From Adhaeribacter arboris (GTDB lineage Bacteria; Bacteroidota; Bacteroidia; Cytophagales; Hymenobacteraceae), in contig NZ_PYFT01000001.1 in NCBI RefSeq assembly GCF_003023845.1, positions 2,418,001-2,482,000 on the forward strand: a DNA stretch of 64,000 bases, in the 5' to 3' direction. Positions within the stretch are counted from its first letter, which is position 1. Every line of letters starts with the position of its first letter. Position numbers and translations under genes: made by a program. Positions 1 to 64,000 of this stretch are shown here, piece after piece. The notes beneath the pieces are model-generated. The model worked only from the letters and a program-made list of their open reading frames with translations. It was not told the DNA's origin and did not search any database.

Positions 1-270
1 TTCATCAATCGGCAACCGGATATGATCAAAACCCAGGGCAGCAATATTGGCTACATCTTTCTCCGTAAAAAAAGCTTTCCGCTCGGCTCCTACCCTGGTA
101 CTCTGCGACAACCAATGGCTGATATTGGTACCGCGTTTTATAGGAAATGATGTCGGGCTAGGAGTTTTCGTTTGCGCTCCCACTTCTATCGTACTAAAAA
201 TAAAAAAGCACAGCCAGGATAATAACAGGAAACTTGACTCAATATTTCGGTTATAAAGAAATTTTCTCAT
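1..270 (-). CDS. GH5-type glycoside hydrolase, N-terminal part (cut by window edge)
   Basis: The frame is open from an ATG at 270 through base 1 (90 codons) and continues outside the window. Residues 1-34 are a signal peptide: a basic start, a Leu/Phe-rich core and a likely cut after VGA. The mature part has KRGTNISHWLSQS and then a segment ending in ALGFDHIRLPID. This is the usual first strand and helix of GH5 (cellulase/mannanase-type) TIM barrels, where a conserved Arg follows the first beta strand. The catalytic Glu residues would lie beyond the edge, so substrate cannot be told. It is likely secreted, and lies downstream of the alpha-amylase gene on the same strand with a hairpin between them. 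Confidence 0.72.
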   Translation of the reverse strand, partial: MRKFLYNRNIESSFLLLSWLCFFIFSTIEVGAQTKTPSPTSFPIKRGTNISHWLSQSTRVGAERKAFFTEKDVANIAALGFDHIRLPIDE

Positions 271-441
271 AAATCAGGTTTATACAATTTGAGGCATATA
301 AGAAACTAATTTTAGGAAAGGAAAACAAGGAAATAACCAGAATCCGACAGCTCCGGAACATAAAATTAAAGTTTAAAGAGTGCATTAACTAATACCAAAT
401 AGTGTTTATTAGCAATCCTAGCAGCATCCTAAAAGGGCAGC

Positions 442-475
442 AAACCCGGCAGGTTTTGAAAATTTGCCGGGTTTT
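442..475 (-). terminator. Hairpin between amylase and GH5 genes
   Basis: A 10-bp perfect stem (AAACCCGGCA at 442-451 with TGCCGGGTTT at 465-474) encloses a 13-nt loop. It lies about 85 nt beyond the amylase stop and 170 nt before the GH5 start. The T-run is short on both strands, so it may be a weak terminator or just a spacer hairpin. Confidence 0.45.
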
Positions 476-557
476 ATCCGTAGCCATTATGGCAGTTAAT
501 TAATGCGATTGGCTATATCATTAGCTTTAGCTGCCTTAACCAAAATTCCTGAAAAAA

Positions 558-2195
558 TTAATCGAGTTGAGTACCTTCTTCCAGCCAAATACTCACTGAA
601 CCGCCATCGGCCGGAAAATTGCCCCAGCCTTCTGCATCCGTCCATAATTCTTGGGCTTTGTCGCCGTATTGTTCATAGCGATTATTTACCACCAGAAAGC
701 CGCCGGGTGTCCATTTTATGGTAGCTAAGTGATAAAATTGTTTATTTGTCCGGCCAGTATTTACGTTTATGGCCTTCACTTTATTAAAACTGTTGTTGAT
801 TACCGTAACCATGGCGCCTTTTGCTCTGGGTACAAAACCCACCCGCACCCAACCCGCTACGTTGGCCTCGGCAGAATAGCGCTCCTCTCCTAAGGCAAAT
901 TGTTGCCGGAGTTTAAGTAATAATTCCAGGTAGTTTTTTCCGGAAGGTTGCCCCTGGTGATCGCCGGTGGTTACGGAGCCATAAAGATCCGGAAAAAATA
1001 CGCACGGATAGCCGGCCTGCCGGAGCAAAATAAAAGCATAGCCTAGCGGTTTAAACCATTCTTTTACGTGCGAATCTACTTGGCGGCCATATTCATAATC
1101 ATGGTTTTCGACAAAAGTTACCGCCATCGTGGGTTGTTCGACCATTAAGATACCGTAATTCAATTCCCGAAGATCAAAAAGTTCTCCTTTCCAACTAGCC
1201 TCCCTAAATTTAAACCGCAAGGGAAAATCGAATAAAGTAATGGTTTGCGGAAAACTATCCGGTGCTGACATGATAGAGATATATTCATGCAAGTATTTGG
1301 TTTCGCTGGCAATATATTCTGCCACGGCAAATAATTTTTTCTGCGTTTTTGCCCGTACGTGTCCGAGCCACTCCCGCACGTAATTGCCGCTAATATGTTT
1401 TACTGCGTCCAGTCTTACCCCATCCAGGTTAAGCTCTTTCACCAGCCACTCGCCCCAATACTTCATTTCTTCCCGCACATCGTAGCGGCCAAAATCTATG
1501 TCACTACTCGTCAGGTAATCGTAATTTCCTTTTTCTAAAGAAACCCATCGTTCAAAATTCTTGCAGGGAGGATCGTAGCCGGGTTCGTTACACAAATACC
1601 GGTAAATATATCCGCGGCTATCTTTTGGGAAAGAATTACCGTTCTGGCGGATTTCTACTACCGTATCTACGCTATCAAAATGTTTTACCCGCCATTTAAA
1701 AGCAGAATACTTATCGCCGCGGGTGCTGTTCTGAAATATGGTATAGGCCCGGATATCTATTTTGCCTTCTTCAAAACCATTGCCCCAGCGTTCATAAGCA
1801 CGATTTTCCGGTTCTACCCGGATGGCTTCCCAGAATTCGCCATCAGCTTCGCCCCCGCTTTTATGATTTAATACCACATCGGCGTAAACCTGAATACCCG
1901 CATTATGCAGGGCGGTAATGGCTTCGAGTAGTTGCGTTTTGTCGCCGTATTTTGTAGCTATTTGGGGTCTGCCTTTTATATTAAATTCACCCAGATCAAA
2001 ATGGTCGTACACATCATACCCCACGCTGTTTTTGCCTTCGGCTTTGTAAGGCGGCGGAATCCAAACAGCATAAATGCCGCTGCGACTTAAATAAGCCGCT
2101 TCATCTTTCAAAAACTCCCATAGATTCCGGCCATTGCTTTCCGGGAAAGTTTTGTCTAAAAAATAATGAAAGCCCTGAAACATCACTCCGTTCAT
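558..2195 (-). CDS. GH13 alpha-amylase, cytoplasmic type
   Basis: This 545-residue protein hydrolyses alpha-1,4-glucans. All four GH13 signature regions are visible: VYADVVLNH (about 103-111), DGVRLDAVKH with nucleophile Asp263, FAVAEYI with acid/base Glu293, and FVENHD with transition-state Asp366. There is no signal peptide; the protein starts directly with the first barrel strand (NGVMFQGFHYF). It therefore probably works in the cytoplasm, like the GH13_5 enzymes, on imported maltodextrins or stored glycogen. The first ATG gives the standard N-terminus. No sus-type genes are adjacent. The family assignment is firm; the exact product specificity is inferred. Confidence 0.93.
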   Translation of the reverse strand: MNGVMFQGFHYFLDKTFPESNGRNLWEFLKDEAAYLSRSGIYAVWIPPPYKAEGKNSVGYDVYDHFDLGEFNIKGRPQIATKYGDKTQLLEAITALHNAGIQVYADVVLNHKSGGEADGEFWEAIRVEPENRAYERWGNGFEEGKIDIRAYTIFQNSTRGDKYSAFKWRVKHFDSVDTVVEIRQNGNSFPKDSRGYIYRYLCNEPGYDPPCKNFERWVSLEKGNYDYLTSSDIDFGRYDVREEMKYWGEWLVKELNLDGVRLDAVKHISGNYVREWLGHVRAKTQKKLFAVAEYIASETKYLHEYISIMSAPDSFPQTITLFDFPLRFKFREASWKGELFDLRELNYGILMVEQPTMAVTFVENHDYEYGRQVDSHVKEWFKPLGYAFILLRQAGYPCVFFPDLYGSVTTGDHQGQPSGKNYLELLLKLRQQFALGEERYSAEANVAGWVRVGFVPRAKGAMVTVINNSFNKVKAINVNTGRTNKQFYHLATIKWTPGGFLVVNNRYEQYGDKAQELWTDAEGWGNFPADGGSVSIWLEEGTQLD

Positions 2196-2404
2196 GCTAA
2201 TTGATATGGGGTAAGGAAAAGGTTAAAAGGAAAAGGTTTGCGCTGGACAAAATACTTCTACTTAAGGCAAAGTTTCTAAATACATTAAAAATACTTTTTG
2301 GGAATTTATTTTTGGCTTTCAGGCTTCAACCTTAAAAGTAGCAAATTGGCAGAGATTCTGATTTCTTTTTCTATTAAGTAGTGCCGTGATTTTTCGATTA
2401 AAAT

Positions 2405-2437
2405 AAAAAAGTCATGGATAACGTCCATGACTTTTTT
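2405..2437 (-). terminator. Bidirectional intrinsic terminator
   Basis: An A-run, the 8-bp stem GTCATGGA / TCCATGAC (2411-2418 and 2424-2431), a 5-nt loop and a T-run of six form a symmetric hairpin. With the A:T pairs the stem reaches 14 bp. It follows the minus-strand gene that ends at 2464. Confidence 0.8.
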
Positions 2438-2463
2438 ATTTCTATTTAAAAACAAGAACAAGA

Positions 2464-2976
2464 TTAATCATCGTCCTCGTCATAATCATCTTCGTTCTTT
2501 TTGCTTAGCAACACTACTACCCCAGCTACTAAAGCCGCGGCCACGGCAAATTTGGTCAGTAAGCCTACTTTATCGTGTTTCCACTCGGCTTTATAGCCTT
2601 TTTCCTCAAAAATATTGGGTACGTGGCCGTGTTTCATGTCATCAATAATACCTTCTACTACGTTAACGCGGTCGGCCAGAATGAGAGGAAGCCAATGCAG
2701 GTAACTGTTCTCGCTGTATTTAAAAGCAAACCGGCGAATCACCCCGCTTAATCCGGAAGGCGGAGAAGCGGTACCAAAAACCGCCGATATATTAGGACGT
2801 TCTATGGAGTGGAGAATTTCTACATCCACGGGTTGTTGCGTCGGTCGCTCCCAACTGTAACCCGATTGTTCCGCATCGGTACGGTGCGGCTTCATGGGGT
2901 AAGTAGGATCGTTTTGCGGATCGGCATCTATGCCCCATCCTTTTATATGCGAATAATCTTTTTTTAAATGTTCCAT
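2464..2976 (-). CDS. Tail-anchored acidic protein paired with alcohol dehydrogenase
   Basis: I do not recognise a named family. The 170-residue protein has a polar N-terminal half containing a region rich in Pro, His and Trp. A central segment (about 85-125) may bind a partner. One hydrophobic segment lies near the C-terminus (about 141-160), followed by a short Lys patch and a tail of Asp/Glu. The layout suggests a C-terminally anchored membrane protein. It starts 12 bp after the dehydrogenase gene and is surely in the same transcript, so it may place the dehydrogenase at the membrane. That role is inference. Confidence 0.75.
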   Translation of the reverse strand: MEHLKKDYSHIKGWGIDADPQNDPTYPMKPHRTDAEQSGYSWERPTQQPVDVEILHSIERPNISAVFGTASPPSGLSGVIRRFAFKYSENSYLHWLPLILADRVNVVEGIIDDMKHGHVPNIFEEKGYKAEWKHDKVGLLTKFAVAAALVAGVVVLLSKKNEDDYDEDDD

Positions 2977-2988
2977 AGTTATTATACT

Positions 2989-4143
2989 TTACATTCTGGC
3001 TGATGGTGGGATTAAAACCGGTTTAATGCAATTATCTAATTTGGCGGAGAACAAGCGGTAGCCATCGGCTACTTCTTCTAACGGAATCCGGTGGGTAATT
3101 AAGGCTTTCGGGTTTAAAATTCCGTTTTGAACGTGTTCGATCAAGCGGGGTAATAAACGTTTTACCGATGCTTGGTTCGCCCGGATAGTTAAGCCTTTAT
3201 TCAGCACGTTACCAATAGGCACCAGATTATCCGTTGGGCCATAAACGCCTACAATCGAAACAATTCCGCCTTTTTTAACCGAGTTAATGGCCCAGTGCAA
3301 AGCAGTAGCCGAACCCGCCTGCATTAAAGTTTTACGCCCGGTAATGGTTTGCATGGTATTACCGGCCGCTTCGGCACCTACGGCATCAATTACGACGTCG
3401 GCGCCCATCCAATCGGTGGTCTTTTTTATAAATACTACCGGGTCTTCCATTTCTCTGAAGTTGTAGGCCTCGCATTGCGCGTAATTCCGGACAAACTCCA
3501 AACGATAATCCACATGGTCAATTACGATCACCCGGCCGGCGCCAAACAACCAGGAACATTTGGCGGCCATAATACCCACCGGACCGGCCCCAAATACCAC
3601 TACCGTATCACCGGGCTGAATACCGCCCATTTCGGCGGCCTGGTAACCCGTAGGTACCACGTCGGTTAACAGAACAGCATCATCCGGGTCCATACCTTCC
3701 GGAATTACGGTGGGGCCCACGTTGGCGTAAGGCACCCGCACGTACTCTGCCTGCCCGCCATGGAATCCACCTGCCGTATGCGAATAGCCAAAAATACCGC
3801 CTACTGCCGTCGCCATTGGGTTAGATTCGTGACAGTTACCAAACAAACCTTGTTTACAAAAATGGCATCTGCCGCAGGCGATATTAAAGGGTACGAGTAC
3901 ATGATCGCCCACTTTCAGTTTCGTTACTTCCGAACCTATTTCTTCTACTACCCCAATAAACTCGTGACCAAAAGTAGTACCCACACGGGTGTCGGGTACG
4001 TTGCCATTGTATAAATGTAAATCTGACCCGCAAATACAAGAACGGGTAACCCGAACAATTGCATCCTCGGGGTGCTTAATTTCGGGCATTGGTTTCTGAC
4101 TGACACGGACCCGCTTAGGTCCCCGGTAATCCATTGCTAGCAT
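2989..4143 (-). CDS. Zinc-dependent alcohol dehydrogenase (formaldehyde-dehydrogenase-like)
   Basis: A 384-residue medium-chain dehydrogenase. Catalytic-zinc ligands are visible as Cys38 (CICGSD) and His60-Glu61 (GHEFIGVVEEIG). The structural zinc site is Cys90, Cys93, Cys96 and Cys104. The NAD-binding Rossmann motif is FGAGPVG (about 184-190). The long loop with YGPTDN and the overall length resemble the glutathione-independent formaldehyde dehydrogenase/threonine dehydrogenase-like branch. The substrate is not certain. ATG at 4143 is used; a second ATG lies three codons in and would also work. First gene of a two-gene unit with the tail-anchored protein. Confidence 0.88.
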   Translation of the reverse strand: MLAMDYRGPKRVRVSQKPMPEIKHPEDAIVRVTRSCICGSDLHLYNGNVPDTRVGTTFGHEFIGVVEEIGSEVTKLKVGDHVLVPFNIACGRCHFCKQGLFGNCHESNPMATAVGGIFGYSHTAGGFHGGQAEYVRVPYANVGPTVIPEGMDPDDAVLLTDVVPTGYQAAEMGGIQPGDTVVVFGAGPVGIMAAKCSWLFGAGRVIVIDHVDYRLEFVRNYAQCEAYNFREMEDPVVFIKKTTDWMGADVVIDAVGAEAAGNTMQTITGRKTLMQAGSATALHWAINSVKKGGIVSIVGVYGPTDNLVPIGNVLNKGLTIRANQASVKRLLPRLIEHVQNGILNPKALITHRIPLEEVADGYRLFSAKLDNCIKPVLIPPSARM

Positions 4144-5000
4144 AAAAGTCGTTTTAATTAAATTAAATAAGACATAGTTTTTGTTCTAAAGCACTTTTTA
4201 GTAGCACTTTAGTTGTTTCCAAATCCGGAACAGCCTTCTTGATTACTTATTTAATCGTTTAAAGGTTTAGCTGGCAATAGAATAAAATATGTTGACTTGT
4301 AGAGATAACCTCCCATTTAGGTTAGTTAAAGCATACTTCTTTCTATATTATCAGACTCTAAAAAATTCAGAATTCGAGTTCGCATCCGTTGTACCCTTTA
4401 ACGGTAGTTTTGTCATTATTCGGTATATATTCAGGCAACCAACCCGTTTCTCCCCAGTAAAAATTAAGAGGATTATAAGATTATAAATTGAGTAGGCAGG
4501 AAGAAAAGAAAACGAAATACTGAATTTTGGCTTATTTGTATGGGACGCAGCGAAACCAAGTCGGCAAGAAAATTAAGATCTAAAAAAGCGATTACCTTAA
4601 AAATAACTAATTACCCCTGCGCCCCGAAAAAGACCTGGATATTCTTTTGCGAAATATAGGCGATGCCCGAGTATTATTCAGGGGAAATAATTTTAATATA
4701 TGGCCGTAGAAAGCAAGTGGGTAGATTCTTATAGAGTAAACCAGTTTGTAAAAGGTAGTTCCAAAGACACAGGCCGCAACAATAGCCTTACTGGAAAATT
4801 ACAACACTAGCAGTACCGTGCTTACCGATGGCAGAACTGTAACGACTTTTTAGATAAGCTCTTCCTAACTTCAACACCACCGAAATGGGCATCTGGTCAG
4901 GCCTTAATCATCGAACAGAAAAAAAATTTTAACTTACACCAAATCGCCCGAATCAACTGCCATAACGTCGGCGGATAAAACCCGACAGGTTTCCAAAACA
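4144..5000. other. Long spacer without a supported gene
   Basis: About 860 bp of mixed, stop-rich sequence between the dehydrogenase promoter side and the gltD fragment. Short open pieces exist, for example a 28-codon frame at 4770-4853 that ends in a normal-looking stop, but none has a start, length or motif to support a gene. Together with the adjoining gltD fragment it looks like decayed coding DNA. Confidence 0.5.
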
Positions 5001-5042
5001 GGATTGTCTGTGGTGCATTTCGCCGGCAGTAAATACTTTTGG
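5001..5042 (-). pseudogene. Decayed fragment of a second gltD copy
   Basis: These 42 bases match the 3' part of the intact gltD gene (5258-5299) at 38 positions without a gap. The matched part encodes the VPKVFTAGDMRRGQS motif of the FAD domain. An extra G at the end of the block breaks the reading frame, and nothing on either side matches. It sits in the same orientation about 130 bp beyond the gltD stop, as expected of an old tandem duplication that has mostly decayed. Confidence 0.5.
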
Positions 5043-5085
5043 GTACTACTTAAAATTTGGTATAATTAGCTTAGCCCATAAAACA

Positions 5086-5116
5086 AAAAGGCTTTCGGTT
5101 AATCCGAAAGCCTTTT
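5086..5116 (-). terminator. Terminator of gltBD
   Basis: A perfect 13-bp stem (5086-5098 with 5104-5116; core GGCTTTCGG / CCGAAAGCC) has a 5-nt loop. On the minus strand it is followed by a T-rich run. It is placed 18 bp after the gltD stop. Confidence 0.85.
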
Positions 5117-5134
5117 AAACAATTTTAAAATATT

Positions 5135-6616
5135 TTATACTAAAGTGGCCGTATTCAGCATAGAGATATCACGCGCTTCTAACTTTGTAGAACCAGTCAG
5201 GAAAATATCAATGTTACGGGCAGCTTCCCGACCTTCCGAAATTGCCCAAACTACTAAGGATTGTCCGCGGCGCATATCGCCGGCAGTAAATACTTTTGGT
5301 ACGGATGTCTGAAAATTATCGGCGGCTTTTACATTTCCGCGGTCGTCGAGTTCAACGCCTAACTCCTGAATCATACCATTGTGCTGCGGATGCACGAAGC
5401 CAATCGCCAACAAAGCCAGTTCACAAGGAATAATGCGTTCTGACCCGGTTACTTCCTGGAATTTTGGTTTTTCTCCGGGAGCCGAAGTTACCCAATCCAT
5501 CTGCGCCATTTTCAGGCTTACTAAGTTACCATTTTCATCCCCAATAAATTCTTTGGTGGTTAATGCCCAGTTCCGGTCACAACCTTCTTCGTGGGAAGTG
5601 GAAGTACGCAATTGCATGGGCCAGTTTGGCCACGGCGTAGAAGTATCCCGATCTTGCGGTGGCTTAGCCAACACTTCAATTTGCGTAATAGATTTAGCCC
5701 GGTGGCGATTAGAAGTTCCTACACAGTCGGAACCCGTATCACCCCCACCAATTACTACCACGTTCTTACCCGTCGCCCAAATTTCTTCTTCCGGCGCAAA
5801 TTCTTTTCCGCTTATCCGGCCGTTCTGCTGAGTTAAGAACTCCATGGCAAAATGCACTCCTTTTAAGTTACGGCCCGGAATAGATAAGTCGCGGGGAACA
5901 GTGGAACCTCCGGTTAAAAGTATAGCATCGAACGAGCGCATTACATCGGCTACTTTAATGTTTTCACCTACGTTGGCGTTCGTTTTAAATACTACCCCTT
6001 CGTCTTCCATTACTTTCAAGCGGCGCTCTACTACCCATTTTTCCAGTTTAAAATCCGGAATACCATAACGCAGTAAACCACCTACTTTATCGGCTCGTTC
6101 AAAAACTGTTACCGAATGGCCGGCAGCATTCAGTTGAGCTGCGGCCGCTAATCCAGCGGGACCAGAACCAATTACAGCTACTTTTTTTCCGGTACGGACG
6201 GGCGGTTCTTTGGCACGGACGTATCCTCTTTCAAAAGCTACCTCGGCAATGTTCTTCTCAATTTCCTCAATGGCTACCGGCGGTTTATTGATGCCTAATA
6301 CACAAGCGGCTTCGCAAGGGGCCGGGCAAATCCGGCCGGTGAACTCCGGAAAATTGTTCGTAGAAAATAATATTTCGGCGGCTAGTTCCCAGTTTTGCTC
6401 GTACACCGCATCGTTGAAATCCGGAATAATATTACCCAGCGGGCAACCGCTGTGGCAAAAAGGTACGCCACAATCCATGCAGCGAGCGGCCTGGGTTTGT
6501 ACTTTATCTTCGCCGAAAGGCTCGTATAGCTCGTTATAATCGTTGACCCGAAGTTTAGGGTCTCTTTTTTTCGGCAGCTCTCTGCCAAATTCCATAAATC
6601 CAGTTGGCTTACCCAT
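5135..6616 (-). CDS. gltD: Glutamate synthase small (beta) subunit
   Basis: The 493-residue beta subunit passes electrons from NADPH through FAD and iron-sulfur clusters to GltB. The N-terminal cluster cysteines are seen as Cys46, Cys49, Cys54, Cys58 and then Cys97, Cys101, Cys105. The FAD-binding motif VIGSGPAGLAAA (about 149-160) and the NADPH motif VIGGGDTGSDC (about 288-298) follow, then the C-terminal FAD contact TAGDMRRGQSLVVWAI. Length is normal. The ATG lies inside the end of gltB (8-bp overlap), so the two subunits are translationally coupled. A terminator follows directly. Confidence 0.97.
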   Translation of the reverse strand: MGKPTGFMEFGRELPKKRDPKLRVNDYNELYEPFGEDKVQTQAARCMDCGVPFCHSGCPLGNIIPDFNDAVYEQNWELAAEILFSTNNFPEFTGRICPAPCEAACVLGINKPPVAIEEIEKNIAEVAFERGYVRAKEPPVRTGKKVAVIGSGPAGLAAAAQLNAAGHSVTVFERADKVGGLLRYGIPDFKLEKWVVERRLKVMEDEGVVFKTNANVGENIKVADVMRSFDAILLTGGSTVPRDLSIPGRNLKGVHFAMEFLTQQNGRISGKEFAPEEEIWATGKNVVVIGGGDTGSDCVGTSNRHRAKSITQIEVLAKPPQDRDTSTPWPNWPMQLRTSTSHEEGCDRNWALTTKEFIGDENGNLVSLKMAQMDWVTSAPGEKPKFQEVTGSERIIPCELALLAIGFVHPQHNGMIQELGVELDDRGNVKAADNFQTSVPKVFTAGDMRRGQSLVVWAISEGREAARNIDIFLTGSTKLEARDISMLNTATLV

Positions 6617-9600
6617 TTACTGCTACCTCCATATTTCCTACTTCTACTTCTTGTACTAGCTTGCGATTTTGCAGTACCAGTTTGTAGTCGGTTGGCATAA
6701 CTTTAACAAATTGTTTTACAGTATTTTCCCAGTTACCCAGCAAAGCGGCGGCTACATCGCTGCCGGTAAATTGCTGGTGGTTTGAAATTAAGCGGTGTAA
6801 TTCGTTTAAATCTTCTTCTTCTAAAGGTTCAAATTCCACCATTTCCATGTTGCAACGGCCGGCAAATTGTTGGTTAGGGTCGAATACATACGCCACACCG
6901 CCGCTCATACCCGCGGCAAAGTTGCGACCAGTATCGCCTAAAATAACTGCCACCCCGCCTGTCATGTATTCGCAACCGTGATCGCCTACGCCTTCCACTA
7001 CGGCTTTTACCCCGGAATTACGGACGCAGAAACGCTCACCCGCTTGTCCGCGAATGTACGCTTCGCCGGCAGTAGCACCGTAGAAGGCTACGTTACCCGC
7101 AATAATATTTTCGTTGGCATTAAAACGAGCAGCTTTCGGTGGGTATAAAATTAACTGTCCCCCGGATAAACCTTTGCCGAAGTAATCGTTCGCTTCCCCT
7201 TCGAGTTCAAAGCGAATACCTGGCGCCCCAAAAGCGCCAAAACTTTGACCGGCCGAACCAATAAATTTAAAGTGAATAGTATCGGCTGGCAGACCTACGC
7301 CTTTAAACTTCTTCGAAATTTCATGCGACAGCATAGTTCCTGTGGCCCGATCCGTATTGGTAATTCTAAACTCACCGGTTACTTTATCGGCATTTTCCAA
7401 AGCTGGTTTAGCGGCTTCAATCAAGTCTACATCCAATACCGCATCCAGCATGTGTTCTTGTTCTTCTTGTTTGTAGATACCTACCTCCGGACCAACTTTC
7501 TCTTTATACAATACCCGGCTCAGGTCAATAGATTGGTGCTTCCAGTTAGTGATGTTATCGCGCATTTCCAGCACATCTACCTGACCTATCATTTCATTTA
7601 CTGTCCGGAAACCTAACTCTGCCATAATTTCGCGGATCTCCTCAGCCAGGAAGTGAAATAAATTAACCACGTGTTCCGGCTTGCCGGTAAATAAAGCCCG
7701 CAATTCTTTGTTCTGAGTAGCCACTCCTACCGGACAGGTATTTAAATGGCATTTTCGCATCATAATACAGCCGGAAGTAATTAAGGCCGCTGTGGCTACC
7801 CCCCATTCTTCGGCTCCTAATAAAGCGGCAATTACTAAATCCCGACCGGTTTTCATCTGACCATCGGCTTGCAGCACAATACGACTACGTAGCTTATTCC
7901 GGACTAAAGTTTGATGCGCTTCGGCAACTCCTAATTCCCAAGGCAAACCAGCATGCTTGATAGAGGAAATAGGAGAAGCACCCGTACCACCATCAAAACC
8001 GGAAATCAATACGACGTCCGAGAAAGCTTTGGCCACTCCGGCTGCTACCGTTCCTACCCCCGCTTCCGAAACCAGTTTCACGTTAATCCGGGCTTTTGGA
8101 TTCGAATTTTTCAGGTCGAAAATCAGCTGGGCTAAATCTTCGATGGAGTAAATATCGTGGTGCGGTGGCGGCGAAATTAAACCTACGCCCGGCGTAGAAT
8201 GACGAACCCGACCAATCCAATCGTCCACTTTATGCCCGGGTAATTGACCCCCTTCCCCTGGTTTTGCTCCTTGGGCCATTTTAATCTGTAACTCGTCGGC
8301 GTTAGTTAAATAGTAACTGGTTACGCCAAAACGGCCGGAAGCTACTTGTTTTATAGCCGAACGTTCCCAATCGCCGTTAGGCTTCCGTTCAAAGCGGATT
8401 TCGTCTTCGCCTCCTTCGCCGCAATTGCTCTTACCGCCAATGCGGTTCATGGCAATGGCTAAAGTAGTGTGCGCCTCGTGCGAGATGGAACCAAAGGACA
8501 TTGCCCCGGTAGCAAACCGTTTAAATATACTTTCAACCGGCTCTACTTCGCTTAACGGAACAGATTTACCGGTATTTTTAAATTTAATTAAACTCCGCAG
8601 CGTAGCAGCCTTTATACTTTGCTCATTTACCAGACTCGAGTACTTCTTAAATACCTGATAATCGTTGGTTTTAGTAGCGTGCTGCAGTAAATGAATGGTT
8701 TGCGGATTAAACAAATGGAACTCACCCCGGCGCTTCCATTGGTAAATACCCCCTACTTCCAGCTTTGGATTAGGAATAAATTTCTCCGGGTAAGCTAAGC
8801 GGTGTTTCACTAAAGCTTCTTTGGCAATTCCCTCCAAAGTTAAACCACCAATCCGCGAAACCGTACGCGGAAAATATTTATCAATCACTTCCTGGCTGAT
8901 ACCTAAAGCCTCAAATATTTGGGCGCCCTGGTACGATTGCAGCGTCGAAATACCCATTTTAGAGAAAACTTTCAACAACCCATCGCTGATAGCTTTGATG
9001 TAGTTGTAAAACATTTTATCCTGGGTTAAATCCGATTTTATTACACCATTTGCCCGCATTTGCACAATGGTTTCGAAAGCCAAATACGGGTTAACCGCCG
9101 AAGCACCGTAACTGATAAGAGTAGCAAAATGATGTACTTCCCAGGCATCGCCGGCTTCTACCACTATCCCTACCTTACCCCGTAAACCTTTTCGCATTAA
9201 ATGGTGGTGTACGGCTGCAGTAGCCAGTAAAGTGGGAATGGGCGCATGGCTACTATCTAAGCTGCGGTCGGACAAAAGAATAATAGAGAAACCATCTTCC
9301 ACGGCATCGGCCGCGTACTGGCAAATTCGCTTTAAAGCGCGTTCCAGCGAATCCGCTTGGCCATCGGCTTTGAAATAAGTATAAATTGTTTTCGTCTGGA
9401 AATAAGACTGATCCAGAAAACGTAATTTTTCGAGTTCGTTATTTGTTAGTACCGGCGTATGCAGTTCTACCTGACGGCAATGCAGCGGACTTTCATCCAG
9501 CAAGTTTAATCCGCCGCCCACGTACGATACCAAAGACATAACCATCCGCTCCCGGATCGGGTCGATGGGTGGGTTGGTTACCTGGGCAAATAATTGCTTG

Positions 9601-11162
9601 AAATAGCTCGATAAATGCTGGCTTTGATCGGATAAAATCGCTAATGGCGTATCGGTACCCATAGAGCCGAGCGGCTCTTTGCCCGTTTCGGCCATTTCGG
9701 CAATAATCGTTTGTAAATCTTCGGAAGTATATCCAAATGCCTGCTGACGCTTTAACAAGGCCTGCTGGCCCGGCTGATGAAAAGCACCGAGCGGCTCCGG
9801 CAAATCCTTGATTTTCATTTTATTTTTCAGCCATTCTTTGTATGGCTTACGCGTGCAGATATCGCGTTTTAATTCTTCATCGGAAATAATACGGCCTTGC
9901 TCTAAATCGGCGATGAACATTTTACCGGGCTGCAAACGACCTTTTTTTACTATTTTAGCCGGGTCTACTTCTAATACCCCGGCTTCCGAGGCCATAATAA
10001 TTTTGTCGTCGCTGGTAACTAAATAACGCGACGGGCGCAAACCGTTACGGTCTAAGGTGGCGCCAACAATTTTACCATCCGTGAAGGAGATAGAAGCCGG
10101 ACCATCCCACGGCTCCATTAAAGCCGCGTGGTATTCGTAAAAGGCCCGCTTATCTTCGTCCATGTCTTTGTTGCCGTCCCAAGCTTCCGGAATAAGCATC
10201 ATCATAACGTGGGGCAGCGAACGACCCGCCAGAACAAGCAATTCCACCACGTTATCTAAATTGGCGGAGTCGGACTGGGTTGGATCACAAATAGGCAGGA
10301 TCATATCCAGTTCTTCGCGGGTGAAATACTTCGACGAAAGAACTGCCTCATTCGCTCCCATCCAGTTAATATTTCCTTTTACGGTATTAATCTCGCCGTT
10401 GTGGGCGATATACCGGAACGGCTGAGCTAAACGGAAAGCCGGGAAAGTATTGGTTGAAAAACGGGAATGCACTACTGCCAGAGCAGTACACACGTTTTTA
10501 TGGTGTAAATCCGGGAAATACGATCGAACCTGAGAAGTGGTAAACTGGCCTTTGTAGGCTATTGTTTTATAAGATAAGCACGCAATATGGAAGGCATTAT
10601 TTACATCGGGCATTTGCACTGATTCGCGCACCAGCCGAGTGGTATAGTTTCGCAGAATAAATAATTTGCGCTCAAAGTCTTCGGGAGTGGTTACATGATC
10701 CGGGCGTTTTATGAAAACGTGCTCCATCTCTGGTTCTACCGCTAAGGCACTAGGACCAATTTCGCCGTTATACGTAGGTACTTGGCGGTAACCTAATAGC
10801 TGCATACCGAGTTTTTCGATATTGCGGTTAAAAATAGCCCGGCATTCTTCGCGTAAGCGTTCATCTTGCGGGAAAAATACCAGACCCACGCCATATTGGC
10901 CAAAAGGCGGCAATTTTATACCTAATTTCACGCATTCATCCACGAAAAACTCATGCGGGATCTGAATTAAAATACCGGCCCCATCGCCCGTATTTTTTTC
11001 GCAACCGCAAGCGCCGCGGTGTTCCATGCGGGCTAGCATGTGCAGCGCTTCTTCTACAATTTCGTGCGATTTTCTTCCTTTTAAATGAGCCACAAAGCCG
11101 ATACCGCACGAGTCGTGCTCGAACTGGGGATCGTACAAACCGGTGTTATTTTGGTCAGACAT
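6609..11162 (-). CDS. gltB: Glutamate synthase large (alpha) subunit
   Basis: The 1517-residue alpha subunit makes two glutamates from glutamine and 2-oxoglutarate. The N-terminal glutaminase nucleophile is Cys19 in DSCGIGFVAH, after an 18-residue propeptide that must be removed. The FMN/synthase domain occupies the second half. The [3Fe-4S] ligands are in CIMMRKCHLNTCPVG (about 1132-1146). The GXGXG beta-helix domain is at the C-terminus (GGVAVILGDTGRNFAAGMSGG). Length and order match bacterial NADPH-GOGAT. First gene of gltB-gltD; the ammonium transporter 31 kb away serves the same pathway. Confidence 0.97.
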   Translation of the reverse strand: MSDQNNTGLYDPQFEHDSCGIGFVAHLKGRKSHEIVEEALHMLARMEHRGACGCEKNTGDGAGILIQIPHEFFVDECVKLGIKLPPFGQYGVGLVFFPQDERLREECRAIFNRNIEKLGMQLLGYRQVPTYNGEIGPSALAVEPEMEHVFIKRPDHVTTPEDFERKLFILRNYTTRLVRESVQMPDVNNAFHIACLSYKTIAYKGQFTTSQVRSYFPDLHHKNVCTALAVVHSRFSTNTFPAFRLAQPFRYIAHNGEINTVKGNINWMGANEAVLSSKYFTREELDMILPICDPTQSDSANLDNVVELLVLAGRSLPHVMMMLIPEAWDGNKDMDEDKRAFYEYHAALMEPWDGPASISFTDGKIVGATLDRNGLRPSRYLVTSDDKIIMASEAGVLEVDPAKIVKKGRLQPGKMFIADLEQGRIISDEELKRDICTRKPYKEWLKNKMKIKDLPEPLGAFHQPGQQALLKRQQAFGYTSEDLQTIIAEMAETGKEPLGSMGTDTPLAILSDQSQHLSSYFKQLFAQVTNPPIDPIRERMVMSLVSYVGGGLNLLDESPLHCRQVELHTPVLTNNELEKLRFLDQSYFQTKTIYTYFKADGQADSLERALKRICQYAADAVEDGFSIILLSDRSLDSSHAPIPTLLATAAVHHHLMRKGLRGKVGIVVEAGDAWEVHHFATLISYGASAVNPYLAFETIVQMRANGVIKSDLTQDKMFYNYIKAISDGLLKVFSKMGISTLQSYQGAQIFEALGISQEVIDKYFPRTVSRIGGLTLEGIAKEALVKHRLAYPEKFIPNPKLEVGGIYQWKRRGEFHLFNPQTIHLLQHATKTNDYQVFKKYSSLVNEQSIKAATLRSLIKFKNTGKSVPLSEVEPVESIFKRFATGAMSFGSISHEAHTTLAIAMNRIGGKSNCGEGGEDEIRFERKPNGDWERSAIKQVASGRFGVTSYYLTNADELQIKMAQGAKPGEGGQLPGHKVDDWIGRVRHSTPGVGLISPPPHHDIYSIEDLAQLIFDLKNSNPKARINVKLVSEAGVGTVAAGVAKAFSDVVLISGFDGGTGASPISSIKHAGLPWELGVAEAHQTLVRNKLRSRIVLQADGQMKTGRDLVIAALLGAEEWGVATAALITSGCIMMRKCHLNTCPVGVATQNKELRALFTGKPEHVVNLFHFLAEEIREIMAELGFRTVNEMIGQVDVLEMRDNITNWKHQSIDLSRVLYKEKVGPEVGIYKQEEQEHMLDAVLDVDLIEAAKPALENADKVTGEFRITNTDRATGTMLSHEISKKFKGVGLPADTIHFKFIGSAGQSFGAFGAPGIRFELEGEANDYFGKGLSGGQLILYPPKAARFNANENIIAGNVAFYGATAGEAYIRGQAGERFCVRNSGVKAVVEGVGDHGCEYMTGGVAVILGDTGRNFAAGMSGGVAYVFDPNQQFAGRCNMEMVEFEPLEEEDLNELHRLISNHQQFTGSDVAAALLGNWENTVKQFVKVMPTDYKLVLQNRKLVQEVEVGNMEVAVNG

Positions 11163-11715
11163 GTAATACCTAATTTAAATATAGTGCAATAACTAATCTG
11201 TTTCTTGTATATTTTTTTCATTAACCCTTGGTTCCCTTGTAGTTACATACAAGATGAATTTTTCGATAATATATAGCAACTTTACTATCCGAGTGGAGTT
11301 ATCTGAACAGTACATTTATGTTATTGGAACCTTAAACTAACTATAAAAATACTGAAACAAAAATTTTAAAATAATTTACTTTAAATGAAATGGGTAAATA
11401 ATCGAATAATTTTCAGGAATTTTCTAAACGATTTGCAAAATTAGCTATTAAAACCGCCTTAAATTAAACAAATCGATTTTTAAGAGGATGCTTTTTGAAT
11501 TTTTTTAAAATTTTCAACAATCTTGTACTTTCCCGCAGAATCCGTGGTATATTTTTACTTAATGTGAATATAATTTGCTTTAAGTAGCTGGTATGTGTTA
11601 TTATTTAATACAATAGAAGTGAGTAAACAGTTTAACAATTAACCTGCATTCCAGGATTTATTATTTTCTACTGGTAGCCCTTGTAATAAGTTTTAGGTTA
11701 TAGGAATTTTGACAT
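11163..11715. other. AT-rich leader/spacer upstream of gltB
   Basis: About 550 bp without any supported gene. It should hold the gltB promoter. A TAnnTTTG-type -7 element occurs on the minus strand at 11443-11436, but no TTTG lies at the right distance upstream of it, so I do not assign it. No riboswitch fold or repeat was recognised. Confidence 0.5.
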
Positions 11716-11742
11716 AAAAACAGCGGAAGAGTTCCGCCTTTT
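11716..11742 (-). terminator. Terminator of the purine nucleoside phosphorylase gene
   Basis: The 6-bp GC-rich stem GCGGAA / TTCCGC (11723-11728, 11732-11737) with a 3-nt loop is flanked by A and T runs. On the minus strand it ends in TGTTTTT, about 25 bp after the stop codon. Confidence 0.75.
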
Positions 11743-11767
11743 TACGTCAGAAAATGTATCATCCTAC

Positions 11768-12595
11768 TTATTCAACGGGTGGATCTTGCAATTTTATTAA
11801 TTCTTTTATCAGAAGTGTCAGATTAGGTTCTGCCTGAGCGGCAGCTTCCAGAATATCTAATAGAATAACTTTTTTAATTCTGCCGGGCACGCACATATCC
11901 GTAATCACGGAAACAGCAAAACAAGGTAATCCCATGTGGCGGGCCGCAATTATTTCCGGAACCGTAGACATGCCTACCGCATCTGCCCCAATAAGTGTTA
12001 AATACCGGTATTCGGCTTTGGTCTCGAGCATCGGGCCCGGTACGCTCACGTAAACTCCGGTTTTAACGGGCAGGTTATGTACGACAGCAATTTGCCGGGC
12101 TTGTTGAACCATTACGGGATCATACACCTCACTCATATCCGGAAACCGCGGCCCTAGCGCTTCTTTATTCGGACCGATAAGTGGATTGGTGGGTTGCAGA
12201 TTGATATGATCGGTAATTACCATTAAGTCGCTGGTGTTAAAATCCAGATTCAAGCCTCCGGCCGCATTCGAAACAAATAATTTTTGAATGCCCAGCATTT
12301 TCATCACCCGCACGGGAAATACCACTTGCTCCATGGTATAACCTTCGTAATAATGAAACCGGCCTTGCATGACTATTACCGGTCGATCGGCCAGTTGTCC
12401 AAAAATCAACTTACCCGAATGACTCTCCACGGTAGAAACCGGAAAATGCGGAATTTCATCGTAGGAAATGCTGTACTGGATATCAATATCGTTTACCAAG
12501 GCGCCCAATCCCGTACCTAAAATAATACCGTAAGCCGGCACAAAACTATTGGTTTGCTGAATCAGGTAATCGGTGGCATCCTGAAGTCGTTGCAT
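11768..12595 (-). CDS. punA: Purine nucleoside phosphorylase (trimeric type)
   Basis: A 275-residue enzyme that splits purine nucleosides with phosphate to the free base and ribose 1-phosphate (purine salvage). Phosphate-loop motif GTGLG (27-31), the VESHSGKL and [10 protein letters not shown] motifs (about 56-87), SNAAGGLN (109-116) and the base-site block [12 protein letters not shown] are all present, as in the class of trimeric phosphorylases. In the later strand the sequence is VSVITDMC, with Asp where mammalian trimeric enzymes have the base-contacting Asn. This may relax the preference for 6-oxopurines. It is a single gene with its own terminator. Confidence 0.92.
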
Positions 12596-12677
12596 GGGTT
12601 TTAGTTGGAAGGTTAAAAAGTTTTAAGGTTGGGAAGTTACAATCTTAAAGTTCATTGATACGATAAGCAAAATTTTT

Positions 12678-13556
12678 TTACAAATGCAAGAACCAATCAT
12701 GTTGTACGTCGACATTTTCAATAAATTTTGTTTCGACTCCGAGTCTAAATTCTTTAAGTTTTTCACAAAGTAATTCGCCATCAATTAAGTCTATTGGTGG
12801 TGCTCCGTCCCGTGTAGCTTCCTTTGTTGCATCTCGGGTAAATGTTCCAGTTGTAATGAAAAGCCCTTTATCTGCTCGACCTTGCATAGCTCCTCTAAAG
12901 TCTCTAATTTGACTAGGAGTAATAGTGCCACGATAACGCTTACATTGAAAAATAACATGGAAGCTTAAAAAGCCGCTAAGCTTTACAATTCCTTTTCCAT
13001 CAATCCCACCATCTCCAGATTTTCCGGTTACTTCAACCTGTACAAATCCACTTTCACGAAGAAGCCTTTGTGCCAATCTTTCAAAAGCATCTGGAGAAAT
13101 GCTAAAAAGGGTATTTAATAATTCTTCCTTCCAGTTAGTTGTTTCTTCAACTTGTTCAAGTATATCGGCTTCTGTTTCAGTTTCAGGTTTTATCTTTTTT
13201 GGTTCGGCTGATTTATGTTGGTCTCTTACATTCTTTACAATCTCATTGGCATCTAATTTAGAAATATCTAACTCGCTTTTAGTTAATGCCCAAACACCTC
13301 TAGCTGAGTTTTCGATAAGTCCATATTTTTTGAGATATGTCCTTGACCAAGCCAAACGATAATCTACTTCGTTTAATAGCCCATTTTCGTTATGAAGTAT
13401 TTGTAGAGCATCCTCAGAAATATTTGCTATTTGATACACGTTTTCGCTGATTTCTTCAATTGTTCCAGAACCGCCAAGTTTTTTAAGTGCTTTCAATGTT
13501 GGAATAATTAATTCATCAAATGTTGGCAAATTTTTATTCTGTCTTTTTCTTGCCAT
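12678..13556 (-). CDS. Mrr-type restriction endonuclease
   Basis: A 292-residue protein with two parts. Residues 1-95 form a winged-helix Mrr N-terminal domain (FDELIIPTLKALKKLGGSGT, then a GLIENSARGVWALT wing). A charged linker (110-140) leads to the Mrr catalytic domain (about 150-270). The PD-(D/E)xK core is visible as GDGGIDGKG with Asp186 and FQCKRY with Gln204 and Lys206. Such enzymes cut modified foreign DNA (type IV restriction). There is no methylase or other defence gene nearby. Codon use and base content are slightly more AT-rich than the neighbours, compatible with acquisition. Confidence 0.88.
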   Translation of the reverse strand: MARKRQNKNLPTFDELIIPTLKALKKLGGSGTIEEISENVYQIANISEDALQILHNENGLLNEVDYRLAWSRTYLKKYGLIENSARGVWALTKSELDISKLDANEIVKNVRDQHKSAEPKKIKPETETEADILEQVEETTNWKEELLNTLFSISPDAFERLAQRLLRESGFVQVEVTGKSGDGGIDGKGIVKLSGFLSFHVIFQCKRYRGTITPSQIRDFRGAMQGRADKGLFITTGTFTRDATKEATRDGAPPIDLIDGELLCEKLKEFRLGVETKFIENVDVQHDWFLHL

Positions 13557-13604
13557 TTGTAGTTTCTATATATCAAAGGTTACAGCTTGGTATATCCTTA
13601 ACAT

Positions 13605-15368
13605 CTATTGCACTTTTAATTCGAATGGCAACCGGGCTTGAATGCCTTGCAGGCGGGATACTTTTTGCAGTTGTTCGAAATAAGGATACATCTCGCCGAG
13701 CTCCGCACGTAAGCTACGGGTTCTTACTTCTTTGTTTACGTCACCCATCCATTCATCGAGGAAGGAGCGTTGCGCCGGCAGTTTTTTAAGCCGGTAATTA
13801 GTACCCAATTTCGCGCGGGCGGCCGCAATTTTTACCGCTTCTTCTAAACCGCCCAATACATCCACCAATCCTCGTTCTTTGGCTTCTATCCCTGACCAAA
13901 CCCGGCCGGAGGCAATTTTCCTTAATTCGTCTAGCGGCATATCGCGGCCTTTGGCCGCTTTGGTAGTAAAGTCGGTGTAAATTTTTTCTACTTCCCGCTG
14001 AATAATTCGTTTTTCAAAATTGGTCATTTGGCGGGTAACGGTGGGTAAATCCGAAAATTTACCGGTTTTAACGCGGTCCAGGGTAATGCCCAGTTTATCG
14101 TTCAAGAAACCCTGGAAATTAGGAATAACCCCAAAAACCCCGATGCTGCCGGTAATGGTATTAGGCTGCGCCACAATGGTATCGCAAGCCATGGCAATAT
14201 AATAACCACCCGAAGCCGCATAATCCGACATAGAAGCAATGACTGGTTTTTCTTTGCGAGCCAGCATTACTTCGCGCCAGATTACATCCGAAGCCATCGC
14301 ACTACCGCCCGGTGAGTTAACCCGAATAACAATCGCCTTAATTGCTTTGTCTTTCCTAGCTTTCCTGATTTCGCTGGCAAACTTGGTTCCCCCAATTGAT
14401 TCGTCGTCCCCTTCACCGTTCACAATGTCGCCGGAAGCGTAGATTACCGCAATGCGGTTTTTAGAACTTCCCGATTCAGATGTTCCGGCAACTTTGCGGT
14501 ATTTCTTTAAAGTTACCAAGGTCATTTTAGCATCTTCCTTTAAACCGGAACGCTTTTTCATGTAGTCCAGAGCTTCGTCGTAATAACCTACGTTGGTAAT
14601 TAAACCGTACTTAAGCGCATCTTCCGGACTATGCACCAACATCGAATCCGAAATAAGTTTTAAATCCGCCACCGTTTTTTGGCGCGATTTTGCCACGTTC
14701 TGCAAATAATAGTCGTTCAGGGAATTTAAAAAAGAAGTTACCTGCAACCGGTTGGGCTCACTCATTTTATCCAGAAATAAGGGCTCTACCGCACTTTTAT
14801 ACTCGCCTACTTTAAAAATATTTACGTCGATATTTAGCTTTTCGAGCATGCCTTTAAAGAACATCGTTTCGGCGTTTAACCCGTTTAACTCAAAAGCACC
14901 CTGCGGATTTAAATACATTTTATCGGCTACCGAAACCAGGTAGTAAGCTTTTTCGGAGCAGATATCGTTGTAGGCCACAATAAATTTTTTAGATTGTTTA
15001 AAATCAACTAACTCTTTGCGGATTTCTTCGAGAGTAGCCATACCGGCATCTACCATCTCTACGTTCAGGAAAATTCCTCGGACTTTCTCGTCGTTTTTTG
15101 CTTTCCGGATAGCCGCCTTTATTTCATCCAGACCGTAGCTACCGGCTCCTACCCCAAACGGAATACCTAAATCATCAAAAGGATCTTTGGGTTGACGCTC
15201 GGTTATTGGTTGATCTAACTTAAGTTCCAGAACAGAATTTTTATTAATAACAACTTCTTCGGAAGAAGCGGTAGAAGCAGCAATACCAATAATAATCAGA
15301 AAAGAAATGAGGAAGAATAAAAATAAGCCAACAATAGTGGCAAGAGTAAATTTAAAAAATTGTGCCAT
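13605..15368 (-). CDS. sppA: Signal peptide peptidase SppA, 67K type
   Basis: A 587-residue membrane serine protease that degrades cleaved signal peptides. One N-terminal membrane segment (about 8-30) is followed by the two tandem SppA domains typical of the long form. The general-base Lys191 is in FKVGEYKSAVEP in the first domain. The nucleophile Ser386 is in MSDYAASGGYYIAMA in the second. The companion motif RVNSPGGSAMAS (349-360) is intact. It lies downstream of rarA on the same strand, with a hairpin in the 146-bp gap. Confidence 0.95.
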   Translation of the reverse strand: MAQFFKFTLATIVGLFLFFLISFLIIIGIAASTASSEEVVINKNSVLELKLDQPITERQPKDPFDDLGIPFGVGAGSYGLDEIKAAIRKAKNDEKVRGIFLNVEMVDAGMATLEEIRKELVDFKQSKKFIVAYNDICSEKAYYLVSVADKMYLNPQGAFELNGLNAETMFFKGMLEKLNIDVNIFKVGEYKSAVEPLFLDKMSEPNRLQVTSFLNSLNDYYLQNVAKSRQKTVADLKLISDSMLVHSPEDALKYGLITNVGYYDEALDYMKKRSGLKEDAKMTLVTLKKYRKVAGTSESGSSKNRIAVIYASGDIVNGEGDDESIGGTKFASEIRKARKDKAIKAIVIRVNSPGGSAMASDVIWREVMLARKEKPVIASMSDYAASGGYYIAMACDTIVAQPNTITGSIGVFGVIPNFQGFLNDKLGITLDRVKTGKFSDLPTVTRQMTNFEKRIIQREVEKIYTDFTTKAAKGRDMPLDELRKIASGRVWSGIEAKERGLVDVLGGLEEAVKIAAARAKLGTNYRLKKLPAQRSFLDEWMGDVNKEVRTRSLRAELGEMYPYFEQLQKVSRLQGIQARLPFELKVQ

Positions 15369-15479
15369 ACTTTTAACATTTAAAAACGGCGTTTTGCCGA
15401 CATCAATACCGGCTCAAGCTACTAATAGTTTAAGTAAAAAGATAGTTTTGCCTAAAATATTCGTGGTTCTGTTAAACCG

Positions 15480-15500
15480 GCCAGGTTTCGAAAACCTGGC
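15480..15500 (-). terminator. Hairpin after rarA
   Basis: A perfect 9-bp inverted repeat, GCCAGGTTT with AAACCTGGC, has a 3-nt loop and starts 15 bp beyond the rarA stop. The following minus-strand sequence is not a clear T-run, so it may end transcription weakly or only protect the 3' end. Confidence 0.5.
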
Positions 15501-15514
15501 GCATATAGAGTAAG

Positions 15515-16786
15515 CTAATACCCGTACTTATCGCCCCACATGTTGTGCAGGATTTTGCGGGTTTCGTTTTCGCGGGGATTATTGCCGGGTTCGTAAAAAA
15601 CTTTGCCTTTGATTTCGTCGGGTAAAAACTCCTGCGCCACAAAATTGTGGGCGTAATCGTGGGCATATTTATAGCTTTCGCCGCAGCCAATTTCTTTCAT
15701 CAGTTTAGTGGGCGCATTCCGTAGATGCAGCGGCACCGGCAAAGCGCCGTTCTTCCGGACGTGCTCCTGAGCCGCCCAAATAGCCAGGTAAGTAGAATTA
15801 CTTTTAGGCGAAGTAGCCAGAAAAACGGCCGTTTGCGACAAAATAAGGCTGCTCTCGGGATAACCGATAACATTAACCGCTTGAAAACAAGCGTTCGCCA
15901 TTAATAAGGCATTAGGATTAGCATTACCAATATCTTCGGAAGCTAGAATAAGCATGCGCCGGGCAATAAACTTAGGGTCTTCGCCTCCTTCAATCATGCG
16001 CGCCAGCCAGTACAGCGCCGCATTCGGGTCAGAACCCCGCATGGATTTAATAAAAGCCGAAATAATATCGTAATGGTTCTCCCCGGATTTATCGTAGAGC
16101 ACAATATTCTGCTGCGCAATTTCTTTAACTTTTTCGTCGGTTATAACTACCTCTTGGTTTGGAGTAGCTTCTACCACAATATCCAGCAAGTTTAGCAGTT
16201 TGCGGGCATCACCGCCCGAAATAGTTAATAAAGCCTCGTATTGCTCCACTACTATGTTTTTCTTCCGTAAGTATTCGTCTTCGTGGATGGCTTTATTCAC
16301 TAAATCTACTAATTCATCTTTGCCTAGCGGTTGTAAAATATACACCTGTGTCCGCGACAATAAAGCAGAAATAACTTCAAAAGACGGATTTTCGGTAGTA
16401 GCGCCAATCAGGGTGATAATTCCTTTTTCTACGGCTCCTAATAAAGCATCCTGCTGCGATTTATTAAACCGGTGAATTTCATCGATGAACAATACCGTGC
16501 CCGCTCTTTTTTTTGCCTGATCAATTACTTCCCGAATATCTTTTACCCCCGAGTTAATCGCACTTAGCGCCACAAAAGGCTGCTTTAACTGGGCGGCAAT
16601 AATATTGGCCAGGGTAGTTTTACCCACGCCGGGTGGTCCCCACAAAATCATCGACGGAATCATACCCGATTCCAGGTAGCGGCGCAATACTCCATTCGGT
16701 CCCACCAAATGCTGCTGGCCGGCAAACTGATCCAGAGAATGCGGGCGCATTCTTTCGGCTAAGGGTATTTTAGCTGTATTTATCAT
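15515..16786 (-). CDS. rarA: Replication-associated recombination protein RarA (MgsA)
   Basis: A 423-residue AAA+ ATPase that acts at stalled replication forks. It begins with PLAERMRPHSLDQFAGQQHLVG, the family hallmark. Walker A is GPPGVGKTT (50-58), Walker B is LFIDEIH (99-105), and the sensor region is GATTENPSFEV. The C-terminal clamp-loader-like part contains RGSDPNAALYWLARM. Length is normal. Likely monocistronic, with sppA further down on the same strand. Confidence 0.95.
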   Translation of the reverse strand: MINTAKIPLAERMRPHSLDQFAGQQHLVGPNGVLRRYLESGMIPSMILWGPPGVGKTTLANIIAAQLKQPFVALSAINSGVKDIREVIDQAKKRAGTVLFIDEIHRFNKSQQDALLGAVEKGIITLIGATTENPSFEVISALLSRTQVYILQPLGKDELVDLVNKAIHEDEYLRKKNIVVEQYEALLTISGGDARKLLNLLDIVVEATPNQEVVITDEKVKEIAQQNIVLYDKSGENHYDIISAFIKSMRGSDPNAALYWLARMIEGGEDPKFIARRMLILASEDIGNANPNALLMANACFQAVNVIGYPESSLILSQTAVFLATSPKSNSTYLAIWAAQEHVRKNGALPVPLHLRNAPTKLMKEIGCGESYKYAHDYAHNFVAQEFLPDEIKGKVFYEPGNNPRENETRKILHNMWGDKYGY

Positions 16787-17130
16787 TTTTTAGGTAATAC
16801 GTTTTAAGTGGTACGTTTTACGACTTTTAAGTAGCAGAACAGCATCCGTTATTAAAAAACGGTTTTGTTCTTCCTCCTTAAATAAAAGAAGTTACTATTT
16901 GCGTTTAAAAAATCATTATTCTGGTGACGCGAAAAACAAGATGGTTTCCCCTAATTTTAACTTTATACAAGTTAGTCCTGGATTTTCTGAAATATTTTAT
17001 CCGCAACCGTAAATCTTTTTTAACCGAAAGTAAGGAACAAATTAAATCGGAAAAGCTAATAAAATATATACCTTCGTTTAATTACCGTAACTAATCTAAT
17101 TGCTCCAACAACCCCCAAGTATAAGCTAAA
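16787..17130. other. Divergent promoter region, no gene seen
   Basis: A 344-bp gap between rarA (minus) and the DUF1343 gene (plus). It starts with the repeated words TACGTTTTAAG and TACGTTTTACG (16797-16820), a spacer motif also found after the DUF2147 gene. A near-match to the -7 box (TACCTTCG, about 17070-17077) precedes the plus-strand gene. No coding potential is seen. Confidence 0.5.
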
Positions 17131-18378
17131 ATGAACCTTAAAAACTTATTAATTGCCAGTTTGTTTTTGTTTGTTTTTTTAATTTCTACCTATATAATCG
17201 CCTGCCGTTCGGATTCTTCTGCAAAAAGTACTACCTCTGACCCAACCGCTGCAAAACCTATTACCGGAGCCGACCAAACGGAAAAATATATTGCGTATTT
17301 ACGGGGCAAGCGCATTGGATTGGTGGCAAATCCTACTTCCATTATCGGAAAACAGGCTATCGCGGATAGTTTATTAGCTTTAGGAATAAAAATTCAGAAA
17401 GTTTTTGGGCCGGAACATGGCTTTCGGGGCAATGCTAGTAATGGGGCCAAAGTGCAGGACGAGGTGGACGCGAAAACGGGTCTGCCGATTATTTCTTTAT
17501 ACGGCAAAACTGCCAAACCTACTAAAGAACACCTGGCCGATATTGATTTAATGATTTTTGATATCCAGGACGTGGGCTGTCGTTTTTATACTAATATCAA
17601 CACCCTAGAATACGTAATGGAAGCTTGCGCCGAAAATAATAAAGAACTGCTCATCCTGGATCGGCCCAACCCCAACGGCTATTTTATTGACGGCCCCATT
17701 CTGGAAGATTCGCTCCGCTCGGGCATTGGTCGCCATCGGATTCCCATTACTCACGGATTGACCATCGGCGAATTTGCCCAGTTCTTAAACGGTGAGGGTT
17801 ATTTGGCTAACAAAATTAAATGCCAATTAAAAATTATTAAAGTAGCGAATTATACCCACGATACGCCCTACGAATTACCGGTTAAACCCTCCCCCAATTT
17901 AAATACCCCCCAATCCATACTGCTTTATCCTAGTTTATGCTTGTTCGAGGGCACTATTATTAGCCAAGGCCGAGGTACGCAAATGCCATTTACGGTTTTG
18001 GGCGCTCCCGCTTTAAAAGGCAAGTATTCGTTTTCGTTTCGGCCGGTTAGTATTCCGGGTATGTCTGAAACGCCTCTGCACCAAAATAATGATTGTTACG
18101 GCCTTGATCTGCGGCAGTACGACACTAACCAGTTGCGGCAAACCAAGCAAATCAATTTAAAATGGTTAATGGAGTTATATAAAGCCTATCCGGAAAAGGA
18201 AAAGTTCTTTGATTTTAGCCAGAGTAAGCAAATGGGGAATTTTGACAAACTAGCGGGCACTACTAAATTAAAGAAACAAATTATTGCCGGCTGGTCCGAA
18301 GCAGATATTCGGAAAAGTTGGGAACCGGGCCTAAGTCAGTATAAGCAAACCCGAAAAAAATACTTATTGTATCCTTGA
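17131..18378 (+). CDS. DUF1343 lipoprotein (exo-beta-N-acetylmuramidase NamZ-like)
   Basis: A 415-residue lipoprotein: hydrophobic signal 5-24 and lipobox IIAC with Cys25. The body is a DUF1343 protein: GKRIGLVANPTSI, FGPEHGFRG, then SLYGK, a DIQDVGCRFYTN block (about 146-157) and LDRPNPNG. DUF1343 enzymes of the NamZ type (GH171) release N-acetylmuramic acid from the non-reducing ends of peptidoglycan fragments, so a role in cell-wall recycling is likely. It is followed at once by the M13 peptidase gene. Confidence 0.85.
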   Translation: MNLKNLLIASLFLFVFLISTYIIACRSDSSAKSTTSDPTAAKPITGADQTEKYIAYLRGKRIGLVANPTSIIGKQAIADSLLALGIKIQKVFGPEHGFRGNASNGAKVQDEVDAKTGLPIISLYGKTAKPTKEHLADIDLMIFDIQDVGCRFYTNINTLEYVMEACAENNKELLILDRPNPNGYFIDGPILEDSLRSGIGRHRIPITHGLTIGEFAQFLNGEGYLANKIKCQLKIIKVANYTHDTPYELPVKPSPNLNTPQSILLYPSLCLFEGTIISQGRGTQMPFTVLGAPALKGKYSFSFRPVSIPGMSETPLHQNNDCYGLDLRQYDTNQLRQTKQINLKWLMELYKAYPEKEKFFDFSQSKQMGNFDKLAGTTKLKKQIIAGWSEADIRKSWEPGLSQYKQTRKKYLLYP

Positions 18379-18425
18379 ATAAATTAACCATCTACTTTTC
18401 GCTTTACGCCATACCGTTAACCTGT

Positions 18426-20474
18426 ATGAAAAACTTAAATAACCTTTGCTACCTTTTCATTTTAGCAGGTTTGCTAGTAAGCGCTTGTCAGAGGAAGGAC
18501 AAAGAGAAAGCCCAAACTCCGGATTTGATAAGCAGTTACCGGGATACCACCGTTGCTCCTGGCAATGATTTTTTTCAGTATGCGAACGGCGCCTGGCTGA
18601 AAAAACACCCGATTCCGGCATCGGAAAGTAATTGGAGTATTGGCAAAGAAGTACAAAATGAAATTTACGCCCGCCTGCGGAAAATAAGCGAAACCGCCTC
18701 TTTTACCGAAGGAAATGCTGGAAGCAACGAACAAAAAATCGGTGATTTTTACCATACTGGCATGGATACGGTAAGTATTGAGAAGCAAGGAATAGAGCCC
18801 TTAAAACCCGAGTTAAACCGCATTACGGCCATAAAATCGAATGCTGAAATACCAACGGTGGTGGCTCGCTTACAAATACTAGGGGTAAATGCCCTCATTG
18901 GTCCGAATGTCGAGCAAGACGCGAAGAACAGCGAGCAAATGGCCCTTTACCTCTGGCAATCGGGCTTAGGATTACCCAACCGTGATTATTATTTTAATAA
19001 CGATAGCCGCACGCAAAATATCCGGAAAGAATACGGAAAGCACCTGGCCAAAATGTTTACGCTTCTGGGGCAAGACGTAGCTACCGCCAAACAAAACAGC
19101 GAACGGGTAATGCGCCTGGAAACAAGCCTGGCCAAAGCATCCCGCAAACTCGAAGACTTGCGCGACCCATACGCCAATTACCATAAAATGGCCATAAGTG
19201 AAGTAAATAAGCTCACTCTGGGTATTGATTGGCAAAAATGGCTCGGCCAAATGCAGGCTCAAAATCTGGATAGTGTCATTGTCGGTCAGCCCGAATTTTA
19301 CCGGACCGTAGGCCAGTTACTTAAAACTACTCCTCTCCCCGATTGGCAGGCTTACCTGCAGTGGCACTTGGTGCACGCTTTTGCCGAACAATTGCCCAAA
19401 GCATTTGACAACGAAAATTTCCGGTTTTACGGTACCGTAATGCAGGGCCGAACGCAACAACGCGCCCGCTGGAAACGGGTACTCGACGAAGAAGAAAGCG
19501 CCATGGGCGAAGTACTGGGTAAATTATTTGTAGCCGATTATTTCTCGCCCGCTACCAAAAAACGCTACGAAACCATGGTAGATAATGTAGTAGCTGCTTT
19601 CCGGGACCATATTCAACAATTAGATTGGATGACCCCACCCACCAAAGAAAAAGCGCTGACTAAGCTAAACAAAATCAAGAAGAAAGTAGGTTACCCAGAC
19701 AAATGGAAAGATTTCTCGGCTTTAAAAATTGACCGGTCTGCGTACGTGCAAAACGTAATGCGGGCCAACGAATGGTGGTACCGTTACCATTTAAATAAGT
19801 TGGGCAAACCCGTAAACCGGGACGAGTGGAGCATGACGCCCCAAACCTATAATGCTTACTATAACCCGAGTAACAACGAAATTGTACTGCCAGCCGCTAT
19901 TTTTGCCATTCCCGGTTTGCGCGACGAAGATGCCGACGATGCCATTATTTACGGTTATGCCGGTGCTTCTACCATTGGGCACGAGCTTACCCACGGCTTC
20001 GACGACCAAGGCAGCCAGTTTGATGCGCAGGGAAATTTAAAAAACTGGTGGGCTCCTCAAGACCAAACTTTGTTTAAGAAAAAAGTAAACGAAATAGTTA
20101 AGCAATTTAACGGTTACGTGGTGCTCGACAGCTTGCGGGTAAATGGCAAAGCCACGGCCGGCGAAAACATTGCCGATTTAGGCGGAATTGTTATTGCGTT
20201 AGATGCTTTTAAGAAAACGGAACAATACCAAAAAGGTGAAAAAATGGGCGGACTTACTCCCACGCAGCGCTATTTCTTAGGCTACGCGTTGGGCTGGCAA
20301 GGGCACCAGCGCGCCGAACGGCTGGCGCAGCAAATTCTTACCGACGTGCATTCGCCGGCCAACCTGCGGGTAAATGGACCCTTAGCCGATGTTCCGGAAT
20401 TTTACCAAGCCTTTAACGTACAACCTAACCAGCAACTTTACCGTCCTGATTCGCTACGGGTGAAAATTTGGTAA
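18426..20474 (+). CDS. M13 (neprilysin-type) zinc metallopeptidase lipoprotein
   Basis: A peptidase of 682 residues from the ATG at 18426. That start gives a clean lipoprotein signal (MKNLNNLCYLFILAGLLVSAC, Cys21). An upstream in-frame ATG at 18375 would overlap the previous stop and bury the signal, so it is less likely. The zinc motif HELTH is at 519-523, the third ligand Glu is in GENIADLGG (about 579), and the substrate-binding NAYYNPSNNEIVLPA block is intact. It cleaves oligopeptides in the periplasm or at the outer membrane. Probably cotranscribed with the DUF1343 gene. Confidence 0.93.
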   Translation: MKNLNNLCYLFILAGLLVSACQRKDKEKAQTPDLISSYRDTTVAPGNDFFQYANGAWLKKHPIPASESNWSIGKEVQNEIYARLRKISETASFTEGNAGSNEQKIGDFYHTGMDTVSIEKQGIEPLKPELNRITAIKSNAEIPTVVARLQILGVNALIGPNVEQDAKNSEQMALYLWQSGLGLPNRDYYFNNDSRTQNIRKEYGKHLAKMFTLLGQDVATAKQNSERVMRLETSLAKASRKLEDLRDPYANYHKMAISEVNKLTLGIDWQKWLGQMQAQNLDSVIVGQPEFYRTVGQLLKTTPLPDWQAYLQWHLVHAFAEQLPKAFDNENFRFYGTVMQGRTQQRARWKRVLDEEESAMGEVLGKLFVADYFSPATKKRYETMVDNVVAAFRDHIQQLDWMTPPTKEKALTKLNKIKKKVGYPDKWKDFSALKIDRSAYVQNVMRANEWWYRYHLNKLGKPVNRDEWSMTPQTYNAYYNPSNNEIVLPAAIFAIPGLRDEDADDAIIYGYAGASTIGHELTHGFDDQGSQFDAQGNLKNWWAPQDQTLFKKKVNEIVKQFNGYVVLDSLRVNGKATAGENIADLGGIVIALDAFKKTEQYQKGEKMGGLTPTQRYFLGYALGWQGHQRAERLAQQILTDVHSPANLRVNGPLADVPEFYQAFNVQPNQQLYRPDSLRVKIW

Positions 20475-20529
20475 TTTAGTCGATAGTCCCTGGGCGCTAG
20501 TCGATGGATATTAGTTTAGCGAATTACGA

Positions 20530-20919
20530 ATGTTTTTTGAACTTCTTTTACTATTATGCGCCGCTATCTTTATAGGCACCGGAATGAATGGTCTTATTGA
20601 AGCCCGGGAAAGAGCAAAATCCGGATTTCATACGAACGCGGTAGTAGTTAAGCTAGTGGGGGAATGGTCGCGCAGCAATAGCAAGATCACGTACCTTTAT
20701 TATCCTATTATCAAGTTTAAAGATAAGGCCGGCACAGATGTAGAGGGAAAACTTGAAGTAGGCACTTTCCCACCGTTTTACTACACGGGCCAAAAGATTA
20801 CTATTATTTATTTTGAAAACCAGATTTTTCCATCCAGCCGCTTTTCCAATGCGGTTGGATGGCTGATTATTCTATTGGGATTAGGAATTTTAGCTTACGG
20901 AATAACGCAACTATATTAA
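20530..20919 (+). CDS. DUF3592 membrane protein
   Basis: 129 residues with membrane helices at 3-20 and about 107-126 and a soluble beta-rich part between them (TYLYYPIIKFKDKAGTDVEGK). This is the DUF3592 layout, whose function is unknown. The G.G..IEARE and PPFYYTGQKITIIYF motifs fit the family. It starts 55 bp after the M13 gene and 29 bp before the YdcF-like gene, so it may be read through from upstream. Confidence 0.8.
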   Translation: MFFELLLLLCAAIFIGTGMNGLIEARERAKSGFHTNAVVVKLVGEWSRSNSKITYLYYPIIKFKDKAGTDVEGKLEVGTFPPFYYTGQKITIIYFENQIFPSSRFSNAVGWLIILLGLGILAYGITQLY

Positions 20920-20948
20920 CATCTTTTATTCATTAAGATACTTACATT

Positions 20949-21602
20949 ATGTCGCCGGAAACAATGGCTTTAGCGCAGCGCATTTGGGATTACCACCACG
21001 TTAACCACTCCTTACAACCCGCCGATTGCATTATGGTACTGGGCAGTCATGATTTACGGGTAGCCGAAAGAGGGGCTGAATTGTGGCTGCAAGGGTATGC
21101 GCCCTGGTTACTCTTTGCGGGCGGTTTAGGCCGATTAACTTTAGGTTTGTGGCAGGAAACGGAAGCCGAAAAATTTGCGAAAGTAGCCAGGCAAATGGGC
21201 GTACCCGAGGAAAAAATTCTGGTGGAAAGCCGTTCTACCAACACCGGCGAAAATGTAGCCTTATCTTATCAATTACTGCAACAACGCCAAATAAAAGTAG
21301 ACCGGTTTATTTTAGTGCAAAAACCTTACATGGAGCGCCGTACCCTGGCCACTTTCGAGAAACAATGGCCCGGCCCTAAAACGGAAATCTTAGTTACTTC
21401 ACCGCAAATAAACTTTACAGATTATCCCAACCAAGATGTTTCTATGGAAGAAGTTATTTCTATTATGCTCGGCGATTTGCAGCGCATTAAAATATACCCC
21501 GAAAAAGGATTTCAAACCTACCAACCTATCCCGGCTGATGTTCGGGAAGCGTTTGAACAGTTAGTGGCGCAAGGGTATACCGGTCATTTAATGCCAGAGT
21601 AA
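20949..21602 (+). CDS. YdcF-like protein (DUF218)
   Basis: 217 residues of the DUF218 (ElyC/SanA/YdcF) fold. The family signature is visible as CIMVLGSHDLRVAERGAEL, LLFAGGLGRLT and VESRSTNTGENVALS (about 96-110). No signal or membrane segment is seen, which matches the cytoplasmic YdcF branch that binds S-adenosylmethionine in E. coli rather than the membrane ElyC branch. Exact function is unknown. Last gene of the plus-strand run that starts at 17131. Confidence 0.85.
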   Translation: MSPETMALAQRIWDYHHVNHSLQPADCIMVLGSHDLRVAERGAELWLQGYAPWLLFAGGLGRLTLGLWQETEAEKFAKVARQMGVPEEKILVESRSTNTGENVALSYQLLQQRQIKVDRFILVQKPYMERRTLATFEKQWPGPKTEILVTSPQINFTDYPNQDVSMEEVISIMLGDLQRIKIYPEKGFQTYQPIPADVREAFEQLVAQGYTGHLMPE

Positions 21603-21999
21603 AGCAAGGGAAGTAATAAAACTTAAAGTTTCATTTTAGATCTTGTATTTGTCTATTTTTCTGACCAGTTAGTTTCTCCGAAAAGATTGAATTAAGCGCA
21701 ATACTTATTGCGGGAGAGTTTTTAAGTTATAGCAAACCATTGGAGAAATTCACTTAATCTTTATATATCTAAACGCTTATTCTGAATTTTACTATCTCCA
21801 GGTAAAGTTGTTCTTTACTTGGTTAATTCTAAAAAGCAGTTCAAGTTATATTTAGTGCGTTCAAGTAATAACCCAATCGGCTCGCTCGTTTACATTAATA
21901 ATACAGGCAAATAGAATAACCAGAAAGACCTAAAGCCTTTAGCTTGCAAGTTGATTAGCAGTTATCTATATTTCCTGCTTAATTTGGAAAACTATACGT
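21603..21999. other. Spacer with candidate promoter for the DUF2147 gene
   Basis: 397 bp with no supported gene. Near its end TTG (21944-21946) and TATATTTC (21967-21974) are 20 nt apart, one mismatch from the Bacteroidota consensus, and would start transcription about 20 nt before the ATG. Otherwise nothing was recognised. Confidence 0.4.
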
Positions 22000-22440
22000 A
22001 TGAAAAACGGATTATTAGTGTTGGTTCTTTTTTTAATGATGGTTGGTAATTTGGCGCTGGCCCAAGCCACCGACAATACTCCTATTGGAACCTGGACCAA
22101 CGAAGATAAAGAAGCAAAATTCGAAATATACAAGTGCGGCAATAAGCTGTGCGGCAAAATTGTCTGGCTAAAAGAACCTCTTCGCGAAGGCAAACCCAAG
22201 CTAGATAAATCTAATCCGGATAAAAATCTGCAGAACCGTCCTATTTTAGGCTTGGTTTTTATGCAAAACTTTAGTTTTGACGGCAATAATAAATGGGATG
22301 ATGGCACCATTTACGATCCGAAAAGCGGTAAAACGTATTCTTGCTACATGAAAGTTTTAGGTAAAGATAAAATGGAAGTGAAAGGGTACATTGGCATTTC
22401 TTTAATCGGCCGAACGCAAAACTGGACCCGGGTAAATTAA
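22000..22440 (+). CDS. DUF2147 secreted protein
   Basis: 146 residues: signal peptide 1-22 (cut after LAQA), then the DUF2147 domain. The domain pattern is clear: GTWTNEDKEAKFEIYKCGNK, a CGKIVWLKEP strand, a PKSGKTYSC motif and a C-terminal LIGRTQNWTRV. Two Cys pairs (about 46/51) may form a disulfide. The fold is a lipocalin-like barrel; function is unknown. Monocistronic, ended by a very strong bidirectional terminator. Confidence 0.85.
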   Translation: MKNGLLVLVLFLMMVGNLALAQATDNTPIGTWTNEDKEAKFEIYKCGNKLCGKIVWLKEPLREGKPKLDKSNPDKNLQNRPILGLVFMQNFSFDGNNKWDDGTIYDPKSGKTYSCYMKVLGKDKMEVKGYIGISLIGRTQNWTRVN

Positions 22441-22555
22441 GCAAGTAGTAGGTTTTACGTAATACGTTTTACGTTTACAAAATTTTGAATATCATTCACA
22501 TAAACCGAATGCAATACTAAACCAATTTGTTTTTCTACTTAAAATTATCTGCCCG

Positions 22556-22609
22556 CCCGTAAACAAAAAAGGTGCGCCTGCTAACAGGCGCACCTTTTTT
22601 GTTTACGGG
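22556..22609. terminator. Strong bidirectional terminator
   Basis: A perfect 25-bp stem (22556-22580 with 22585-22609) and a CTAA tetraloop. The stem includes the GC core GGTGCGCCTG and an A6/T6 tract, so it works in both directions. It lies between the convergent DUF2147 (plus) and GreA-like (minus) genes. Confidence 0.92.
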
Positions 22610-22743
22610 AAAAATAAAAGAACGAATGTATAGGTCAGGCTAATTACCTATTAGTAGTATCCGGGCAAAATTAATTTTACTACTGGTTAAATAAGGGTTA
22701 ACAGTATAAGATGTATTTAGTCTGGATACTTTTATCCTTTTAA

Positions 22744-23214
22744 TTAAAACACTTCTTCAATCCGGTATTGCTTATCCCGGAAAGTAAACGTATCACCGGC
22801 CGTTTTATCGGCCATGGCTTTAAAAATGGGCGACATAGTAGAAATGGCGTAGTATTTTTCGTTGTTTACCTGTACTTCGCCCACACTCGCCGAAACAAAA
22901 TACTTTTGCAGGTTGGTGTGAACGACCGAGCCCAAGGTGATTACTTTATTTTCTTTGGTGGCTACAATTCTTTTTAAAATGGCTAAAACCGTAATAGCTT
23001 CATCCATTTGTTTGGCAAACATATCGCGCTGAATCTGGCATGCTTCCCGAAAAGACTCAAACTTATCTTCAATCCCGGCTCCCTGGTGCTCATTGGCGCT
23101 TTCCTGCGCTTCGTCCATCGCACTTTTGGCGGTTTGAATTTGAACATTCTGAATCCGAAGGCATTCGCTGAGTAAACGCTGTTTTATTTCTAAATTTTTC
23201 GACGTTACTAACAT
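22744..23214 (-). CDS. GreA/GreB-like elongation factor
   Basis: 156 residues. The N-terminal half (1-80) is a long charged two-helix coiled coil, with acidic residues around the turn (AMDEAQESANEHQGAGIEDKFES). The C-terminal half has the FKBP-like pattern of Gre factors (VITLGSVVHTNLQKYFVS, AISTMSPIFKAMADKTAGDTF). This suggests binding in the RNA polymerase secondary channel. The usual bacterial GreA motif LSENAEYH is replaced, so whether it stimulates cleavage or only modulates polymerase is open. Some databases label such short proteins as ketoacyl synthases; nothing in the sequence supports that. Confidence 0.75.
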   Translation of the reverse strand: MLVTSKNLEIKQRLLSECLRIQNVQIQTAKSAMDEAQESANEHQGAGIEDKFESFREACQIQRDMFAKQMDEAITVLAILKRIVATKENKVITLGSVVHTNLQKYFVSASVGEVQVNNEKYYAISTMSPIFKAMADKTAGDTFTFRDKQYRIEEVF

Positions 23215-23554
23215 ACTTTAAAATTAATTGCTCTTATATCAAATAAATCTCGTGGCCGGAAAGAAAAAAATATAGTACTAATATTAAAGATAAACGTTTC
23301 GCTGAAGCAAAAAAAGTAAACAATTTTTTCGGGCAAATTTATTATATCTGGTTCATTTTTAGTTCAACCGGTAAAATGCAATTTCTCATTGCTTTCCTTA
23401 ACCGTTTTACTCTTTATGTTTAAACATTTACCTTTTTTATTAGGGTTTCTGCGGCGAAGTTTTAGACTAATGTTAAGTAAGTGTTAAACTATTTAAATCC
23501 GGAAATGTTATTTAAATTGTAAAACACCATGTTCCGTTTTTATTTACTAAATCT
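23215..23554. other. AT-rich divergent spacer
   Basis: 340 bp between the GreA-like gene (minus) and the unrecognised gene at 23555. There is an out-of-frame ATG at 23529 that opens a 50-codon frame overlapping the next gene; its product looks random. No repeat or hairpin stands out. Confidence 0.5.
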
Positions 23555-24154
23555 TTGTTACAAAATTTTAAATATCTTTTTTCTAAAAATAAAAGTTCAC
23601 AACCAAGTTGTCAACGGCAGGCCGGCTTTTGCCGGGCCGACCAGGAAGCCTATGCCCATTGGCTGCAACAAAAAACGTATTTAAACTGGACGCCGGAGTT
23701 TTTTAAGGCTTACCATTACGATAAAGCCGGCATTCGGCCTTCGTACCAACTCGAACGATTAGTGCAATTAGGGAAACAAGGCGTTATTTTTTTCTTTGAT
23801 GATCGGATTGGCGAGCAAAACTTTAAATTTCTGAATGAGTTTTTAAAAGATCAGGTTTTGCGGCTCGGGTATCGCCTGCATTCGGCCGATATCCGGACGA
23901 ATCTGAAGAACAATTACACCGAAACCATTTATAAGTATTATTTTACCCCGCCGCCTTCTTGCGTCGACGGCAGTATTCTTTGTAACCAACTTTACGGCAA
24001 TATTAGTCTGGATTTAATTCAACTTAACGCGCAGCCGGCCTTTATCCGGATAGTGGCCAATTCTTACCTAAGCTGTGCTTTCTCCCAAGCGCTTTCCTTC
24101 GACGACCTGCTTAGCCATATTTTGGCCCGACCCACCGAAACCGAAAAGCCATAA
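23555..24154 (+). CDS. Unrecognised protein with TTG start
   Basis: I cannot place this 199-residue protein. It has no signal or membrane segment and contains no Met after the first codon. An in-frame stop lies at 23513-23515, so TTG at 23555 is the only usual start. The composition is that of a folded cytoplasmic protein: aromatic-rich EAYAHWLQQKTYLNWTPEFF, a FFFDDRIGEQNFKFLNEFLK helix and a Cys-containing region (SCVDGSILCNQLYGN). The frame uses the same third-base preferences as its neighbours, which supports it as real. Probably specific to Cytophagales. Confidence 0.7.
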   Translation: MLQNFKYLFSKNKSSQPSCQRQAGFCRADQEAYAHWLQQKTYLNWTPEFFKAYHYDKAGIRPSYQLERLVQLGKQGVIFFFDDRIGEQNFKFLNEFLKDQVLRLGYRLHSADIRTNLKNNYTETIYKYYFTPPPSCVDGSILCNQLYGNISLDLIQLNAQPAFIRIVANSYLSCAFSQALSFDDLLSHILARPTETEKP

Positions 24155-24270
24155 CCCCAGCATTTACCCATAAATGTAAATTTTGCCCTTCTTTTTATTT
24201 ACGATTTAACCGGTAGTATTGTATTGTAAATTTTAGTAGCTTAAGCCTGCATTAGCATTTTTGGGTTTAC

Positions 24271-26454
24271 ATGAAATTCCGGTTACTACTCTTATTTATC
24301 CTAGTTTGTTTTGCCCTATCGGCCAGGGCTACGCATATTGTGGGCGGCGAATTTGAATTAGAACATCGCTCCGGCTCCAATTACCGCCTTACCCTGAACA
24401 TGTACTTTGATAATTTAAACGGCAATCCGGAAGCCCTAGACCGCGACTTGGTAGCCAGTATTTATGATAAGCAAACCGACGAGTTGGTGCAGCAAGTTTA
24501 CATGCCCCTTACTGCCTCTACGCCGGTTGCCTATACTTCTGTTGCTTGTACGAACGCATCTTTAAGTACCAGTAAACTGGTGTATACCAGCACGCTGCAA
24601 CTAAGCCCCAGTGTATATACCAGCCCATTAGGTTATTACGTTGTTTGGGAAAGATGCTGCCGTAATAATGTTATTTCTAATATACGATCCCCCGAAAGCG
24701 CCGGCCAGACTTTTTATTTAGAGTTTCCGGCCGTAGTTAAAGCTAATAAGCCATTCATTAATTCCTCGCCTAAACTTTTCCCCCCGCTCAGCGATTACGC
24801 CTGCGTAAACGAATTATTTTATTACGATTTTTCCGGTACGGATAATGACGGCGATTCTCTGGTGTATGAAATGATTACTCCGCTGAATGGCTACAGCTCT
24901 CCCGGCGATCCCTTACCTGAATTTCCTTCCAGTGGCCCTTATCCAACTGTCCGCTGGACCGCCGGTTTGGGCGTAGATAACCAGATTCCGGGCAACCCTA
25001 GTATTTCCATCGATCCATTTACCGGGCGCTTAGTCGTTCGGCCGAACCGCTTGGGTTTGTTTGTTTTTGGGGTTCGTTGCAATGAATACCGCGATAATGT
25101 AAAAATTGGCGAAACCCGTCGCGATTTCCAATTATTGGTTTTAAACTGCCCGACCAACGACAAGCCCCAGATTACCGCGCAGATGCAAGGACAAAAAACC
25201 TTTTACAAGGAAGGAGACACCTTGCGCCTGACGCCGGACGGAAACCATTGCCTCGATATTTTTATGACCGACCCGGACACCGATGAACCCCTCACGATTT
25301 CTTACCGGCCCGTTAATTTTTCCTTGACCGGCAATATTTTAAGTACCACCCAAGGCATAGTAAACCGGGGAGGAGCCAGAGATTCCTTAAAGGCCACCGT
25401 ATGTTTTCCGGGCTGTCTGGACTCGAAAGGTAAAACGTATTTGTTAGACGTAATGGTAAAAGACGATGGCTGCAGTTTGCCCAAAGCAGATACCGTTCGC
25501 CTGACCATTATTGCCGAACCAGTGCCTAACGAACCGCCCGCTATCCGTACTACCGCTCCCGACACCATTTTAACGGCTAAACTGGGCGATGTTATTTCTT
25601 TCGACGCCATAGGTACCGACCCCGACAACGAAGTAGTTACGGTAAAACTGGAACCGCGTAATTTTAATTTAGCCGGCCAAAAAATTTCTTTCCCTACTAC
25701 GTCCGGCACAGGGTCCGTTACGGTACCTTTCCGGTGGGAAATAGACTGTCCGGCAGCTGGTCAAAGTAGCTACCTACTCGATTTTTTGGCAACTTCAGTG
25801 GTATGTGGTCAGCCGGTTACTAAAACTACTACCGTGGAAGTACGCCTAGATAACCCGAACGCGCCCCCGCAATTAAGCACTTTACTCGAAGGAAAAACCA
25901 TCACTATTCCGTATGGGGGTTCGGTAAACGACTCTATTTTTGGTTTGGACCCGGATGTAAATCCGATTGTACTCAGCGCTGCCGGCGAAGATTTTAACCT
26001 GGCGGATTACGGCATGCAGTTTACTCCTGCTTCCGGTAATGGCTCAGCCCGTACTGCCTTCTCCTGGACTCCGGATTGCCGGACATTGGATAGAGAATCC
26101 TTTAAAGTAAATTTTTCGGTGCAGGAGCAAGCCTGTAATCCCAACCCCGCTACCATTAAAAGCGTGGTTTTTCTGGTGCAGCCTCCTAAATCAGCCAGCT
26201 TTATTCCGGCTAATATTTTTACTCCTAACGGCGATGGCCGGAACGATTATTTTCAGATGCCCAATTTACCCCCTGACTATTGCGAAAGCATTTTTGCCAG
26301 CATTATTATTTTTAACCGTTGGGGCAATAAGGTTTACAGCAGTACTAACCGCGAGTTTAAGTGGGATGGCCGGAATGCTACCGATGGCGTATATTATTAC
26401 CTGATTAAGTTTTCGGATAAGGAATTTAAAGGCCATGTAACCTTAGTTCATTAA
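24271..26454 (+). CDS. Secreted protein with gliding-motility-type (T9SS type B) C-terminal domain
   Basis: 727 residues. Signal peptide 1-20 is cut before THIVGGEFELEHR, a conserved mature start in this family. Residues 20-290 form a beta-rich N-terminal domain. Residues 290-640 hold repeated Ig/cadherin-like units, each with a TDPD, TDPDNE or LDPDVN calcium-type motif. The end (about 640-727) is the type B sorting domain: PANIFTPNGDGRNDYF, FNRWGNKVY, KWDGRN, DGVYYYLIKF. It is exported by the type IX system and held at or released from the surface. It may act in adhesion or matrix formation; no partner gene is adjacent. Confidence 0.92.
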   Translation: MKFRLLLLFILVCFALSARATHIVGGEFELEHRSGSNYRLTLNMYFDNLNGNPEALDRDLVASIYDKQTDELVQQVYMPLTASTPVAYTSVACTNASLSTSKLVYTSTLQLSPSVYTSPLGYYVVWERCCRNNVISNIRSPESAGQTFYLEFPAVVKANKPFINSSPKLFPPLSDYACVNELFYYDFSGTDNDGDSLVYEMITPLNGYSSPGDPLPEFPSSGPYPTVRWTAGLGVDNQIPGNPSISIDPFTGRLVVRPNRLGLFVFGVRCNEYRDNVKIGETRRDFQLLVLNCPTNDKPQITAQMQGQKTFYKEGDTLRLTPDGNHCLDIFMTDPDTDEPLTISYRPVNFSLTGNILSTTQGIVNRGGARDSLKATVCFPGCLDSKGKTYLLDVMVKDDGCSLPKADTVRLTIIAEPVPNEPPAIRTTAPDTILTAKLGDVISFDAIGTDPDNEVVTVKLEPRNFNLAGQKISFPTTSGTGSVTVPFRWEIDCPAAGQSSYLLDFLATSVVCGQPVTKTTTVEVRLDNPNAPPQLSTLLEGKTITIPYGGSVNDSIFGLDPDVNPIVLSAAGEDFNLADYGMQFTPASGNGSARTAFSWTPDCRTLDRESFKVNFSVQEQACNPNPATIKSVVFLVQPPKSASFIPANIFTPNGDGRNDYFQMPNLPPDYCESIFASIIIFNRWGNKVYSSTNREFKWDGRNATDGVYYYLIKFSDKEFKGHVTLVH

Positions 26455-26579
26455 AACCTAATCCTTTAACTGAAGCTAGTAGCCGTTTGCTCTTTATTTC
26501 TAGGCTACTGTACCGCTGGATTATTTACTAAATTGCCTTCAGCTTTAACCGGAGGATTATTATGGCGTTAGGTAATCTT

Positions 26580-27209
26580 TTAATTTAAAAACAGAAAAAC
26601 CAGGTAAATAAATACCCACAAAATATCCATAAAATGCCAGTAGGTGCACAACAAATTTATTTGTTGCCGGCGATAAGGATTACGAATAAAAACTAAGGCG
26701 CGGATTGGGTTAAGGGAAGCATGCAACGTTTTAAGCAACACAAACGAAAGATAACCAAAGCCTCCCAGTAAATGAATGCTGTGCAAAGCCGAAATAAAGT
26801 AAACGTACATACCCGAGCCACTGCGAAAAGGAATACCGTGCATCGCCATATCGCGCCACCCCGCCACCTGCGACCATACAAAAGACATTCCGAAGAGTAA
26901 AGTTGCCCAAAGCATAATTTTCACTTTCAGGAGGTCGTCTTGCCGGTAAAAAGAAGGAGCCCGGCTTATGGTAAAACTACTGCATATCAGCAGGATAGTA
27001 CTAATACTAAAGAATTTTGAAAAATGCCGGTTTATAGGACCTTCTTCCCACAAACGAGTCCGGATATAGGCTACGATTAAGATCAGAAACAAAACGGATA
27101 TGCCTACAATAACCAGATAGAGCATCATTAAAAAAGGATGCACTTTTTCTATGCGGGAAAAAGTAGAATTATTGGATGTACCAATCGTATTTTTCTTATC
27201 AGGCTCCAT
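26580..27209 (-). CDS. Orphan cytochrome c oxidase subunit III-like protein
   Basis: About 209 residues with five membrane helices. The subunit III pattern is visible: a first helix around 27-50, the central FGMSFVWSQVAGW helix, ISALHSIHLLGGFGYL (conserved His pair), and the C-terminal LLCTYWHFMDILWVFIYLVFLF. The ATG at 27209 is preferred over a GTG two codons earlier. Subunits I and II are not nearby, so this is a solitary gene, perhaps an accessory subunit of a heme-copper oxidase encoded elsewhere. Confidence 0.85.
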   Translation of the reverse strand: MEPDKKNTIGTSNNSTFSRIEKVHPFLMMLYLVIVGISVLFLILIVAYIRTRLWEEGPINRHFSKFFSISTILLICSSFTISRAPSFYRQDDLLKVKIMLWATLLFGMSFVWSQVAGWRDMAMHGIPFRSGSGMYVYFISALHSIHLLGGFGYLSFVLLKTLHASLNPIRALVFIRNPYRRQQINLLCTYWHFMDILWVFIYLVFLFLN

Positions 27210-27593
27210 AAGCACCTCGCTTCTTCCGGTAATGATAAATACACTAAGAACAGGCTTAAATTTACCTTACTCGACTTTTACCGGATAAATTATTCTATTT
27301 GCTAAAATTTTATAAAAAAGGCTAAGATATTACCAACTTATTTTACCAGTAATGCTAGTGACTGCTTCTTTTAAACGAACTGGTTACAACCGATTACGTA
27401 AACTTCGGGGTCTTATTACCTTAACGTAGGTATAACAAAAAACCGCTGGTATTGGCTCCGTTTTTTCTATCATTTTTCGTGCGTTTCCTAATTATTAAAA
27501 TTAATAGAAGTTGCTTAAAAAGTAAAACAGGCTTTTTATCGACGGCGGGTAAAGTTTACCTTTATTTAAACTTAAAATTTACTTTCTCCAGAA
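27210..27593. other. Spacer before transposase remnant
   Basis: About 380 bp with no supported gene. A 64-codon open frame starting at 27452 has a Phe/Lys-biased random-looking product and overlaps the remnant in another frame, so I do not call it. Confidence 0.45.
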
Positions 27594-27689
27594 ATGAAAA
27601 AGAAGTCTCTAAGAGTAACACCTGCGATGGAAGCTGGATTAACTAAAAAGCTAATGCGTATTAAGGATATTGTACGATTAACGGATTAA
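27594..27689 (+). pseudogene. C-terminal remnant of an IS transposase
   Basis: A 31-codon frame reads KKKSLRVTPAMEAGLTKKLM and then RIKDIVRL before a stop. The block LRVTPAMEAGLT followed by an amphipathic segment is the usual end of DDE transposases of the type whose C-terminus follows a NFCRxHxTLRxTPAMAAGLT motif. Upstream in the same frame nothing continues the match, so only the tail is left. An imperfect A/T-rich hairpin follows (27692-27719). Confidence 0.45.
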
Positions 27690-27780
27690 ATAAAAAAGAG
27701 AACTAAAACTCCCTTTTTTGTGGCTATATCTTTTTATCTTGTAATTAATTCCTATTGTCTAAATATTAAATTCAAATGCC

Positions 27781-27957
27781 ATGAAAAAGAAAGCACTACT
27801 ATTAGTTTTCTGTGTTTGTGCATTTTTCGTACTTATGGGATTGGGCACAATTTTAAAGGGAGATATTGAAAACAGAAAAGAAGCATTAATTATGGCTACC
27901 TACTTGCTATTTTTCTTATCAATTATGTTACTCATTACGCGACCAAAATTTGGCTAA
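27781..27957 (+). CDS. Small two-helix membrane protein
   Basis: A 58-residue frame from a good ATG. It has a basic start (MKKK), a first hydrophobic helix (about 5-23), a short polar turn (LKGDIENRKEA) and a second helix (about 36-52) before LLITRPKFG. The layout, with a positive-inside N-terminus and clean stop, is that of a real small membrane protein. I do not recognise a family. The gene stands alone on the plus strand. Confidence 0.55.
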   Translation: MKKKALLLVFCVCAFFVLMGLGTILKGDIENRKEALIMATYLLFFLSIMLLITRPKFG

Positions 27958-28330
27958 AATCTCACCTAAATTCAAACTGAGACACTACCAAAAGAATATT
28001 GACTAAGGCTTCACCCATTTAATAATTTATAAAATAAATCTTCAGGATAAAGTAATCCGGGAAGATATTTGGGCCTCTTTTTAAGTTATAACTGGGCGAA
28101 GCACTAGCGTATTCTTTCTTCCTTTCTTTATCTTTTTATATTAAATTAGTAGGCCTGTAAAATAAAGTTGATACCGTAAAATTTACGCTTACAGCTACAG
28201 GACACCTAACGGTCTGTTTAAATTATTTTTACAATAAGACATTGATATTGCCTGCATTAACCTTATTAGAATACTTAATTTTAAATTTTGAAAAAGCAGC
28301 AAGTATTTATCCTCTAATCTTTGAACTCCC
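27958..28330. other. AT-rich spacer, nothing recognised
   Basis: 373 bp between the small membrane gene and the DUF4920 gene. It should hold the latter's promoter. No repeat, hairpin or coding frame stands out. Confidence 0.5.
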
Positions 28331-28822
28331 GTGAAACTATTCTTTTATTATTTAATGACCAGCTTTTGTATTTGGCAAGGCCAATCAAAAGCATACGCCC
28401 AAACTACTGCACCTGCTGCGGGTAAGTCTACCCAAGAAACTCATTATGGCCGACCGGTTTCAGCGGGTAAAAGTATGGAGGCTAAGGTACTGCCCCGTTT
28501 TATAGCGGGTAAAGATTCGGTACAGGTTAGAGTTTCGGGGGTGGTGCAGCAGGTATGCCAGGTAAAAGGTTGTTGGATGGATGTAAAGCTAACGGATGAT
28601 ACTCGGATGAAGGTCCGTTTCCGGAATTACGGTTTTTTTGTACCGAAAAATTTAAACGGTAAAAAGGTAATTCTGGAAGGAACTGCTTACCAGGAAGTAA
28701 TATCCGTCGCTGATCAGCAACACTATTTAAAAGATGCTGGCAAATCAGCTGCCGAAATCCAGGCCATTCGTAAACCTAAAAAAGAAATCACCTTTGTGGC
28801 CGACGGTGTTCAGCTTTTATAA
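28331..28822 (+). CDS. DUF4920 secreted protein
   Basis: 163 residues from a GTG start, with a signal peptide cut near AYAQ (24). The core VSGVVQQVCQVKGCWMDVKL with two Cys four residues apart (about 78 and 82), FFVPKNLNGKKVILEG and the final EITFVADGVQLL define DUF4920. The Cys pair could bind a metal or form a disulfide; the function is unknown. No in-frame ATG keeps the whole signal peptide, which supports GTG. Ends with its own terminator just before ligA. Confidence 0.85.
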   Translation: MKLFFYYLMTSFCIWQGQSKAYAQTTAPAAGKSTQETHYGRPVSAGKSMEAKVLPRFIAGKDSVQVRVSGVVQQVCQVKGCWMDVKLTDDTRMKVRFRNYGFFVPKNLNGKKVILEGTAYQEVISVADQQHYLKDAGKSAAEIQAIRKPKKEITFVADGVQLL

Positions 28823-28852
28823 GAAATAGCTGGTCATTCTATTGAAAGTATT

Positions 28853-28878
28853 AAAAGCTGCTTTAAGGCAGCTTTTTT
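28853..28878 (+). terminator. Terminator of the DUF4920 gene
   Basis: A 9-bp stem AAAAGCTGC / GCAGCTTTT with a 6-nt loop is followed by a T-run, 30 bp after the stop. Confidence 0.85.
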
Positions 28879-28923
28879 AATTTTTGGAGAATGCAGCTAC
28901 CATAATAAGCGCAGTATTTGTAG

Positions 28924-30960
<2,037 letters not shown>

Positions 30961-31079
30961 GTTAAAACTTAGGTTTGGTTAGTTGATTTTGAACAAGTTA
31001 TCCTAATAATTTAATCGTAACTTTTCGTAAAAGATTGTACCGACTACTTTATTAAATGTTAGCAACCCGGAATTTCTAC

Positions 31080-31110
31080 TTTGAAATATTTCAGGCTCTC
31101 TGTACTTTTG
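31080..31110 (+). promoter_or_regulatory. dapA promoter (Bacteroidota -33/-7)
   Basis: TTTG at 31080-31083 and TACTTTTG at 31103-31110 are separated by 19 nt. This is an exact match to the Bacteroidota sigma-ABfr consensus. The start would be near 31117, about 40 nt before the dapA ATG. Confidence 0.6.
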
Positions 31111-31147
31111 AAAGAAGAAGCTTTCAAAAAGTAGCTTTTTCTTTCAA
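31108..31147 (+). promoter_or_regulatory. Inverted repeat over the dapA transcription start
   Basis: Two 15-bp arms (31108-31122 and 31133-31147) are complementary at 14 positions around a 10-nt centre. The left arm overlaps the end of the -7 box, so the full hairpin cannot be in the RNA. A DNA operator is therefore the better reading. It ends 10 nt before the dapA ATG. Confidence 0.45.
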
Positions 31148-31157
31148 ATTTTAGCGC

Positions 31158-32021
31158 ATGAAAAGTTTACGCGGCACCGGAGTAGCCCTTATTACCCCTT
31201 TCACCCAAGATTTAGCTGTTGATTACGATAGCTTCAAAAAGCTGCTTCATTTTACCGTACAAGGTGGAGTAGATTACTTGGTGGTGAACGGCACTACCGC
31301 CGAATCGCCAACTACTACCGACGCGGAGAAAGAACAAATTCTAGCCTTTGTGAAAGATTTTACGGGCGGTAAATTACCTATTGTTTACGGTATTGGCGGT
31401 AATTACACCCAAGGCCTCTTAGAAACCATTAAGAATACCGATTTTACCGGGGTAGCCGCTATCCTTTCGGTTAGCCCGTATTACAATAAACCTTCGCAGC
31501 AAGGCCTTTACCAGCACTATGTTCAGCTTGCAGATGCTAGCCCGGTTCCCGTAATTTTGTATAACGTACCCGGCCGGACAGCCAGCAATTTAACCGCGGA
31601 AACAACCCTTAAATTAGCAAAGCATCCTAATATAATCGGCATTAAAGAAGCCTCGGGTAATTTAGAACAGTGTCTGCAACTGGCCAAGTATAAACCCGCT
31701 GATTTCATGCTCATTAGCGGCGACGATTTACTAACCGTACCCATGATTTCGTTTGGCGCCGAAGGAGTAATATCAGTTTTAGCCAATGCGTTTCCGGAAA
31801 AGTTTAGCCAAATGGTACAACTTGCCTTGAAAAATAATTTTACGGAAGCCACTAAACTTCTACTTGATTTTATTGATATAAATCCGTTAATGTACGAGGA
31901 AAGTAATCCCGTTGGCATAAAGGCTATTTTAGAAATGCTGGGCATTGCTCAGCCGCACGTCCGTCTTCCTTTAGTGGATGCAAGTTTAGCTTTGAAATCC
32001 AGACTGCAAAAGCTGCTTTAA
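31158..32021 (+). CDS. dapA: 4-hydroxy-tetrahydrodipicolinate synthase
   Basis: The 287-residue enzyme condenses pyruvate with aspartate semialdehyde in the lysine/diaminopimelate pathway. Schiff-base Lys163 is in GIKEASGN, the proton-relay Tyr135 in LYNVPGRT, and the threonine pair is in VNGTTAES (about 46-47). Length and order are typical. It is monocistronic with a clear promoter and terminator. Confidence 0.96.
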   Translation: MKSLRGTGVALITPFTQDLAVDYDSFKKLLHFTVQGGVDYLVVNGTTAESPTTTDAEKEQILAFVKDFTGGKLPIVYGIGGNYTQGLLETIKNTDFTGVAAILSVSPYYNKPSQQGLYQHYVQLADASPVPVILYNVPGRTASNLTAETTLKLAKHPNIIGIKEASGNLEQCLQLAKYKPADFMLISGDDLLTVPMISFGAEGVISVLANAFPEKFSQMVQLALKNNFTEATKLLLDFIDINPLMYEESNPVGIKAILEMLGIAQPHVRLPLVDASLALKSRLQKLL

Positions 32022-32049
32022 CAGTATTTTTTAAATTTTTGTCTTTCTT

Positions 32050-32095
32050 TACATAAAAAATCTCGGTAAGTAAATTAACCGGGCTTTTTTATGTA
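32050..32095 (+). terminator. Terminator of dapA
   Basis: ACATAAAAAA (32051-32060) pairs with TTTTTTATGT (32085-32094). The inside has a CGGT / ACCG stem, and the run is T-rich. Begins 30 bp after the dapA stop. Confidence 0.75.
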
Positions 32096-32187
32096 AGCTC
32101 AATTCTACCTAAAGTACTTAGCTCGTATGTTAGCATTTGCTATCGAACGTAGGTTAAAAATAAATAAATTACTGACAAAACAAACCA

Positions 32188-32366
32188 GATAGAAGGGATA
32201 GGGTGTACTTGGCCAGACACATATAGATGATGTCGCCGCATAGAATTTCCGCCCTTCTATCCACTTTCTTAGAGCTTGAACAGTACCTAGGTCCATTTGG
32301 AGGAGACCGAATCAAAAGCGAGCAAAAGCGAAGAAGAGAGTTAGCTGGTTTGAAGAAAAATTAGCC
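32188..32366 (+). ncRNA. Candidate IS110 bridge RNA
   Basis: IS110-group elements encode a structured bridge RNA in the left end that pairs with target and donor DNA. Here the leader has a 10-bp basal stem (GATAGAAGGG 32188-32197 with CCCTTCTATC 32252-32261), suited to a first loop. After it comes ACAGTACCTA (32280-32289), exactly as at the right end of the element (33470-33479), followed by a GGTC/GACC hairpin (32290-32308). That is the arrangement of a donor-binding loop whose left guide copies the donor flank plus core. Limits are approximate and the target loop is not assigned. Confidence 0.4.
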
Positions 32367-32367
32367 T

Positions 32368-33423
32368 ATGGAACCACCCGTACTAAAGCAGGCCCTCGGA
32401 ATAGATGTGGCCAAAGATTCTCTTTCCCTTTGTTTGGGCACCCTGACCCAGGATTTGGAAAAGCAGTTTATAGCAGGCTCCGACGTGAGCAATGATGACA
32501 AAGGCTTCCAAAGAATGGAAAAATGGCTAGTCAAGCTCTCTGTTCACCCGCAGAAGCTAGTGGTGGTAATGGAAGCAACCGGTGTATACCATGAGGCACT
32601 AGCAGTGTACCTGCATGAGAAAGGATATACCGTCAGTGTGATGCAATCCGGCAGAGTAAAGCGCTACGCTCAAAGCCTGAGCCAGCGTTCTAAGACCGAT
32701 GCTTTAGACTGTAGAATGTTGGCAATGTTGGGTTGTGAGCGGAAATTAACACCATGGTCTCCGCCGGATAAGACGTTGCGGCACCTGAAAGCCCTGAGCC
32801 GAGAGCGCTCCTTTTTACTGAAGGAAAAGAACGTAGAGAAAAACCGGCTACACGCCATAGAAACTTCTGCTTACAGCAACCCAAAGGAAGTGAAGCGCCA
32901 GGCCAAGCGGCTGAAGTTGGTGGAGGTACAATTGCAGGAGATTGAAGCGGAGATGAAGGATTTGGTAGACGGGGATGCAGCTCTGGGTAAAAAAATCCAG
33001 TACCTGGAAAGCATACCGGGAATATCTTTCCTCTCAGCGGCAACAGTGGTTGGAGAGACTTGCGGCTTTAAGGAGATCACCAGTGCTAAACAACTGGCAA
33101 GCTATGCCGGCTATGATGTAGTGCTTAAGGAATCCGGCACCTTCCGAGGCAGCACCAAAATAAGCAAGAAAGGAAATAGCCATCTCCGGAGCATACTCCA
33201 TATGCCTTCCATGACGGCAGTGCGAGTCAATCCTACCTTGAAGCAGTTTTACAACCGACTCAAGCCCAACAAAGCAAAGCCTATAATAGCTCTAGTAGCC
33301 GTACAGCGAAAACTACTGCTGCTCATGTACAGTTTGTACAAGAAAAATGAGTACTATAATCCGCAGTTTGAAAAAAAACAGCAAGAGCCCAAGCCCTTGC
33401 TGCACAGGATAGAGGCAATTTAA
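32368..33423 (+). CDS. IS110-family transposase (DEDD plus Tnp_20)
   Basis: 351 residues. The N-terminal RuvC-like DEDD domain shows Asp13 in GIDVAKDSL, Glu69 in VMEATGVYH, and Asp111 and Asp114 in KTDALDCRMLA. A coiled-coil linker (about 145-205) leads to the Tnp_20 domain with helix-hairpin motif LESIPGISFLSA and the catalytic-type Ser256 in ESGTFRGSTKISKKGN. All key residues are intact, so it could be active. It would recombine DNA as a dinucleotide-core recombinase guided by the bridge RNA. Confidence 0.95.
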   Translation: MEPPVLKQALGIDVAKDSLSLCLGTLTQDLEKQFIAGSDVSNDDKGFQRMEKWLVKLSVHPQKLVVVMEATGVYHEALAVYLHEKGYTVSVMQSGRVKRYAQSLSQRSKTDALDCRMLAMLGCERKLTPWSPPDKTLRHLKALSRERSFLLKEKNVEKNRLHAIETSAYSNPKEVKRQAKRLKLVEVQLQEIEAEMKDLVDGDAALGKKIQYLESIPGISFLSAATVVGETCGFKEITSAKQLASYAGYDVVLKESGTFRGSTKISKKGNSHLRSILHMPSMTAVRVNPTLKQFYNRLKPNKAKPIIALVAVQRKLLLLMYSLYKKNEYYNPQFEKKQQEPKPLLHRIEAI

Positions 33424-33514
33424 AAATTGACATCTTCCTAAATTTGTTAAAATAAACTTGACTTTTAACACAGTACCTATGTCGCACTTTAATGTGCTTC
33501 AGGTGTAATTATAG

Positions 33515-33730
33515 CTAGTTATTATTTACCTGTCTGTTAAATATTCCAAGTGTCAAAAGTCCTGTTCCAAAAAGTATTGAACCTCCTACAAACGGGAAAC
33601 CGGCACCAACTAAATCTTCTAAGCTTGCTGACCAAAGAAACGGAAAGCAAAATAACATTCCAAAAAGTCCTGTCAGCATTGTAATAATGGCTATAGCATT
33701 AATAATCGTTTTAATTGATTTATCAGTCAT
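33515..33730 (-). CDS. Small membrane protein, two helices
   Basis: 71 residues with helices at about 9-32 and 42-62, ending in a polar tail (NRQVNNN). The Gly/Phe-rich hydrophobic parts and short acidic link (SASLEDLVGAG) look like a genuine small inner-membrane protein. I do not recognise a family. It lies just beyond the right end of the IS110 element and points toward it. Confidence 0.55.
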   Translation of the reverse strand: MTDKSIKTIINAIAIITMLTGLFGMLFCFPFLWSASLEDLVGAGFPFVGGSILFGTGLLTLGIFNRQVNNN

Positions 33731-33890
33731 TTTTTATTTTCTAGACTATTCACAAGTGTCTAGTCCTTCATTCTATAATTAGCTATAACTACTGAATTAG
33801 ATGATTAGTGTTAGTGTAAAAGAATGATGCATTACTTACCAGAATTTTGTTAGTCCAATAACAAATAACCAGCAACCAACAACTACTAAA

Positions 33891-34628
33891 CTACCAGCCA
33901 CTTGCCAGCACATCCGCAATGTGCATGGTTTTAATGGGTTTGTTGTTGCGTTGAATATAGCCATCCAGGTGCATCAGGCAACTGGTATCGGTAGATACGA
34001 TGTAATTCACTCCCGTACTTAACGCATTTTCTACTTTCTGCTCGGCCATGGCCGTGGATATAGACTCAAATTTTACCGCAAAAGTGCCCCCAAAGCCGCA
34101 ACAGGTATCGGTTTCGGGCATTTCCATTAGTTGCAATCCGGTAACATTCTGTAACAGCCGCCGGGGAGCCTCTTTAATGCCGCACTCCCGCAGGGCGCTG
34201 CACGAATCGTGGTAGGTAACAGAACTATCCAGGCGGGCGCCCGGCACCGTATCAATTAGTAATACATCTACCAGAAATTCAGTAAACTCAAATACCTTGC
34301 GTTCCATGTTCCGGTAATTAATGAACTTAGAGGTAGTTACGAACATGTCAGTGTATGCATTACGAATCATTCCCACGCAGGAAGCCGAAGGACTTACAAT
34401 ATAATCGGTTTGTTCGGCGGAGAAATCATCCAGAAATTTATGCGCTACCTGGCAGCTTTCATCTAAAAAACCGGCATTAAAAGCGGGTTGCCCGCAGCAG
34501 GTCTGGTTAGGATTATACCGCACCTCGCAACCTACTCTTTCCAATACTTTTACCATATTTAACCCGGTTTCGGGATACAACTGGTCAACAAAACAAGGAA
34601 TAAAAATATCAACTACAGGTTTCGCCAT
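33891..34628 (-). CDS. Iron-sulfur protein with two CCG domains (LutA/YkgE family)
   Basis: 245 residues with two CCG cysteine-rich domains: IFIPCFVDQLYP and NQTCCGQPAFNAG in the first half, then YHDSCSALRECG and DTCCGFGGTFAVK in the second. These bind an iron-sulfur cluster in LutA and the heterodisulfide-reductase-like family, where the protein is part of L-lactate oxidation. LutB and LutC are not in view. It starts 3 bp after the lyase gene, so both are in one transcript, and may act as an electron carrier for a 2-hydroxyacid or related oxidation. Confidence 0.88.
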   Translation of the reverse strand: MAKPVVDIFIPCFVDQLYPETGLNMVKVLERVGCEVRYNPNQTCCGQPAFNAGFLDESCQVAHKFLDDFSAEQTDYIVSPSASCVGMIRNAYTDMFVTTSKFINYRNMERKVFEFTEFLVDVLLIDTVPGARLDSSVTYHDSCSALRECGIKEAPRRLLQNVTGLQLMEMPETDTCCGFGGTFAVKFESISTAMAEQKVENALSTGVNYIVSTDTSCLMHLDGYIQRNNKPIKTMHIADVLASGW

Positions 34629-34631
34629 TTC

Positions 34632-35480
34632 TCAGGAAGTAAAAACAGTTCCGGCCAGGGTCAGCGCCGTTTCAAATGCTTTTTTATTAAGTTTCAAAGG
34701 TACGCCATAATTTTCAAAATAGGTTACCAAATTTTCTGTCGCCACGTTACCCGTCAGGTTATCGCCGGCCAGGGGGCAACCGCCGAATCCTTTTAAAGCC
34801 CCATCAAACCGGGAACATCCGGCCGCTAAAGCAGCTTCTATTTTTTGCTGCCAATTTAATGGTTGCACGTGCAAATGAGCACCAAACTCCATCTGCGGAA
34901 AAGCCGGAATTAAGTGGCGAAAAAGGTATTGAATATCGGCTGGCTGCGCCACTCCAACAGTATCGGAAAGTGAAATAATTTGCACCCCTAAATTTGCTAG
35001 TTTTTGCACCAAATTAATTACTATTTCTGCGTTCCAGGGCTCTTGGTACGGATTGCCAAATCCCATGGATAAGTAAGTAATTAAAGTTTTACTTTGCCGC
35101 GTACAAATTTCCTGAATCCGGGCTAATTCAGAAAAAGCTTCGGTTATGGATTTACGGGTGTTACGCTGCTGAAAAGTTTCGGATAACGATAAGGGAAAAC
35201 CTAAGTACGAAATTTTTTCCTGGGCGGCAGCTTGTTCGGCTCCGCGGATGTTCGCCACAATAGCCAGTAGTTTGGTAAAAGTATCCGCTAAATCTAAGGC
35301 TTCGAGCACCTGCGGCGTATCGGCCATTTGGGGAATAGCTTTAGCCGATACGTAACTACCAAAATCCAGGGTATGAAAGCCCACTGTAAGCAGTTGCTGC
35401 AGATACCTTATTTTTAACTCCGTCGGAATTATATTTTTTATCCCCTGCATGGCATCGCGGGGGCATTCAATTATCTTCAT
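34632..35480 (-). CDS. Hydroxymethylglutaryl-CoA lyase-like enzyme
   Basis: 282 residues of the HMG-CoA lyase/DRE-TIM family. The first strand has IIECPRDAMQG (Arg8 and Asp9 of the usual PRDGLQ). The metal-binding GAHLHVQ strand and the C-terminal loop GFGGCPLAG, with its catalytic-type Cys, are present. HMG-CoA lyase makes acetoacetate and acetyl-CoA in leucine breakdown. The N-terminal motif is a little divergent (Cys in place of the usual Gly, Ala-Met in place of Gly-Leu). Cotranscribed with the CCG iron-sulfur protein. Confidence 0.85.
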   Translation of the reverse strand: MKIIECPRDAMQGIKNIIPTELKIRYLQQLLTVGFHTLDFGSYVSAKAIPQMADTPQVLEALDLADTFTKLLAIVANIRGAEQAAAQEKISYLGFPLSLSETFQQRNTRKSITEAFSELARIQEICTRQSKTLITYLSMGFGNPYQEPWNAEIVINLVQKLANLGVQIISLSDTVGVAQPADIQYLFRHLIPAFPQMEFGAHLHVQPLNWQQKIEAALAAGCSRFDGALKGFGGCPLAGDNLTGNVATENLVTYFENYGVPLKLNKKAFETALTLAGTVFTS

Positions 35481-35752
35481 AAGGGGGCAGCATTCCAGTA
35501 ATCAATATACTAAATTGTACTCACAAAAAGTACCGGTAAAACTTCATTCAGGCGTTTTAGTGAGAATAAGTTAACCAGATTTTTAAATATAATTATTATA
35601 CAAACAACCCAAGCAGCAGGTAATGCAGCTACTCAACAGGCTTCATTTCTTCAAATTCAGGAAAAACTCCGTTTACGAAGACTTATTCTAATCAAATCAG
35701 GTGTCATTTATTATCTTTGAAGCATCTTTTACCCTCAAAATAATAGTGAAGA

Positions 35753-36640
35753 TTGAAAATTGCCGCGATAGATATTGGTTCCAATGCCATTCGGTGCCAG
35801 ATTTCCAATGTTTTTATTTATGAAGGAGGTCCTGTTTTTAAACGGCTGGAATACATTCGTTATCCTATGAAACTAGGCGAAGATGTATTTGCCACCGGTT
35901 ATATTTCGGAAGCCCGCGAAACAAAATTTATTAAACTTCTTCATGCCCTTAAATTACTCATGGAAGTGCACGAAGTAGAACATTACCTAATTTGCGCTAC
36001 CTCCGCCATGCGAATGGCCCAAAACGCACAGGAAATAATTAAACGGGTGTATGAGTTACTCGACATGCGGATTGAGGTAATTGACGGTTTTAGCGAGGCG
36101 GAGTACATTAACAAAGTAATTCATAATTTACTGGACGATAAAAATTACCTGCACATTGATGTGGGTGGGGGCAGCACCGAGTTTAACGTCTACGTCGATC
36201 ACCAGAAAGTAGCCTCCCAGTCTTTTGAGTTAGGCTCCATCCGGCAATTACAGCGCGATGGCCGGAGTGAAATGTGGGAAGTTATGAAAGAATGGGTAAA
36301 AAATAATACGCACAAAAACCACGTTACCCGCGCCATTGGTACGGGAGGTAATATTAATAAAATTTACGAGCTAGCTGGTAAAAAAACGGGTAAACCTATC
36401 TTTAAAAAGCAGATTGAAGATATCGTGGACCAATTAGAAAATATGACCATGGAAGAACGGCAGAGCGTTTTATTGCTCAACCCCGACCGGGCGGACGTAA
36501 TTGTGCCAGCGGCCCGCATCTATCTTTCAGCCATGAACTGGGCGCGGGTAGAAAGTATGCTGGTACCTACTGTAGGATTAAAAGATGGTATGCTGCAAGC
36601 TCTTTATGAAAGGCATCGAGCAGAAGTAACTCCAGTTTAA
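35753..36640 (+). CDS. Ppx/GppA-type phosphatase
   Basis: 295 residues of the exopolyphosphatase/guanosine pentaphosphatase family. Phosphate-1 motif AIDIGSNAIRC (5-15), the EAEYI and LHIDVGGGSTEF block (about 130-145) and AIGTGGNINKIYEL are intact. An in-frame TGA ends only 4 bp upstream, so TTG at 35753 is the only start that keeps the first motif. It is the short single-module form. The polyphosphate kinase gene faces it, so polyphosphate is the likely substrate. An IS1-like element now lies between the gene and the terminator it probably used. Confidence 0.88.
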   Translation: MKIAAIDIGSNAIRCQISNVFIYEGGPVFKRLEYIRYPMKLGEDVFATGYISEARETKFIKLLHALKLLMEVHEVEHYLICATSAMRMAQNAQEIIKRVYELLDMRIEVIDGFSEAEYINKVIHNLLDDKNYLHIDVGGGSTEFNVYVDHQKVASQSFELGSIRQLQRDGRSEMWEVMKEWVKNNTHKNHVTRAIGTGGNINKIYELAGKKTGKPIFKKQIEDIVDQLENMTMEERQSVLLLNPDRADVIVPAARIYLSAMNWARVESMLVPTVGLKDGMLQALYERHRAEVTPV

Positions 36641-36683
36641 AAATCACCTAAATAATTATGATAGGAATTACCTAAGTTTTAAC

Positions 36684-36691
36684 AAATAAAA
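36684..36691 (+). repeat. Left target-site duplication of the IS1-like element
   Basis: AAATAAAA, directly before the left inverted repeat, repeated exactly at 37479-37486. Confidence 0.8.
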
Positions 36692-37478
36692 GGTAGTGGT
36701 AAAGAAAGTATGATGGGATAAAAAGAGGCAGTGAAGTGTTTAAGATGATGGAATGTTCGAAGTTCAGATCAAAATAAACTGTCCCCACTGCCAGAGCAGC
36801 AAGGTAGTAAAAAATGGCAAGAAAAAGAATGGTTCTCAGAACCTTCTATGTCGTAATTGCCAGAAGCAATTTCAGCCAATATATCGCTATAGAGGAGCGG
36901 ATCCGACTACCAAGCGGTTGATACGGCGTCTTCTGGAAAGAAATAATGGTGTTCGTGACATTGAAAAGTTGCTGGAAGTGAGTAGAAAGTGTGTGCTAAG
37001 CAACTTGTGCCGACAGGGGAATGCCCTTAAGATTCAACCAACCCAAAAGCATTATAGATCCGTACAGATCGATGAAGTCTGGAGCTTTGTCGGAAAGCGC
37101 AAGAAAGGAAAATACTGGTTGTTGTATGCTTACTGTCCCCAAACAGATGAAGTACTGGCTTATAGTTGTGGCGGCCGAAGCGCTAAAACAGTACGCCAGC
37201 TACTCAAAAAGCTAAAAGGAGTGGAAATAGAACAATATTGTACTGATCATTGGAAAGCGTTTGCTCAGGTAATCCCCCCGACAAAGCACACGATAGGAAA
37301 AGCTTACACTAAAAACATAGAAGGCGTGAATACTTGCATCAGAGCCAGAAACAGACGGTTCGTCAGAAAAACAACCTGCTTCTCCAAAAAGAAGGAAAAC
37401 CATTTAGCAAGTCTAAACCTGATGTTTGACTATCGCAATAGACATAAAGCCAAACATCATACTTTGTAGTCCACAACT
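36692..37478 (+). mobile_element. Intact IS1-like insertion sequence
   Basis: 787 bp with 24-bp terminal inverted repeats (36692-36715 and 37455-37478) identical at 18 positions, including the inner block AAAGTATGATG. An exact 8-bp duplication AAATAAAA flanks the element. One transposase gene fills it, and its stop lies inside the right repeat. It is inserted 51 bp after the Ppx/GppA stop and before a terminator. The clean ends and duplication point to recent insertion. Confidence 0.88.
36753..37469 (+). CDS. IS1-family transposase (single frame)
   Basis: 238 residues. A zinc ribbon at the N-terminus (Cys10, Cys13, Cys33, Cys36) and a helix-turn-helix (about 55-85) are followed by the DDE domain: Asp107 in QIDEVWSFVG, Asp165 in YCTDHWKAF and Glu190 in NIEGVN, then RARNRRFVRKT. 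Classical IS1 makes the protein by frameshifting from two frames; here it is one frame, as in other IS1-type elements of Bacteroidota. It appears intact. Confidence 0.95.
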   Translation: MFEVQIKINCPHCQSSKVVKNGKKKNGSQNLLCRNCQKQFQPIYRYRGADPTTKRLIRRLLERNNGVRDIEKLLEVSRKCVLSNLCRQGNALKIQPTQKHYRSVQIDEVWSFVGKRKKGKYWLLYAYCPQTDEVLAYSCGGRSAKTVRQLLKKLKGVEIEQYCTDHWKAFAQVIPPTKHTIGKAYTKNIEGVNTCIRARNRRFVRKTTCFSKKKENHLASLNLMFDYRNRHKAKHHTL

Positions 37479-37486
37479 AAATAAAA
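37479..37486 (+). repeat. Right target-site duplication of the IS1-like element
   Basis: AAATAAAA, directly after the right inverted repeat; identical to 36684-36691. Confidence 0.8.
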
Positions 37487-37506
37487 AATCTTTAGTACTA
37501 AATACA

Positions 37507-37533
37507 AAGGCCCGAGTGAGATGCTCGGGCCTT
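37507..37533. terminator. Terminator between ppx-type and ppk1 genes
   Basis: A perfect 10-bp stem AAGGCCCGAG / CTCGGGCCTT with a 7-nt loop is followed by a T-rich stretch on the plus strand. It lies between convergent genes. Confidence 0.8.
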
Positions 37534-37572
37534 GTTAATTTTAGAATTTGCCAATAATAAAAATCACATTCG

Positions 37573-39867
37573 TTAATTTAAATCTGCCTCGGGTTCCGGA
37601 CTAGAGGCAGCTTCTATTTCTTCAATCGAAAACGAAGAATCATCCATAGAAAGCGATGCATCATCGTCCATACTTAATTCATCATCCGTTGTCAACTGCG
37701 TTTGGAGAACACTCTTCGCATCGGTAGGCTTGAACGCAGGAATAATAACGGCTTGCTGCAAATACTTTTGCAAAGAAAAGCTATCGACCAGTTTTTCGGG
37801 GGTTAACTTATAAAATTCCTGGTGCAGATTAAATACTTCGCCGACCTCCTGTTTTTTAATGTAGGCTCCATCTTCGCGCATCACGTAGGTATTCTGGTTA
37901 TCTTTTAAATTATATTTCAGAATCGTGATGGCTTCTTTTTTCAGTTGATCATCTGCAATCAGAAACAAAGCTTCGATGCGGCGATCAAAACTACGCACCA
38001 TGATATCGGCGCTGCCGCCCAGTACTTTCGGATCGTTGTTATTATGAAAATAGAATAAACGGGTATGCTCCAGGTACTCGCCCACAATAGACGAAACCGA
38101 AATATTTTCGCTCAACGATTTCCGGCCGGGCCGCAAACAGCAAATACCCCGGACAATTAATTTTATGGGTACCCCGGCTTTAGAGGCTTTGTACAATTCG
38201 TCAATTATTTCTTTGTCTTCCAGCGAGTTCATTTTCATCACAATGCCGCTGGGTAATCCCCGCCGGGCATTACGCGCCTCGGTGCGAATAAGTTCGGCAA
38301 TCTGGTGCCGCATGTCTTTCGGAGCCGTAATTAAATACTCATAATCGTTGGGCAGCGAGTGGCCGGTAATTACGTTAAAAAACTCCGAAACGTCGTGGGC
38401 ATACACCTCATTGGTGGTGAGTAAGCTAATATCGGTGTATAATTTACTCGTTTGTTCGTTGTAATTACCGCTGCCAATGTGTACGTACCGGGTTACCTTT
38501 TCTTCTTCCTTGCGGATTATCATCATCATTTTGGTGTGCGTTTTATACTTACTCACCCCATAAATAACAAAGCAGCCGGCTTTTTCCAGACGTTCACCTT
38601 CTTTAATGTTTCGTTCTTCGTCGAAACGGGCTTTTACCTCAAACAACACCGATACACTTTTGCCATTTTCGGCGGCTTTCAGTAAAGCGGCCGTTACCCG
38701 CGATTGATCGGCTAAACGGTAGATAGTTTGCTTAATTCCCAGTACGTACGGATCTTCGGCCGCTTTTTCGAGTAAATGCACTACCGGCTCAATCGAGTTG
38801 TACGGGTGATGCAGCAGCACATCGCGTTCTTTCAAATAATCAAATAAATCTTCGTTCGCATCCGGTGGCAACGAAAAAGGCGGTACCGGCGAAGGCTGCC
38901 GGAAAAGTTTATCTTTAAATTGGTTATGCTTAATTATTTGCCATAGTCCTTTCAGGTCAATGAGATTACCCGAGGTGAAAATATTGGCGTTATCTATGTC
39001 CCAGCGCTCTTTTAAAGCTTTCATTAGAAAAGGCGAAGAGTTTTTTTCTACTTCCAAGCGTACTACGCGGCCTTTCTTGCGGGTTTTTAATTTTATCTTA
39101 ATTTCCTGAATAAAATCAGCATCAATATCATCGCTTTCTTCCAGGGTAAAATCACCGTTTCGGGTAATCCGGAATAAATCGACGGATACGATTTCGACGT
39201 TGCGGAAAAGTTTCTTGATGCGCCAGCGAATAATTTCCTCAATGGGCACGAATATGATTCTTTCTTTCCGCTGAATTTCGTAAAACCGCGATAAATTAGG
39301 TGGAATCTGCACGAAGGTAAGCCGTTGCTGCGATTTATTTTCGTCGTCGGTTTTGGTAATTACCCCAAAAATCAGAATCTGGTTCATGAGCAACGGAAAG
39401 CCATGATAATTATCGTACATCATGGGGGTTAAAAGCGGATAAATCGTATTTTTAAAATACTTATCCACTTTCTTTTGTTCCACTTCCGTCAGGCTTTCAA
39501 TATTACAGATATCAAAGCCATTTTTTTCAAAAAGAGGTTTTAGCTCCTCGTTAAAGGTTAAGTAAGCGTCGTTTACAAACCGGTGCGCCAATTCCAGTAA
39601 TTTCTTTCGGAACGGTAACTCCCGCAAACCCGAGTAATCTACCCGCTCTTTGCCGTAGTCGATGTAATTGTATAAACTACCTACCCGAATCATGAAAAAT
39701 TCATCGAGGTTAGAAGAGGTAATTGCCAGAAACTTGAGCCGGTCGAAGATACTTTTAGAGGCATCTTTTACCTGGTCGAGCACCCGGTAATTAAAACGCA
39801 GCCAGCTTAAGTCGCGGCTGATGTATTTACTCTTACGGATTTGGTCGGAAATTTTATTCGGATTCAT
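37573..39867 (-). CDS. ppk1: Polyphosphate kinase 1
   Basis: PPK1 makes polyphosphate from ATP. From the ATG at 39867 the protein is 764 residues and starts KISDQIRKSKYISRDLSWLRFNYRVLDQ in the usual way. A further ATG 39 codons upstream (39984) would add an Arg-rich leader not known in the family. The autophosphorylated His is in YVHIGSGNYNEQ (about 464), and the second phospholipase D-like half follows with DRRIEALFLI near the C-terminus. The last 70 residues are an unusual acidic tail with repeated SMDD units. It converges on the Ppx/GppA gene. Confidence 0.95.
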   Translation of the reverse strand: MNPNKISDQIRKSKYISRDLSWLRFNYRVLDQVKDASKSIFDRLKFLAITSSNLDEFFMIRVGSLYNYIDYGKERVDYSGLRELPFRKKLLELAHRFVNDAYLTFNEELKPLFEKNGFDICNIESLTEVEQKKVDKYFKNTIYPLLTPMMYDNYHGFPLLMNQILIFGVITKTDDENKSQQRLTFVQIPPNLSRFYEIQRKERIIFVPIEEIIRWRIKKLFRNVEIVSVDLFRITRNGDFTLEESDDIDADFIQEIKIKLKTRKKGRVVRLEVEKNSSPFLMKALKERWDIDNANIFTSGNLIDLKGLWQIIKHNQFKDKLFRQPSPVPPFSLPPDANEDLFDYLKERDVLLHHPYNSIEPVVHLLEKAAEDPYVLGIKQTIYRLADQSRVTAALLKAAENGKSVSVLFEVKARFDEERNIKEGERLEKAGCFVIYGVSKYKTHTKMMMIIRKEEEKVTRYVHIGSGNYNEQTSKLYTDISLLTTNEVYAHDVSEFFNVITGHSLPNDYEYLITAPKDMRHQIAELIRTEARNARRGLPSGIVMKMNSLEDKEIIDELYKASKAGVPIKLIVRGICCLRPGRKSLSENISVSSIVGEYLEHTRLFYFHNNNDPKVLGGSADIMVRSFDRRIEALFLIADDQLKKEAITILKYNLKDNQNTYVMREDGAYIKKQEVGEVFNLHQEFYKLTPEKLVDSFSLQKYLQQAVIIPAFKPTDAKSVLQTQLTTDDELSMDDDASLSMDDSSFSIEEIEAASSPEPEADLN

Positions 39868-40005
39868 CGTGTGTTTCAACAAGTATGTGTCTGCCCTAGC
39901 GGCGTACCCTAGTATTTTATGATACGCGTTTAAAAGCCGGCGGGTTAATGGTGGTACAAAGGTGCTAATTACGAATTTATTCAAAAATTCAGGTAAATAA
40001 AAAAC

Positions 40006-40033
40006 AAAAAAGCTTGCCGGAGCAAGCTTTTTC
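40006..40033 (-). terminator. Terminator of gyrB
   Basis: An 11-bp stem AAAAAGCTTGC / GCAAGCTTTTT with a CGGA loop lies about 95 bp after the gyrB stop and ahead of ppk1. Confidence 0.8.
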
Positions 40034-40126
40034 GCAGAACCAGTATAAATAACTAAATACCGCTAAACCCTGGTTTTAAATCAAGTTTACCGTTATAATA
40101 ACGGTTGTTTTAGCATTTACCATCCA

Positions 40127-42782
<2,656 letters not shown>

Positions 42783-44117
42783 GTGAAAGAACGTTTATCT
42801 AAATTACCCTTCTTAATTTTAATAGCTATTAGCATTTTAGGACTAATTTTTTCTGAAATACCTACAAAACCGATGTCTACGGACGGAATTATTGCCGGAG
42901 ATGTAGCTTGGATGTTGGGAGCAGCTGGTTTGGTTTTACTCATGACGCCCGGATTGGCTTTGTTTTACGGTGGTATGGTAAGCGCCAAAAACATGATCTC
43001 TACCATGCTGCAAAGCTTTATTTGCATGGGTATCATTAGTGTATTGTGGGTAGTGGTAGGTTTTAGTTTAGCGTTCGGCGATTCTATCGGCGGGCTTATT
43101 GGTGATCCCCGGACCTACTTTATGTTCCGCGGTATTTTGGAAAGTAAACCCTGGACTTTAGCCAGTACTATTCCGCTGGTATTATTCGCTTTTTTTCAAT
43201 TGAAATTTGCGGTTATTGCGCCGGCTCTTATTACCGGCTCTTTCTCGGAACGAATTCGTTTTACTTCGTACATTCTGTTTGTTTGCTTATTCAGCATGTT
43301 TATTTACGCTCCCATTGCCCATTGGACCTGGCACCCGGATGGCATTTTGTTTAAAATGGGCGTATTAGATTTTGCGGGTGGCACGGTAGTTCATATTTCC
43401 GCGGGTTGTGCCGCATTGGCTGCGGCTCTTTACTTAGGTCAGCGTAAAACCGGGGAATTGCATACCACGCCAGCTAACATTCCTTACGTATTACTTGGTA
43501 CCGGTTTGCTTTGGTTCGGTTGGTTTGGCTTTAACGCGGGTTCAGCGGTGGGAGCTAATATTCTGGCGGCCATTGCTCTGGCAACCACCAACACGGCCGC
43601 CGCTTCCGCAGGTTTTGCCTGGATATTATTTGATGCCGTAAAAGGTAAAAAACCTTCGGCTTTGGGTTTTTGCATTGGTTCGGTGGTAGGTTTAGTAGCT
43701 ATTACCCCGGCGGCTGGATTTGTTACCATTCCAAACAGCATTTTTATTGGTACTGCCGCCAGTCTTATTAGCAATATGGTAGTAGCCTGGCGGGCAAAAT
43801 CTTCCATCGATGATACTTTGGATGTGTTTCCTTGTCATGGCGTGGGCGCTATTGTGGGTACGCTCTTAACTGGTGTTTTTGCGCATCAAGCCATTAATCC
43901 GGCCAACACTACCGGCAACGGTTTGCTGTACGGCGAAACTAAATTATTCCTGATGCACTTAGCCGCACTAGGCATTGTGATTGGGTTCTCTTTCTTTGGC
44001 TCATTAATTCTTTTAAAAATCACTGATTTGATATCGCCACTGGGAGTAACCCGCGAAGAAGAAATGGCGGGATTAGATTTAACCCAACACGGTGAACAAG
44101 TGCTGGTGACAGTTTAA
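42783..44117 (+). CDS. amt: Ammonium transporter Amt
   Basis: About 444 residues with eleven membrane helices that carry ammonium inward. The GTG at 42783 gives a normal start and N-terminal hydrophobic segment. A TTG at 42726 would add a polar leader. Family motifs include WMLGAAGLVLLMTPGLALFYGG, the pore and gating part ALITGSFSERIRF, AHWTWHPDG and FAGGTVVHISAG (pore His), and CHGVGAIVGTLLTGVFA (second pore His). No PII gene follows, which is unusual; regulation may depend on a PII elsewhere. Confidence 0.93.
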   Translation: MKERLSKLPFLILIAISILGLIFSEIPTKPMSTDGIIAGDVAWMLGAAGLVLLMTPGLALFYGGMVSAKNMISTMLQSFICMGIISVLWVVVGFSLAFGDSIGGLIGDPRTYFMFRGILESKPWTLASTIPLVLFAFFQLKFAVIAPALITGSFSERIRFTSYILFVCLFSMFIYAPIAHWTWHPDGILFKMGVLDFAGGTVVHISAGCAALAAALYLGQRKTGELHTTPANIPYVLLGTGLLWFGWFGFNAGSAVGANILAAIALATTNTAAASAGFAWILFDAVKGKKPSALGFCIGSVVGLVAITPAAGFVTIPNSIFIGTAASLISNMVVAWRAKSSIDDTLDVFPCHGVGAIVGTLLTGVFAHQAINPANTTGNGLLYGETKLFLMHLAALGIVIGFSFFGSLILLKITDLISPLGVTREEEMAGLDLTQHGEQVLVTV

Positions 44118-44177
44118 TTGCAGCGGCAGTTTCTGGGCAGGCATTTGCTTATGTGCTTTCCTGTTTCACAAAATTTT

Positions 44178-44221
44178 AAACTACAATGGCCGGTAATCTA
44201 AATTACCGGCCATTGTAGTTT
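44178..44221 (+). terminator. Terminator of amt
   Basis: A perfect 20-bp stem (44178-44197 with 44202-44221, core ATGGCCGGTAAT) and a CTAA tetraloop start about 60 bp after the stop. T-run follows. Confidence 0.9.
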
Positions 44222-44537
44222 TAGCGAATTCTCTTATTCCAATTTCAAAGAAAAGATTACGTAGTTGTCGTCGGGTAATTAATTCTAGTTCCGGTTCAAA
44301 ATGCCTTAATTATTTATGAAATATAAACGGGTAAAAAATTCATCGGAATACCTCCTGTAAAACCTTGCTAGTATTTGTTTTAGAAAAATTAAGAATTTAG
44401 ATAATTGCTTTTTACCGCTTCTAAAACAGATTACTCGTAAGAGTAGCCGATTTTATTTTGTTTCTTATAAAAATATGTTTGCTAATGTGCGGGTGAATAA
44501 GCAATTTGAAACGTAACTGATTTCCTCTCCCAAAAAC
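44222..44537. other. Spacer upstream of the first esterase gene
   Basis: 316 bp. A full -7 match TATGTTTG (44474-44481) lies 57 nt before the esterase ATG, with TTTT 19 nt upstream of it, a fair promoter candidate. Nothing else is seen. Confidence 0.35.
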
Positions 44538-45752
44538 ATGAAAAAGTATACAAAACTAGTAAGCTGGTGGTTCCTCATTTGCGTGTTGCTTTTGGGAAGT
44601 TGCCAGCAAGATGATTCAGACAATAACGTAACGCCCGAACCCGACGGCAGTGAGCTTTTTGTATCCGCCGATGTAAAGAGCACTATTTCTAAAACCATTT
44701 TGCAAGGCTATGCCCTTACCGCCGGATACGGTCGGTTCTTGCCGGCTATTAAGTACGACGTTACTTTTTACAAATTTACCTACAAAACTACTTACAAAGA
44801 TAATCCGATAGAAGTATCGGGTTTATTGGCCATCCCGCAAAATACGCCCAATCCGCCGGCTATCGTTAGCGCCCAGCACGGCACCATGTTCGCCGATGCC
44901 GATGCGCCTTCTAATTTTCCGGCCAGTTTTACGGGCTTCGAGTTATTTGCGGCAGCGGGATACATTACGCTTATTCCGGATTTTATCGGCTACGGGGTTT
45001 CTCAAAACACGTTCCATCCTTACTACGATCAGAAGTACTCGGCCTTAACGGTGGTAGATATGTTGAAAGCGGCAAAATGGTATTTAAAAGACGCCAATAT
45101 AGCGGCTAACAATAACTTATTTTTAGTGGGTTATTCCGAAGGCGGCTACGTAACTATGGCGGCCCAGAAGGAAATTGAAACGAATCCCGCGCATAAATTA
45201 ACCTTAACGGCCGTAGCTGCCGGAGCCGGCGGCTACGATTTAACCGGCATGTTGTCGGGTATTGCCACCACTACCACTTACGTTAATCCGTCATTCCTGG
45301 CTTTTATTATTCAGGCTTACAATACTACTTACGACTGGAAACGACCTTTAACTGATTTTTTTCAGGAACCTTATGCTACTAATATTCCAACTTTATTCGA
45401 TGGCACCAAGGAAATTGACGCCATTAACCAAGGTCTTACTACCAGTCCGGCCGCCTTATTTAATCCCACTTTTTACGCCAACTTGCAGAATCCTACCGGC
45501 GAACAAGCCTTAAAAAAAGCTTTAACCGATAACAGCTTCCTGGATTGGGTACCGAAAAGCCCGACCCGCTTGTATCACGGCACCGCCGACGAATCCGTTT
45601 TTTACTCCACTTCTGAAAGTACCTATAACCGGTTTAAAGCGGCCGGAGCCACCAATGTAGAGTTTTTCCCGATTGAAGGCGGCATGCACCGCACCAGCAT
45701 CGAACCCATGATGACCAATGCGCTACCCTGGATAGAGTCGTTAAATAAGTAA
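44538..45752 (+). CDS. Esterase/lipase-like lipoprotein (copy 1)
   Basis: 404 residues. Lipobox LGSC with Cys22, then a short acidic linker and an alpha/beta-hydrolase domain. The nucleophile Ser200 is in VGYSEGGY, the acid is probably Asp351 in YHGTADESV, and the base His384 is in GGMHRTS. QHGTMFADADAP (about 113-124) is the likely oxyanion part. The fold resembles secretory lipases (LIP family) and prolyl-peptidase-like hydrolases; the substrate is unknown. The gene at 59353-60570 encodes a close paralog. Confidence 0.82.
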   Translation: MKKYTKLVSWWFLICVLLLGSCQQDDSDNNVTPEPDGSELFVSADVKSTISKTILQGYALTAGYGRFLPAIKYDVTFYKFTYKTTYKDNPIEVSGLLAIPQNTPNPPAIVSAQHGTMFADADAPSNFPASFTGFELFAAAGYITLIPDFIGYGVSQNTFHPYYDQKYSALTVVDMLKAAKWYLKDANIAANNNLFLVGYSEGGYVTMAAQKEIETNPAHKLTLTAVAAGAGGYDLTGMLSGIATTTTYVNPSFLAFIIQAYNTTYDWKRPLTDFFQEPYATNIPTLFDGTKEIDAINQGLTTSPAALFNPTFYANLQNPTGEQALKKALTDNSFLDWVPKSPTRLYHGTADESVFYSTSESTYNRFKAAGATNVEFFPIEGGMHRTSIEPMMTNALPWIESLNK

Positions 45753-45785
45753 TTTTTTAGAATTTAATTTACCTGAGTAAAGATT

Positions 45786-46187
45786 TTGGAGAGTAAGCGT
45801 TTGATAACTCTGGTAAAAATCAGTTCGGTATTTTTCAGAACAGGGTTATTGTTTATTCTACTATTTTTACTGGCTTTACAAGGTGCCAACGGTCACGAAA
45901 TGCGGCTAAAGGAAAGAGAGATTACCTTGATAAGTGGATTATTGTTAACGTTGTTACTTATTCAGTTTTATCCCGCCATAAAGAATGCTACTCGCAAAAA
46001 ACAATTAAAAATTGTCTTAATTTGTCTGCTTTTGCTTGCTATTACCTTTTTAATTAAAATTTTAAGGGAGTTCGCAAGGGTAGATTACGAAGTTATTATT
46101 GTTGAAGGATTAGTTTTAGGTATACTAATTCTGCTTATTCTTGCCGGATTAATTTTAATTTACGGTTTGATTAAGCTTTATACTTAG
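45786..46187 (+). CDS. Four-helix membrane protein
   Basis: 133 residues from a TTG start. Hydrophobic segments are at about 15-33, 46-63, 74-91 and 104-130. No family was recognised. The frame lies 33 bp after the esterase gene and 47 bp before the GH26 gene, so it may be translated from the same message. A second TTG five codons in is an alternative start. Strong hydrophobic periodicity supports it as a real gene. Confidence 0.6.
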   Translation: MESKRLITLVKISSVFFRTGLLFILLFLLALQGANGHEMRLKEREITLISGLLLTLLLIQFYPAIKNATRKKQLKIVLICLLLLAITFLIKILREFARVDYEVIIVEGLVLGILILLILAGLILIYGLIKLYT

Positions 46188-46234
46188 ATCAAAGAACCCT
46201 AGTATCTTACCCGTTCATAAATTTGTGAAAGAGA

Positions 46235-47377
46235 ATGTTGAAGAATTTTTTGTTAGCTATCATTTTAGTTTTATCCACTTTTCAGTTAGTTCAGGCACAA
46301 AAGAATAAACCTATTGATAAGGCAGCAACCCGGCAAACCAAAGCTTTATACAAAAATCTGCAGAAACTTTCGAAAAAACATACTTTATTTGGTCACCAGC
46401 ACGCCACCGAATACGGGCATGGGTGGATGGGCGAGCCTGATCGTTCGGACGTAAAATCAGTTTCGGGTTCGCATCCGGCGGTAGTTGGGGTAGACTTTAG
46501 CGGTTTTTCCGGACGACCGCCGGCGGTTATTCAAACGGCCAAAGAGCGGGTTAGAAAAACCGTTGTAGATACCTATAACCGGGGAGGCGTTATTACAGCG
46601 GCCTGGCATTTTTCCAATCCAGTGTCGCCGGGAGGTTTTAACTGGGTCGATACCGTATCGAAACCAGCCGTGCGGTATATTATTCCCGGCGGGGAAGCGC
46701 ACGCGCAGTACAAAGAAATTCTGCGGGGGATTGGCGAGTGGGCGCACACAATAAAAGGTGCCGATGGTAAACTAGTACCCATAATTTTCCGGCCTTACCA
46801 CGAGTTTGATGGCGGTTGGTTTTGGTGGGGAAAACCCCATGCTTCGCGCGAAGAATTTATTTCTTTATGGCGGTTTACCGTTTCGTATTTACGCGACAGC
46901 TTACAGGTGCATAACTTTATTTACGCTTTTTCGCCGGATAATAAATTCCGGACCGAAACCCAATACCTCGAACGCTACCCCGGGGATGAATGGGTAGATA
47001 TGGTAGGCGTAGACAATTACGGCGACATGGGGCGCAACCGCTTTGCGCCGGATACGGCCGCTTTAAAGTTAAAAGTAGTATCGGATTACGCGCAGAAAGC
47101 CGGCAAATTAGCGGCCTTCACCGAAACCGGCCTGGAATCTATTCCGGATTCTACCTGGTGGACCAACATGCTCTTGAAAACCATGAAAACCTACCCCCTG
47201 CAACTCACCTACGTATTGGTTTGGCGCAACGATATGCGCAGCCCGACGCATTTTTATGCCCCGTTTCCCGGCCAGGTAAGTGTACCTAATTTTCTTAAAT
47301 TTTACCGCGACCCGTATACTTTATTCGAAAAAGACTTAAAAAATATCTACCGCCGGAAGTTTTTAGGTATCTTCTAA
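46235..47377 (+). CDS. GH26 beta-mannanase
   Basis: 380 residues with a signal peptide cut at VQAQ (about 22). It is a clear family GH26 (beta-1,4-mannanase) enzyme. The substrate-binding FGHQHATEYGHGW (52-64) starts the barrel. The acid/base Glu190 is in RPYHEFDGGWFWWG, and the nucleophile Glu297 is in AFTETGLES. VGVDNYGDM (258-266) lines the cleft. It likely acts in the periplasm or outside on mannan or glucomannan. With the GH5, GH43 and GH13 genes it fits a plant-polysaccharide diet. Confidence 0.93.
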   Translation: MLKNFLLAIILVLSTFQLVQAQKNKPIDKAATRQTKALYKNLQKLSKKHTLFGHQHATEYGHGWMGEPDRSDVKSVSGSHPAVVGVDFSGFSGRPPAVIQTAKERVRKTVVDTYNRGGVITAAWHFSNPVSPGGFNWVDTVSKPAVRYIIPGGEAHAQYKEILRGIGEWAHTIKGADGKLVPIIFRPYHEFDGGWFWWGKPHASREEFISLWRFTVSYLRDSLQVHNFIYAFSPDNKFRTETQYLERYPGDEWVDMVGVDNYGDMGRNRFAPDTAALKLKVVSDYAQKAGKLAAFTETGLESIPDSTWWTNMLLKTMKTYPLQLTYVLVWRNDMRSPTHFYAPFPGQVSVPNFLKFYRDPYTLFEKDLKNIYRRKFLGIF

Positions 47378-47538
47378 ATTGCAGTTATTAAGATAAAGGA
47401 GGTTGTGCTGCTTTGAATTTGCTTTTCGCAATTAATAAGCCGAATAGTTTTCCATAACTAAATGCGTTAAGAATCTCAACTAGTAATACTATTATCCAAA
47501 ACCCAAGTTCAAACTAATCCTCTAACATTCCTTTGCCA
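47378..47538. other. Spacer after the mannanase gene
   Basis: Short spacer leading into the inverted-repeat unit at 47539. No terminator of the usual kind was seen here; the repeat unit may serve as one. Confidence 0.4.
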
Positions 47539-47679
47539 GTCATCCTGAAAGGATCTAACCGGATCGAAGCGACAACCGCATCCATCCTTATCCAGACATT
47601 TAATTGTTTAAAGAGGTAATCACCAAATTTACTTCTCGTGGGCTTTTCTTTTCTGCCGGTTAGATCCTTTCAGGATGAC
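47539..47679. repeat. MITE-like unit with 24-bp perfect inverted repeats
   Basis: The arm at 47539-47562 (starts GTCATCCTGAAAGGATCT) is repeated exactly in inverted form at 47656-47679. The 93-bp centre has no coding frame. Each arm contains the inner near-palindrome ATCCTGAAAGGAT. The unit is 141 bp long and lies between the mannanase and HxlR genes. It looks like a non-autonomous element or large REP-type unit. No target duplication is obvious. Confidence 0.65.
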
Positions 47680-47812
47680 GTCAGGGAATATAAAGAAAGG
47701 TAAAATAAGAGCTTAGAGGAACCGGACAATTGTAATTACTAATCCAATAGTCTGAATAATTTTATGGCTATAATCACCGGCCTAATATTTATTTTTTGGC
47801 GAGGTCTGTTTT

Positions 47813-48205
47813 TCATTTAGACTTTGCTTTTCGGCTTACTTGCTCCACTAATTCCCCTCTTTTTTTACCGGTTTGGCGCCCCCATTTTGCCATTGCTTCA
47901 ATTACCGGGGTTAGCTCCCGGCCAAAATCAGTTAACGCGTATTCTACTTTGGGCGGCACTTGCGGGTAAACCGTACGTTCCACAATTCCATCTTTTTCTA
48001 ATTCTTTTAACTGCAGGCTCAACATCTTTTCGGTGATAGATGGAATGAGTTTCTTGAGTTCAGAGAAGCGGCGGGTTTGGCGTAAAAGATACCACAGCAC
48101 CACCGATTTCCATTTACCACCTATATAATTCATGGTTACATCCAAAGCACAATGATAGGTGCGATCTTCAATTTTAAAGACCATTTCTTTATTATTGATC
48201 AACAT
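47813..48205 (-). CDS. HxlR-family transcription regulator
   Basis: 130 residues of the HxlR winged-helix family: CALDVTMNYIGGKWKSVVLW (19-38), RRFSELKKLIPSITEKMLS and VERTVYPQVPPKVEYALTDFG. Cys19 takes the position of the redox-sensing Cys in HypR/YodB-type members. That suggests response to electrophiles or oxidants. It is divergent from the oxidoreductase gene at 48376, its most likely target. Confidence 0.92.
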   Translation of the reverse strand: MLINNKEMVFKIEDRTYHCALDVTMNYIGGKWKSVVLWYLLRQTRRFSELKKLIPSITEKMLSLQLKELEKDGIVERTVYPQVPPKVEYALTDFGRELTPVIEAMAKWGRQTGKKRGELVEQVSRKAKSK

Positions 48206-48283
48206 AAAAAATATATAAAAATTAAGTAGCTGATTATCAATAATTACGTCAAAAAGGATAGTTATGCACTAACTTGACAGTTC

Positions 48284-48314
48284 TTGTTTTAACTTTTCGA
48301 ATGCTCTACCTTTC
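48284..48314 (+). promoter_or_regulatory. Candidate promoter of the oxidoreductase gene
   Basis: TTG (48284-48286) and TACCTTTC (48307-48314) are 20 nt apart, one mismatch from the consensus, within the divergent region shared with the HxlR gene. Confidence 0.3.
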
Positions 48315-48375
48315 AATACTATCTTTTTGATAGCTTAAATGTAAGTAAAAAACTCATCATTAAAATTTTAGCTTT

Positions 48376-49035
48376 ATGAAAATAGCAGTTTTAGGTACGG
48401 GGGTGGTTGGCCAAACCATTGCCGGCAAATTAATTCAATTAGGCCACCTTGTTATAATGGGCTCCCGGTCGGCTACCAACGAAAAAGCAGTAAGTTGGGC
48501 GACCCAAAACGGAGAAAGAGCTTCGGTGGGTACTTTTGCCGAGGCAGCAACTTTTGGCGAAATTATTTTTCTAGCTACTAAAGGCGACGTTACCCTGGAG
48601 ATTATTCAACAGGCAAAGCCCGAAAATTTTAGCAACAAAACCGTCATCGACATTTCTAATCCGCTCGATTTTTCTAATGGTTTTCCGCCTGCCTTATCTA
48701 TCAGTAATACTAATTCGCTCGCCGAAAAAGTGCAAAAAGCAATTCCCGAGGCCTACGTGGTAAAAACTTTAAATACTTTAACCGCTCAATTAATGGTGGA
48801 ACCCAGCCGTTTACCCGAAGAAACGCATATATTTTTAAGCGGAAACCATGCCGCCGGCAAAGAACAGGCACGAGCGCTGCTGCAAGAGTTTGGCTGGCAA
48901 AATCAAACTATTATTGATTTAGGCGACATCACCACGGCCCGCGGTACCGAACAATTTCTACCGCTTTGGGTACGGCTGTATGGGGCGTTGGGAACACCCA
49001 ACTTTAATTTTAAGCTGGTACGCGAATCAAAATAA
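48376..49035 (+). CDS. NADPH-dependent F420-reductase-like oxidoreductase
   Basis: 219 residues. A dinucleotide-binding N-terminus (IAVLGTGVVGQTIAGKL, 3-19) is followed by GSRSATNEKA, the NADPH 2'-phosphate site of the F420-reductase-like family. ISNPLDFSNG and VKTLNTLTAQLM line the active site. In bacteria that lack F420, such proteins act as general NADPH reductases; the substrate here is unknown. Transcribed away from the HxlR gene, a common pairing in stress-responsive reductase operons. Confidence 0.82.
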   Translation: MKIAVLGTGVVGQTIAGKLIQLGHLVIMGSRSATNEKAVSWATQNGERASVGTFAEAATFGEIIFLATKGDVTLEIIQQAKPENFSNKTVIDISNPLDFSNGFPPALSISNTNSLAEKVQKAIPEAYVVKTLNTLTAQLMVEPSRLPEETHIFLSGNHAAGKEQARALLQEFGWQNQTIIDLGDITTARGTEQFLPLWVRLYGALGTPNFNFKLVRESK

Positions 49036-49172
49036 GTTAAGTAAAGAAACACCCATATCAAGATAGTAAGTATTCGAGTTTCTTTAAACTAAAAAATAGT
49101 ACTATTCTATAATAAGAATTCTAACAACTTATATTTCAAACTAATTTTTGATCCCTTTCTTATAAAAATTTC

Positions 49173-49499
49173 ATGATATCGAGTAAAAATCCTTCCGTCG
49201 AGATTATCCGGTACGCTATTCCGGAAACGCAGCACTCTGACTTTGTGAATGCCTACACGGCGGCTGGTAAACTGCTGCAAAGTTCGCCTTATTGTTTAGG
49301 CTTCGAACTCATAAAAGGAGTAGATGAACCAAACAATTATATTCTCACTATTTGCTGGACCTCCATCGAAGAACACTTAAACGGTTTTAGAAAAAGCAAA
49401 GCGTTCGGAGAATTCTTTAATTTAGTAAGACCTTTTTACAATAACATTCAGGAAATGAAGCACTACGAGCCGACCAACCTAGTCTGGCGGAAAGAATAA
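49173..49499 (+). CDS. Antibiotic-biosynthesis-monooxygenase-fold protein
   Basis: 108 residues with the ABM dimeric ferredoxin-like fold: VEIIRYAIPETQHSDFVNAY, SSPYCLGFELIKGVDEPNNY and ILTICWTSIEEHLNGFRKS. Such small proteins act as quinol monooxygenases or heme-degrading enzymes; here function is not assigned. It follows the reductase gene by 138 bp on the same strand and may be part of the same response. Confidence 0.82.
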   Translation: MISSKNPSVEIIRYAIPETQHSDFVNAYTAAGKLLQSSPYCLGFELIKGVDEPNNYILTICWTSIEEHLNGFRKSKAFGEFFNLVRPFYNNIQEMKHYEPTNLVWRKE

Positions 49500-49630
49500 T
49501 TTACCTGGTAGCCAAGGGGTTGTACTTGCCCAATATTTCAGATCTAAAAAAAGGCTGTCCCACCTGAACCTGAACCCGGAAACTTCTCTCCCGGATATTA
49601 GTACACAGGGATTCAAGTAAAACAGCCTGC

Positions 49631-50935
49631 ATGACAGATATTATAATTATTGGTGCCGGTGCTGCCGGATTAATAGCCGCCCGGGAGCTAACAAAAGCCG
49701 GTAAAAAAGTAACTCTCCTGGAAGCTCGCTCTCGGTTGGGTGGGCGGATTTTTACACAATACAATACAGATTTTTCCGTACCCGTAGAAGCAGGCGCCGA
49801 ATTTATTCACGGCGATTTACCGTTTACCCAGGCTTTATTGCAGGAAGTGGGGGTGTCTTTGCACTTGCTCGAAGGAAGGAATTACCAGGTTTTAAACGGC
49901 GTTTTGCAGGAATCGGAGAGTTTTATTCCCGATTTTAATATTCTGCTCACGCGCCTGAACCAATTAGAACAGGATATTCCGTTCGCGGAATTTTTAGAAC
50001 GGTACCTGCCGGAAGAACAATTCGAGAATCTACGCCTGGGTGTAATCCGTTTTGCTGAGGGCTACGATGCCGCCGATATTCGCCGGGCCAGTTCTTTTGC
50101 TTTACGCGAAGAATGGCAAACCGACGCCGCCGCTAATTCTTACCATCCGGCCGGAGGGTATCACCAAATAATCGACCTGCTTGCCCGCGAAATATCACGC
50201 AAGGGCGGTACCATCGTAACATCATCGGCGGTAAAAGAAATAAAATGGCAACCCGGCCAGGTTCAGGTTACCTGTGCTGGCGGCAGTACCTACACGGCTC
50301 CAAAAATTTTAATAACGGTACCCTTAGGAGTGCTGCAAGCCGAACCAAATTCAGAAGGTTATATTAATTTTTCACCAGAATTACCTACCCGAAGAGAAGC
50401 TTTAAATGCTTTAGGCTTTGGCCCTGTTATAAAAATACTCTTGGAGTTTAAGACCGCTTTTTGGGAAGAAGCAGTTAATGGCCCATCGGAGCGGCACCAA
50501 ATGCCGGAACTAGCCTTTCTGTTTACCGATGCTTCGGCTATTTCGGCCTGGTGGACGCAATTACCAAATAAAACGCCTCTGCTTACCGGTTGGATAGCGG
50601 GCACCGAGGCCGAAAAACGGCGAAACACCAGCAATGAAGCAATAATGATTGAAGCCTTGAAAGTTTTAGCTTTTTTGTTTCATACCAACGTTGAATTTCT
50701 GAAAAGCCAGTTAATTGCCCAGCAAGTTTACAATTGGCTCGCCGATCCTTTTGCCCGGGGCGCTTACGCCTACGCCACCGTAAACGGAACAGGCGCCCGC
50801 CAATTGCTTACCACTCCCGAAGCCGACACGCTGTACTTCGCCGGCGAAGCCCTGTACGAAGGCCCCGCTATAGGTACCGTAGAAGCGGCTTTGGCAAGCG
50901 GTCTGGCAGCGGCTCATAACATAATAAATTCTTAA
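49631..50935 (+). CDS. FAD-dependent amine oxidase
   Basis: 434 residues of the flavin monoamine oxidase family. The FAD motif is IIIGAGAAGLIAARELTKAG (4-23), with LLEARSRLGGRI (29-40) and EAGAEFIHGD. The C-terminal FAD motif is YFAGEALYEGPAIGTVEAALASG. The substrate loop SEPALTG differs from plant polyamine oxidases, so the amine is unknown. No signal peptide. Same strand as the ABM and reductase genes, forming a small redox cluster under a probable HxlR regulator. Confidence 0.9.
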   Translation: MTDIIIIGAGAAGLIAARELTKAGKKVTLLEARSRLGGRIFTQYNTDFSVPVEAGAEFIHGDLPFTQALLQEVGVSLHLLEGRNYQVLNGVLQESESFIPDFNILLTRLNQLEQDIPFAEFLERYLPEEQFENLRLGVIRFAEGYDAADIRRASSFALREEWQTDAAANSYHPAGGYHQIIDLLAREISRKGGTIVTSSAVKEIKWQPGQVQVTCAGGSTYTAPKILITVPLGVLQAEPNSEGYINFSPELPTRREALNALGFGPVIKILLEFKTAFWEEAVNGPSERHQMPELAFLFTDASAISAWWTQLPNKTPLLTGWIAGTEAEKRRNTSNEAIMIEALKVLAFLFHTNVEFLKSQLIAQQVYNWLADPFARGAYAYATVNGTGARQLLTTPEADTLYFAGEALYEGPAIGTVEAALASGLAAAHNIINS

Positions 50936-51149
50936 ATTTTATGGTTGATACCACCAGAATTTAAATAATTTTTAGTAACATAACCAATTAACCTTTAACC
51001 AAAACAAGTAAAAAAGTAGATTATGGTTGTGTTTATAGCTATAAAAACGGACTACGTATTAAAACATTTAGGCGCCACGCTTAAAATGCGGGTTATACGG
51101 AAAAGGTAGAAGAAAATACCGCTATTACTCTACTACCTGAACTGTAAAA

Positions 51150-51392
51150 ATGCTGCCAATGTATGGGGTACATAATAGAAAGGGTTTAGTGATGCTACTG
51201 GATAAGACCATGGTTCTTACTATCAACTTTTATCACTTTAATAAAGAAAATTTAAAACGCCTTTATGCGGGACGTTATTTACTTATTAAAGACGAAAAAC
51301 TTATTGGTGACTTTAATGCCTGGGTGGATGCTTTGCGGCACGGACTTAACTTATTTAATAACGACGATTTCTTTATTAAATACTGCGTATAA
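51150..51392 (+). CDS. Short unrecognised protein
   Basis: 80 residues (or 66 from the Met at 51192). The second half, YLLIKDEKLIGDFNAWVDALRHGLNLFNNDDFF, looks like the end of a small alpha/beta domain. The beginning is poorly conserved-looking. The stretch just upstream (51020-51110) also has short open pieces, so this may be the remains of a larger gene. It precedes the response regulator by 59 bp. Confidence 0.35.
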   Translation: MLPMYGVHNRKGLVMLLDKTMVLTINFYHFNKENLKRLYAGRYLLIKDEKLIGDFNAWVDALRHGLNLFNNDDFFIKYCV

Positions 51393-51451
51393 CTTCTTGA
51401 TTATAAATTAGAAGTAAATCAATCTACTTTTCAGAAACTCTTAAGCTGACC

Positions 51452-52096
51452 ATGATAAAAATAATTATAACGGACGATCATAAAATTGTGCGGGATGGCA
51501 TTAAATCGTTATTACAAAAAGACAATGAATTTGAAATAGTAGCTGAAGCAGCCAACGGGCAGGATTTGGTAAACCTTCTGGAAACCCAAACCGCCGACGT
51601 AGTGGTGATGGATATAAATATGCCGGTAATGGATGGGTTTAAAGCTACTGCCTACCTGAAAGAAAATTTTCCGCAAACCCGGGTTCTGGCTTTGTCGATG
51701 TTAGACCAGGAGAGCTACGTGAAGCAAATTTTAACGGCGGGAGCTTTAGGTTGTGTGGTTAAAAATTGCAGCCGCGAAGAATTAATTTTTGCTATAAAAA
51801 GTGTAGCCGCCGGCAATAAATTTATTTGTTCAGAATTAGCCTGTAAGTTTTTGGAATCAGATCACCTCAACACGGTACCCGATAGCTCCGCTAAACAAAT
51901 AGAATCGTTGAGTAAGTGCGAGATGAACGTTTTACGCCTGATTGCCGAAGGTTATACCAATGCCGAAATTGCCGATAAATTGTTTAACAGCAAACGCACC
52001 ATTGAATCGCATCGGCAAAACTTACTTTTAAAAACTCAGTGCAAAAATACCGCTGCCTTAATAAAATACGCCTTAGTTCATAACTTAATAGATTAG
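51452..52096 (+). CDS. NarL/FixJ-type response regulator
   Basis: 214 residues. The receiver domain has acidic pair Asp8-Asp9, phospho-acceptor Asp54 in VVMDINMPVMDG and the Lys near 104. The LuxR-type helix-turn-helix is at about 148-205 (CEMNVLRLIAEGYTNAEIAD, then RTIESHRQNL). It is a DNA-binding regulator, usually driven by a 7TM or PAS histidine kinase in this phylum. No kinase gene is adjacent, so the partner is unknown. Confidence 0.92.
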   Translation: MIKIIITDDHKIVRDGIKSLLQKDNEFEIVAEAANGQDLVNLLETQTADVVVMDINMPVMDGFKATAYLKENFPQTRVLALSMLDQESYVKQILTAGALGCVVKNCSREELIFAIKSVAAGNKFICSELACKFLESDHLNTVPDSSAKQIESLSKCEMNVLRLIAEGYTNAEIADKLFNSKRTIESHRQNLLLKTQCKNTAALIKYALVHNLID

Positions 52097-52451
52097 TATT
52101 TTGTCGATAGTCCATAGACGATAGACGGCCGTCCATAGCTATCAGGTATTGCTTTAGGTTAAACAACTCAACATTTGCTACTTTAAGGAATACTAGTTTT
52201 TTAAATTCCGGAGTAGATTTACTAACTTTTTCTTATCCATTATCTGCAACAAGCGGTTCTGGTTAGCTCCAATCTATAACCAGGACCGTTTGCATTTTAT
52301 ATCCTCTACAATTCGTAACCTCCCTAAGTTAAATTTTTTAGTTTTCTGGTGAATGCTGCTTCTATTCTAATCGCCTGAATTTACGGCTAAAAAATTCACT
52401 TTTGTCATTCAAAATAAACCCGGCGGCGAGCCAACGCGTAACTGGTTGATT
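52097..52451. other. Spacer with filler repeats and a hairpin
   Basis: 355 bp. At 52103-52140 it carries the recurring words GTCGATAGTCCATAG and GTCCATAGCTATC. At 52251-52290 a 12-14 bp stem (TTCTGGTTA paired with TAACCAGGA) is followed by a T-rich run and may end the response-regulator transcript. No gene is seen. Confidence 0.5.
52248..52299 (+). terminator. Likely terminator of the response-regulator gene
   Basis: CGGTTCTGGTTA and TAACCAGGACCG pair with one G-U over an 11-nt loop; TTTGCATTTTAT follows. It lies about 155 bp after the stop. Confidence 0.5.
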
Positions 52452-52862
52452 ATGGAAGAGAACCACAAGCAGAACCAGAATAAGTTTAGCCATTTAGTTA
52501 AAGTACGGGACGAGGATATAGATATTTTGGGGCACGTGAACAATGTGGTTTACCTGCGTTGGGTCCAGGAAGTAGCCACTGCGCACTGGGAACACGCGGC
52601 TCCAAACAATATAAAATCCCTTTACCTCTGGGTTGTACTTCGGCACGAAATAGATTATCACCGACCGGCTTTTTTAAACGACGAAATTCAAGGCTTTACC
52701 TGGGTAGGAACGCACCAGGGAGCTAAGTTCGAGCGGTTTGTAAGTTTGTACCGCGCGGGCACCGACCAACTATTGGCCTCCGCTAAAACTACCTGGTGTT
52801 TGCTCGATGCGGTAACCATGCGCCCTAAACGGATTGAGCAGGATATCTTAGATATTTTGTAA
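52452..52862 (+). CDS. Hotdog-fold acyl-CoA thioesterase
   Basis: 136 residues of the 4HBT/YbgC-type thioesterase family. The catalytic segment is DEDIDILGHVNNVVYLRWVQE, with the conserved Asp and HVNN. VLRHEIDYHRPAFLNDEI and CLLDAVTMRPKRI complete the hotdog fold. It hydrolyses acyl-CoA; the chain specificity cannot be told. ATG at 52452 is preferred to TTG two codons earlier. Stands alone. Confidence 0.9.
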   Translation: MEENHKQNQNKFSHLVKVRDEDIDILGHVNNVVYLRWVQEVATAHWEHAAPNNIKSLYLWVVLRHEIDYHRPAFLNDEIQGFTWVGTHQGAKFERFVSLYRAGTDQLLASAKTTWCLLDAVTMRPKRIEQDILDIL

Positions 52863-52993
52863 AAATCTCTTCTTTATTTTTAAATTTTACTTTTCATGAC
52901 CGGGTAAATAGTAGCTTTTTGTTCTTTTACCAGCTTTCCCATACATTTAGGTTTTTCTAAATTTTAGCTTCACTGTTATTTATCTATACCGAT

Positions 52994-54127
52994 ATGTTTA
53001 CAAAATTTTTTAGACAAAAGTCATGGTCCATTCTGTTTGCCGCCTTTGTTTTTTTAATGAGCTGTCAAAATAAAAAGACCGGCACCCAAGAACAGGCTTA
53101 TACGGGTGGCGAAGCTACGAAGGAAGACTCGACGAAAACAAACCGTAATTTTTTAAATAAGCCGCTGATTTCCGAAATCTATACCGCCGACCCTTCCGCT
53201 CACGTATTTAATAACCGCATTTACATTTATCCTTCCCACGACATTGAGTCGAATATTCCTCAAAACGATAACGGCGATCATTTTGCCATGCGCGATTACC
53301 ACATTTTGTCGCTGGATAGTATTGGTGGTAAAGTTACCGATCATGGGGTGGCTTTAGATATGAAAGATGTTCCGTGGGCAGGACGGCAGCTTTGGGCGCC
53401 CGATGCGGCTTTTACCAATGGTAAATATTATTTATACTTCCCGGCCAAAGATAAAAGCGATGTATTCCGGATTGGAGTGGCTACTTCTAGTTCGCCCACC
53501 GGGCCGTTTAAAGCCGAACCCAAACCTATTGAAGGAAGCTTTAGCATTGACCCAGCTGTTTTTAAAGATTCGGATGGTAATTTTTACATGTACTTCGGCG
53601 GCATCTGGGGCGGGCAGTTACAGCGCTGGCAAAATGGCAAATACGACGCTAATGGTTCTAAAACCGATTTAGGAAAAGACAATGAACCCGCTCTTACCGC
53701 CAAAGTGGTTCGTTTAAGCAAAGATATGCTGCATTTTGCCGAACCGGTAAAAGATGTCGTAATTCTGGATAAAGCAGGCAAGCCCTTGTTAACCAAAGAT
53801 CACGACCGTCGATTTTTCGAAGCTTCCTGGATGCATAAATACAAGGGCAAGTATTATTTTTCGTACTCCACCGGCGACACGCATTATATTGCTTACGCCA
53901 CCGGCGATAATCCTTACGGACCATTTACGTACCAGGGCGTTATTCTAAACCCCGTACTCGGCTGGACCAATCACCAATCTATTGTGGAAGTGAAGAACAA
54001 ATGGTATTTATTCTACCACGATACCGAGTTATCCAACGGCCAGACGCATTTGCGCAATGTGAAAGTAACCGAGCTTAAACACAATCCGGACGGTACCATC
54101 CAAACAATTACGGCCTACCAAGAATAA
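52994..54127 (+). CDS. GH43-family glycoside hydrolase lipoprotein
   Basis: 377 residues with lipobox LMSC (Cys24). The GH43 five-blade propeller triad is visible: general base Asp66 in YTADPSAHVF, pKa modulator Asp186 in SIDPAVFKD, and acid Glu276 in FFEASWMHKY. LWAPDAAFTNGKYYLYFPA and HQSIVEVKNKWYLFYHD are typical blades. Likely an exo-arabinofuranosidase or xylosidase on the outer face. No susC/D genes adjoin. A second GH43 gene is cut by the right edge. Confidence 0.92.
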   Translation: MFTKFFRQKSWSILFAAFVFLMSCQNKKTGTQEQAYTGGEATKEDSTKTNRNFLNKPLISEIYTADPSAHVFNNRIYIYPSHDIESNIPQNDNGDHFAMRDYHILSLDSIGGKVTDHGVALDMKDVPWAGRQLWAPDAAFTNGKYYLYFPAKDKSDVFRIGVATSSSPTGPFKAEPKPIEGSFSIDPAVFKDSDGNFYMYFGGIWGGQLQRWQNGKYDANGSKTDLGKDNEPALTAKVVRLSKDMLHFAEPVKDVVILDKAGKPLLTKDHDRRFFEASWMHKYKGKYYFSYSTGDTHYIAYATGDNPYGPFTYQGVILNPVLGWTNHQSIVEVKNKWYLFYHDTELSNGQTHLRNVKVTELKHNPDGTIQTITAYQE

Positions 54128-54238
54128 AATTTAAAAATTTATTAACCCTGTACCTGAGCCTCAGAAACAAGGTTGAAAAAGTCCAGAGGTTCCGAAAGGT
54201 TAAAGAATATACCATCTAGTAAATTTGAAAACCCCATA
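54128..54238. other. Spacer before the second inverted-repeat unit
   Basis: About 110 bp, no feature seen. Confidence 0.3.
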
Positions 54239-54372
54239 ATGGCGCGGATTTACTTGCGTGCCTTTTGCACTTTCACTAATCTATAAATAGTTTCGCTCAG
54301 CAACTTTTTCACCTAAATAATTAGCGGTCGAATGGGCCTCTACCTAAAGGCACGGAAGTAAATCCGCGCCAT
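54239..54372. repeat. MITE-like unit with 27-bp inverted repeats
   Basis: Arms 54239-54265 (starts ATGGCGCGGATTTACTT) and 54346-54372 are inverted copies with one mismatch. The centre is 80 bp without coding potential. The unit is 134 bp in a 373-bp gap between the GH43 and msrA genes. The arms are GC-rich compared with the gap and unrelated to those of the unit at 47539. No clear target duplication is seen. Confidence 0.65.
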
Positions 54373-54500
54373 AGAAGGGCGACTAGAATGAAAAATACTC
54401 TTATTAGTTAAATTTAGAACCATTAAGATTAAACCTCTACTTTTTGCACAGTTTAATACTGAAACAAAAACGGCAGATACGGGTTAAAAAGTAATAATGA

Positions 54501-55064
54501 ATGAACAACATGGAAAACGAAACCCAAGAAAATAAATCGTACGAATTAGCCACTTTTGCCGGCGGATGTTTCTGGTGCATGGTAAAGCCGTTCGATCAAT
54601 GGCCGGGAGTAATAAAAGTAGTGTCGGGTTATACCGGCGGAACCATTCCTAATCCGACGTACGAGCAGGTTTGTTCTGACCGTACCGGACATTACGAAGC
54701 CGTGCAGATAACTTTCAACCCTAGCCTAATTTCCTACGATGAAATTTTAACCACCTTCTGGCAATCCATCGACCCAACAGATCCGGGCGGGCAATTTGGG
54801 GACCGGGGCAGTTCGTACAAAACCGCTATCTTTTACCATACCGAAGAACAAAAAGCGGCCGCCGAAAAATCGAAAGCGGAATTAGAAGTAAATGGCCCTT
54901 TTAAAGGTACGCCCATTGTTACGCCTATTTTACCCGCCAAACCTTTTTACCCCGCCGAAAACTACCACCAGGATTATTATAAAAAGAACCCAATGCATTA
55001 CCAACGCTACAGCGTAGGCTCCGGCCGGGCCGGATTTCTGGAAAGGCACTGGAACAAGGCGTAA
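54501..55064 (+). CDS. msrA: Peptide methionine sulfoxide reductase MsrA
   Basis: 187 residues. The catalytic Cys23 is in FAGGCFWCMVKPF, and the family blocks GVIKVVSGYTGG, YEAVQITFNPSLISY, FGDRGSSYKTAIFYH and AENYHQDYYKKNP are all present. It reduces methionine-S-sulfoxide using thioredoxin. Cytoplasmic (no signal). The ATG at 54501 or the one three codons in may be used. Terminated by a hairpin just after the stop. Confidence 0.95.
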   Translation: MNNMENETQENKSYELATFAGGCFWCMVKPFDQWPGVIKVVSGYTGGTIPNPTYEQVCSDRTGHYEAVQITFNPSLISYDEILTTFWQSIDPTDPGGQFGDRGSSYKTAIFYHTEEQKAAAEKSKAELEVNGPFKGTPIVTPILPAKPFYPAENYHQDYYKKNPMHYQRYSVGSGRAGFLERHWNKA

Positions 55065-55104
55065 TCTTTAATCTTTACTTTTTCAGGATATAACTAACTA
55101 CGAA

Positions 55105-55147
55105 CAAAAAAGTACAACCATACTAGTGGGTTGTACTTTTCTTTTTT
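55105..55147. terminator. Bidirectional terminator between msrA and the stress-protein gene
   Basis: A 12-bp stem AAAAGTACAACC / GGTTGTACTTTT with A and T runs on the two sides lies between convergent genes. Confidence 0.85.
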
Positions 55148-55149
55148 AA

Positions 55150-55986
55150 TCAGGCGTGGTAAACCAGTAAAGGAAGTTTCGTTTGGTAAGCCATTTGCTC
55201 CGACAAACTCTGGCTGAACAAATTGCTTAAAAATCCTTTATGCTTCTTCAGAATAACCAATAAATCGGCTTGAGTGGTAGTCAGAAATTTCTTCAGACCA
55301 TCTACTTCATCGGGGTGAATAATTTCCTGGAACCGGAGAGTAGTGTCAGGCAGCTGCGTTTGCAGATTTTCCCGGAACTTATTGGCTTTGGATTGGCCGT
55401 CGGTACTTTCTTTATGGCTCACGTGCACAATTTCCACTTCGGCTTTAAAGATATTCGCTAACTGTAACAATTGCCGGATAGCATCCGCATCTTCGGGCTG
55501 ATAGTTGGAGGCGAATACCATGTGGCTAAACGGTTGAATTGGAGTTTTGGCCGGCACTGCTAAAACAGGGCATTTCACTCCTTCTATTACCGCCTGGGTA
55601 TTGCTACCAATTAAAATTTCTTCTAAAGAATTACCGCCGCCTGTTGTTCCTATCACTACCAGGTCGAAACTGTCGTGGCGGCACATATTTTTAACGGCAT
55701 CGGCGAGCAAAGCTTCTTTTACAATAAAGTCGTAGGCGCAAAAGCCATGTCCATATTTTTGAGTGAGGTGCTGGCAAATATGCGTTAACTTTTCAATGGC
55801 GTGTTGTTTCTGGGTTTCTAAAACTTCGGTGGCTTCCATCGCCGTTTCGGTAGTACCAATCAACGGCAAATGAATTACGTGCAACAACGTTAAGGAAGCC
55901 TGTAAATGATGGGCAACCAGCGCAGCTACTTCTACGGCATTAGTCGCCGTTTTAGAAAAATCAGTGGGGCAAATAATTTTCTTCAT
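55150..55986 (-). CDS. Universal stress protein with two Usp domains
   Basis: 278 residues with two UspA-like halves. The first has IICPTDFSKTATNAVEVA at its start and the nucleotide-binding GTTGGGNSLEEILIGSNTQAV (about 138-158). The second half (155-278) is degenerate in the nucleotide motif. Tandem Usp proteins bind ATP or other ligands under stress. A single-gene unit on the minus strand. Confidence 0.9.
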   Translation of the reverse strand: MKKIICPTDFSKTATNAVEVAALVAHHLQASLTLLHVIHLPLIGTTETAMEATEVLETQKQHAIEKLTHICQHLTQKYGHGFCAYDFIVKEALLADAVKNMCRHDSFDLVVIGTTGGGNSLEEILIGSNTQAVIEGVKCPVLAVPAKTPIQPFSHMVFASNYQPEDADAIRQLLQLANIFKAEVEIVHVSHKESTDGQSKANKFRENLQTQLPDTTLRFQEIIHPDEVDGLKKFLTTTQADLLVILKKHKGFLSNLFSQSLSEQMAYQTKLPLLVYHA

Positions 55987-56194
55987 ACGGAAAGGGACAA
56001 CTAAGAAATACCTTTTTCAATATATAAACTTTACGCATCATAAACGGGGTAAGCGGCATTATTTTTATGTTACCGTTAATCTAGTGTTTTGTCCATAGTC
56101 GACAAACGATAGTCTATGGATACAATTTAGGGAATAGCCGCCCGCTTTACAGGAAGCAACCCGCCATTTTACCAGTAACGGAACACTAGATAAG

Positions 56195-57247
56195 TTAATT
56201 ATTAAAAGCTTTTATCTCCGGCCAGGTCCAGCGTTGTTTTGGCATAACGCCCGTGTATTTTTCGCGAAAATACGCTACTACTTGTTCCGTTACTATTGCG
56301 GGTGGTATGCTGGATGAATAAATGGGTCGCTCGGTAGGATTAGCGTAACGTTCTTTTTTATGCAATTGCTTTCCTTCTAATCGCAAAATTGGGCCGGTAT
56401 CGGTAACATTTTCAGCCGTCCATTGGCGACCCGAAGTCTCCCGTTTTTGCAGTATGTGCGCTAATGGTTTTAAAGGAATGCGCGGCAAAGTTGGCCGGGA
56501 GCAAATATCTACCCAGGTAGTATACTTATACTCTAGTTCATAGCGATTTTCGGTATACTGAGCCAGCACCATGTCGTAACCAATGGTTCGGCTGAATAAA
56601 GCGTAATAATGTACCGGCCGCGGTGTTTGAAGCTGCACCAAACCAATTTCGGGGAAAATACTAACCTGGGTTGCCAGGCTGTGCAAAATCTGATAATCCG
56701 CTAAGACTTGTTCGTATTCCGCTTTCCAATCTTGTTTGTAATTCTCCGGGTGAGTTAATACCTCTTTAAAAGCGGCCAAAAAATACTCAAACTTTGGCAC
56801 CGAGGCTTCTACTTCGTTTTCTTCCCATTCATCGGCTCCAAAAGGCGGATAAAATTTATCTTTTTCTACTTTATTTAGCCAGCAAACTAATTTTAGCGCC
56901 TGGTCCACCGCCGGGTGGGTTAAATCTAATTCCCGAAAATCCCCAATAAGCGCCATTTGCCGCAGTACCGCTTCGTTTTGCAAAGCTTCTGCGGGATTCA
57001 GAATGCTCCAAACCCCCACAAAGCCATCTACATCAAAATGATTTGCCGTAACGTACGGAACATCTAAACCCTGAATATTTTGCTTCAGCGCATTTAATAC
57101 AATACCGGCGCTGGTATCGTCGGCGGTACCATTAGGGTTTATGGCTCCTCGCCAATGGGCCAATACCAAGCCTTTGGGGTACAAACTATCTACAATAATG
57201 GCGGGCCGGTGTTTGGCTTCGGGAAAAGGAATAAATTGCTTAGGCAT
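56195..57247 (-). CDS. DUF6687-like protein with DHH-type motif
   Basis: 350 residues, no signal or membrane segment. I recall this as the DUF6687 type, but this is from memory. The N-terminal part contains TADDTSAGIVLNAL (about 41-54), then VTANHFDVDGFVGVWS (67-81), with His70, Asp72 and Asp74. The pattern resembles the metal-binding DHH/DHDADG motif of phosphoesterases such as RecJ and NrnA. The C-terminus is rich in aromatic and basic residues. A nuclease or phosphoesterase role is inference. The gene is alone on its strand. Confidence 0.72.
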   Translation of the reverse strand: MPKQFIPFPEAKHRPAIIVDSLYPKGLVLAHWRGAINPNGTADDTSAGIVLNALKQNIQGLDVPYVTANHFDVDGFVGVWSILNPAEALQNEAVLRQMALIGDFRELDLTHPAVDQALKLVCWLNKVEKDKFYPPFGADEWEENEVEASVPKFEYFLAAFKEVLTHPENYKQDWKAEYEQVLADYQILHSLATQVSIFPEIGLVQLQTPRPVHYYALFSRTIGYDMVLAQYTENRYELEYKYTTWVDICSRPTLPRIPLKPLAHILQKRETSGRQWTAENVTDTGPILRLEGKQLHKKERYANPTERPIYSSSIPPAIVTEQVVAYFREKYTGVMPKQRWTWPEIKAFNN

Positions 57248-57426
57248 GAAGAAAGGTTAAAAAGAATTTAATAAAATGTAAGTATAGTAATTGACCTGGT
57301 TAGCAAATAAAGAAAATTTTAGTTTTTGTCAGAATAGTTTTGGGTTGATTTACCGAGGTAGTTTTTCGGAGCAGAGTTTCTTTATTGTTCCTATAACTAT
57401 TTAATCTTAACCGAAAAAAGCAATAA

Positions 57427-57726
57427 TCATCGGCGTTTTCCCCGCCGGTTCGATATACGCGTGATGTTTTTCTTGTTTTTTATCCAATCTAAGTATTTTT
57501 GTAACGCTTCGGCTTGTTGCAGCGCTTGTACGTTTGAAAACCCGCGCGCTAATTCGCGGTTTGTAAAAGTGCGATGAATGGTACTGTGGCAGGGTTGGCA
57601 TAAATCTACGGTTTCGGAATAGCGGCCTCCCTCCTGCTTGGGTAATAGATGGTGGCGCGTTACGGTATCTACCTCCCGGTTACAAAGCTGACAAATTAAG
57701 TTTTCTTTTGCACTAGCCATATACAT
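57427..57726 (-). CDS. HNH endonuclease-domain protein
   Basis: 99 residues with a small HNH domain. ICQLCNREV gives the first zinc Cys pair (12 and 15), TRHHLLPK the catalytic His (25-26), and LCQPCHSTIHR the second Cys pair (43, 46) with His47/51. A basic C-terminal tail follows (about 75-99, Arg/Lys-rich). Possibly a DNA-cutting repair or phage-related nuclease; stands alone. A Met two codons in is an alternative start. Confidence 0.85.
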   Translation of the reverse strand: MYMASAKENLICQLCNREVDTVTRHHLLPKQEGGRYSETVDLCQPCHSTIHRTFTNRELARGFSNVQALQQAEALQKYLDWIKNKKNITRISNRRGKRR

Positions 57727-57853
57727 ATCCTAAACAAAACCAATACCTTCGTGTTTTCTTTAGCGTTGCTGCTTTAGCCGCATTTACACTACAAACCGGA
57801 TACTTCTATTTTATTCTTTACGTAGTTTTCAAGCAATTTTATTTTACTTCTTT

Positions 57854-57915
57854 TATTATCTTTTTGCTTTATGCCTGAATCTAATATTATCTTTTTGCTT
57901 TATGCCTGAATCTAA
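57854..57915 (+). repeat. Tandem 31-bp duplication including an ATG
   Basis: Two exact copies of a 31-bp unit, 57854-57884 and 57885-57915. Each contains the T-rich TATCTTTTTG and the ATGCCTGAATCTAA start region. The real gene starts in the second copy (57902). The ATG of the first (57871) opens a 12-codon frame that stops at 57909, overlapping the real start. Confidence 0.92.
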
Positions 57916-59158
57916 CTCTTCCAAAACCTATATTCTTCCTCCCGATACTCCGGACAGTATTGTTCCGAAAGCTGTAATCCGGGAAGGCTGGCTTTTGTTT
58001 ATATTAGCCATTGTCCAGTTTACTCATATTATTGATTTTGTTATTATGATGCCGCTGGGTCCGCAACTTATGCGAGTATTTTCCATCAGCCCGAAGCAGT
58101 TTGGCTTACTCGTATCCGCCTACACCTTTGCCGCGGCAATTTCCGGTTTTATCAGTACTTTTTTTATTGATAAGTTCGACCGTAAAAATGCTTTACTGGC
58201 TTTATACTTCGGTTTTATTGTGGGTACCTTTTGTTGCGCCATTGCTCCTAATTATCAAATTTTGATGCTGGCCCGGGTATTGGCGGGAGCTTTTGGCGGG
58301 GTAATTGGCGCTTTGGTATTTTCGATTATCGGCGACGTAGTACCCGAGCACCGCCGCGGAAGCGCTACCGGTAAAGTTATGGCGGCTTTTTCGGCGGCTT
58401 CTATTATTGGTATTCCGGTTGGTCTTTACCTGGCCAGCCTCAGTAGCTGGCACGCTCCTTTTTACGCTTTGGCGGGTTTAAGTTTGCTGGTATTGTTTAT
58501 CGCGCTTAAATTTTTACCAACCATGCGGGGGCACTTAACCAATGCCGTTCAACAAAATCCGGTAAAATTAGTGCTGGAAATCATCACTAACCGGAATCTA
58601 GTATGGGCATTATTATTAATGATCATGCTTACCCTAGCGGGCTTTACCGTTGTGCCGTTTATTAGTCCGTACATGGTGGGTAACATAGGATTTGCCGAAA
58701 CGGAGCTGGCTTTTATTTACCTCTGTGGCGGTCTGGCTTCGGTTATTACTTCGCAATTGGCTGGTAAGCTCGCCGATAAGTACGGGAAGCAACGGGTTTT
58801 CATTTACTCGGCTATTTTTTCCATTATTCCGATTTTGTTGGTTACCAATATGCCCCGAGTACCGCATTACTTGGCTTTAATTATTACTACTTCCTTTTTT
58901 ATTGGCTTTGGCGCCCGGTTTGTGCCGGCCGTTTCCCTATTAACGTCCAGCGTAGAGAAGCGACTTCGGGGAAGTTTTATGAGTTTTCAATCGTCGGTGC
59001 AGCAATTGGCATCCGGTTTATCGGCGTTTATTTCCGGCCTGATAATTCAAAAAACTGCCGCCGGTGAAATTCTTCATTTTAATATTGTAGGTATTATTGC
59101 TTGCATAGCCACCGTAATTTGTATGTTTATTATTACCCGTTTAAAAGTGGTAAGTTGA
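57902..59158 (+). CDS. MFS transporter (DHA1-like)
   Basis: 418 residues with twelve membrane helices. The MFS motif A between helices 2 and 3 is FFIDKFDRKNALL (about 86-98). The first helix region is LLFILAIVQFTHIIDFVIMMPLGP, the motif at helix 4 LARVLAGAFGG, and SIIGIPVGLYL is a DHA1-type motif C. It probably exports a drug or small metabolite, but the substrate is unknown. The leader contains an exact duplication of its start region and a short overlapping upstream frame. Confidence 0.92.
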   Translation: MPESNSSKTYILPPDTPDSIVPKAVIREGWLLFILAIVQFTHIIDFVIMMPLGPQLMRVFSISPKQFGLLVSAYTFAAAISGFISTFFIDKFDRKNALLALYFGFIVGTFCCAIAPNYQILMLARVLAGAFGGVIGALVFSIIGDVVPEHRRGSATGKVMAAFSAASIIGIPVGLYLASLSSWHAPFYALAGLSLLVLFIALKFLPTMRGHLTNAVQQNPVKLVLEIITNRNLVWALLLMIMLTLAGFTVVPFISPYMVGNIGFAETELAFIYLCGGLASVITSQLAGKLADKYGKQRVFIYSAIFSIIPILLVTNMPRVPHYLALIITTSFFIGFGARFVPAVSLLTSSVEKRLRGSFMSFQSSVQQLASGLSAFISGLIIQKTAAGEILHFNIVGIIACIATVICMFIITRLKVVS

Positions 59159-59278
59159 GTTAGTTTAAAAGTTGAAAGGTTAAAAAGTTTAAAGGTTGGA
59201 AAGTTAGAAGATTATGGAAGTTAGCTCTGTGACAAACTGGCTTCATGAATAAAATAGAGCCGTATAAATCTTACCATA

Positions 59279-59317
59279 TAAAAAGACGCGTTGCTATTAG
59301 TGCAACGCGTCTTTTTT
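59279..59317. terminator. Bidirectional terminator between MFS and esterase genes
   Basis: A perfect 14-bp stem AAAAGACGCGTTGC / GCAACGCGTCTTTT with a 7-nt loop, flanked by A and T runs. Confidence 0.9.
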
Positions 59318-59352
59318 AAATTTTCTGTGGTCTATGGACTGTCGACCGTGGA

Positions 59353-60570
59353 CTAATACCCAGTATTTAAACTTTGTATCCAGGGTATTACGGATAAAAG
59401 CATGGGTTCCATACTGCTGCTGTGGGTACCACCGAGGATAGAAATTAACGCTACATCCGGAGCGCCAGCCGCTTTAAACCGGTCGTAAACAGTTTGAGAA
59501 GTTTGAAAAAACACCGATTGATCGGCGGTGCCGTGGTACAACCGAGTAGGACTTTGCGGTACCCAGTTCAGGAAACTGTTATCTACTAAGGCCTGCTTTA
59601 ATACCTTTTCCCCTTCGGGCTTTTTCAATTCAGCGTAAAAAGCTGGATTAAACAACTCTGTCGGATTTTTGGCCAGGCTATTATTTATTTTACTAGCTCC
59701 ATTAGTTCCATTAAATAATTCCGGAATACGACTGGCATATGGCTCCTGGAAGAAATCGGTTAAGGGCCGGTTCCAGTTATAAGTAGTATTATACGATTGC
59801 AGAATAAACGCCAAATACGAAGGGTTGCCGTAAGGTTGCCCGGTAGTAACGGCTGCCAACATAGCAGTTAAATCGTAACCGCCCGCTCCTTCGGCGGCGG
59901 CAGTAACCTTTAATCCGTGCTCGGGATGCATTTCTATTTCTTTTTGAGCGGCCATGGTTACATAACCACCTTCGGAATAACCTACTAAAAATAAATTATT
60001 ATTCAGCTTAATTTTTTGTTTTTCCGCGCACGATTTAGCCGCTTTAATCATATCCACCACTACCAATCCGGAATGTTTCTGATCGTAATAAGGATGAAAA
60101 ACATCTTTGGAAATTCCATAACCTAAGTAATCCGGAATTAGAGTAACATACCCAGTAGAGGCAAATAATTCAAAACCAGAAAAGGTATCCGGGAAATTTG
60201 TCGGGGCATCGGCGTCCAGGAACATGGTACCGTGCTGAGTGCTTAAAAGCGGCGCTGGAGTGGTCATATTCTGCGGCACAACTAATAAACCTGAGGCTTG
60301 TTGTTCCTGCCCTTTGTAGGTAGTAGTATACACCAGATTATAAACGGCAACATCGTATTTAATCTGGGGAATAAATTGAGCATAACCCTGACTGGTAGCC
60401 AGTGTTTGTAGTATATTTTGTGGTATAACCGCTACTTGAGTGGCCGAAACAAAATGGTCTTTTTCGGGTATTTGCGGGGTAACTGTTTCCGCGGTTTCCT
60501 TCTGGCAACCAGCGTTTACAAATAAGTAAACGAGCAGAAGCCAACCCACTATTCCTATCTTCTTTTTCAC
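59353..60570 (-). CDS. Esterase/lipase-like lipoprotein (copy 2)
   Basis: 405 residues and clearly paralogous to the protein at 44538-45752 over its whole length, with runs such as YSEGGYVTMAAQKEIE and PLTDFFQEPYA identical. Lipobox NAGC with Cys22. Nucleophile Ser199 in VGYSEGG, acid Asp in YHGTADQSV and base His in GGTHSSS are kept. The linker before the catalytic domain is different and acidic residues are fewer. The substrate is unknown. It converges on the MFS gene. Confidence 0.82.
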   Translation of the reverse strand: MKKKIGIVGWLLLVYLFVNAGCQKETAETVTPQIPEKDHFVSATQVAVIPQNILQTLATSQGYAQFIPQIKYDVAVYNLVYTTTYKGQEQQASGLLVVPQNMTTPAPLLSTQHGTMFLDADAPTNFPDTFSGFELFASTGYVTLIPDYLGYGISKDVFHPYYDQKHSGLVVVDMIKAAKSCAEKQKIKLNNNLFLVGYSEGGYVTMAAQKEIEMHPEHGLKVTAAAEGAGGYDLTAMLAAVTTGQPYGNPSYLAFILQSYNTTYNWNRPLTDFFQEPYASRIPELFNGTNGASKINNSLAKNPTELFNPAFYAELKKPEGEKVLKQALVDNSFLNWVPQSPTRLYHGTADQSVFFQTSQTVYDRFKAAGAPDVALISILGGTHSSSMEPMLLSVIPWIQSLNTGY

Positions 60571-60795
60571 TTTATTTTTGGCTTTTTAAAAGAGAATCTG
60601 TTTGTATTTTAAAGGTAAATCACTCCTTTAAAGTTCCCCTTTTTGCCAAAGGTCTGGTCTTTTAAAATAAGCCAGATTTTTAATTTACGCGGATTTTTAA
60701 AATTTTATCTTCAAATTAGCTCATTCCTAAATATATAATAATTCTAATTTTAAAACTAAATATAAACCGTATTTTATATCTATCCAGGCGTAGAT

Positions 60796-62004
60796 TTATC
60801 TACTAAAAAACTTATAAACCGTACGCGTTTTGTATGTTTTACTTGGTTCCAAGATAATAGAAGGAAAGTTCGGATGGTTCGGAGCATCCGGGTAATGCTG
60901 GGTTTCCAGGCAGAAAGCCGTCCGGAAATCGTCTTTGGCTCCGCTCTTAAAGGTATTTTTACTTTGCATAAAGTTACCACTGTAAAATTGCAAACCGGGT
61001 TCCAAGGTTAATACATCCATGATAATACCGCTTTTATCGCCTTTTACCCGGGCCGCCATGTTTAAGCCAGGAGCTTTATTTTCGTTCAGCACGTAATTAT
61101 GATCAAATCCACCCCCATTTTTTAACTGTTCATTTTTATCGTTTATGTTCGTTCCCATTGGTTTGCGCTCCCGAAAATCAAAAGGCGTTCCGGTCACAGG
61201 CTCTATCTTGCCGGTCGGAATCAGGGTAGCATCTACCGGAGTATATCGATCGGCGTTTATCTGCAAAACGTGGTTTAAGATAGTGCCGCTCCCTTCGCCG
61301 TTTAAGTTAAAAAAAGCGTGATTGGTAAGATTTACTAGTGTTTTTTGGTCGGTAGTAGCCTCGTAATCAATGGTTAGTTCGTTGTCGTCGGTTAAAGCGT
61401 AGGTAACCTTAACGTTCAGATTACCCGGGAAACCTTCTTCCTTATCTTTAGATAAATAGGTAAATTCTAAAGTATGGTCGTCTTTTTGGTTAGCGTTCCA
61501 GATAACGGCCTGAAAACCTTTCTTACCGCCGTGCAAAGTATTCGGGCCATTATTGGTGAACAATTTATATTCTTTGCCATCCAGGATAAACCGGCCTTTG
61601 GCAATCCGGTTTCCTACCCGCCCAATAGTTGCGCCAAAGTAAGGTTCCGTAGAAGCTTCGTAAGCCGTAGCATTCTTAAAACCTACTACCACATCGGTTA
61701 TTTTATTGTTTATATCCGGTATTAAAAAACTAACCCAACGAGCTCCGTAGTTAGTAAATAGGGCTTTTGTACCTTTTTTGTTGATTAGAGTATACTGTTG
61801 CACTTCGGTACCATCTTTTAGTTTTCCGAACGACTGCGCCGAAGAACCAGGATTAGATGTTGCGGCAGAATCAGCGGTAGTACCGGGATTATTGGTAGTC
61901 TCGGCTTTGTTTTGGTTTGAATTACAACCGGTTAAGCCCCAGAGGCTGCTGATGCTTAACCCCAAAGCCAGAAGGAATGTAATTCGTATGTTTTTGTTAC
62001 TCAT
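60796..62004 (-). CDS. galM: Galactose mutarotase (aldose 1-epimerase) lipoprotein
   Basis: 402 residues from the ATG at 62004, which gives a lipobox GLTGC with Cys27; an ATG 11 codons earlier (62037) would add a non-signal leader. A Ser/Thr/Asn-rich linker follows. The GalM domain shows FGATIGRVGNRIAKGRF, NTLHGGKKGF, the catalytic His in NLTNHAFFNLNG and the catalytic Glu in FCLETQHYPDAPNH. It interconverts alpha and beta sugars, here probably in the periplasm after polysaccharide breakdown. Confidence 0.93.
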   Translation of the reverse strand: MSNKNIRITFLLALGLSISSLWGLTGCNSNQNKAETTNNPGTTADSAATSNPGSSAQSFGKLKDGTEVQQYTLINKKGTKALFTNYGARWVSFLIPDINNKITDVVVGFKNATAYEASTEPYFGATIGRVGNRIAKGRFILDGKEYKLFTNNGPNTLHGGKKGFQAVIWNANQKDDHTLEFTYLSKDKEEGFPGNLNVKVTYALTDDNELTIDYEATTDQKTLVNLTNHAFFNLNGEGSGTILNHVLQINADRYTPVDATLIPTGKIEPVTGTPFDFRERKPMGTNINDKNEQLKNGGGFDHNYVLNENKAPGLNMAARVKGDKSGIIMDVLTLEPGLQFYSGNFMQSKNTFKSGAKDDFRTAFCLETQHYPDAPNHPNFPSIILEPSKTYKTRTVYKFFSR

Positions 62005-62169
62005 GCTAATTTGAGGTGCCAGTGGTGTAATTTTCAAAGTTTTTGTTCGGGCTTACGAGACAATACTATTTGGCTACAAAAGTTATTACTAGCTTTTTCT
62101 TTACTTTGTTCTATTTTCAATAACGATAATGTCTTTTGCTGGTAATACGTATAACTTGTTACTTCAAAC

Positions 62170-62361
62170 CTAATGCGTGTTTTCTAGCTTAAACCAATGA
62201 AAAGTGGCGGAGGCGGGGGCGGGACCTTTGGCCGTTAAACCGGCGCGCACTCCACGATCCCAGGGAGGTAGGTAAGAAACATCAATGGCCTGGCCTTTGT
62301 TCATTTGGTTCCAGGTGGTGATTTGTGAAAGATGCTTCACTCCTAGTCTCTCGCGATGAGA
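62170..62361 (-). pseudogene. C-terminal fragment of a carbohydrate-active enzyme
   Basis: The minus-strand frame reads QITTWNQMNKGQAIDVSYLP, PWDRGVRAGLTAKGPA and PASATFHWFKLENTH to a stop at 62170. This is the last strand pattern (VRxGL.AKG.A..ATF.WF) of a concanavalin-like domain, as found at the C-terminus of GH43 and related hydrolases. No start or catalytic part is attached; an in-frame stop lies near 62362. It seems to be the tail of a destroyed gene beside the GH43 gene at the right edge. Confidence 0.6.
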
Positions 62362-62557
62362 TTAAGAACTTAGAGATAGATATGCCGTTAAGTTATCTCT
62401 TAAATGGTGTGTTCTTGTAGCTCTTATCGGAATAGATATAGTAATTAATTTCCATCAATTAAAAATACTTTAATTTCCTTCTCTAATTTTCTTTTAAAAT
62501 GGTAAAATTCTCCCATGTTTCGGTCCAGGAACTTTGCCATTTCTTCATTATTCAACC

Positions 62558-62991
62558 CTAATTGAGTATTATCTTGGCCTCTTTCATGTTTACATAATTT
62601 TCTACTTTATTACTAATCACATCAATGATTGTAATGATTTTACCGAATAAAGCTTCAAATGGCTCATGTAAGAAAAACCTGTTCTGATAGTAGTAACTTT
62701 TCATAGGAAAAATGGTCGATTTTAAGAAAGTAGCATCTAGGTCAGAAATAAATCTAGATAATTCAGTTTCTATTAGCTGCAAATTTTCACTTAACTTTCT
62801 TAATAATTCAATTTGTAATTCATTATATTTAGTATTTCTAAACAGCTTCTTACTTAAATCTGCTTTTAAAATCTCTATTCTTCTACCTGTTTTCTAGTTG
62901 AAAAAACTGTGAGTACAACTCCAGATAAAGCAAGTAGGGCAGCCACAATTGCAGCATGGCTTGCTTGTATATTATTAAGTAAATGAAGCAT
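62558..62991 (-). pseudogene. Small membrane protein gene with one-base frameshift
   Basis: An ATG at 62991 opens MLHLLNNIQASHAAIVAALL then ALSGVVLTVFSTRKQVEE and a stop at 62875. In the next frame, without gap, IEILKADLSKKLFRNTKYNE continues to 62558. Restoring one A in GAAGAATAG joins both parts into a 144-residue protein: one N-terminal membrane helix, a coiled coil (about 35-75) and a soluble C-terminus ending MKEAKIILN. No family was recognised. It directly follows another damaged small gene. Confidence 0.65.
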
Positions 62992-62996
62992 TAAAC

Positions 62997-63355
62997 TTAA
63001 ATTTTATATTCTTTATTTAAATGGTTGTATGTAAACAAGAGCCGTAGCACGATCACGATAAGAACCAATGAAATATAATGCAGGTCATCTTTTAGAATGG
63101 TATAATCTGAATAGGTAGATTCTATGAGTTTATTTAGTTCAGCATAATTAGGAACATTTTTATCTAAACGTTGAGATAGTTTAAGCGCATAAAAGAACAT
63201 ACCCATATTCCAACCAGCAACTGGTAGTAAGAAAATAATTAAAAGAAATAAGAGCCAAAAAAAAGCTTTATTAAAATCACTTTTTTTATTATGGGCAAGA
63301 TAAAAAGGGTTGATATTAAACTTACTAATAAAACGTATAAAATTCCTTCCTTCAT
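62997..63355 (-). pseudogene. Small two-helix membrane protein gene, start frame broken
   Basis: An open frame runs from 63359 to the stop at 62997, with a helix FFWLLFLLIIFLLPVAGW, a polar loop (LSQRLDKNVPNYAELNKLIE) and a second helix (YISLVLIVIVLRLLF). It has no usual start before residue 51 (ATG 63206). The ATG at 63355 lies in another frame, separated by two AGGA units; one more unit would join it to the long frame. The gene ends 5 bp before the next ATG. No family was recognised. Confidence 0.55.
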
Positions 63356-63450
63356 TTACTTAATAAATTGACTCGTTTAAATTACTCCAATAAAAGAAAT
63401 TAATGAGTTTGCCCTCTGCTGTTCTGAATGGTTGTTTTTGCACCATCCAC

Positions 63451-64000
63451 TTACTTTAAAGACCGGCTCGGTACTCCTTCAAAGGTAATTTTTACGGGTT
63501 TTATCATTCCCTGGGCATCAAAATACATCCGGTCGATGCAGGTTACCCGGTGGTTGCCGTCGGTTTCGTCCAAGGGGCGGCGGTGATAGACAATGTACCA
63601 TTCGTCTTTGCCCGGTACTTGGATAATGGAATGGTGCCCAGCACCGGTAGCCACTTTGGGATCTTGCTGTAACACGGTACCAATGCGTTTAAAAGGACCA
63701 AAAGGCGAATCGCTAATGGCATAAGCTACCCGGTAATCAGGTCCGGTCCAGCCACCTTCCGACCACATAAAGTAGTATTTACCGTTGCGGATAAACATAA
63801 AAGGCCCTTCTACATAACCTTTCGGGGTAATTTCTTTAAAAGTAACGCCGTCCGGGAATGGGGTAAACCCGGTAAAGTCATTTTTTAACTTAGCCATGTT
63901 GCAGCGGCCCCAGCCACCGTAAATCAGGTAATACTGCCCGTCTTTGTCTTTAAACACAAATTGGTCAATCGGTTGGGCTTTGTTGTGAATTTTGCCAATT
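63451..64000 (-). CDS. GH43-family glycoside hydrolase, C-terminal part (cut by window edge)
   Basis: The frame is open to the window edge; about 183 residues are visible. It reads PIDQFVFKDKDGQYYLIYGG with the central Asp of GH43 and GYVEGPFMFIRNGKYYFMWS with the catalytic Glu. VATGAGHHSIIQVPGKDEWY is the typical HHS blade, and the end is a FEGVPSRSLK close. It likely acts on arabinan or xylan side chains. The N-terminal catalytic Asp and any signal lie outside the window. Confidence 0.9.
   Translation of the reverse strand, partial: IGKIHNKAQPIDQFVFKDKDGQYYLIYGGWGRCNMAKLKNDFTGFTPFPDGVTFKEITPKGYVEGPFMFIRNGKYYFMWSEGGWTGPDYRVAYAISDSPFGPFKRIGTVLQQDPKVATGAGHHSIIQVPGKDEWYIVYHRRPLDETDGNHRVTCIDRMYFDAQGMIKPVKITFEGVPSRSLK

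Follow-up and report, generated by a model that had tools for sequence, protein, structure and literature searches.

The window analysed here, a stretch of 64,000 nucleotides from Adhaeribacter arboris, contains an IS110-group element whose leader is very probably a bridge RNA, the two guides of its first loop addressing an attC-like site and its donor loop carrying the right end of the element together with the core. The ends of the element, the conserved structure of the RNA, the covariation between guides and targets and the cassette-array nature of the target are all read directly from the nucleotides, while transcription, binding of the RNA, pairing with the donor, a circular form and the exchange of strands are steps that we infer. 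It seems that a mobile element here exploits a second mobile system, with a guide RNA spelling the cassette recombination sites of the same genome. The features are listed in Table 1.

Table 1. Features of the element, its leader and its target (window coordinates unless a locus is named)
Feature	Position	Strand	Remarks
IS110-group element	32122..33478	+	1357 bp including core CT at both ends; alignment of L001, L002 and L003
Core CT	32122-32123 (left), 33477-33478 (right)		
IS110 recombinase, 351 aa	32368..33423	+	DEDD residues D13, E69, D111, D114; serine S256 by alignment to IS621
Bridge RNA core	32188..32340	+	target loop followed by donor loop; pairs counted across 24 leaders, RNAalifold
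Target-loop stem	32188-32197 / 32252-32261	+	GATAGAAGGG with CCCTTCTATC, 10 bp
Donor-loop stems	32264-32270 / 32334-32340; 32274-32277 / 32326-32329; 32290-32293 / 32305-32308	+	
Left target guide GTGTACTTGG with core-pairing CC	32203..32214	+	covaries with left flank over elements
Right target guide TCGCCGCAT with core-pairing AG	32233..32243	+	covaries with right flank over elements
Left donor guide ACAGTAC with core CT	32280..32288	+	identical letters to right end 33470-33478
Proposed right donor guide CGAG	32319..32322	+	complementary to left end CTCG 32122-32125
TATGTT, -10-like promoter half	32126..32131	+	putative; would form in the circle
TTGACT, -35-like half of circle promoter	33458..33463	+	putative
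Left half of interrupted attC-like target, CCTAAAGTACTTAG	32108..32121	+	outside region common to copies
Right half of interrupted attC-like target (right target and hairpin)	33479..33515	+	
71-aa ORF stopping at attC-like site	33515..33730	-	presumed cassette gene, from layout
Xer/IntI-like recombinase loci	L166:726-2168 (G000:C1:6676226-6677668); L230, L231, L232		

The element, its ends and its recombinase

The host genome (7.25 Mb, two contigs) holds two further copies, L002 and L003, beside the window copy, L001. L002 differs from it in one base of 1357, and L003 is 74% identical. In the alignment, the sequence common to all three runs from CT-CGTATGTT (from approximately 32122) through ACAGTAC-CT (33477-33478). 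The three copies of this genome interrupt one repeat at identical bases. The core CT at the right end is present in all of the 27 relatives whose element ends were compared. The original prediction placed an IS110 element at 32106..33479; the nature of the element stands, but the copies move its left end 16 bp inward. TACCTA at 32106, proposed as the left end, lies outside the region common to L002, L003 and the window, being target DNA, and was dropped because the copies disagree at that position; once the left end is shifted, the ends of L002 and L003 agree with those of the window copy. A core at 32117 (GTACTT) was also considered, and was dropped after free repeats gave the target as GTACTTGG-CT.

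The transposase is intact, as had been predicted, with both IS110 domains, the RuvC-like DEDD domain and the Tnp domain (PF01548 and PF02371), above the cut-off. Its residues D13, E69, D111, D114 and S256 align with D11, E60, D102, D105 and S241 of IS621 (catalytic residue numbering from an excerpt of PMC11208158). The best match among solved structures is the IS110-type recombinase ISCro4 (PDB 9t56; 134.6 bits), and IS621 scores 124.1 bits. The gene is preceded by 246 noncoding nucleotides (32122-32367) and followed by 55 (33424-33478). Loci L190, L191, L193, L206 and L218 are truncated or decayed copies in which the left end and at least one target loop (in some, both) survive although the element is no longer intact.

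The exact 10-bp match between leader and right end, on which the prediction was built, is found at 32280-32289 and 33470-33479. These are the only two occurrences of ACAGTACCTA in the window (mean chance expectation 0.04; none of 100 shuffles had two copies). At the right end, the last of the ten matching bases (33479) belongs to the target (L003 has ACAGTACCT-TT at that place), and the shared stretch is therefore 9 nt, ACAGTAC with the core CT. Joined ends would read TTGACT-N17-TATGTT, and the pattern TTGnnn-N17-TATGTT is present in 25 of 26 elements.

The leader, a probable bridge RNA, and its guides

Twenty-four leaders were aligned; 13 have a single target loop, and 11 have two (in the latter the unit adjoining the donor loop was used). 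Five helices were drawn by hand, and pairs were then counted over the aligned leaders. Paired bases occupy 97.3% of 672 cells, with two-sided changes in 15 of 28 pairs, while controls with partners slid by 1-3 columns yield 46-56% pairing and 1-6 pairs with two-sided changes. Four of five structural measures were reached by none of 500 shuffles; in the fifth (further pair types) 49 of 500 shuffles did as well, and this measure is not exceptional. Moreover, RNAalifold, unaided, recovers the drawn helices among its 38 pairs. Folded alone, the window leader is only moderately better than shuffled sequences (z -2.1 and -2.3), and the case for RNA structure is therefore made from the comparison of leaders. 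The 10-bp basal stem (GATAGAAGGG pairing with CCCTTCTATC) and the short hairpin following the match (GGTC at 32290-32293, GACC at 32305-32308) are both recovered as predicted, and the structure is conserved in the aligned leaders. The original view of the leader as a bridge RNA is likewise supported, by the IS110 domains, the ISCro4 and IS621 homologues, the compensatory changes and the covariation of guides with targets.

No convincing target guide had been recognized before, but both are present in the first loop and covary with the flanks. Sixteen elements had guides, of which the near-duplicates L012 and L045 were excluded, leaving 14 for the permutation test (analysis A3 was also without L002, L012 and L045). 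Guides and their own flanks give 175 matches, compared with 130.4 (sd 7.4) for permuted pairs, and none of 20000 permutations reaches this value. With one element per guide pair (9 distinct pairs) the values are 116 and 82.6 (sd 6.4), again with 0 of 20000. Guide boundaries were placed by eye on the leader alignment and were identical for own and swapped pairs.

Within the host genome, a compensated change is seen in L003, which has GGACT in both guide and target, at the place of GTACT in L001 and L002. The guide shared by L001 and L002 matches the three occupied sites of the genome at 14, 16 and 15 of 18 positions; among 6240 CT-centred sites in the rest of the window the top score is 13, and 14 or more are found in only 9 of 40 free repeats (best 17). 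The guides of L005 and L012 differ from those directed at the repeat and fit their own target, ATCCGGTACAAG. This sequence is the common right flank of L005, L012 and the truncated L018, which lie near each other on G002:C3, and it is unlike the repeat. The flanks of L005 are the same as those of L035 from Adhaeribacter aquaticus DSM 16391. The 9 distinct guide pairs mean that the clade naturally re-addresses its guides, and its members could serve as they are for experiments on the rules of targeting.

In the donor loop the left guide is identical to the right end and the right guide is short, both being nearly invariant over the relatives (CGAG in 24 of 24 leaders). This arrangement fits donor guides, whose pairing is proposed from identity, guide and right end hardly varying. 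It is quite unlikely that second loop and right end match because both are copies of a conserved direct repeat bound by a protein, with RNA guidance on the target side alone. Such a repeat would agree with the near-invariance of both ACAGTACCT copies over the relatives, but the leader copy occupies an internal loop between two covarying helices, which is the place of the donor guide in IS621 (PMC11208160, in excerpt). Less probable still is a structured leader that regulates the transposase gene, as an attenuator or a protein-binding site, carrying no guide and resembling the flanks incidentally. The leader does directly precede the gene, and a search of it against Rfam gave no matching family (two irrelevant matches were below gathering scores); however, regulation does not predict that loop segments covary with flanking target DNA (0 of 20000), and the layout is the same as in IS621.

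Fifteen flavobacterial loci were parsed (Maribacter, Zobellia, Kriegella and others: L037, L038, L040, L041, L043, L044, L047, L050, L051, L056, L200, L206, L208, L218 (L225) and L220 (L227)) in which two target-loop-like units and a hairpin precede one donor loop, and the guides differ between the upstream and downstream units. With some doubt, such a leader may be read as a bridge RNA that offers a choice of two addresses and could lead one element to two target families. The upstream unit keeps the inner helix and has guide-like segments of its own; its covariation is weak, with two-sided changes in 3 of 14 predicted pairs. In L038, L041 and L044 the right target starts with AAG and seems to fit the upstream loop; several targets starting with ATGA seem to fit the downstream one. 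For left targets (n=14), the upstream loop fits better in 9 loci and the downstream loop in 3, with 2 ties. Of 20000 permutations, 1306 for the left target and 856 for the right reached the own score of the upstream loop, and 14335 and 20000, respectively, reached that of the downstream loop; none of these results is significant, and the site fit is suggestive only. L039, at a contig end and outside this test, speaks against it: there the AAG-starting right target fits neither the downstream guide nor the remnant of the upstream loop. Phrase searches of the literature returned no account of a leader with two target loops; if real, these relatives would extend the abilities of programmable recombinases.

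In L044 the left flank (L044:1115-1147) has the sequence ACACAGTAC-CT-CGTATG and resembles the right end of the element itself, as though it came from a donor-donor or tandem event; this donor-like flank fits no guide.

The target site and the cassette arrays

L002 and L003 have a motif in common in their right flanks, and it is found in 14 places of the genome at no more than one mismatch. Twelve of these places are within copies of a repeat that reads CTAACGTACTTGGCTA-hairpin-TAGGTGTGGTTAGC, two being the flanks of L002 and L003 themselves and ten being uninterrupted; a covariance model was built from these ten. Against this model, the joined flanks score 57.9 bits (L002), 40.5 (L003), 26.0 (L006, same genus), 16.6 (window; 32108-32121 rejoined with 33477-33515, E 0.0004) and 15.4 (L034, Pontibacter), and those of L005 and L012 give no match. 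The best score elsewhere in the window is 3.6 bits. The site in the window stands alone, has diverged and scores lowest among the three occupied sites of its genome.

The model finds at least 50 places in the genome at E up to 1, at least 44 of them below 0.006; these are lower bounds, as 150 of 3074 first-look candidates were scored, and 10 of the 44 are seeds of the model. Among the 44 repeats there are 27 neighbouring pairs within 4 kb (random placing gives 1.05 on average and 7 at most in 2000 draws). All 27 pairs are on one strand, and in 26 intervals the longest ORF is codirectional with the array, the exception being the interval that holds the IS copy L002.

Among 40 repeats examined there are 17 near-identical pairs, and in 13 of them the 140 bp before the site are 99-100% alike, with identity stopping at GTT plus 0-3 nt. 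Integron-type recombination leaves this kind of trace at G-TT. These 13 cassette-sharing pairs form four cassette families, and the remaining 4 pairs are alike in the repeat alone. An identical 115-aa ORF is found twice within one array. The one-strand arrays, the codirectional ORFs and the GTT breakpoints together lead us to read the target as the attC-like site of gene-cassette arrays. The box consensus of attC is RYYYAAC and GTTRRRY; the former is present in 11 and the latter in 8 of 41 repeats, AAC...GTT being present in 40 of 41, and the wording "attC-like" was chosen because most repeats lack the strict boxes.

Arrays (L154-L163) are located on G000:C1 near 0.13, 0.37, 0.52, 2.84, 2.97, 4.58, 5.20, 5.67 and 6.68 Mb, and identical cassettes are common to several arrays of this one Bacteroidota chromosome. 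In a crude test, an ORF of at least 100 aa starts just past the site in 14 of 25 relatives and at 239 of 1000 control positions; the window and L003 both fail it, the ORF just beyond the window's site having only 17 aa. A search of the 71-aa ORF against NCBIfam gave no match.

It is quite unlikely that the bridge RNA is real but has for its target, instead of a cassette site, a common palindromic repeat of the REP type such as IS621 uses. The hairpin repeats are short (approximately 58 bp), mostly without strict attC boxes, and REP sequences are targeted by IS621 (PMC11208160, in the part consulted); a REP-like target, however, accounts neither for the single strand of all 27 neighbouring pairs and the codirectional ORFs of 26 of 27 intervals, nor for identical cassettes that are shared by several arrays and diverge at GTT, nor for an array that holds the same 115-aa ORF twice. 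The arrays and the GTT breakpoints made a REP-only target unlikely, and it was rejected.

On the cassette-site reading, the two first-loop guides spell both strands of one attC-like arm, GTACTTGG-CT-ATGCGGCG, and in the second loop the right end of the element is repeated together with the core. The RNA-led recombinase may then recombine the target with the circular element at the CT core, by which the element would enter the recombination site of a gene cassette. The insertion would split the attC-like hairpin and probably lock the cassette in place, while excision would join the ends and form a promoter for the RNA.

The arrays make one ask by which recombinase the cassettes of Bacteroidota are mobilized. 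At four loci, spread over three genomes (G000, G003 and, twice with partial genes, G002), a 480-aa Xer/IntI-like tyrosine recombinase is encoded 515-755 bp upstream of attC-like matches and codirectional with the cassettes. Near three further Xer/IntI-like loci (G001, G005 and G006), one of them at a contig end, attC-like matches are weak or absent. The array-side recombinase has 20 residues against 62 positions of the integron-integrase profile and is below the TIGR02249 cut-off, and the test for a complete integron found no IntI with the IntI-specific additional domain beside an array. A full-length integron-integrase match (297 bits) with an internal stop codon is located at G000:C1:1659408-1660301 (L144, L167), far from the arrays found.

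Relation to known systems

The closest described layout is that of IS621 from E. coli, also of the IS110 group (PMC11208160, in excerpt), with which the window element shares the DEDD and Tnp domains, a target loop followed by a donor loop in a long leader, the CT core, a joined-end promoter (predicted here) and repeats as targets. The elements differ in the target, which is a REP sequence for IS621 and a Bacteroidota attC-like cassette site for the window element, and in the right target guide, which here spans up to 9 nt in the permutation test. The element offers a Bacteroidota IS110 bridge RNA in which both target guides and the left donor guide are readable, as are the core and the ends of the element.

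The target arrays resemble CALIN (clusters of attC sites without an integrase) in the tandem repeats on one strand, short codirectional ORFs and duplicated cassettes that break at GTT. Unlike CALIN, they have a weak box consensus and, near one array, a recombinase without the IntI-specific stretch. Bacteroidota are named among integron-bearing phyla (PMC9668308, in excerpt), and complete integrons are described as few in Bacteroidetes in the part of PMC9024848 consulted.

A limited literature search for attC together with IS110, covering the openings of abstracts, returned no IS110-group case, which is not proof of absence. In the IS1111 group, ISKpn4 and ISPst6 are RNA-guided and target attC sites of gene cassettes (PMC11187229, in excerpt). 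These elements and the one described here are similar in address, inserting into attC or attC-like sites, but belong to different groups: the noncoding RNA region is downstream of the gene in the IS1111 group and upstream of it in the window element, where the downstream region is only 55 nt. Subterminal inverted repeats of 7-17 bp are a further mark of the IS1111 group. In the window element, the group with the upstream RNA is directed at the recombination sites of cassettes, a niche already known from its sister, the IS1111 group.
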